Shown: positions 1 to 31,319 of the stretch, in pieces | How the letters are laid out: each line of letters begins with the position of its first letter | How positions within the stretch are numbered: position 1 is the stretch's first letter | Virus record (IMG/VR): IMGVR_UViG_3300034108_000989 | Span: 1 to 31,319 of that record | Reading direction: 5' to 3' (one strand) | DNA: 31,319 nt | Source of the DNA: a virus | Notes under the pieces: generated by a model | Database searches by the model: none | Told to the model about the DNA's origin: nothing | Seen by the model: only the letters and a program-made list of their open reading frames with translations | Position numbers and translations under genes: made by a program

Positions 1-194
1 TAAAACTTAGATTTTTAAAGGAATCTATTTTAGTGAATGAGCAAACAGCTGAATATATTGAACGGATAAAATCTACAACCGAGTTAAGTACAATCGAGTT
101 TATGGAATATATTTTAGACATCCAAAAGTTTGCAATAGAGTATTTTAATACTGAAATCCCCGACCCAAATCAAAATATAACTTTAGCACTTTGA
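1..194 (+). CDS. C-terminal part of an unknown small phage protein (runs off the left edge)
   Basis: An open frame enters from the left edge (first complete codon at 3) and ends with TGA at 192-194, leaving 63 visible residues. The visible part is hydrophilic and helix-prone, with segments such as EQTAEYIERIKSTTELS and a C-terminal IPDPNQNITLAL tail. I do not recognise the family. It lies on the same strand as, and directly before, the small-gene operon and is probably its upstream member. Codon use matches the following genes. Reality of the frame is likely because it is uninterrupted and its stop overlaps the next open frame by four bases (TTGA). Confidence 0.55.
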   Translation, partial: KLRFLKESILVNEQTAEYIERIKSTTELSTIEFMEYILDIQKFAIEYFNTEIPDPNQNITLAL

Positions 195-346
195 AACCAA
201 AACCAAGCGAAGACAAACAGGAACGATTGAATAAACTATTAGTAAAACGAACTTTAACCAAAATACCAAATCCAGAAATTGAAAAGCTACAAGCCGAAAT
301 AGATTTGTTAAATTATGGAATAGTGTTAAATAGTGTTAAAGTTTGA
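191..346 (+). CDS. Possible 51-aa hypothetical protein with a TTG start
   Basis: A frame opens at TTG 191-193, which overlaps the preceding TGA stop as TTGA, and ends with TGA at 344-346. It encodes a lysine/glutamate-rich, probably helical peptide (start KPKPSEDKQERLNK). No ATG exists in a useful position, so the call depends on a non-ATG start coupled to termination of the upstream gene. It fills an otherwise empty stretch and has phage-like codon use. No function can be assigned. The alternative is that 195-366 is simply non-coding spacer before the promoter at 342-374, which overlaps the last codons. Confidence 0.4.
   Translation: MKPKPSEDKQERLNKLLVKRTLTKIPNPEIEKLQAEIDLLNYGIVLNSVKV
321..340 (+). 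repeat. Tandem duplication of TAGTGTTAAA
   Basis: The 10-mer TAGTGTTAAA occurs twice back to back at 321-330 and 331-340. It lies at the very end of the possible 51-aa frame, just upstream of the -33 element of the promoter. It may be a slippage duplication; no function is evident. Confidence 0.85.
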
Positions 347-374
347 GCCATGTAAAATTAGTTTTTTATTTTTG
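342..374 (+). promoter_or_regulatory. Flavobacterial-type promoter for the small-gene operon
   Basis: TTTG at 342-345 is followed after 21 bases by TATTTTTG at 367-374. This fits the Bacteroidota pattern TTG-N17-23-TAnnTTTG known for Flavobacterium and Bacteroides. The last G is 22 bases before the ATG at 397, giving a short leader. It is the only site in the window where both elements are clear. Confidence 0.6.
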
Positions 375-396
375 GGTATAATTTAAAAACAATAAT

Positions 397-603
397 ATGA
401 AACAAACAGCAGTAGAATGGTTATACGAAAGATTGGAAAGAATGATTCCAAGAAGCGCTTTATATGATATTGACAAGAGAGAATATTTTAAACAAGCCAA
501 AGAAATGGAAAAGCAACAGATTATCGATGCTTATACACATGAGAGGGTCTTACTTAAAATCACAGCAGAACAATACTACAACGAAACTTATAAAAACCAA
601 TAA
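397..603 (+). CDS. Hypothetical 68-aa protein, first gene after the promoter
   Basis: A 68-residue protein beginning MKQTAVEWLYERLERM. The sequence is charged and predicted helical, with many Lys, Glu and Tyr residues and no membrane segment. The opening resembles small phage proteins of the type 'TAVEWLVEQL' common in flavobacterial phages, whose function is unknown. The ATG follows an A/T-rich leader without a Shine-Dalgarno site, as is usual in Bacteroidota, and lies 22 bases after the -7 element. The next gene starts four bases after its stop, so it heads a tight operon. Confidence 0.75.
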   Translation: MKQTAVEWLYERLERMIPRSALYDIDKREYFKQAKEMEKQQIIDAYTHERVLLKITAEQYYNETYKNQ

Positions 604-607
604 GATT

Positions 608-763
608 ATGTCTGAACAAGATGCTAAAAATTGGTTTTATAATTTATCTCCAAGTGAAAGAAGTAAACTATCTTTAAAATACAGAAACACTTATGGTTAT
701 GGAACTTTTAAAGATTATGTATTTTTAGAAATTTATACCCAAGAACAATTAAAAAAACAATAA
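608..763 (+). CDS. Hypothetical 51-aa protein
   Basis: A 51-residue protein starting MSEQDAKNWFYNLSPSE. The frame stays open upstream to an ATG at 464, but that start would lie inside the previous gene; the ATG at 608 follows the previous stop by four bases and gives a normal phage-like protein, so I use it. It is rich in Tyr and Lys, soluble, with no recognisable domain. The next gene begins two bases after its stop codon, consistent with one polycistronic message. Confidence 0.65.
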   Translation: MSEQDAKNWFYNLSPSERSKLSLKYRNTYGYGTFKDYVFLEIYTQEQLKKQ

Positions 764-764
764 T

Positions 765-986
765 ATGACACCAAAAAAATTCAATTCGCTTGTTGTTATT
801 GAAAATCAAAACGGACATTTTTACAAAGCATCTTTTCAAGGATTGCCTATCACTGAAAAAGAGCTTTTTGAAAGAATTCTTAAAACTAAAAAAGAATCAG
901 GTTTTAGAATCAGTCATTACGTAGAAGCATTTGCTAAAACAAATCGTAACTTTAATGTTTTAATGCAAGAACAAGATGTTAGTTAA
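765..986 (+). CDS. Hypothetical 73-aa protein
   Basis: A 73-residue soluble protein beginning MTPKKFNSLVVIENQNG. The first half looks beta-rich (SLVVIENQNGHFYKASF) and the second half helical (ELFERILKTKK). I do not recognise a family. It starts two bases after the previous stop and its last codons overlap the next gene by 11 bases, which argues for translational coupling with the zinc-finger protein downstream. Confidence 0.65.
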   Translation: MTPKKFNSLVVIENQNGHFYKASFQGLPITEKELFERILKTKKESGFRISHYVEAFAKTNRNFNVLMQEQDVS

Positions 987-1386
987 GCCGAAGAAGTGTA
1001 AAATATGTTCTACGGAATTTAAGCCTCACAAATCAACAGATAGATTTTGTTCCTTAGAATGTTTCAAAAAGCAAAAGAAAAGCGAACCAAAGAAGCGATT
1101 TGACAAAATTCCAAATGTTTCAAAGAAAAGAAAGATTGAGAATTTACAATATCAAGTATTGAGGGCAGAATTTTTGAATAAGCCGGAAAATAAAATTTGC
1201 TTTATTGATGGATGTAATAAAGAAGCAAATACAATTGAGCATCGAGCTGGTAGATGGGGAAAGAATTTTTTAGACACTTCTACTTGGGCAGGTTGCTGTT
1301 TAGAGCATAATTTAGAATTAGAAAATAATCCCGAACTTAGCAAAAAATATCAGTTCAGTAAAATAACCGGAAAACCTAAACAATAG
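976..1386 (+). CDS. Zinc-finger / HNH-like putative nuclease
   Basis: A 136-residue basic protein with two probable metal-binding parts. Residues 8-29 form a zinc finger (C8, C11, C25, C29; CKICSTEF...RFCSLECF). Residues 75-117 contain CFIDGC, then IEHRAGR, then C107/C108 and EHNLELENNPEL, a pattern of Cys pairs, His and Asn like the HNH (His-Me finger) nuclease fold found in small phage proteins. The catalytic His would be H89, or H111 with N112 or N117; I cannot settle which. It overlaps the preceding gene and is followed at once by a RusA-type resolvase, which suggests a DNA recombination or processing role. NinG-type recombination proteins are an alternative. Confidence 0.65.
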   Translation: MLVKPKKCKICSTEFKPHKSTDRFCSLECFKKQKKSEPKKRFDKIPNVSKKRKIENLQYQVLRAEFLNKPENKICFIDGCNKEANTIEHRAGRWGKNFLDTSTWAGCCLEHNLELENNPELSKKYQFSKITGKPKQ

Positions 1387-1761
1387 ATGATTGAGCAACA
1401 GACAGAATTTAAAGGCAAAATAATCGGAAACACCCCTTCAAAGAGTAATTGCTACAAAATAATTACTATCGGAAAACACGCATCTTTAGCAAAAACAACA
1501 GCTCTTAAAAAGTATGAAGAATCTTTTTTTTGGCAAATAGGAAGTCTTAGAGATAAAATGATTGATGTTCCTTTTGAATTTTATGTGGATGTTTTTTATC
1601 CTTCAAAACGTTCTGATTTAGACGGGTCTTTTAAAATTGTTTTGGACTGTTTACAAAAAGCAAAGGTTATTAAAAATGATAATAATTGCTCATTAATTCA
1701 TGCAAGAAAATTTATTGACAAAGAAAATCCAAGAATCGAATTTACAATTAAAATAGCTTAA
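1387..1761 (+). CDS. rusA: RusA-family Holliday junction resolvase
   Basis: A 124-residue protein matching the RusA endodeoxyribonuclease fold in size and motif order. RusA dimers bind four-way DNA junctions and cut them symmetrically with divalent metal. The active-site segment is visible as RSDLDGSFKIVLDCL (D77, D79, K83, D87), followed by IKNDNN with D98; these match the acidic cluster and lysine of RusA. The N-terminal strand (FKGKIIGNTPSKSN) and the C-terminal strand (RIEFTIKI) also fit. The canonical DxDN is here DLDG, a small deviation. ATG follows the previous TAG directly. In phages this activity resolves recombination or replication branches before packaging. Confidence 0.9.
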   Translation: MIEQQTEFKGKIIGNTPSKSNCYKIITIGKHASLAKTTALKKYEESFFWQIGSLRDKMIDVPFEFYVDVFYPSKRSDLDGSFKIVLDCLQKAKVIKNDNNCSLIHARKFIDKENPRIEFTIKIA

Positions 1762-1763
1762 CC

Positions 1764-1895
1764 ATGAAACTCACACCTCAGCAAAAAGCATTATTGAAAA
1801 ATATTTCCTCCGACAAGGAAAGAATACAACAAAAAGCTAGATTCTTTCGAGAAAACCAATCTAAAGAAAGTGATAACAAAAAACCCGATAATTAA
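1764..1895 (+). CDS. Small 43-aa basic protein ending inside the terminator
   Basis: ATG at 1764 opens a 43-codon frame ending with TAA at 1893-1895, beginning MKLTPQQKALLKNISSD. It is highly charged and probably one helix plus a disordered Lys/Asp/Asn tail. It starts two bases after the RusA stop. Its final codons form the left arm and loop of the terminator hairpin at 1881-1904, so gene end and transcription end are merged. No family is recognised. The tight spacing makes a real gene plausible. Confidence 0.55.
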   Translation: MKLTPQQKALLKNISSDKERIQQKARFFRENQSKESDNKKPDN

Positions 1896-1904
1896 ATCGG
1901 GTTT
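1881..1904. terminator. Bidirectional intrinsic terminator between convergent operons
   Basis: A perfect 9-bp stem, AAACCCGAT (1881-1889) with ATCGGGTTT (1896-1904), encloses a 6-base loop. On the plus strand it is followed by CTTTTT; on the minus strand the stem is followed by a run of Ts before GTTATC. It ends the plus-strand small-gene operon (inside the last gene) and lies just past the stop of the minus-strand giant gene at 1909. Confidence 0.85.
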
Positions 1905-1908
1905 CTTT

Positions 1909-4900
1909 TTATGGTCTTGGTGGTCTTGGTATAGACGGTCTTCTTGGTCTTTGATAGCTGTTTTTCTTTTCTTTTGGCTTGTCATAAACCTGAGAATTTA
2001 TACCTAATGCAGCAGTTGTAATAAAGAAATCTCCCCATAAGCCGGGTTGCTCTTTTTTAATCTCGCTTATTGCTTCCCAATACATCGGTTTTAAATTTGC
2101 AACATCACCTAAAACATCATATTCTTTTCCATATCTGTCAACTCTTATTTCTTTGCCATCAACTTCTTCATGGTGAGATGAAAGATACTTCCATAAAATA
2201 CCCATTGAAGGGTTGAATTTATTTGTTGCAAAATCAAGCATTAATTGTTCTCTTGTTCTTGATCCAAATTTAGTTCCTCCTTTTGAAATTTCTCCGGTAT
2301 TTACATTTTTATTTTCATCGGTCCAAATTCTTGAAATTAAAGTAACAGCAGGCATCATTCCGTGCCAAGGGTCGATTCTAATATTACCTATTTTTAATTT
2401 ACCAAAATCAGAACTTCTTGGGTCTGTTTCTATTGTAGCAACCGGTTCGTCTTCGTCGTCATAACCTAATGCTGCTTGCAACAATAATAACATTCCGGTA
2501 GTGGTAGTTACAAACTTCATCATATCGGTTATTGCTATTTTCTGTGCTACACTTGGTTTAAATGGTTCTTTTGGATTACCTAATGAAAGATAGAAATATG
2601 GATTCAGTTGATTAATAACTGAAACTGCATTTCTAAAAGAGAAAAATATAACTGAAAGCAATTTACTGTTAGATTGTAACATTCCTATATTCGCTCTACC
2701 GGTCATTGTGTTTATAGCTGAAGCCAGTTTTTTATACTCTTCCAAGTTATCAATAGGATTTTTTAAATCCGCTTCTAATATTTGCATACCATCTTCAAAC
2801 CTAGCTACTCTTAATTCATTCATGTAAACACTATTCCCTCTTTCAAGTATTCTAAGTGGATTTGCATTTTTCCAATATTGTTCCAACGTTGCCTTATTAG
2901 AACCTCTTAATTCTTTTCCTAATAATTCCATCATAAAAGCATAAGGACTTTTGAATTCTTTATTATTGGATATTTTACCAAGTCCTTTACCGAATAAATC
3001 CCATAACGCACTAGCTAAATCACCTAAAAACTGCTCTTCTTTAGCTTCTAGTTTGTGGTCCACCTCAGTCAAAGCGAGTTTTGACTGCTTCATTGTTGTG
3101 TAATTTTCTCTAGCTTTTGTAATCGACTCGTATTCCTTAGCTTTTGATTCGCTAGCCATTGCTTTGAACATCTTTTTAAAGATTTCAAACATTTGTCTTG
3201 GGTTACTTAATGTTCGGCTTATTGTTTGAATACCTCCTTGAATCATTATCCATGAAAGCTCACCGGTAGCTGTTACAACACGAGCAATATTCCATATAGA
3301 CAATAACTCATCAAAAATCTTTTCTTTTCGACTTCTGTTGTTTAATTCATCGATGTATTTGTCTTTATCATATCTTTCCTGAGTTCTTATTTTTTCAGCC
3401 TGTAAATTAAGTAACTCTTGATCGGCTTTTACAGGAACCGGCTTTTTGATTGTGTAATTTTTATCTTTTATTCTTGTTTCTAATTCAACAATCCGATTTC
3501 TTAATCTTGATTTAGCCAATTGCAATCTTCTTGCCTCGGCAACACCTGAATCAATACGCATTTGATTAACCTCTTCAGTTAATTTTTTCTTTTGTTCTTT
3601 TAATTCTTCAATTTTAGCAGAAGTTACAGGTGTTGGTTTTGTTTTATACTCAATATTTTTAGTTGAAATTTGGTCGTCCAACTTAGAAATACTTCTTTCT
3701 AAACTAGCAATAGAGCGAGTCACTCTTTGTTCGTAAGTAAGTTCTGGTTTTCCAACAATGTTTTCCAAAGTTTCTTTCAACTCATCTCTAACTTGTTTTA
3801 GTTCCTTGGCTTCTTGGTCGTATTCTATTGGAGTTTTTTCAGGTTTGCTTTTTTCTTTGTTAGCAATCTGTTTTTCTAAATCTTCGATTTGATTTCTTAG
3901 TCTTGATTTAATAGCGTCTAAAGCAGTTTTCCATGTTCTTTCAATAGAATCATCATCCAGAGGTAAATCTCTAAGCAAATCCCTTAATTCGCGTTTCATT
4001 TTACGCTCATCTTGTGTAAGCTCGTCTCTTTGTAATCCGCTTCTTAATGGTCTTTTACCTGATTTAGCATCTTCTAATCCGGATATTAATTTACCCATTC
4101 TTCTTAATTTTCGTATTTCAGAAGCTATTTTTTCAGGATTTGGGTTTATTGTCTTACCATATTTAGTAATAGCATCACGTACTTGTCTTAAAGTAAGTTC
4201 AGGATATTCATCAATAATTGTATCTAAAACTTTTTCAGATAAATCATCAATATCTTCAACTCCTTGCTCTACCAATGAGCGAATAAGAGATTCAGGAACC
4301 TTGATATTTCCATCTTCATCAATGTAAACCATTGCAGGTTTTGTATTTTCAAAAATATGGTCATGAAGTCCTTTTTCTGCTCTTTTTTTATCAGAATCAT
4401 TAAGATTTTTATACCAATCAGATTTTTTAATATAGTCAATTCCTTTTTGAACAGAATCAGCTATACTTCCTCCGGCCTCAATAGATTTTGCTACAATTTC
4501 AATAGCACCATCCCAAACCAATGAAGCAGGTGTAGCAGACATGAAAATATCCGGTTTGTTTATTTTGCCTCTACGTATTTTGTTTGCTAAGTCTTTGGCT
4601 TTTTTAGCATTGCTTTGAGGTGTTGGTTTTTTAGATGTTCGTTGAACTTCTTCAACAATGTTTTCCATAGCCAATTTAGCTTCAGCCTCCATTGCTCTTT
4701 GTTCGGCCTCTTTTATTTTTTGTTCTAAATCTTTTAGTTTAGCATCAATTTCTTTGTACTCTTGTAATTTTTCAGCAGAAATTTTGCCGTTGTTTCTAGC
4801 TTTATATGCTTTTACTTGTCTTGAAAGATTGTATTTGAAATTTGTTGAATTATACACTCTGTTTAATGCAGAAATAAATCTACCGGCATCTCTACTTTCG

Positions 4901-7900
4901 GTGTCGAATTCGTTCATTATCTCAGCCATTATTTGATAATGCTTTTCTTCTAATGCAATTCTTTCATCTCCGTCGATTTGAGAGTCTATTTCAGAAGTAA
5001 GTATATCAATAAGTTCCGCGTACACAAATGCTTTTTCAGCCCCTTTTATTTTGTTTGAGCGAACTACTTCCAAAGCGTTATCAAATCCTACTTTTTCAAC
5101 AAACGATTTTGCACTTTCTTGAGCTTTCTCTTGACTTTCAATTTCGTAGTCAAGTCCATATTCAGAAATTGCATCGGTTATTTTTGAAGATTCACCGCCT
5201 GAAACTGCTCTATTTAAAAGAGATTTTTTACTAGGCTTTCTTTCAAAATCTTCATCCGATTCTGTTTGTTGTTTTTTAGTACCTTCTATTTTTGCTTTTA
5301 CATCATCAACATTTACATCGATTCCAAATTTATCTTTTATAGATGCTACTACTTGTTTAATTGCTTCGTCAATTTCAATTCCGGCAGCAATCAAATTTTT
5401 AACAGCAGTTGCAACTAAATCTATTAATTGGTCTTGGCTAAATCCTTGCTTTTTTAAATCAGGGTCTTTTATTCCAGGAAGTAAGTCTTTTACTTTTTGA
5501 GCAATTTTGTCAACTTCGGCATTAACCATAGCTTTTCGTTGCTCTTTTAAATTACCAAACATCGGAACTCCTTTAGAAACCTCTGCTTTTAGTTCGGGAG
5601 TTATGTCAATTGAGTGTTGTTTTGAATCTTCTGATAATTCACTATCTGAAAATATTTTACCTCCTTTTGAAAAAGCATCATCAATATCGGCTAAAGAATT
5701 AACCTCGTATTCTCCTTTGTCGGGTGTTTCGACAAATAAAAAATCACCTTCTTTAAACCTTTCTTTTGCCTGTTGTTTTGACAAATATTTATTTACAGTT
5801 ATTTTTACTGTCTTCGGCTCTTGATTAGTAAGAGCTTTAGCTACTTCACCAACGATACCTAATTTACCTTCTTTTGGTGAACCATAAAAGCCCTTCATTC
5901 CTTTTCCTCCAACTTTAAGACCTTCTCCTTCTATTTCTCCTTTTGATTGAGAAACGGAATCAGACCAACTTTTTTTAGCCTCAACAATAGCTTCTTCTTT
6001 AGAATTAAAGCTAATACCTGGGATATATCCGCTTGGTGTTTCATATACCCAACGATCATTTCTGTTTTTAAATACTTTTTTATCTAAATTAACTGTTTTT
6101 TTGTTTTTTTCAGACTCTTGTTCAATTGTTTTTGCTACTTCTTTCCCTACATAACTTTCGACTTCATTAATGTCTTTTGCTTTAATTATGTTGTCTGGAC
6201 GGCCTGTGTTATTGTTTATAGAAGTTATGGACAAAGTATATTCTTTTCCGTCCATTCTCCAATCTATTTTTCTAACTTGCTTACTCAAATCATAACGTTC
6301 GTTTTGTTGCTCACCGGTAGTCCAAGCGATTTTATCAACGTTTTGAGAAACCGCTTCTTTTAAAGCTACTTTTAAGCCTAATTTAGTCCAAGAGTTTGTG
6401 TCGGTTACGAATGGGGCAGATGGAATATTTGTATCAAATTCTTGAACAGAAATCGATGCTCTATCTAACCTATTTGAATCCCCTCTTGAAATTACTTCAT
6501 TTAGTTCGCTTTCTGTATCAACATTATATTGATCTAACAATTCCCTTAAAATCTTATCATATTCGCTTATTTTATCTTTTCCTTTAAACCCTTCTTTTTT
6601 ACCTTTTTGACCCCAATCCGATTGAATTTCTTCTAAGAACAATACTTTATTGCCGTCAGCATCGGTACGGGTATTCATTCTTAAATGAACAAGTATGTTT
6701 TTTTCATCGAAATGACTTGACTTAAATTCATTATTAGACCTATCGGTTATTTGCTTTAATCCATACTGATTTAAGTATTGTTGTTCTAACATTGATGAAT
6801 TGCCCGGATAACCTAACATTTTTTGATATTCCCCATAAGTAGGTATTCTATTCGGCAACGTAACCAATACCTCTTTGTAATTTTCTTTTTCTCCATCAAG
6901 TTGGTATTGTTTAAATTTGGTGTCGCCTTTTTCGTTAAATTCTTGTTCTATTCGTGTTTTTGCACCTTGCAAACTTTCCCAATATGATGATATCTTTTCT
7001 CCATTTGGTCTGTAAATATGAAATTCACGACTACTTCTTTTTTCTATTCTCCAACCATTATTAGAGTATTCTGTAACTATTCCTGTCGGAGACATTCTTT
7101 GATATTCTTTCCAATCACTATCTATTAATGGCTCTAAATTCTCTGTTTTCTCAACCTCCCTAATCTCAATCCTATTCTCTTTTAAGAATTGGCGAATTTC
7201 AGATTTAGAAACAGTTCCATTTTGACTATTTAACCAATCGCCAAGTCCTGTCCATTTAACTTCATCAGTTTTACCAATAACAGTTTCCCATTCTTTTGCA
7301 GTTAAATTGTCTTTTTTAGTATCAATTAGCGATTTTTCAATATCAGAATAAAAACCATTTACAACTTCAGCGTTTTCTTTGCTTTGTTGTTTTACAATCA
7401 AATCTTGTCCGTTTATTTCAATTCCACGAACTCCTAATTCTTTCAAAACCTCGTCGTTGAATTGTTTTTTATTCCATTGACCACGATGATTTTTTTGGAT
7501 ATAGTTCAATCCTTTTTTAATCGCTTCGGCAATTTCCATTCCTGCATCAATAGAGGTTGCAATAATATCCATAGAAGTATTCCAAATAGCGACAGGAAGA
7601 CCTAACGGATTGCTTTGTAATCCGCCATCGCTTAGTTTTCCTAAATTTACTTTAAGACTTCGTACTTTGTCAGAAAGTTTTTTAGCCTCGTTAGTTGGCT
7701 CGTTTTTGCCAGCAAGATTATTGAGCATTTCCTGAACTTCTGCCTTTCTGCCAATCGGAAACATCCAACCATATTTAGGATTGTATTTACCGCCAATAGC
7801 TTTAATATTGTCTTTTATAGGTCTTGTGTCTCCTTTGATTACAAATGCTTTTTCAGATATATTTTCAAGCGTTATACCTTCTAAATCAATACTTACATTA

Positions 7901-10900
7901 GCGGATGGAACAGGTGCTTCTTGAATATCAATTTCTATTTCGTCATCAATAACACCTTCTTGAATAGCTTTTAATGTTTGTAATTTACCATTTACAATTT
8001 GTTTTCTTCTTGCGTCAATATTACTTTCATTAAACAACAATCTTATTTGTGCCGGTGATTTTGTATTTCTTCTTGATACACGCCCTAATATTTGTTGAAA
8101 TACGTTTCCTGAATAATTAGGCGTAACCATAAATAATACTCTCGGAGCGTCACCATTTTGATCGTCCAAATCAATGCCTGTTGATGCTGATTTTGCTGTT
8201 CCTAAAACAACATCTACTTCATTAGATTGGAATTTATCATTAGCTTCTCCTTTGTCTGATTTTCCAAAAATCTCGGCTACTTTATACCCTTCTGCTTTAA
8301 GCATTTTTGATAATTCTGAAAGAAACCCAGGAACAACTTTATCAATTGCTGTTATTGTTGTTTCGTTAACTCCTTCAGCTATAACAACAACTTTTTTGCC
8401 ATCTTTTATTGCTTTGACAACTTCTTTAAAAGTGTATTTTATTTTAGTTGATTCGCTCCATCGACTTAATTCTCCTGATTTTTGTCCGGATAAATTCATT
8501 TTTTTTCTGAAATTTACTCTTCCGTCATCAGAAACACTTTCATATTCTATTCTGTCATCCCAACTGCTTTCGATTTCGTCTTGCTCATTTGCTTGTTCTT
8601 CGGTAAGTGAGATTTTATCTTCTATAAATTCGCCATAAAAAGGATATTCCCGACGAAGCATTGCTCCTTTGGCGATTATTTCTTCTCTTATTTTTACAAT
8701 ATTTCTTTTAATATCAGCAGGGGCAACACCTTCTTGTAAGGTTACTATTTTTATTTCCTGACCGGTAATAGGGTCTTTTTCTTTTTTTACATTTAAACCA
8801 AGCATACTATACGCCTGTTCTTCTGTAACTCCTGAAACTTCGGATATAAAATAAACAGCACTACCTATTGTGTCCATAGGAGTAGCTGTAACATACATAT
8901 TGTTTTTTGATTTTATATTACCCGCGGCAATAGCCTTCCCTGAATCTTGATTTTTTAAATTATGTGCTTCGTCATAAATTACCAAGCCATAATTATCCTT
9001 ACCTTTTTTACCTGTTCGTAAATCATTGTAAGTGCCAAACTCAAATTCATTCATATCTATTCCCAATGCTTTTGCGTCATTAGCAAAGTTTTTGGTAAGA
9101 ATTGTTGTGTTTTCGCTTATTATCAAAACTTTACCTCCAAATTTGTCAAGATACTCTTTTGCGGTAACTAAAATTTGTCTTGTTTTCCCAACGCCTGTTC
9201 CGTCCGCCAATAAGAAAGACTTCCCCCCGTTTTCAAATAAAGATAATGCGGAATTAACTCCTTGTTTTTGAACCTCGTCAATCTCATAGTCTTTAGATAC
9301 AAAGTTTTTAGTTGGTGGCATTTTAGATTCTGCCTGAACAACTATTCCTGGTCTTTTATTTTCTTGCTCGGCTAAAGGTTTTCCTTTATACTGTTGAACT
9401 GCTCCATCATCTCTTCTATCGGTTGGTTTTCGTTCAATCTGATTTTCGACATCATTAATGACTTGTTTAAGTTCAACTTTTTTGTCGCTTTTTGCTTTGC
9501 CTTCAACAGCCTTGACAATTGGCTCAATTTCTTCTGCTTTTCTGTCATCATTGACAAATTCGTCAACTTGTTCGGGAGTGATGTTTCCATTTTCTATTTG
9601 TTCATTAATTTGTGAAAATATATCGAATTGCTCGGCATCAGCCACTCTGGCTTGTTTTTGTTTTTTTTGTGCATTAGGAATATCTACCGTGTTTATCTTA
9701 ATAGATTCGGCAGTTAATTGTTTTATTTGTTGTCTTTGCGTTTCGTTTATGTTTTTACCAAATGATTGCAAGTCTTTGATTTTTTTCTTGATTTGAGCAT
9801 CACGATTTCTCAACTCTTGAACTTCTTTTTCAATAATAGCTTCGTTTGATCCACGTCCAACCTTTTGCTCAAAATTTAAAGGTTCGTTTTCGTTAAATTC
9901 TACTAATCCGTTAACTCTATTATTTAATAAAATGCTAAGTTCAGAATAGCTTTTTATCTTGTCGTTTTTTAATAAATGTTCAAATATTTCGTTTTCGTGA
10001 GCATTAGTAAGTTTGTCAAAATCTGCTCTTGCTTTACCTACCCATTCTGCGATACTTTCGGCATCTCTATAAGATTTACTTTCTAATGCGTCTTGAAATT
10101 GGTTCAACATTTGCATTGCTTTCCCTTTTGGATTTAGATTTGCAAGTGCGAAAATTTTAACCCAAGACTTCCCATATAAAGCGCTTAATTTAGTTTTAGC
10201 TTGGTTGAAATTTTGAAATGTAGGTAATAGTTTTTCTCTAACATATTTTGCGTTATCAACAACTGTCTGAGCCGCACCTTGATTACTTTCTTGCGCTATT
10301 TTTTGTGCTTCCTCTAAAGTTTCTGCTTCTACAATTTGAGCATTGATGTTTGTAAAATCTGATTTTTTATATTTACTATCATATTGAATTTCGCCACTTG
10401 CCAAATCAGAAAATGCTTTTGTTCTTGAATGTCCTCCCAATATAACAAACTCGCCTGTTTTTGGGTCTTTCCAAATTTGAACAGGAGGAATAGCAGAAAT
10501 ATTTAAAACGCCTTGTTTTGCTTCGTTTACTATTCTGTCATAGGTTTGCTTACTGTATTCAACACCCCTTCCTTGAAAGTCTTTTAATGACGTAGTAAGT
10601 TTATCTAAAGCAATAGAAATAAATCCTTTGGCTTGATCTACTTTTTCTTCTTTAGGAGCAACTTCTTTTTTAGCTTTTGTGGGCTGTTTTTTTTCAGGCT
10701 CGGCAATTGGCTTTTTATTACCAAATTGTTCATTTAAGAAGTTTTCAATATCGTTTATGTCAACTTCTGCTTCAACTTCTCCAACGTCATTGGCGGATTG
10801 TACACTACCTTCTTCAATAGCTTCTGCGGTTGGTTGTTGCTCAACTGCCACTTCTCCCATTTGGTTAGTTCCAAGTTGAACTCCTTCATTAGTTGGAGTA

Positions 10901-13569
10901 ATATTTGCCGGTGTTGCTTCATTTGTTTGTTCTAATAATGGAGAAATCAATTTATCATATTTCATGTAAATTCCTCCGTATTTTAATTGGTCTTCAATAG
11001 ATAATTTGTCTATATCAATTTTTCCGTCAGGCTTGTATTCTGCGTTTGGAAAAGTCTCTGCAATTTCTTGTTTTTCTTGGTCTCTTAATAATTCTATTCT
11101 AAATTTTACTTCATCGCCTTCCGCTTGTTTTTCGGATTGTGGTTGTGCTTCTTCAAGTTTTTTCGCTGCTCTTTCGGCTCGTTTTAATTCAATTTGTTTT
11201 GCATAAATTTTATTTGCTCTTTCGGTTATTTGTTCGTCTTTAATCTCAATGTTTTTAGTGCCATCAGGATTTAGCTCTTTGGTCAATTCAGCTAATGCCT
11301 CACGTTTTAGTTTGTCAACTTCTTTAATTGGTAATACATCCATTGCAGAAGATTTATCCGATAACAAAAATTCTCTTCTGTCAGATAATGTTTTGTAATC
11401 TTCTTTTAATCCTTGTAACAGAACTTCTTTTTGAGATTTCGTAAGATTCCCTTCTTTAATCTCTTGTGCTTGGGTTAATTTTTTATCAATTTCTTTATTA
11501 ACCTCGTTTACTTTAGCAACAACAACTTCGCCTTTGGACTCCATATTCTTTTGAATACCCATCACAATAGATTTGTTTTGAGCTACTTTTTTGTCTATCT
11601 GAGATTGAATAACTTCTTTTTGTGAAGTAGATAATCCACCTTGAGCAATTCGTTGTTTAAGAGCGATTATTTGCTTTGAATTTTCATCCATTGAAGCAAT
11701 ATCTGTTTTTGGAGTTACAGCATTAATAACTCCGCCCATTGCTACCGGAAATGCAGATAATAAAGTTGAAAATGTAGCAGTATCTTTAAAAACATCTTCT
11801 ACTCCATCTAACATTGAGGCATCTTGCTCTTTTAAATAAACTACTCTGGTGAAATTTTGAATTAAATTAGCACCTTGCTCTTCTAATTGCTCACCTAAAT
11901 TGTCTTTTCCAATTCTTGCCAATCCTTTTTTAGCAGTTTGAAATGCTGATTTAGCGAATAATTCTTGGCCAGCTTCATTAGCTAATGATGCTTGTATTGC
12001 TCTTTTACCTCGAAGCAATCTACCATAAGTAGGTATAGCTGATAATACTGTATCGGCAGTTCCAAAAATCAATGGTGCGACAAATTTTTCTTCATTTGTG
12101 TAAACTCTTGAAAATGGTGTTGGATTAATTTCTCCTTCAACCATTTCGGCATATTGATTTCCTGTTGATGATCCAAAAATAACTGCTCCACCTCCTGCTC
12201 CACCGGTCAACATAAAAGGCAACATATTTGGTATTTGGTCTCCTGCAACATCAGTTACATAGCTTACAAAATCTCCGGCAGTATTTACCTCTTCCAATCT
12301 TTTTCTAAAATACTCTTGCTCTTTATCAATTACTTTATTCGCAAATGATACTTTACGCTCATTTTCTTCAATTTCTTTTATTTCAGGAGTAAAACCTTCA
12401 ATTTCTGTACCTAATGCTCTGTCGGCTCTGTCAAGGTAGTTTTTGAATGAAGCCAATCCGTATCCTATTTTAGCAGTTCCGGTTTTTAATCTATTACCTA
12501 AAACATCAAAATCATTATAAGAGCGTTTGAAATTATCATACTCTTCCATTGCAGAACCTAATTTGGCTTTAGATTCCATCATGTCTTTATCCATTGATGC
12601 AGCAACGGTTAGTTTATTATTGTAAGAATCGGCTAATCTATTGTATTCTTGTTCAAACTCAGGACTAACTTGATTACCCATTTTTTGTTGTTCAGAAGCT
12701 ATTCTATCCATTTCAGATAGTTCTTTTTGGATTCCTTTTAAATCCTTTTCCATCAAAATTAAAGCGTTTGATTTTTCAACCAAATCTTTATTTAATGTAG
12801 GAAGGTCTTTAGCTAGTTTTACACTAACTAATTCTCTGTCCTCTTCTGAAAGAGATTCTATGTATTTATTGATTAAAGATTGCTTATAATTTTTCTTTTT
12901 CTCATCAACAAATATTTCTTTTGTTCTTTCTTGAAGTTGTTTTTCAGTAGGTTTTTCTATACCTTCTCTTCTTAATTCGTCAGTTGCTTTTTTCTTTTGG
13001 TCAGCTAAATGGTCTGTTGAAACTTGTAATTTAGGTTCTACATCTATTACATTGTTCCACCATTCTTTTAAACCTTTTTTTGCTTGGTTCAAAAACCCTT
13101 CGTTGTTTAATTTAGCATTAAATTCTTGTTCAAATTCAATATCTTTTTCTTTTGGAATAGCAGAAGCCATTCTTGACTGATTAAGAATTATTTTTTCTTT
13201 ATCTCCTACTTGTAGTGGTTTTGGATTTTTTATTTCTGTTATTGCCGCTGTATCAAAAATAGTCGCACCCGGAATCGGTTGATTTAATTTTGGTTGTTGA
13301 ACTGTTTTTGACTTAAATGCAGTATCAAATTCTGCTTTTTCTTCAGGAGTTAATTTTGGTGTAGCCGAAGAACCAACTTTCTGTACCGAAGCCGTATTTT
13401 CCGTTGGCGTAGTAGATGTAGATACTGAGTTCGTACCATCTTTTTTTTTTAAAATAGCTTGTGCCGAAGATAAATCCAAAGGCTTTCTATCTTCGTTTAA
13501 CAAAGATTGGTCTCTTTCTAATATTTTCTTAGCAGACGATAAATCTAATGGTTTTTTTGGCTGTAACAT
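1909..13569 (-). CDS. Giant 3886-aa polyvalent internal virion protein with ParB-like and Strawberry-notch-like helicase domains
   Basis: Domains seen in order: a doubled KPLDLSSA motif (6-17, 29-40); small-residue-rich hydrophobic segments near 437-467 and 494-520; a ParB-like domain near 981-1110 with GGHSR at 1045-1049; a superfamily 2 helicase near 1440-1840 of Strawberry-notch type, with Walker A GTGVGKT (1457-1463), DEAH (1533-1536) and QQILGRVSRR near 1825-1834; a GGKYNPKYGWMFP module near 1925-1939; regions typical of large polyvalent proteins (2080-2330, 2580-2670); a module repeated near 1994, 2710 and 3013; coiled-coil repeats of 66 residues (3157-3420); and a C-terminal domain (3437-3860) with an MTGR motif and a hydrophobic helix. 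I see no methyltransferase, lysozyme or polymerase motif. It starts one base after the preceding stop. By family knowledge (phage P1 DarB, T7 gp16) such proteins are packaged and ejected with DNA, so protection of incoming DNA or early takeover is the inferred role. Confidence 0.9.
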   Translation of the reverse strand: MLQPKKPLDLSSAKKILERDQSLLNEDRKPLDLSSAQAILKKKDGTNSVSTSTTPTENTASVQKVGSSATPKLTPEEKAEFDTAFKSKTVQQPKLNQPIPGATIFDTAAITEIKNPKPLQVGDKEKIILNQSRMASAIPKEKDIEFEQEFNAKLNNEGFLNQAKKGLKEWWNNVIDVEPKLQVSTDHLADQKKKATDELRREGIEKPTEKQLQERTKEIFVDEKKKNYKQSLINKYIESLSEEDRELVSVKLAKDLPTLNKDLVEKSNALILMEKDLKGIQKELSEMDRIASEQQKMGNQVSPEFEQEYNRLADSYNNKLTVAASMDKDMMESKAKLGSAMEEYDNFKRSYNDFDVLGNRLKTGTAKIGYGLASFKNYLDRADRALGTEIEGFTPEIKEIEENERKVSFANKVIDKEQEYFRKRLEEVNTAGDFVSYVTDVAGDQIPNMLPFMLTGGAGGGAVIFGSSTGNQYAEMVEGEINPTPFSRVYTNEEKFVAPLIFGTADTVLSAIPTYGRLLRGKRAIQASLANEAGQELFAKSAFQTAKKGLARIGKDNLGEQLEEQGANLIQNFTRVVYLKEQDASMLDGVEDVFKDTATFSTLLSAFPVAMGGVINAVTPKTDIASMDENSKQIIALKQRIAQGGLSTSQKEVIQSQIDKKVAQNKSIVMGIQKNMESKGEVVVAKVNEVNKEIDKKLTQAQEIKEGNLTKSQKEVLLQGLKEDYKTLSDRREFLLSDKSSAMDVLPIKEVDKLKREALAELTKELNPDGTKNIEIKDEQITERANKIYAKQIELKRAERAAKKLEEAQPQSEKQAEGDEVKFRIELLRDQEKQEIAETFPNAEYKPDGKIDIDKLSIEDQLKYGGIYMKYDKLISPLLEQTNEATPANITPTNEGVQLGTNQMGEVAVEQQPTAEAIEEGSVQSANDVGEVEAEVDINDIENFLNEQFGNKKPIAEPEKKQPTKAKKEVAPKEEKVDQAKGFISIALDKLTTSLKDFQGRGVEYSKQTYDRIVNEAKQGVLNISAIPPVQIWKDPKTGEFVILGGHSRTKAFSDLASGEIQYDSKYKKSDFTNINAQIVEAETLEEAQKIAQESNQGAAQTVVDNAKYVREKLLPTFQNFNQAKTKLSALYGKSWVKIFALANLNPKGKAMQMLNQFQDALESKSYRDAESIAEWVGKARADFDKLTNAHENEIFEHLLKNDKIKSYSELSILLNNRVNGLVEFNENEPLNFEQKVGRGSNEAIIEKEVQELRNRDAQIKKKIKDLQSFGKNINETQRQQIKQLTAESIKINTVDIPNAQKKQKQARVADAEQFDIFSQINEQIENGNITPEQVDEFVNDDRKAEEIEPIVKAVEGKAKSDKKVELKQVINDVENQIERKPTDRRDDGAVQQYKGKPLAEQENKRPGIVVQAESKMPPTKNFVSKDYEIDEVQKQGVNSALSLFENGGKSFLLADGTGVGKTRQILVTAKEYLDKFGGKVLIISENTTILTKNFANDAKALGIDMNEFEFGTYNDLRTGKKGKDNYGLVIYDEAHNLKNQDSGKAIAAGNIKSKNNMYVTATPMDTIGSAVYFISEVSGVTEEQAYSMLGLNVKKEKDPITGQEIKIVTLQEGVAPADIKRNIVKIREEIIAKGAMLRREYPFYGEFIEDKISLTEEQANEQDEIESSWDDRIEYESVSDDGRVNFRKKMNLSGQKSGELSRWSESTKIKYTFKEVVKAIKDGKKVVVIAEGVNETTITAIDKVVPGFLSELSKMLKAEGYKVAEIFGKSDKGEANDKFQSNEVDVVLGTAKSASTGIDLDDQNGDAPRVLFMVTPNYSGNVFQQILGRVSRRNTKSPAQIRLLFNESNIDARRKQIVNGKLQTLKAIQEGVIDDEIEIDIQEAPVPSANVSIDLEGITLENISEKAFVIKGDTRPIKDNIKAIGGKYNPKYGWMFPIGRKAEVQEMLNNLAGKNEPTNEAKKLSDKVRSLKVNLGKLSDGGLQSNPLGLPVAIWNTSMDIIATSIDAGMEIAEAIKKGLNYIQKNHRGQWNKKQFNDEVLKELGVRGIEINGQDLIVKQQSKENAEVVNGFYSDIEKSLIDTKKDNLTAKEWETVIGKTDEVKWTGLGDWLNSQNGTVSKSEIRQFLKENRIEIREVEKTENLEPLIDSDWKEYQRMSPTGIVTEYSNNGWRIEKRSSREFHIYRPNGEKISSYWESLQGAKTRIEQEFNEKGDTKFKQYQLDGEKENYKEVLVTLPNRIPTYGEYQKMLGYPGNSSMLEQQYLNQYGLKQITDRSNNEFKSSHFDEKNILVHLRMNTRTDADGNKVLFLEEIQSDWGQKGKKEGFKGKDKISEYDKILRELLDQYNVDTESELNEVISRGDSNRLDRASISVQEFDTNIPSAPFVTDTNSWTKLGLKVALKEAVSQNVDKIAWTTGEQQNERYDLSKQVRKIDWRMDGKEYTLSITSINNNTGRPDNIIKAKDINEVESYVGKEVAKTIEQESEKNKKTVNLDKKVFKNRNDRWVYETPSGYIPGISFNSKEEAIVEAKKSWSDSVSQSKGEIEGEGLKVGGKGMKGFYGSPKEGKLGIVGEVAKALTNQEPKTVKITVNKYLSKQQAKERFKEGDFLFVETPDKGEYEVNSLADIDDAFSKGGKIFSDSELSEDSKQHSIDITPELKAEVSKGVPMFGNLKEQRKAMVNAEVDKIAQKVKDLLPGIKDPDLKKQGFSQDQLIDLVATAVKNLIAAGIEIDEAIKQVVASIKDKFGIDVNVDDVKAKIEGTKKQQTESDEDFERKPSKKSLLNRAVSGGESSKITDAISEYGLDYEIESQEKAQESAKSFVEKVGFDNALEVVRSNKIKGAEKAFVYAELIDILTSEIDSQIDGDERIALEEKHYQIMAEIMNEFDTESRDAGRFISALNRVYNSTNFKYNLSRQVKAYKARNNGKISAEKLQEYKEIDAKLKDLEQKIKEAEQRAMEAEAKLAMENIVEEVQRTSKKPTPQSNAKKAKDLANKIRRGKINKPDIFMSATPASLVWDGAIEIVAKSIEAGGSIADSVQKGIDYIKKSDWYKNLNDSDKKRAEKGLHDHIFENTKPAMVYIDEDGNIKVPESLIRSLVEQGVEDIDDLSEKVLDTIIDEYPELTLRQVRDAITKYGKTINPNPEKIASEIRKLRRMGKLISGLEDAKSGKRPLRSGLQRDELTQDERKMKRELRDLLRDLPLDDDSIERTWKTALDAIKSRLRNQIEDLEKQIANKEKSKPEKTPIEYDQEAKELKQVRDELKETLENIVGKPELTYEQRVTRSIASLERSISKLDDQISTKNIEYKTKPTPVTSAKIEELKEQKKKLTEEVNQMRIDSGVAEARRLQLAKSRLRNRIVELETRIKDKNYTIKKPVPVKADQELLNLQAEKIRTQERYDKDKYIDELNNRSRKEKIFDELLSIWNIARVVTATGELSWIMIQGGIQTISRTLSNPRQMFEIFKKMFKAMASESKAKEYESITKARENYTTMKQSKLALTEVDHKLEAKEEQFLGDLASALWDLFGKGLGKISNNKEFKSPYAFMMELLGKELRGSNKATLEQYWKNANPLRILERGNSVYMNELRVARFEDGMQILEADLKNPIDNLEEYKKLASAINTMTGRANIGMLQSNSKLLSVIFFSFRNAVSVINQLNPYFYLSLGNPKEPFKPSVAQKIAITDMMKFVTTTTGMLLLLQAALGYDDEDEPVATIETDPRSSDFGKLKIGNIRIDPWHGMMPAVTLISRIWTDENKNVNTGEISKGGTKFGSRTREQLMLDFATNKFNPSMGILWKYLSSHHEEVDGKEIRVDRYGKEYDVLGDVANLKPMYWEAISEIKKEQPGLWGDFFITTAALGINSQVYDKPKEKKNSYQRPRRPSIPRPPRP
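3310..4101 (-). repeat. Protein-level tandem repeat array, 66 residues per unit, inside the giant gene
   Basis: Residues 3223-3288, 3289-3354 and 3355-3420 of the giant protein align without gaps at an exact 66-residue period, and 3157-3222 is a degenerate fourth unit. Shared columns include Ile at position 6, Leu at 9, Ile at 13 (not in the first unit), Lys at 16, a Pro-rich turn around 23-26 and Leu or Met at 35. The pattern suggests repeated helical hairpins. The DNA of the units is strongly diverged, so this is an old duplication kept at protein level. Confidence 0.75.
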
Positions 13570-13570
13570 A

Positions 13571-15085
13571 CTATTTAATACCTAATGCGTTAATTATTTC
13601 TTGTCTTGAATAACCTGGATTTGCTCTAATCGCCTCTTGTATGGCTTTTTCTTGAGTAAAAGTAAATTTAGGAGGTTTAATATCAAATCCTGAACGAGCG
13701 ATAAAATCATCTTGCATTTTTGCTGCTGATTTATAACCCATATATCCAGCAATTTCACCAATTTTACTATTGTCTTTACCGAAATCAAGCATTTCTACTT
13801 CTGCTGCTTTATCAGTAATTGTTACATCTTCAATATCATCAAATTCAGGTTCGTATGCGACTTTATTTGCTAACGCCTCTTTTTGTCTTTTAAGTCCTTT
13901 TTCAGTGTATCGAGTAACTTTTTTAGAAGCTCCTTCTGACCCTGAATTTTCAACTCTTAAATACATTTTGCCTCCAGGAGAAACATAAATATTTGTTGCT
14001 CTTTGCTCTTTACCGCCTGTTCCTTTTATAACAGCATTGTTTAAAGGGTATGATTTTGTTCCTTTTTGCAAAGTAACTCCATCTTTATTCCCTGTTTCGA
14101 TAATAACGCTTGGCTCGCTTATTGTAACTTGTTTTTCAGCATTATCTTTTTCTTGGTCATAAGCTAATCTACTATAAGCAGAATCTAATTTTTGAATGTC
14201 TTTTTGTTCTACACGAGCAAGATAATCATCAACCACTTTTTTTCTTAAATCATTTCCGGTAACACCAAATTGCTCTTCCATTATAGAACGGTTGTCGGCA
14301 TCCCTTAAAATAAAATTAGCATAAGAATTAGCTGAATTAACTATTTCAGGAGTGAGTTCAAGTTTTTCAGTAATATTTACACCAGTTTGTCTAGCTGTTA
14401 ATTTGCCTTTAACTCCTTTTGTTGCATCATCTAGGCTTTTACCGTAATCAAATGCTTTTCTAGGATTCAATGAATTTACATAATCACCAAGACCTGTTTC
14501 TTTAATTACTTTGGTGTAATTTCCATTATCATCCTGTTCGTAAACGGTAATTTTAGGATTGCCGTTTTTGTCAATATTCAATTTGAATTTACCGGTTTCT
14601 AAGTTTTTAATTTCATTTTGCAATCTTTCCCAATCGTTTTTATGATATTTACCCTCGGCAATTCCTTTTGAAATACCATCAACTTTAGCCTTTAATAACG
14701 TTGGAAATTGTTTCAGATATTTAAACGATTGATCTTGTTTGGCAATTTGACGCTTGTAGTCCGCAATTTCCATTTGGCTCATGTTTGGATTTTGAAGCAT
14801 CTTTTGTTGTAGAGTAGCTACATTTTCCTTTGCTTCCATAGCAAAATTGTAAACCGGATCATCAATAGAGCTAAATCCAGAGATGTCGTAGTCGTAATCA
14901 CCGGCTAATTCAGCAATACCTTTTTGTCTTTCGTCTTCAAGTTTTTGTGCTTCTTTTGCTTTTTCATCTTCTTCTTTTCTATAACGAAATGCGTTTTGCT
15001 CAACTATACCCATTGCTCTTCCTATCGGGTCGCCCTGAATTGGTTGAGTGGTTGCGAATGTGCCTACGTTGCCGATTGCTGCCAT
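13571..15085 (-). CDS. Internal virion (ejection/cargo) protein, 504 aa
   Basis: A soluble 504-residue protein. Residues about 30-60 are a highly charged coiled coil (AFRYRKEEDEKAKEAQKLED), followed by a helical region to about 180, a beta-rich stretch (KITVYEQDDNGNYTKVI), more helix, and a C-terminal segment near 420-504 (IAGYMGYKSAAKMQDDF, GYSRQEIINALGIK). I do not recognise a named family. Its place between a 258-aa glycine/hydrophobic protein and the giant polyvalent protein, with gaps of one to two bases, matches the gp14-gp15-gp16 internal-core order of T7-like phages, so an internal core or cargo role is inferred. A tail-associated function is the alternative. Confidence 0.7.
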   Translation of the reverse strand: MAAIGNVGTFATTQPIQGDPIGRAMGIVEQNAFRYRKEEDEKAKEAQKLEDERQKGIAELAGDYDYDISGFSSIDDPVYNFAMEAKENVATLQQKMLQNPNMSQMEIADYKRQIAKQDQSFKYLKQFPTLLKAKVDGISKGIAEGKYHKNDWERLQNEIKNLETGKFKLNIDKNGNPKITVYEQDDNGNYTKVIKETGLGDYVNSLNPRKAFDYGKSLDDATKGVKGKLTARQTGVNITEKLELTPEIVNSANSYANFILRDADNRSIMEEQFGVTGNDLRKKVVDDYLARVEQKDIQKLDSAYSRLAYDQEKDNAEKQVTISEPSVIIETGNKDGVTLQKGTKSYPLNNAVIKGTGGKEQRATNIYVSPGGKMYLRVENSGSEGASKKVTRYTEKGLKRQKEALANKVAYEPEFDDIEDVTITDKAAEVEMLDFGKDNSKIGEIAGYMGYKSAAKMQDDFIARSGFDIKPPKFTFTQEKAIQEAIRANPGYSRQEIINALGIK

Positions 15086-15087
15086 AA

Positions 15088-15864
15088 TTAGTCTTCAAAA
15101 ATTAATTCACCGAATTCGTTTACTGTATATACTGGTTTTATTCCTAATCCGCCACTTCTAGGATTCCCAACAATAGGTGTTCTTCCGTATGTTTGATTTA
15201 CCAATAAAGGGTCAGTTCCAAAATTAAGATAGTCACGAGCCGTAGCATTCATTCCGCTTCCGCCGGTCTTTGTGCCGATAAACGAATTTGTTGATTGTGG
15301 AGTTTGCCCTATTGCACTTGTGTCAAATCCTGTTGTTCCGAATTTTGGAGCAGCAGCAGGTTTTGTTCCTAAAATACCACCCATCATTCCGGTTCCTTGA
15401 ATAATATTTCCAATTCCACCCATTATGTTTTGATTGCCGGTGTTTATTTGAGAACTCAAAGCTGCAATATCGGCATTTTCTCTTTGCTCTTGCATTTGAC
15501 GAATTCGTTGGTTTTCAGTCATTACTTGTTGGTCAATTTCTCTTTGTTGCATATCCAAGTCAGCACCAATTTGTCTGTTTAAATCAGTATTTCTTGCTTC
15601 AACTCTACCCAATCCACCAAGCAAAGTTCTTTGTCCTCCTGCTTGTAAAGCATCAACTTGACCCATTGCTAAACGTCCGGCTTCTTCTCTTGCTAAATCT
15701 GAACCCAAAGTAGAAGCTTGAAGTCCTTCAGCCATGTTTTGAAGTTCTTGTCTTTCGTAGTTCTGTAAAGCTTCTCTCGCTTCTCTTGATTGTATAGCAC
15801 CAGAAATAGTAGAGAATAATCCTCCACCAATTCCTAGTCCTGCTGATAATAATCCTCCTAACAT
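15088..15864 (-). CDS. Small internal virion protein, T7 gp14-like in layout
   Basis: 258 residues with a glycine-rich hydrophobic N-terminus (MLGGLLSAGLGIGGGLFSTI), then a long amphipathic helical section to about 140 rich in Ala, Gln, Arg and Glu (REAREALQNYERQELQN), and a Gly/Thr/Pro-rich low-complexity tail. This is the plan of podoviral gp14-type proteins, which sit in the capsid core and insert into the outer membrane during DNA ejection. No sequence-level match was tested. It is tightly packed between the long tail protein and the 504-aa protein, supporting co-expression as an ejectosome set. Confidence 0.65.
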   Translation of the reverse strand: MLGGLLSAGLGIGGGLFSTISGAIQSREAREALQNYERQELQNMAEGLQASTLGSDLAREEAGRLAMGQVDALQAGGQRTLLGGLGRVEARNTDLNRQIGADLDMQQREIDQQVMTENQRIRQMQEQRENADIAALSSQINTGNQNIMGGIGNIIQGTGMMGGILGTKPAAAPKFGTTGFDTSAIGQTPQSTNSFIGTKTGGSGMNATARDYLNFGTDPLLVNQTYGRTPIVGNPRSGGLGIKPVYTVNEFGELIFED

Positions 15865-15875
15865 ATCTTTTTATT

Positions 15876-18800
15876 TTAAATAAACGATTTATCCACTTCT
15901 GCTCCAACTCTAAAAACTTCTGAAAGAGTATTACTTGATAATGTCATTTTCACTTGCATATAGTACCCAAGTAAGCTATTTTGTTCGATACTTTGCGGTT
16001 TAGTACAAATTAAGAAACCACCTGTTGTATAATTGCTTATTGAGTTCAAAGTTAATGAATTATTTGTTTTACTAACAATAGTACCAACCAAAATTAAAGA
16101 TTGGTTTACAATTTTATCTCCAACAGAAATAATTGGGTCTAATTGATAATCAAATTCAAGAGTGTTTCCGTTAATTGTAGCCGCTCCGATTCCTTGCGTT
16201 GAACCAATTAATGATGTGTCAATATCATCGTTCAAATTACGAATGTACGCTCTGTAAATACCTTCTTGTTTTACAAAATCATATACATCAATATAACCTT
16301 CTCCTAAATTTGTCAATAACGAAATATCCCATGGGTCATCACCATCAATCTCAATTGTTTTGTGATTTTTTCGAATAGTCACATCTTGGTTAAGGTTGAA
16401 TTTTACTATTGAAGGACTTTGCTCACCGTAGAATGTATTGTAAACACTTCCTACATTATGTTTGTAAATATCACCGTTTTTAAACGTATAGAATTGTCCG
16501 TTACAACGAATCATATCTTCCGGAGTAAATGTCAATCTACCAAGCCATCCATTTAAAGCATCTGAATAAACCCAAGTTTCAGAACAAATAGCGTCTGAAT
16601 CACATTTGGTGTATTGAATATTTAAAATATAAATGTCGTAGAATTGATCGTAATGTCCGTTCACAGAAACAATGTTTTCTCTAAATAGATTTTTGAAGTA
16701 ACTTCTCATTCCTTGAGATGAAATTTCAAAAATTCCGTTATTGAAATTCTTTTTCAAAACAACACCTCTTTTTACATCAGTATAGTAAGAATTAAATCCA
16801 TACTCATCAAAACTATCAGGGTGTGTAGATATTCCGTATTCTCCACCGTCCATTACTTGTTGTCCTAAAACATCTTCAATAGACGATAAATTAGAAGTTC
16901 CGTCAGCATTAAATAACAGGTCTTTACCATATAATACTTTCGAAGATTTATCTAATTGATACACTTCTAAATTAGTGTCTTGGCTTTTTAATTTATAGAT
17001 TGGACCGTAAATCTTTTCAATATCGTCTTTAAAATTACCTAAAGATGTATTAAAGTTGTTTAGCCCGTTTAAGTTTGTGGCTTCTGAGAATACTCCTGAA
17101 TAGGTAATATCAGCATAACGATTGATTTGTCTGTATTCATCATCACTTACTGCTGTTGGATTAAAGTCAATTCGTAGTTTTTGTCCATTGAATTTATCTA
17201 AAATCTGATACGATTCGGCTCCATTTCCAAAACAAAAACAATTGAATGTCTGAGTGAGTAAATGTTCAATAAATTGGTGTTGGCCATTTACTACATTATA
17301 AACTTCCGGAGTTTCAAAATAAACCTCTGAGTTGATTTCTGCCGGCTCTGTTTCAAAAATAAAGAATCCGTCTATGTTTCGAATGTTTAAATCTCCTTGA
17401 AATTTAGAACGTTCAAATTCAGTTCCGCTTAATGTGCCTTCTACTCTTAAAAACAATCCATTTGCAGCATCTACAAAACTAAAATTAGTAAAATCTGCTC
17501 CTATTTGAGAGTTTAAAGGCAATGTAGGCTGAACTTCTGCTGTCCACCATGCTTGAAAACTAGCATAATTATTTTGAACCGTCCATGTTTTTTCAAATAA
17601 AGACTGTTCTCCGTCAGATTCGTAGTTGTCTAATCTTAAATTAATACTTGAGCCTTGGTTTATTGGAATATCAATATAAGCAACTCCGTTCCATTTCTTT
17701 AATGGTCCTAAAAAGATAGAAGGTCTTCCTGATTTTGAAGTTCGATAATCCGGATAATTTAAAAACTCATCTTCATCATAATCGATTTCAAAGTTTTTAG
17801 GTTTAATCTTCATGTAAAGTCCGGCCGGTTCGATAATATCTTGAGCATTTTCATCTTGATTACCTTCAATAAAATCTTTTGGTTGTAATTTAACTTCAAG
17901 TACAGTTACTTTTACAACTTCTTTTATTGGTCCGCCTGAGTCTTTTTTTACAATAAGAACATCGTTTTCTTTTACTTTATTTTTATTTTCTCCATCTAAT
18001 TTAATCCAACGGTATTCATCTTCAATAAAAAATACAGATGCCATTATTTGCTCATAAGGACCTTTGTTTTCTTTTATTCCGAATTTATAAGTTGTTGCCC
18101 ATGCTGGAGGTCTTTGAGTTATGGGAACTGTTACTTTTATTTGATTTTGAGTAAGCATATTTGCATTAGGAACAAACAACGTATTATTGTCGCTAATAAG
18201 TGCGGTTGTTTTTCTTCCTTGCAAATCTCTGTAAATCATACAAATTTCATAACTTCTTCTTGATTTTAAAGAAGTAGCCACTCCAATATTTTGATAAGTT
18301 ACAATAGTCGCATTGCTAAAAAAATAATCATAAACAAATGTATTTGGATCAGGAACAACATCAATTTCATATTTAACTACCGGAAACGTTATTGTAATCA
18401 CATTTCCAACATTCGTAGCATCAAATCCTTTTAAAACAGTAGTTACTATTGTATCATCCGGAGGTACAATACCACCATTGTTTTCAAAGAAATCTGAAAA
18501 TTGAACCTCCAATGCGTTTAAAAAATCTGAATTGGCAAATAAATCAGTTACGTTAGTATAATCATCTTCTAAGAAATAAGAAAATAATTGCTCATAAATA
18601 ATTCCTTCGGGTGTAGATTCCAAAGAAAAGTTTATGAAAATTACGGCTCCGGCTATTAATTGAAATCCAGTTAAATCAAAAGACATTTTACCGTCTACAA
18701 CAGTTACTATCGGGTCGGGAGCCTCGTAATTATAATTTTGATTTGCAATTGTAACAGTTAGTAATTCGCCTATTAAATCATTGGCTACTAAATCCAAAGT

Positions 18801-19853
18801 GTAATCCATAATAACCGGATTGCCTAAATCATCAATTAGATTTTTACCTTCTAAATAATTACCATAAGCAACTCGATTACCTATTAATGCTTGTGCGGTA
18901 GATTGTTCAGGAATATTATCGAATGAACGGAAGTATTCAGATTCCGGTAATTGTCGGTAGATTTTACTATTATTGAATTGAATAGTTTGAACTTGATTAT
19001 CTGTCCACCCTTGGTCTTCTTTAATGTATCTATCAATTACATAGATGCTATTTGAATCGGAATACTTGAATAATAAATCAATTCCGTCAACTTCTCTTGG
19101 TCCGGTATTAAAACTTAAATTTACTCCGTTAAATACGTTTTGCATACCGTAATTGACGAAACTTTCGAAATCTAAATCAAATGGCCCAGGAACGAAATTG
19201 TATTTTGACCATGTAGAAGCACATGAATAATAACCGTCTTTGTATCTAAATCTATAAGCAAAACTTAAAAATTTCTCAGTTAGGTTATTGCTTTCAACGT
19301 TTTCGGAAGATATTGTAGGAGTTAAATTAGTTTGAAATAATGATGGTGGCTTGATAAGCATTATTTCTTCAGCAGTAAATCCGTCTATTGTCCAAGTTTT
19401 AGCTCTTTCAACATTAATTACTCTAGGGGGATTACTATCTCCTGAAAACAATATAATTGTACCATTGCCCTCAGCAGAAGGAAATACATCAATATTTAAA
19501 ATACGTTCTCCTTCTCTAAAATTTAATCTAGTTCCGGTAGTAGATTGTAATACAACAACCGCGAATTCAGTCAATGTATCAAATTCAATTATGTAATCGT
19601 AATCAGTAGCCTTAACGAAATAATAGATTTTGTTTTCAGATTCGTTCTTTCCTACACCAATAGTTTTTCCACTTTGAAATTCAAAGTCGGTTTTTTGAAT
19701 ATTGCCTATAACGTTTTTCCCAACACCCCTATCGCTTCCGTCCGTTATGGCTACGAGAAAATTTTCAGCATCAACAAGCGTACCTACTTGAACAAAGCGT
19801 GAATCATTATCCTTGTCAATTGTGCCTGGAGCGAATATGTTGTTTATCTTCAT
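15876..19853 (-). CDS. Large beta-rich tail hub/nozzle-type structural protein (crAss-like 'stabilization protein' type)
   Basis: 1325 residues, beta-rich throughout, with many Asn, Tyr, Phe and Gly residues and no membrane helix. The N-terminus (NNIFAPGTIDKDNDSRFV, then a VDAENF segment and GNIQKTDFEFQSGKT) has the signature start of long podoviral tail proteins that form the tail tube or nozzle: tail tubular protein B in T7-like phages and the so-called stabilization protein in crAss-like phages. Internal segments look like repeated beta-propeller or jelly-roll strands. Its ATG overlaps the upstream stop by one base (TAATG), so it is translationally coupled to the connector protein before it. 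It is longer than T7 gp12 (about 800 aa), closer to crAss-like sizes. The role is an inference from position and N-terminus. Confidence 0.75.
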   Translation of the reverse strand: MKINNIFAPGTIDKDNDSRFVQVGTLVDAENFLVAITDGSDRGVGKNVIGNIQKTDFEFQSGKTIGVGKNESENKIYYFVKATDYDYIIEFDTLTEFAVVVLQSTTGTRLNFREGERILNIDVFPSAEGNGTIILFSGDSNPPRVINVERAKTWTIDGFTAEEIMLIKPPSLFQTNLTPTISSENVESNNLTEKFLSFAYRFRYKDGYYSCASTWSKYNFVPGPFDLDFESFVNYGMQNVFNGVNLSFNTGPREVDGIDLLFKYSDSNSIYVIDRYIKEDQGWTDNQVQTIQFNNSKIYRQLPESEYFRSFDNIPEQSTAQALIGNRVAYGNYLEGKNLIDDLGNPVIMDYTLDLVANDLIGELLTVTIANQNYNYEAPDPIVTVVDGKMSFDLTGFQLIAGAVIFINFSLESTPEGIIYEQLFSYFLEDDYTNVTDLFANSDFLNALEVQFSDFFENNGGIVPPDDTIVTTVLKGFDATNVGNVITITFPVVKYEIDVVPDPNTFVYDYFFSNATIVTYQNIGVATSLKSRRSYEICMIYRDLQGRKTTALISDNNTLFVPNANMLTQNQIKVTVPITQRPPAWATTYKFGIKENKGPYEQIMASVFFIEDEYRWIKLDGENKNKVKENDVLIVKKDSGGPIKEVVKVTVLEVKLQPKDFIEGNQDENAQDIIEPAGLYMKIKPKNFEIDYDEDEFLNYPDYRTSKSGRPSIFLGPLKKWNGVAYIDIPINQGSSINLRLDNYESDGEQSLFEKTWTVQNNYASFQAWWTAEVQPTLPLNSQIGADFTNFSFVDAANGLFLRVEGTLSGTEFERSKFQGDLNIRNIDGFFIFETEPAEINSEVYFETPEVYNVVNGQHQFIEHLLTQTFNCFCFGNGAESYQILDKFNGQKLRIDFNPTAVSDDEYRQINRYADITYSGVFSEATNLNGLNNFNTSLGNFKDDIEKIYGPIYKLKSQDTNLEVYQLDKSSKVLYGKDLLFNADGTSNLSSIEDVLGQQVMDGGEYGISTHPDSFDEYGFNSYYTDVKRGVVLKKNFNNGIFEISSQGMRSYFKNLFRENIVSVNGHYDQFYDIYILNIQYTKCDSDAICSETWVYSDALNGWLGRLTFTPEDMIRCNGQFYTFKNGDIYKHNVGSVYNTFYGEQSPSIVKFNLNQDVTIRKNHKTIEIDGDDPWDISLLTNLGEGYIDVYDFVKQEGIYRAYIRNLNDDIDTSLIGSTQGIGAATINGNTLEFDYQLDPIISVGDKIVNQSLILVGTIVSKTNNSLTLNSISNYTTGGFLICTKPQSIEQNSLLGYYMQVKMTLSSNTLSEVFRVGAEVDKSFI

Positions 19854-20737
19854 TATCTAATCCATTTATTTCCGCCTGATAGCGATAATATTAATTGGTC
19901 AACTCTAAAATTACCCATTGCAATACGAGTGTTTCTAAATAAAGTGTGATATACTTTTTTAGCCTCCATTTTTTCGTAGTTAGGAACACCGGAATCAGTT
20001 TTAATTAATTGGTAGTAAGTCCATGCTAAAACTGCCTGAGTAGCTTTTTTATGAACTCTAATGTTTTCTTCAGCAACTTCTAATCCGTCTGAAATATATT
20101 CGATTATAATCGTTTTGGAAGCGTTTTCTGAACCAAATTTAATTACACCGGCTTGTCTGTCAATATTGAAATAACCATTCATATTGGCTGTTGTATCAAC
20201 TCTCCATAAAGGTTCTCCTCCGCAATTACAATCACCGCAACCGCCATTTTCTGAACAAACGTATCTATTGTATTGAGTTTTTCGTATTCCTAATTGGTCA
20301 TTTATGTTTTCAGTTCCGGAAGTTCCTTTTAAAATTTCTCCGTCTTCATCAAATAAAATATTCGCTTCATGGTCTTGTAAGTACGAAACTGCCAATTGCC
20401 ATTTTTTATTTTCGCTCATTGGATGGAATTGACCCGTTTCTTTATTCAACCAGCTAATCCGGCAATAATCAACGAAGTCCGGCGGTAAAATCAAATAGTG
20501 AGCGTTGTCTAAATTCAACTCAACTATTTTGATATTGTTTAAAGTGTTGCTATTAAAATGACGGATCCCCAACTTCATTTGTAAAACAATTTCTTTTCTT
20601 GAAGGAGTTCTAAGTATTTTTCCGTTACCGGTATATGTTTGAATGAACATATTTACCAATTGTTCTATGGTATCATACTGATAATTGCCGTGGTTATCGG
20701 CATCAGAATAATAAACTTGTGGATTCATTGAACTCAT
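19853..20737 (-). CDS. Head-tail connector / ring protein (tail tubular A-like)
   Basis: 294 residues, mixed alpha/beta. The N-terminal half contains a helical segment (YDTIEQLVNMFIQTYTG) and a strand motif (LILPPDFVDYCRISW) typical of podoviral adaptor proteins that join portal to tail. The C-terminal half has helices (ATQAVLAWTYYQLIK, YEKMEAKKVYHTLFR) like those of gatekeeper/ring proteins. A Cys cluster, C161-X5-C167-X2-C170-X-C172, in a Gly-rich loop could hold metal, which is unusual for this family. It is followed with one-base overlap by the long tail protein and preceded after ten bases by another ring-like protein. Function is inferred mainly from order and fold type. Confidence 0.7.
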   Translation of the reverse strand: MSSMNPQVYYSDADNHGNYQYDTIEQLVNMFIQTYTGNGKILRTPSRKEIVLQMKLGIRHFNSNTLNNIKIVELNLDNAHYLILPPDFVDYCRISWLNKETGQFHPMSENKKWQLAVSYLQDHEANILFDEDGEILKGTSGTENINDQLGIRKTQYNRYVCSENGGCGDCNCGGEPLWRVDTTANMNGYFNIDRQAGVIKFGSENASKTIIIEYISDGLEVAEENIRVHKKATQAVLAWTYYQLIKTDSGVPNYEKMEAKKVYHTLFRNTRIAMGNFRVDQLILSLSGGNKWIR

Positions 20738-20747
20738 CTCTATCTAT

Positions 20748-21476
20748 TTAAGATTGTTGTTGGTTTTCTTTTTGTTCCTCCATGTTTGCGACTTGAACTA
20801 CCTCTGACTCCCGGATGCTTAATCCGCAATAAAGCAAAATTTTCATCACTAATTTAGAATATAAACTCGGTAGCAATTCAAAATCTTGTTTGTCAGATGC
20901 CGAAGCATTATATAAAGGATTTCCATTTACATTGATATACGTCCATTTTGGGGCCAATGGGTTTCTTATATAAGCCATTTCAGCAGTATAAGGACTTACA
21001 ATTGTTGGATAAATTTTATACGAATTACCTATTTTTTCAGCAATTGGAAATGTAATTGAAGGAGCATTAGTACTTGAATTAATTGATAAATTCAATTCGC
21101 TTTTTGATACAATTTCAATATCAGTTTTTTTGCCTTGTGCGTTCACCAATGATAATCCAATCAATCTGTAAAAATCAGTTCCGGTGTATGTGTATAAATT
21201 AGTAGTTCCGTTATAAGTGAAATTAATTGGAGTCGTGTATTCTGAAAATACTTCAACTTGTTCTAAAATGTTTGCAGAAATATCAGCATTTCCGTCACCT
21301 GAAAGTCTTTTGTTTAAACGATTCAACCAATTGTTGTATTCAAAAAATAAGTTTTCAAGGATGTCTTGTTGGGCTAACTGACTGAATAAATTAAATTTAG
21401 TCGGTTCAATCATGCCTTGACTATTTTTTTCAAGCAACATTAGCACTGTATTGTAGACTGTATTAACCGGTATCAT
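20748..21476 (-). CDS. Head-tail connector / ring protein, 242 aa
   Basis: 242 residues. The N-terminus (MIPVNTVYNTVLMLLEKN) followed by a helical bundle (FNLFSQLAQQDILENLF) and a central beta domain, then a C-terminal helix (LLPSLYSKLVMKILLYCG), is the plan of portal-proximal connector proteins in crAss-like and related podoviruses. The C-terminal tail is Glu/Gln rich. The ATG lies 17 bases after a TATCTTTG -7 element, so it is the first gene of the tail/ejection transcript. Exact partner (portal side or tail side) cannot be told from sequence alone. Confidence 0.65.
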   Translation of the reverse strand: MIPVNTVYNTVLMLLEKNSQGMIEPTKFNLFSQLAQQDILENLFFEYNNWLNRLNKRLSGDGNADISANILEQVEVFSEYTTPINFTYNGTTNLYTYTGTDFYRLIGLSLVNAQGKKTDIEIVSKSELNLSINSSTNAPSITFPIAEKIGNSYKIYPTIVSPYTAEMAYIRNPLAPKWTYINVNGNPLYNASASDKQDFELLPSLYSKLVMKILLYCGLSIRESEVVQVANMEEQKENQQQS

Positions 21477-21493
21477 ATCGTAACTGTTTAGGA

Positions 21494-21501
21494 CAAAGAT
21501 A
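21494..21501 (-). promoter_or_regulatory. -7 promoter element TATCTTTG for the tail/ejection operon
   Basis: The minus strand reads TATCTTTG, matching the Bacteroidota -7 consensus TAnnTTTG. It lies 17 bases before the ATG of the 242-aa connector gene and 27 bases downstream of a strong terminator, so it restarts transcription here. No clear -33 TTG is visible. Confidence 0.6.
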
Positions 21502-21528
21502 ATTATTTTTTAAATACATATAATAAAA

Positions 21529-21554
21529 AAACCACTCTCATAAGAAAGTGGTTT
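21529..21554 (-). terminator. Intrinsic terminator after the 340-aa protein gene
   Basis: AAACCACT (21529-21536) pairs with AGTGGTTT (21547-21554); beyond one C-A mismatch two more pairs close an ATAA tetraloop. On the minus strand the stem is followed by a T-rich run (about seven Ts counting the end of the stem). Confidence 0.85.
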
Positions 21555-21589
21555 AATTATAAACAAAAAAACTAAAAAACTATGGTCGG

Positions 21590-22612
21590 TTAAAATTGAG
21601 CCTTTAAATAATCAAAGTACACAACTCCTTTGTCGGACTTAGCCCATGCAGCGAAAACATCCCATTCATCCATTCCGATAGGAACTATTTCAAGTACCTC
21701 TCGATTTGTTTTCATAAACTTTTGGTTTTCAAACAAAATAAGAGCTTTTTCAACAGCCGATTTTCCGACTGCTTTAAGTTCTACTGATGGGTCGCTTAAA
21801 TAAGGAGAAATTTTGTATGGATTCATACTTGTTTCATAATACAATTCCTCTTGGATTTGTTCTGGACTCCAATTGTATGAATAATTTTGACACACTAAAC
21901 GAGCGATTGCTTTTTGTTTTGTATAACCGATTTCACGAACTTTTTTATTAGTTTCAAATCCAAAGTTCAATTCAGCAGTACGTTTTCTTGATTCGGCTCT
22001 TTCGTCCAATTCTTTAAATGCAACTCCGTTATCAGGGTGTATTGCCAAAAACTTTTGCAAATTTACTTCTGTTGCCGGAACATACAATTCTCCATAAGTC
22101 ATTGTTATGTGAGAAGCAATAGCATTGTTTGATTGATTTTCAATAAAGAAAGAAGATTCATTTGTCGCATATCTCAATGCGTGTTGAGTTCCTTTTTCTT
22201 TGTTGAAATATTGTAATGCTGATCGGGTTTTGTGTTTTGACCGAATACTCATTGAAATGGCTTTTGGAGCCAATATAGCAACGTATTTTCTGTCTCTGAC
22301 TTCCCAATTTCTTAATTCAGGTAAATCATCTAAATTTACACCTTTAGCAAATGGATTAGAGTTCGTTTGAACGACTCTTTCTACTATTTGTGGTTGTGGT
22401 TGTGAGATTAGAAGTTCTTTTTTTAATGCTTCGAACTTCTCGTTCATCATTCTGTCTACTTCTTCCGGAGTGTAGAGCTTTTGAGTAGGCTCTTGTACAA
22501 CTTCCTCTTCTTGTACTTCAACGTTTACAGCACTTGCTGTTAAAGCATCAATTTCTTCTTGTCCTACTTCACCGATTACGATGTCGTCTTGGACGTTTTT
22601 TGGTCTTGCCAT
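21590..22612 (-). CDS. Unassigned virion-cassette protein, 340 aa, follows the major capsid gene
   Basis: 340 residues. Residues 1-90 are acidic and low-complexity (VNVEVQEEEVVQEPTQK, then KLYTPEEVDRMMNEKFEAL with coiled-coil character), followed by a folded basic domain starting near NPFAKGVNLDDLPELRNW and ending DEWDVFAAWAKSDKG. I do not recognise it. It follows the major capsid gene, where many related phages carry a conserved virion or capsid-auxiliary protein. It is framed by terminators on both sides (22654-22679 upstream, 21529-21554 downstream) and no clear -7 element is present in the 77-base gap, so it probably depends on read-through. Confidence 0.8.
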   Translation of the reverse strand: MARPKNVQDDIVIGEVGQEEIDALTASAVNVEVQEEEVVQEPTQKLYTPEEVDRMMNEKFEALKKELLISQPQPQIVERVVQTNSNPFAKGVNLDDLPELRNWEVRDRKYVAILAPKAISMSIRSKHKTRSALQYFNKEKGTQHALRYATNESSFFIENQSNNAIASHITMTYGELYVPATEVNLQKFLAIHPDNGVAFKELDERAESRKRTAELNFGFETNKKVREIGYTKQKAIARLVCQNYSYNWSPEQIQEELYYETSMNPYKISPYLSDPSVELKAVGKSAVEKALILFENQKFMKTNREVLEIVPIGMDEWDVFAAWAKSDKGVVYFDYLKAQF

Positions 22613-22653
22613 TTCTGTGTGTATTAAATTAAATTAGTTTAAAAAAAATAAAA

Positions 22654-22679
22654 AAGAGGGATATGTTTCAATCCCTCTT
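22654..22679 (-). terminator. Intrinsic terminator after the major capsid protein gene
   Basis: AAGAGGGAT (22654-22662) pairs perfectly with ATCCCTCTT (22671-22679) around an 8-base loop. On the minus strand it is followed by a long T-rich run. It lies 10 bases beyond the capsid gene stop and probably sets the end of a capsid-rich transcript. Confidence 0.85.
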
Positions 22680-22689
22680 AGTTTTATTA

Positions 22690-24012
22690 CTATCCTTGGA
22701 TTCTGAAAACGTTGTTTCTTCCAACCAATACTAAACAAGATTCAGTAATGAAGTCAGTTACAATTTCATCAACTCTTGAATTTCCTACTTCAGCACCAGT
22801 TACAACAACTTTAAATCTACGGTCAGTTTGTCCGTTTGCTCTGTAACGTAAGTGTAAAAACGGTTGAACAGCAGTTGTAGATTTTTGAATATCATAAACT
22901 GGTTTAGAACCTGAAGGAATGATTAATCCATGAACTTTACTTGCTCCTAAGTTAGAACCTGCTTGAGTTGGCTCATCTAAATATCTCCAATTTGATTTGG
23001 CGAATTCGTAGTTACCTCTTGTAAATCCTGTAAACTGTAAGCTAATTGCCATGTCTTTGCTGTTATTGAACATACCGTAAGATAAACCTACTGTATTAGT
23101 TTCAGCTAACATATCGTCAATAGCAATAGATTGAGCAGATGTAATGTACATATAGTTTTGCGCGATTGCTCCTTGTTGGTTTGCTCTTTCGATGATTTCA
23201 TCAATATCAGTTAAATCAGAAATAAAAGTAGAAACGTTACCTTCTCCGGCAGCAGACATTAAACCTTGAGTACCTTGGTAGCCGGCAGTAGCCAAATCAG
23301 AAGCCCACAATTCACCTTCAATTAATTCGCTTTCACGTTTGTTTTTGAAACGTTTAACGGTGTCATTGTAGTTTTTGTAGTACCATACATATCCGGATTT
23401 GCCTCCTGCTAATCCATCAACATATAACCAAGTTTTTTGAGCCAAGTTTGAACCATTCTCTTTTACCATCTCTTTAGTGATGATAGGAGTTTGTTGCAAA
23501 TAACTAACTTGTGAATTTAATCCTTCTTCCATACCTGAAGTTCCTTTTAAGAACTCAGAACCGAAAGCATAAACTCTAAGACCGGTTGTTCCTGACCATC
23601 CACCAGTTGTACCACATAAAGCGGTAAAGGTATCAGCAGTAACAGCAGAAATACGTCCTTTAGTAGTTGTAGCACCATCAGAAGTAGTTACTTTGATAGT
23701 TTCTCCAACACGTAGTCCGTGAGCAACAGAAGTGAACACGTTAGCAGAACGAGTAACAGCAGTCAACAAATGAGTTAAACGACCTTCTTCAGTCCATTTA
23801 ATGTTATCAGATTCGAATGGCATCTCTTTAGCCATTTTTTCAAGCATACCACAGATGTCCTGAGAACCATAAATTTGAGTAATTTCTTGGGAGGTTTCAG
23901 GTAAAAATTGGTTTAAATAATCGAAATCGTCGTTCCACAAAAAGTTAGTGGGAGTCGGTGTTTTTGTAGCAGTAGGCGTAAACTTTACTGCTGGTGAAGC
24001 ATTTACTGACAT
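22690..24012 (-). CDS. Major capsid protein (HK97-fold, crAss-like type)
   Basis: 440 residues, the size usual for capsid proteins of crAss-like phages. The N-arm is Thr/Pro rich (SPAVKFTPTATKTPTPTNF), then a helical region (LPETSQEITQIYGSQ). Residues about 81-150 form a Thr/Gly-rich beta segment (TRSANVFTSVAHGLRVGETI) that looks like an E-loop or inserted beta domain. The second half alternates helices (DIDEIIERANQQGAI) and strands ending with ITESCLVLVGRNNVFRIQG. It lies between the acidic scaffold-like gene and a strong terminator, as expected for the most abundant structural protein. The codon choice is richer in preferred codons than that of its neighbours. Family assignment is from context and general look, not a search. 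Confidence 0.8.
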   Translation of the reverse strand: MSVNASPAVKFTPTATKTPTPTNFLWNDDFDYLNQFLPETSQEITQIYGSQDICGMLEKMAKEMPFESDNIKWTEEGRLTHLLTAVTRSANVFTSVAHGLRVGETIKVTTSDGATTTKGRISAVTADTFTALCGTTGGWSGTTGLRVYAFGSEFLKGTSGMEEGLNSQVSYLQQTPIITKEMVKENGSNLAQKTWLYVDGLAGGKSGYVWYYKNYNDTVKRFKNKRESELIEGELWASDLATAGYQGTQGLMSAAGEGNVSTFISDLTDIDEIIERANQQGAIAQNYMYITSAQSIAIDDMLAETNTVGLSYGMFNNSKDMAISLQFTGFTRGNYEFAKSNWRYLDEPTQAGSNLGASKVHGLIIPSGSKPVYDIQKSTTAVQPFLHLRYRANGQTDRRFKVVVTGAEVGNSRVDEIVTDFITESCLVLVGRNNVFRIQG

Positions 24013-24072
24013 AGCGTAAATAGGTTTTTAGTTAAAATCTTTTTTTAAAACTCATTTAGCCAATAAGAAATG

Positions 24073-25173
24073 TTATTCGACGACTCTTACAGTTACTTTT
24101 CCTAGAGATGTTCCCGGCTTTCTGACCGTTGTGTTCATCGAAATGTTTTTCGATTCTCTATCTTCTTGTTCTGCGTAACTTGATTTGCCTAGATTATAAA
24201 AATGTTCGGCAAATTTATCAGGATTCATTGCAGCGAATAACGCTTTGTGATACCCTTTTGGATCGGCAATATTGCCTTTGTCGTCAAAATATTTCTTTTG
24301 AAAGTTTATAATATCAAGTTGTTCTTTTTTAGACAACTCTACATTCGATGGTTTGATTGCTAATTCTTGTCCATCCACTTTTACTTTAAAACCTTCAAAG
24401 TCTTTCGTGAATACCGATTCAGTAGCTCTTACAAAATCATCGTACTGTTTACGATAAACTTCCGCATTGGCTTGTTGTTGCTCTACAATTTGTTTTGCAG
24501 TCTTGTATGCTTCAGGAATTAAGTCTTCAGAACCTCTGTTAACTTTATATAATTCTTTACGTTCTTCAAGAGTTTTTAACGCATTTTGAGCATCAACTTT
24601 TTGGGCTAACTTACGAAGTCTGATTGTTCTTTCGTCGTCCAAATCTTCGTCATAGCCATATTTATCTTCAAACATTAATTGAATATCTTCTTCTTCAAAA
24701 GTAGGATAATCAACTCTTAGTTTTTCAATAATTCTTTCTTGTTCGGAAACTTGGCTCCAATCTTTTTGAGTAGCCAAAAAGTCATTGTAGTTGCTGTTCC
24801 CTGTTTTTTCCGTAAATTCAATGAACTTTTCAACTTCCGGTGAAAGTTTTTTAGATTCTTTTGGTTTCAAATCTTCTAAACTTTCTGCTTGTAATCCTTT
24901 AGATTTTAAATATTGGATTACTTTATCATCATCTATTTCAAATACCGGAACTTCCGGTGTTTCAACTACTTCTTCTTGTTGCTCAGTTTGAACTTCTTCA
25001 TTCTGATTTTCAACTTGCTCTTCTTGAAAACTTTCCTCTTCTCTATAAGCCGGTTCGATAAAATTATCATCAACCGGAGTAATAGTAATCTGAGGTGTTT
25101 CAACTTGCTCTACATTTGAATTGTCTGTTTGTTCAACAGTAATTTCTTCTTGGTTGTTGTCTTCAATTGTCAT
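24073..25173 (-). CDS. Acidic scaffold-like protein, 366 aa
   Basis: 366 residues. Residues 1-90 are extremely acidic and Gln-rich (SFQEEQVENQNEEVQTEQQE), then comes EIDDDKVIQYLKSKGLQAES and a long helical section with coiled-coil potential (RTIRLRKLAQKVDAQNALKT, AKQIVEQQQANAEVYRKQYD). The C-terminus is basic and short (VRKPGTSLGKVTVRVVE). An acidic, helical protein directly before the capsid gene is the classic signature of a scaffolding protein, whose basic C-terminus contacts capsid subunits. The gene starts 57 bases after a -7 element and probably shares that transcript with the capsid gene. Confidence 0.75.
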   Translation of the reverse strand: MTIEDNNQEEITVEQTDNSNVEQVETPQITITPVDDNFIEPAYREEESFQEEQVENQNEEVQTEQQEEVVETPEVPVFEIDDDKVIQYLKSKGLQAESLEDLKPKESKKLSPEVEKFIEFTEKTGNSNYNDFLATQKDWSQVSEQERIIEKLRVDYPTFEEEDIQLMFEDKYGYDEDLDDERTIRLRKLAQKVDAQNALKTLEERKELYKVNRGSEDLIPEAYKTAKQIVEQQQANAEVYRKQYDDFVRATESVFTKDFEGFKVKVDGQELAIKPSNVELSKKEQLDIINFQKKYFDDKGNIADPKGYHKALFAAMNPDKFAEHFYNLGKSSYAEQEDRESKNISMNTTVRKPGTSLGKVTVRVVE

Positions 25174-25230
25174 GTTATTGTGTATTAGATTTGATTAATT
25201 TAACTAACTAACGTTTATTAGTTGATATGC

Positions 25231-25238
25231 CAAAGATA
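25231..25238 (-). promoter_or_regulatory. -7 promoter element TATCTTTG for scaffold and capsid genes
   Basis: The minus strand reads TATATCTTTGG, containing TATCTTTG of the TAnnTTTG consensus. It is 57 bases upstream of the scaffold-like start and in the only sizeable gap between portal and capsid genes. The longer leader is unlike the other sites (17-19 bases). No -33 element is obvious. Confidence 0.55.
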
Positions 25239-25274
25239 TAAAAAAACATTTACATTGTAATTATTTATGATTTT

Positions 25275-27701
25275 TTACAAAGTGAACGCGTCCATACCTA
25301 TATTTTCTGCTTGAAAATCTTTCGGCTGTCCGTTTGTTTCACGCTGTTTTATCATTTCTGAGTTTTGTGTCGCCTGCTCTCGCAAACGCTCATCCTTACG
25401 GTCTTCGGTTTCTTTTATCTTTTCTGCTTGACCTGAATTGACAATCATTTGAAGTTCGTTCTTTCTGTTGTATTCGGTTTCAATTGTTATTCTATCTTGT
25501 TCACCTCTTGCTTTTTCTTTTTCAATTTCGCCTTGAGAAATCATTTGTTGAACTGCTTGTTTTAACTGAGCTTCCATAGAGAATGTTTTTTGTTTCTCTT
25601 GCTCAACTGCAATGCCGGCTCTTTGATTTGCATCTGCTTGATAATCGAATTCCTCTTTTTTTCTTTGAGATAAAAGTTTCTCTCTTTTTTTTCTAAGAAT
25701 TGAAAGGTAATCAGTCGCATGACTAATATTTGCAATACGCAAAATTCTATTTTTATCTTCAGTAGTAATCGCTTGATTTTGTACTTCAATCGATAAATCT
25801 TGTTCCAATTTCAATTTTTCTTCATCATCTGGCATTAATTCCAATGAAATAGCGAAATCGTGGTTGTGTAAATCCTTAATTATATCTAATTGAATAACGG
25901 CTTCTGAACCAATTTTTCTAGCAAAATCATCTCGTAAATCTGAGTATCTTAATAAATCAGCAGTTCTATAAACAATAGCTTCCGCCATTCTTTCAGTACA
26001 ATCGTTTGCTGCTTCTAAAATATGACGAGTCGCGGTGTTGGAGTTTAATGCTGCAAGTTTCTGTAATCCTACTAACGAATCTTTATCCGGAGTAGATGCG
26101 TCACTTGCTTTATTGAGTCCGATTACTTCACGCATCATTTCAATAAGATTGTTTCTTTCTTCTCTTAATGCTTGAAGTTTTACAAGTCCGCCTCTGCCGG
26201 TTACTAATTCGCGAATTGGTTGACTAGCTTGATTGTAGTCTCCTGCTTGATTGTACATAGTTGCTAAAACCGAACCTGTCTGAAAGAACATATCCAATAA
26301 GTCTTGTGGTCCTAAAATACCGCCTTCCCCTAAATCAATCTCGGCTAATGCAGCAGGGTCAATAGAGAATCCGTCTGGCATTATTCTTTGAATAATTTGT
26401 TCTGTTTTAAGTTCAATAACATTTAATTTGTCTTCAATAGGCATCATTCTCGCTACCAATGAATCGTAATAATCTTGCATTTTATTAGGAGCATAACCGA
26501 TGTATTGAGAAACTACACGTTGTTTATTTGATTCAGGACGTGCCATATTATTTGAAACTTCCCATTTCAACATAATATCAGTTCCTAAAACTCGAACTCC
26601 TTCAAATTCAATTTCTTCAACTTTTGAAACTCGTTTGAAATCTAAACTTTTCACATTCGATTCGTCAAAGTTTTCATCCGCTTTAGATAATACTTTTTCA
26701 CCTGTTGCTTTGGTTTTGATTTTTTTGGCTCTTTCACGAGTTGTTTTATAGGTAAAGTACAAAAGTTCGGCATGACCTTTTATAATTTCATCTTGCGGTC
26801 TATTGTGGTAAGTCCACCATTGTTGCCCGGCATTTTGAATTTGTTCTACTAAATCAGGGTGTTCATTTACCCATTGGTAGTTAACCAAAATATCTGAAAC
26901 TGCCATGGCTTTAATCTCGCCATGATAATTACAGTCTAAAAAGAATGGGTCGTCGGTATAGGATTGAATTTTGTATTCAGGGTCAACCCAATCAATTACA
27001 ATTCCACGGTCCGGAATGAATGTGTGTTTTTCCCATGATACTCCAAGTACTACTTGGTCAATGATTTTTCTTCGTTCTACTTTTTGCTTGTATCGATTTT
27101 CTTTGAATACTGCCGAAATAGCTAATTCCTCAGCCTTTTCTATCGGTTGCTTGTATTCTAAATCGATTTTTAAGTTTAGTTCTTCTTCACTTTCTGGAAT
27201 TTCGTCTATTGGAACTGTGCCAATATCAATGCCTAAATTTTCTTTTGCTGAAATGATAGTGTCTTTTGCTAACATATCAGTTTGCAAATTCTTTTTGAAA
27301 GCGAGTTTGTTGTCTAATGAAAGTGGATCAACTGCAATTGCTTTGATTTGATAATCTCTACCGGTCATTCCATTTACAATTACGTCGGTAAGTTTTGGAA
27401 TAATCGTAATGGGTTTTTCGGTAAGGTTTAAGAATTTTGTGGTTCCATTAGTACCCATTTTGTCATAAAACTTCTTTAATGATTGAAGTCCTTTAGCATA
27501 GATACGTCTTTCATACATTTGTTGTTTTTGGTCGTAATATCTGCAATTATCACCTCCTGTTTTATAGAACCACTCGCTTACTACCGACTCCGAGAACTGA
27601 AAACCCCAGTCTACCGATTCTTTTTTAGAGAATGGGTCGGTAGCTCTTGGGAACGCGGTGTTCTTTGTTACTTCAAGTTTATAAGCCTTTTTATCTTCCA
27701 T
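25275..27701 (-). CDS. Portal protein, 808 aa
   Basis: 808 residues beginning MEDKKAYKLEVTK. A longer frame reaches an ATG at 27773, but those extra codons contain the promoter -7 element at 27721-27728 and read as hydrophobic, Lys/Asn/Ile-rich non-protein-like sequence, so 27701 is the likely start. Features of podoviral portals: an N-terminal helical/beta domain (WGFQFSESVVSEWFYKTG), a wing region with the DWVDPEYKIQSYTDDPFFLD motif, the stem/clip region, a crown-like helical part, and a long charged coiled coil at about 630-790 rich in Lys, Glu and Gln. The length is that of crAss-like portals. It forms the dodecameric DNA channel at one capsid vertex and docks the terminase. Assignment rests on motif style and gene order. 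Confidence 0.8.
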   Translation of the reverse strand: MEDKKAYKLEVTKNTAFPRATDPFSKKESVDWGFQFSESVVSEWFYKTGGDNCRYYDQKQQMYERRIYAKGLQSLKKFYDKMGTNGTTKFLNLTEKPITIIPKLTDVIVNGMTGRDYQIKAIAVDPLSLDNKLAFKKNLQTDMLAKDTIISAKENLGIDIGTVPIDEIPESEEELNLKIDLEYKQPIEKAEELAISAVFKENRYKQKVERRKIIDQVVLGVSWEKHTFIPDRGIVIDWVDPEYKIQSYTDDPFFLDCNYHGEIKAMAVSDILVNYQWVNEHPDLVEQIQNAGQQWWTYHNRPQDEIIKGHAELLYFTYKTTRERAKKIKTKATGEKVLSKADENFDESNVKSLDFKRVSKVEEIEFEGVRVLGTDIMLKWEVSNNMARPESNKQRVVSQYIGYAPNKMQDYYDSLVARMMPIEDKLNVIELKTEQIIQRIMPDGFSIDPAALAEIDLGEGGILGPQDLLDMFFQTGSVLATMYNQAGDYNQASQPIRELVTGRGGLVKLQALREERNNLIEMMREVIGLNKASDASTPDKDSLVGLQKLAALNSNTATRHILEAANDCTERMAEAIVYRTADLLRYSDLRDDFARKIGSEAVIQLDIIKDLHNHDFAISLELMPDDEEKLKLEQDLSIEVQNQAITTEDKNRILRIANISHATDYLSILRKKREKLLSQRKKEEFDYQADANQRAGIAVEQEKQKTFSMEAQLKQAVQQMISQGEIEKEKARGEQDRITIETEYNRKNELQMIVNSGQAEKIKETEDRKDERLREQATQNSEMIKQRETNGQPKDFQAENIGMDAFTL

Positions 27702-27720
27702 CGATGAAATATTTATACAA

Positions 27721-27728
27721 CAAAGATA
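27721..27728 (-). promoter_or_regulatory. -7 promoter element TATCTTTG for the portal gene
   Basis: The minus strand reads TATATATCTTTGTTG. Its last G is 19 bases before the ATG at 27701, the same spacing as at the terminase gene. This site fixes the portal start. A TTG lies about 15 bases upstream, slightly closer than the usual 17-23. Confidence 0.65.
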
Positions 27729-27757
27729 TATAATTTTTTTATTCAATTTATAATTTT

Positions 27758-27765
27758 TATATTTG
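27758..27765 (+). promoter_or_regulatory. -7 promoter element TATATTTG for the homing endonuclease and its leader RNA
   Basis: Plus-strand TATATTTG fits TAnnTTTG and is divergent from the portal element 30 bases away. Initiation a few bases downstream would give a leader of about 100 bases that starts at the first hairpin of the proposed structured RNA. No -33 TTG is seen, so the call is tentative. Confidence 0.45.
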
Positions 27766-27766
27766 C

Positions 27767-27860
27767 AGAGCAATCTCTCATTTGCTTTACGATACTGCTA
27801 TTAATTTAGCGACGACGAATCCTAAGTAGTGTATGAGAGCCTACTTGGGATTTTGTTCGT
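27767..27860 (+). ncRNA. Candidate structured leader RNA with kissing hairpin loops
   Basis: Hairpin 1: bases 27767-27773 pair with 27782-27788 (7 bp, one G-U) around an 8-base loop TCTCTCAT. A weak 4-bp hairpin GCTA/TAGC follows (27797-27810). Hairpin 2: AATCCTAAGTAG (27818-27829) pairs with CTACTTGGGATT (27841-27852), 12 bp with one G-U, extendable by ACGA/TCGT (27812-27815 with 27857-27860) and a C-G/G-U pair. Its 11-base loop contains ATGAGAG (27833-27839), perfectly complementary to CTCTCAT (27775-27781) in loop 1. The RNA would end 11 bases before the endonuclease ATG. I cannot assign it to a known class. Hairpin 2 plus the T-rich stretch after it could also act as a weak terminator or attenuator. 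Confidence 0.5.
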
Positions 27861-27871
27861 TTTAGATATTT

Positions 27872-28555
27872 ATGAATACGGAAATAGAATCTTGGAAAGA
27901 CATTCCTAGTCTTGAAGGACATTATCAAGCAAGTGATTTTGGAAATATTCGTTCTTTTAAAAAGAATAAAATAACATTATTAAGTCAATATGTTTCTAAA
28001 AAAAAATATTGTTATGTTGTTATTTACATGGACAAGAAGCCAAAAACAACAACTGTGCATCAGTTAGTAGCAATGGCTTTTTATGGTCATGTTCCTTGTG
28101 GAATGGAGTTGGTGGTAGAACATAAAAATCAAATAAGAAACGATAATCGTTTGGTTAATCTTGAAATAATTACTCAAAGAAAAAATACAGATAAGAAACA
28201 CTTAACAAGTACAAGCAAATATGTTGGTGTTTGTTGGAAGAAAAATTCTAAAAAATGGATTTCTAGCATTTGGTATAATAGAAAAAAGATTTTTTTGGGT
28301 CGTTTTGATTCAGAACTTGAAGCTTCTGAATACTATCAAAACGCATTGAAAGCTATTGAGAATGGAACCGAAATTGTAGTAAAAAAAGCAAATTTTAGTT
28401 CAATGTACAAAGGGGTTTCTTGGCATAGTAAAATTAATAAATGGCAATCAAGAATATATATTAACAAATCCATAAAGCATTTAGGGTATTACCAAACAGA
28501 GTTAGAGGCTTATTTAGTTGTTGAAAAATACAAAAAAGAAAACAACATTATTTAG
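27872..28555 (+). CDS. Free-standing homing endonuclease, NUMOD4-HNH-AP2-AP2
   Basis: 227 residues. NUMOD4 DNA-binding module near 7-55 (SWKDIPSLEGHYQASDFGNI), an HNH_3-type nuclease core near 60-103 (VHQLVAMAFYG, VVEHKNQIRND, RLVNLEIIT) with H84 and N96 as likely catalytic or structural residues, and two AP2-like DNA-binding repeats near 117-161 (SKYVGVCWKKNSKKWISSIW) and 178-222 (SMYKGVSWHSKINKWQSRIY). Such enzymes cut a target site so that their own gene is copied into it. It is the only plus-strand gene in the structural region and its TAG overlaps the terminase TAA. No intron or intein surrounds it, so it is a free-standing type. Two AP2 repeats are plainly visible; one or two is usual. 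Confidence 0.92.
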   Translation: MNTEIESWKDIPSLEGHYQASDFGNIRSFKKNKITLLSQYVSKKKYCYVVIYMDKKPKTTTVHQLVAMAFYGHVPCGMELVVEHKNQIRNDNRLVNLEIITQRKNTDKKHLTSTSKYVGVCWKKNSKKWISSIWYNRKKIFLGRFDSELEASEYYQNALKAIENGTEIVVKKANFSSMYKGVSWHSKINKWQSRIYINKSIKHLGYYQTELEAYLVVEKYKKENNII

Positions 28556-31197
28556 TACGTCTTGAACTTCAAACTCAATTTTGGAGCTTCAATTTGTGGT
28601 TTGTATTTGTGACGGTTTACAGCTAGAATTGCAAAACCTGAACTAATAGAAGCATCTCGCTTAGTTCTATCGTTAGGGTCAAATTTAAGCCAGTCTTCTA
28701 GTGTTCTGTTGAAATACATATTTCCAACAACCCCTTCTTCTCTAATTGGTGTTTCTCCTTCATCGGACTTATATTCTCCTACGTATTTATCAACCCACTC
28801 TTGTATTGCAATCCAGTGATAATTTTTAATATCTTCCGAGTTATTCGGGATTCCACCGTAATTTTTCTCATCTAATGAAAGTCTATTTTGGTCTTTGTCA
28901 AATCGCGTTATTACAAATCCTCTATAACCTCTAACTTTTAAATGTCTAAGCAATAATTTTTTATTATTCTCAACTAATATAGGCATTGAGTAAAACAAGC
29001 AAGCCATCAATACATCTTCAAAGAATATATCGGCAATTTTAGGTCGTGCAATGTATTCTAAGAAAAAGAAATTACTAGAAACGTTGCCTAAATTATTACC
29101 AGTCAATCCATGAATAGAGCCTTTTGAACCTTTATTGTGTTCAATTCCATTTTCAGTTAATGCTAATTTAGAATCAACAACGTCGTCAGAATCATAAGGG
29201 TCAGTAGCCAACGCTCCAATATGTTCGTTTACCGGACATTTTGTTAATTGACCGAAAATATTTTTTTTAACGAACTTGTTTCCGAAATCTTCAGGTGGCA
29301 GCCAACTAATTAAAAATCGTCCATTATCTTCAGGTCTCCAAACAACAGTTGTGTCTTTCAATCCATCTTTCCAATAAAAGTTCCCACGCATTAATTGAGC
29401 TTGAATCTCAGGATTTTTATTGTATTTTATTTGACAATTTATTTTTTCAACATCAAACAATTGAGATTTTAATTCATCTCTAAAAGCATCGTCAATTGTA
29501 ATCGGGTCAAGTCTTCTTGCGTTATTGTAAACTTTTGAACCCATTTTTTTAGCAGAAGCAAATTCGTTCATTAAAAATTGTAATGATCCGATTGTTTTTG
29601 TTTCTCCATAAGTATTTTTGAAACTTTGTCCATGTTCTACTATTTCGTGACATACACCATACTTGTCGGTGTAGTCTTCCATATTCTTGTGTGCTGGTAA
29701 AAAGAATGAGTATAAGCCGGTTGTAGTTCTTCCATTTTCGTTTCTTTTGGTAATGTCGGAGCCGTAATACATTTGCATAAATTCTCGGCCACCTTTATCA
29801 AGTGGATTCAATGTGGAACCCATAAAACATTTTCCAACAATTCGGCCACCGGTAATCATAGTTGGTTTTACGTTACTCCAATGGTCAATTATATTATGTG
29901 GTCTTTCCCATTTTCCTGATTCATCATTCAAATATCTGATAAGTTTTTTGGAGTCATAAGCCAATGTAGCAGTAGCCATCCAATCGACTTTTGTATTCAA
30001 ATAATCATCGGTTGATGTTTCTCTAAGTTTTTTATTTGCTTTTGAACCGTCCGATGGCTTCCCAAAAACCATTTCTGATTTATTTTCAATTTTATTCTGA
30101 ACAACTGGTATAAAATAGAACGGTAAATTTCTAATTACATATTGATATTTTAAAAATGCTTCTTCGGCATCGCCTCCTGTTTTTGATGTAATACCCATAA
30201 GAGCGTTACACATAGAAGTTGAATCGTTTACTAAGTGGTCAATAATTTCTTCGGTGTACCCTGTCCGACGTCCTTTTACAAACAATTCTCCAACACATCT
30301 TTTATCTACAATACAGGCGAGTGTAAAATAGTACATATTCATTTGAGCAATACGGAAATCCTTAGACGTTCCCGTATCTAGCATTTTATTATGCTGTAAT
30401 CCCATATAATGAGCCGGAGTTAACCAAGTAGGTGTTCCGTTATTCATAAACCAAACCCCTTCTCTACGTCTTCTGAACTCTTCCATTATGTAGTCTGCGT
30501 ACATATTTTCGTTTTCGGGAGTAAGCCCTGGTGGCGGAGTTGCTCTTTTCCAATATTGTTCTTCAATAGGTAAATTTGAAAATAATATTTGCTTTTTATC
30601 TTTCGGAGGAACCGGCAGTTGAATTTTAAGATTGTCTAATACTATGATTTCGCCTTTTGTGCCTTTGGGGTCAATCATTATAGCATCCTCTTCTTTATTA
30701 TACCATTCTTTATAATAATCGGATTCAGGATAAAATTCTTGATTACTAAACCGTTCTGGGTAGCCTCTCATGAACTCACGAGATTTAAAGTCAATGTTTC
30801 CTGATTTTACTTGATTTCGAAGTTCAATTAATCCTGAATTTATTTCGTTTATTGCTCGAAATATTAACGGCTTTGACTTTATTACAGCACTATATTTTTC
30901 AGCATCAAGATCTTCAAAGTTTGTTTTTTTAACTAATGCACTTCGAAGTAATTTTATTGAAGCCTCCCCTGCTTTTATAAGTTTGTTTGCGTATGTTGTT
31001 ATTTTTTCATGCGAAGGAGCATTTGGACTTTGTTGCCACAACATAATTAGGTCTTTAATCGAAGAAAATGATTCAAGCCTAGATTTCATTAACGCTGAAA
31101 GTTTTTCGTCATTGACATCTTTAATATCAATACTCAACACCATTCCTTGAATAGAGTCAATAATTGCCTTCTCAATATCTTTTGATAAACCTTCCAT
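28552..31197 (-). CDS. Terminase large subunit, 881 aa
   Basis: 881 residues: the motor that cuts concatemeric DNA and pumps it through the portal. Residues 1-240 are an N-terminal extension with helical content. The ATPase has a deviant Walker A-like GRRTGYT (309-315), Walker B LIRYLNDES (D425, E426) and a coupling motif GSTLN (460-464). The RNase H-like nuclease shows ATDPYDSDD (D666 first acid), VENNKK (E743) and RDA (D848). The length is greater than the usual 450-700 aa, matching long terminases of crAss-like and related Bacteroidota phages. The ATG is 19 bases after a -7 element. No small subunit is visible in the window. Confidence 0.88.
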   Translation of the reverse strand: MEGLSKDIEKAIIDSIQGMVLSIDIKDVNDEKLSALMKSRLESFSSIKDLIMLWQQSPNAPSHEKITTYANKLIKAGEASIKLLRSALVKKTNFEDLDAEKYSAVIKSKPLIFRAINEINSGLIELRNQVKSGNIDFKSREFMRGYPERFSNQEFYPESDYYKEWYNKEEDAIMIDPKGTKGEIIVLDNLKIQLPVPPKDKKQILFSNLPIEEQYWKRATPPPGLTPENENMYADYIMEEFRRRREGVWFMNNGTPTWLTPAHYMGLQHNKMLDTGTSKDFRIAQMNMYYFTLACIVDKRCVGELFVKGRRTGYTEEIIDHLVNDSTSMCNALMGITSKTGGDAEEAFLKYQYVIRNLPFYFIPVVQNKIENKSEMVFGKPSDGSKANKKLRETSTDDYLNTKVDWMATATLAYDSKKLIRYLNDESGKWERPHNIIDHWSNVKPTMITGGRIVGKCFMGSTLNPLDKGGREFMQMYYGSDITKRNENGRTTTGLYSFFLPAHKNMEDYTDKYGVCHEIVEHGQSFKNTYGETKTIGSLQFLMNEFASAKKMGSKVYNNARRLDPITIDDAFRDELKSQLFDVEKINCQIKYNKNPEIQAQLMRGNFYWKDGLKDTTVVWRPEDNGRFLISWLPPEDFGNKFVKKNIFGQLTKCPVNEHIGALATDPYDSDDVVDSKLALTENGIEHNKGSKGSIHGLTGNNLGNVSSNFFFLEYIARPKIADIFFEDVLMACLFYSMPILVENNKKLLLRHLKVRGYRGFVITRFDKDQNRLSLDEKNYGGIPNNSEDIKNYHWIAIQEWVDKYVGEYKSDEGETPIREEGVVGNMYFNRTLEDWLKFDPNDRTKRDASISSGFAILAVNRHKYKPQIEAPKLSLKFKTY

Positions 31198-31216
31198 TAT
31201 ATTAAATTAGTTGAAA

Positions 31217-31224
31217 CAAAGATA
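31217..31224 (-). promoter_or_regulatory. -7 promoter element TATCTTTG for the terminase gene
   Basis: The minus strand reads TATATCTTTGTTTC. The last G is 19 bases before the terminase ATG, and the element lies directly after the terminator of the upstream gene. Confidence 0.6.
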
Positions 31225-31229
31225 TAAAA

Positions 31230-31252
31230 AAAGCCTCTAATTAAGAGGCTTT
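31230..31252 (-). terminator. Intrinsic terminator of the gene upstream of terminase
   Basis: AAAGCCTCT (31230-31238) pairs with AGAGGCTTT (31244-31252), 9 bp around an AATTA loop. On the minus strand the stem runs into a stretch of Ts immediately before the terminase -7 element. On the plus strand the downstream T-run (ATTTTTC) is weaker. Confidence 0.85.
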
Positions 31253-31273
31253 AATTTTTCAGTAAACTTTAGA

Positions 31274-31319
31274 CTAGAATGTTCCGCCAAAGTTAATTGT
31301 CAATGCTGCGTTTAAAGCG
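31274..31319 (-). CDS. C-terminal end of an unknown minus-strand gene
   Basis: A minus-strand frame enters from the right edge and stops with TAG at 31274-31276. The 14 visible residues are ALNAALTINFGGTF. Alternating polar and apolar residues with a terminal Phe resemble the last strand of an outer-membrane beta-barrel, but 14 residues are too few to call. The terminator at 31230-31252, 21 bases further on, supports a real gene end here. Confidence 0.4.
   Translation of the reverse strand, partial: ALNAALTINFGGTF

Follow-up and report, generated by a model that had tools for sequence, protein, structure and literature searches.

The homing endonuclease gene (HEG) that separates the portal and terminase genes of this virus is preceded by a short stretch in which two hairpins with mutually complementary loops had been predicted. 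The question is whether these form a genuine RNA element and, if so, whether it is an RNA associated with the HEG, a regulator or part of the mobile unit. The sequence analysed (the window, 31,319 nucleotides) is a 31-kb IMG/VR virus fragment with matches to PHROGs 6681 (terminase) and 6547 (portal); by terminase, its nearest named relatives are Flavobacterium elemo and Cellulophaga phages. The features of the locus are collected in Table 1.

Table 1. Features of the HEG locus in the window, with the support for each
Feature	Position	Strand	Support or remark
Portal gene	25275-27701	-	Flanks the HEG
Inserted unit (promoter, leader RNA and HEG), approximate	27745-28552		Empty site in L004 and L005
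-7 promoter element, Bacteroidetes-type, TATATTTG	27758-27765	+	Sequence
Hairpin 1 (7 bp, loop of 8 nt), close to the transcription start	27767-27788	+	Aligns with hairpin 1 of L010 and L012
Kissing loop 1, CTCTCAT	27775-27781	+	CCACTAC instead in L010 and L012
Small linker hairpin (three-hairpin subtype)	27796-27811	+	Same position in L010 and L012
Hairpin 2, 13 bp, terminator-like	27817-27853	+	Folding
Kissing loop 2, ATGAGAG	27833-27839	+	GTAGTGG instead in L010 and L012
U-rich stretch 3' of hairpin 2	27851-27863	+	Weaker than in most relatives
NUMOD4-HNH_3-AP2 homing endonuclease gene (HEG)	27872-28555	+	Pfam, PHROGs
Terminase gene	28552-31197	-	Flanks the HEG

Both hairpins of the original prediction were confirmed within positions 27767-27853, as was the perfect 7-nt complementarity of their apical loops. 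Hairpin 1 pairs AGAGCAA (27767-27773) with TTGCTTT (27782-27788) around the loop TCTCTCAT, and hairpin 2 pairs GAATCCTAAGTAG (27817-27829) with CTACTTGGGATTT (27841-27853) around the loop TGTATGAGAGC, with the predicted G-U pairing present among its 13 base pairs. The promoter element and the HEG start codon also lie where they had been placed: the former ends 1 nt before hairpin 1, and the first ATG falls 22 nt past the last G-C pair of hairpin 2. The folding energy of the leader has a z-score of -4.6 (none of 200 shuffles folded equally well), and hairpin 2 on its own reaches -17.3 kcal/mol. When the leader was shuffled with its dinucleotides preserved, a 7-nt kissing pair on stems of at least 4 and 6 bp arose in eight of 5000 sequences, and on stems of at least 6 and 10 bp in none of 5000. 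Counted over the 10 nt that follow the last G-C pair, the U-run (TTTTGTTCGTTTT) contains six T, where the 25 leaders described below have a median of eight, and a strict terminator scan of the window leader returned no site at hairpin 2. A comparison with Rfam, which had been proposed as a check, gave no match for the window leader, which remains uncatalogued. A group I intron was rejected, as the Rfam intron models have no match in the window and the HEG is intergenic and on the opposite strand to its neighbours; a HEARO/OMEGA RNA was rejected likewise, there being no Rfam match and the partner protein being of the NUMOD4-HNH_3-AP2 rather than the IscB type.

The suggestion that the RNA is part of a mobile unit is borne out by two near-identical phages, L004 and L005, in which the flanking genes are 98-100% and 95-98% identical to those of the window. 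Their terminase-portal spacer is about 80 nt long and lacks the HEG, the promoter and the RNA alike, so the inserted unit includes the promoter and the leader, and the RNA moves with the HEG. The portal leader at the empty site of L004 (1978-1988) does contain CCTACTTGG, which recurs unchanged as 9 nt within the 3' arm of the window's hairpin 2; the rough chance expectation for such an identity is about 0.1. Elsewhere in the window, on the minus strand at 31224-31295, a promoter-like element and a plain terminator lie immediately upstream of the terminase gene. This region was matched by the R3 covariance model (see below) with E = 0.11 and no loop pairing was seen in it; it is possibly the attenuated start of the structural operon.

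Homologous leaders, for which a search upstream of other HEGs had been suggested, were found before HEGs at other sites in two related phages, L010 (4820-4938 on the minus strand) and L012 (1500-1632 on the plus strand). The local alignment of the window leader with that of L010 scores 53 (best shuffle 43) and with that of L012 scores 37 (best shuffle 32), and neither score was reached in 300 shuffles. The two loops are exchanged jointly between these sequences, CTCTCAT/ATGAGAG in the window versus CCACTAC/GTAGTGG in L010 and L012, and a second HEG in L012 has a further leader with the loops GCATCTCAC/GTGAGATGC. The window, L010 and one L012 copy have a continuous hairpin 2 stem and the linker hairpin, without the purine-rich internal loop found in many other copies, and form a subtype. 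The R3 model, built from 14 sequences, did not match the window copy at 27767-27860 at E values up to 5. The window therefore represents a divergent subtype, and it is assigned to the family by its architecture and its homology to L010 and L012. In L012, the HEG frame at 1633-2658 continues, uninterrupted by a stop codon, into the C-terminal half of a protein like that encoded at L010 3620-4231; this is a frame-keeping HEG insertion.

Additional leaders of this architecture came from HEG searches in IMG/VR, phages and genomes. We defined the family by a pair of hairpins whose apical loops are perfectly complementary over 6 nt or more, a -7 element a few nucleotides 5' of hairpin 1 and an ATG in the same sense soon after hairpin 2. 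In the window, the loops are complementary, the -7 element and the ATG are so placed, and the homologues carry compensatory loop changes. MAFFT alignments of the whole set put the hairpins in the wrong places, and covariance models were therefore grown from one sequence with its structure: R1, seeded from L035 alone, found L032, L042, L037 and L012, and R2 (five sequences) and R3 extended the family further. The full set comprised 25 leaders, of which a script parsed 19 and six were annotated by hand; the latter were L032, L035 and L042, which had gone unparsed, and L113, L266 and L280, in which the stems or loop pair had been mis-set. The HEG-based searches also returned many HEGs without a kissing-loop leader (for example L029, L031, L033, L036 and L111). 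A search of IMG/VR with the stem pattern CCTAAGTAG-N-CTACTTGGG was discarded, as its matches were unrelated and the second hairpin was missing. In bacterial genomes, under stricter search filters, there was one match among 397 from Flavobacteriaceae and none among 395 from Bacteroidota, although with those filters the empty result proves little; one kissing-loop leader lies in a Bacteroidales MAG (L187). Given this near-absence from bacterial genomes, the RNA looks like a phage element, mostly of Flavobacteriia.

Covariation of the stems and of the loop-loop helix, named in the original prediction as a test, is present. The 25 leaders carry 23 distinct loop pairs, in which cognate loops are complementary over 6-10 nt and non-cognate loops over a mean of 3.4 nt; the mean loop match observed over the 23 distinct codes was not reached in any of 100000 permutations. 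In the covariance-model alignment A12, whose fitting took account of the stems but left out the loop-loop helix, pairing is found in 92.4% of cells, compared with 35-43% once the partner strand is slid, and changes on both sides are seen in 24 of the 28 pairs, including four of the eight loop-loop pairs. Many leaders had been picked by eye through their loops, most of the 25 being retained for matching loops, and the loops were therefore checked in R3 matches outside the training set. Only the 11 such matches in phage sequences at E < 1e-3 are free of that selection, and all 11 have complementary loops: 11b, P2559S, P12002L, P12002S, FCL-2, FCV-1, Gundel (two copies), Harreka, Freya (the pair GGTGGAA/TTCCACC, identified by eye) and L015. 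As P12002L and P12002S are near-identical, ten of these are independent. Between 1e-3 and 0.05 the loops are complementary in L315, L331, L334 and L335 (L331 and L335 by eye) and not in L300, L306, L307, L311, L314, L333 and L336; the weak matches are mainly plain terminators with non-complementary loops (for example L300, L306 and L314). Chance structure in AT-rich DNA can produce short two-hairpin patterns, as the eight shuffles noted above illustrate, but it is contradicted by the covariation and by this blind validation, and we regard it as having virtually no prospect of being correct. The kissing-loop RNA is almost certainly real and functional.

The RNA, as delimited by sequence comparison, is about 90 nt long and runs from hairpin 1, at about the start point of the promoter, to hairpin 2 and its U-rich run. 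The -7 element reads TTTG (in a few leaders TTTA) and precedes hairpin 1 by a median of 5 nt, and the predicted loop-loop duplexes range from -7 to -18 kcal/mol. A U-rich run follows hairpin 2 in all 25, with a median of eight and a minimum of six T in the 10 nt past the hairpin, and the first ATG comes a median of 14 nt (range 7-27 nt) after it. Hairpin 2 is split in many copies into an outer and an inner stem by a purine-rich internal loop, which comes in two sorts. One is UGAA/GGAU-like (L032, L035, L042, L278, L272, L034 and P12002L), which we take to be a tandem G-A arrangement; the other is GAGUA/CGAAA-like (L026, L128, P2559S and FCL-2), with an AAGUA/GAAA variant in L114 and 11b, and presumably resembles the bulged-G 'loop E' module.

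Several genomes or records hold two copies with differing loop codes (FCV-1, Gundel, Freya, phi19:3, L012, L113, L128 and L029), and such a code private to each copy of a genome suggests that the RNA acts in cis. A free-standing small RNA, whose downstream gene would be reached by leak only, would have the same layout of promoter, structured RNA of about 90 nt and terminator. However, an ATG lies within 7-27 nt in every leader, and the loops are private, each matching its own partner, with no common target apparent; we consider such an RNA distinctly improbable. One near-identical leader, with the loops CGGGCAGG/CCTGCCCG, heads three unrelated genes, namely a NUMOD4 HEG (L114), an ORF of the 11b replication region (L294) and another HNH-like nuclease gene (L015), and looks like a portable cassette.

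NUMOD4/HNH-type HEGs lie downstream of 16 of the 25 leaders. A further one, that of L266, precedes a NUMOD4 remnant fused to another protein (L266:1610-2452), with the remnant at the N-terminus; this looks like a decayed HEG that has become joined to a phage gene. In cultured flavobacterial phages (11b, FCL-2, FCV-1, P2559S, P12002L/S, Harreka, Freya, Gundel and phi19:3) the architecture mostly heads the replication-initiation module. The leader precedes a replication initiation gene in L272, a replication protein gene in P12002L, the replication-type gp54 (PHROG 428) in FCL-2 and replication-type genes at Gundel 16777 and Freya 36634. In P2559S and FCV-1 a small ORF and then a DnaD/replication-initiation match follow, and in 11b and Harreka small ORFs and then a gene with a weak primosomal match, which the gene at phi19:3 4009 resembles (by eye); in L278, small ORFs are followed by a gene without a PHROG match. 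Other contexts are an antirepressor gene with an adjoining HNH gene (Gundel 33891), an endonuclease-VII-like gene (L315), another HNH-like gene (L015, by eye), an MBL-fold-like gene (Freya 32534, by eye) and a YopX-like gene (phi19:3 23510, by eye), each a single case.

The idea of a HEG-associated RNA thus holds insofar as the element forms the leader of HEGs, but an association of the HEARO kind is not supported. With the same RNA standing before replication, antirepressor and other genes, we regard it as a general flavobacterial-phage leader of which HEGs also carry copies; among the three options originally offered, that of a regulator is the best supported. An RNA partner or guide of the endonuclease, comparable to HEARO/OMEGA RNA with IscB, would likewise adjoin an HNH nuclease gene and move with the nuclease. 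This reading was rejected, and we rate it as extremely improbable, as the RNA also heads non-nuclease genes, the kissing sequence is missing from the empty site of L004, the nuclease has DNA-binding-type domains of its own (NUMOD4 and AP2) and there is no Rfam match. The position of most resident copies at replication modules could also reflect a replication element, either an origin primer or an origin control, and kissing RNAs do act at the origin of ColE1-type plasmids. Copies before HEG, antirepressor and other genes would be unexpected at origins, however, as would two copies at distant sites in one genome, as found in some, and we judge this explanation very unlikely.

A hairpin with a U-run in all 25 leaders and an ATG about 14 nt further on make attenuation the likeliest function, the layout of promoter, structured RNA of about 90 nt, hairpin with U-run and same-sense ATG being that of a transcription attenuator. 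We give about an even chance to the kissing-loop leader being, as its sequence suggests, a cis-acting attenuator in which a terminator is coupled to a 5' hairpin. RNA polymerase would make hairpin 1 first and then the apical loop of hairpin 2, which would dock on hairpin 1 ahead of synthesis of the 3' arm. The docked complex would set how often hairpin 2 terminates transcription, and with it the amount of downstream gene product, with the purine-rich internal loop (UGA/GGA- or AGUA/GAA-like) contributing to this setting in many copies. Resident copies would control mostly the phage replication-initiation module, and the leader would probably keep in check both viral replication genes and mobile genes for DNA-cutting enzymes. 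A HEG unit that carries it and is inserted against the direction of its neighbouring genes would gain its own promoter and a damped, perhaps timed, expression. Hairpin 2 could instead terminate constitutively, and the role of the kissing helix could lie in RNA stability or translation.

Two rivals to attenuation concern what the folded leader acts upon. In processive antitermination of the put type, it would stay on RNA polymerase and enable the enzyme to pass, in long early operons, both the leader's own terminator and those further on. Phage operons, those for replication among them, do begin with the leader, much as putL lies just downstream of PL in HK022, and the accessible text on putRNA describes an RNA of about 70 nt with two stem-loops that acts without a phage protein (PMC9378689). 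However, the present RNA has as its conserved end a terminator-like hairpin whose U-run immediately precedes the gene, single-gene HEG units offer nothing downstream to antiterminate, and a loop-loop helix goes unmentioned for putRNA in that accessible text; we consider this mode of action unlikely. In the other rival, the docked 5' structure would shield the 5' end or block ribosomes from the start codon. Hairpins in T4 HEG leaders do hide the ribosome site (PMC2988022), and some other HEG leaders have a terminator-hairpin loop complementary to ATG-adjacent sequence, but among true family members neither hairpin includes the ATG or the 7-27 nt that precede it, and the U-run present in 25 of 25 is unneeded for translation control. 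Control of translation or mRNA stability seems to us decidedly unlikely.

A second kind of HEG leader was seen upstream of HNH genes in L003, L027, L184, L112, L129 and L262. Here a terminator-like hairpin has a loop whose complement, 7-10 nt long, lies downstream of the hairpin near the ATG, compared with non-cognate matches of at most 6; L003 and L262 have two target copies.

Literature searches, in which subscription literature was incompletely covered, found such a leader nowhere described. On sequence grounds, the kissing-loop leaders appear to be a new family of cis-acting phage leader RNA. Beyond attenuation itself, we tentatively propose, as a reading somewhat more apt to be wrong than right, a new class of phage RNA switch in which hairpin 1 captures the terminator loop in cis through private codes. 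Such a switch would be a standard control of replication modules, repeatedly picked up by HEGs as a promoter-plus-switch cassette, and its internal loop may bind a ligand, a phage protein or RNA polymerase. This apparently undescribed RNA family shows unusually strong covariation of its loop-loop helix and occurs in cultivable phages (FCL-2, FCV-1, 11b, Gundel and others). The family offers a handle on replication-gene control in flavobacterial phages and on the safe, self-contained expression of free-standing homing endonucleases, and its natural, mutually distinct loop pairs combined with a terminator could be of use in RNA circuit design.

Among known systems, attenuators of the pT181/pIP501 type work through an antisense RNA that kisses in trans, with a terminator before the plasmid replication gene. 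The kissing-loop leaders share the loop-loop pairing and the terminator directly before a replication-initiator gene, but have both loops on one RNA. Kissing loops, pseudoknots and overlapping terminators are also building blocks of the riboswitch and leader families in Rfam 15, to which, however, neither the window nor 29 loci with this or related leaders had a match at gathering score, a tRNA excepted. HK022 putRNA resembles them as a short phage RNA with two stem-loops at an early operon, but, as far as the accessible text describes it, its 3' half lacks a terminator hairpin and U-run, it acts on distant terminators and it belongs to lambdoid phages (PMC9378689). In phage T4, a hairpin in the leaders of the HEGs I-TevI, segB and mobE hides the ribosome site on early transcripts, and a single hairpin lies upstream of the ribosome site in seg43 of Aeromonas phage 25 (PMC2988022). 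These too are structured RNAs immediately 5' of a phage HEG that limit or time its expression, as is predicted here, but the kissing-loop leaders come with a dedicated promoter, join two hairpins by a loop-loop helix, carry a U-run and precede non-HEG genes as well. As the arrangement differs from those of the T4 leaders, putRNA and the plasmid attenuators, we file it as a new leader-RNA family.
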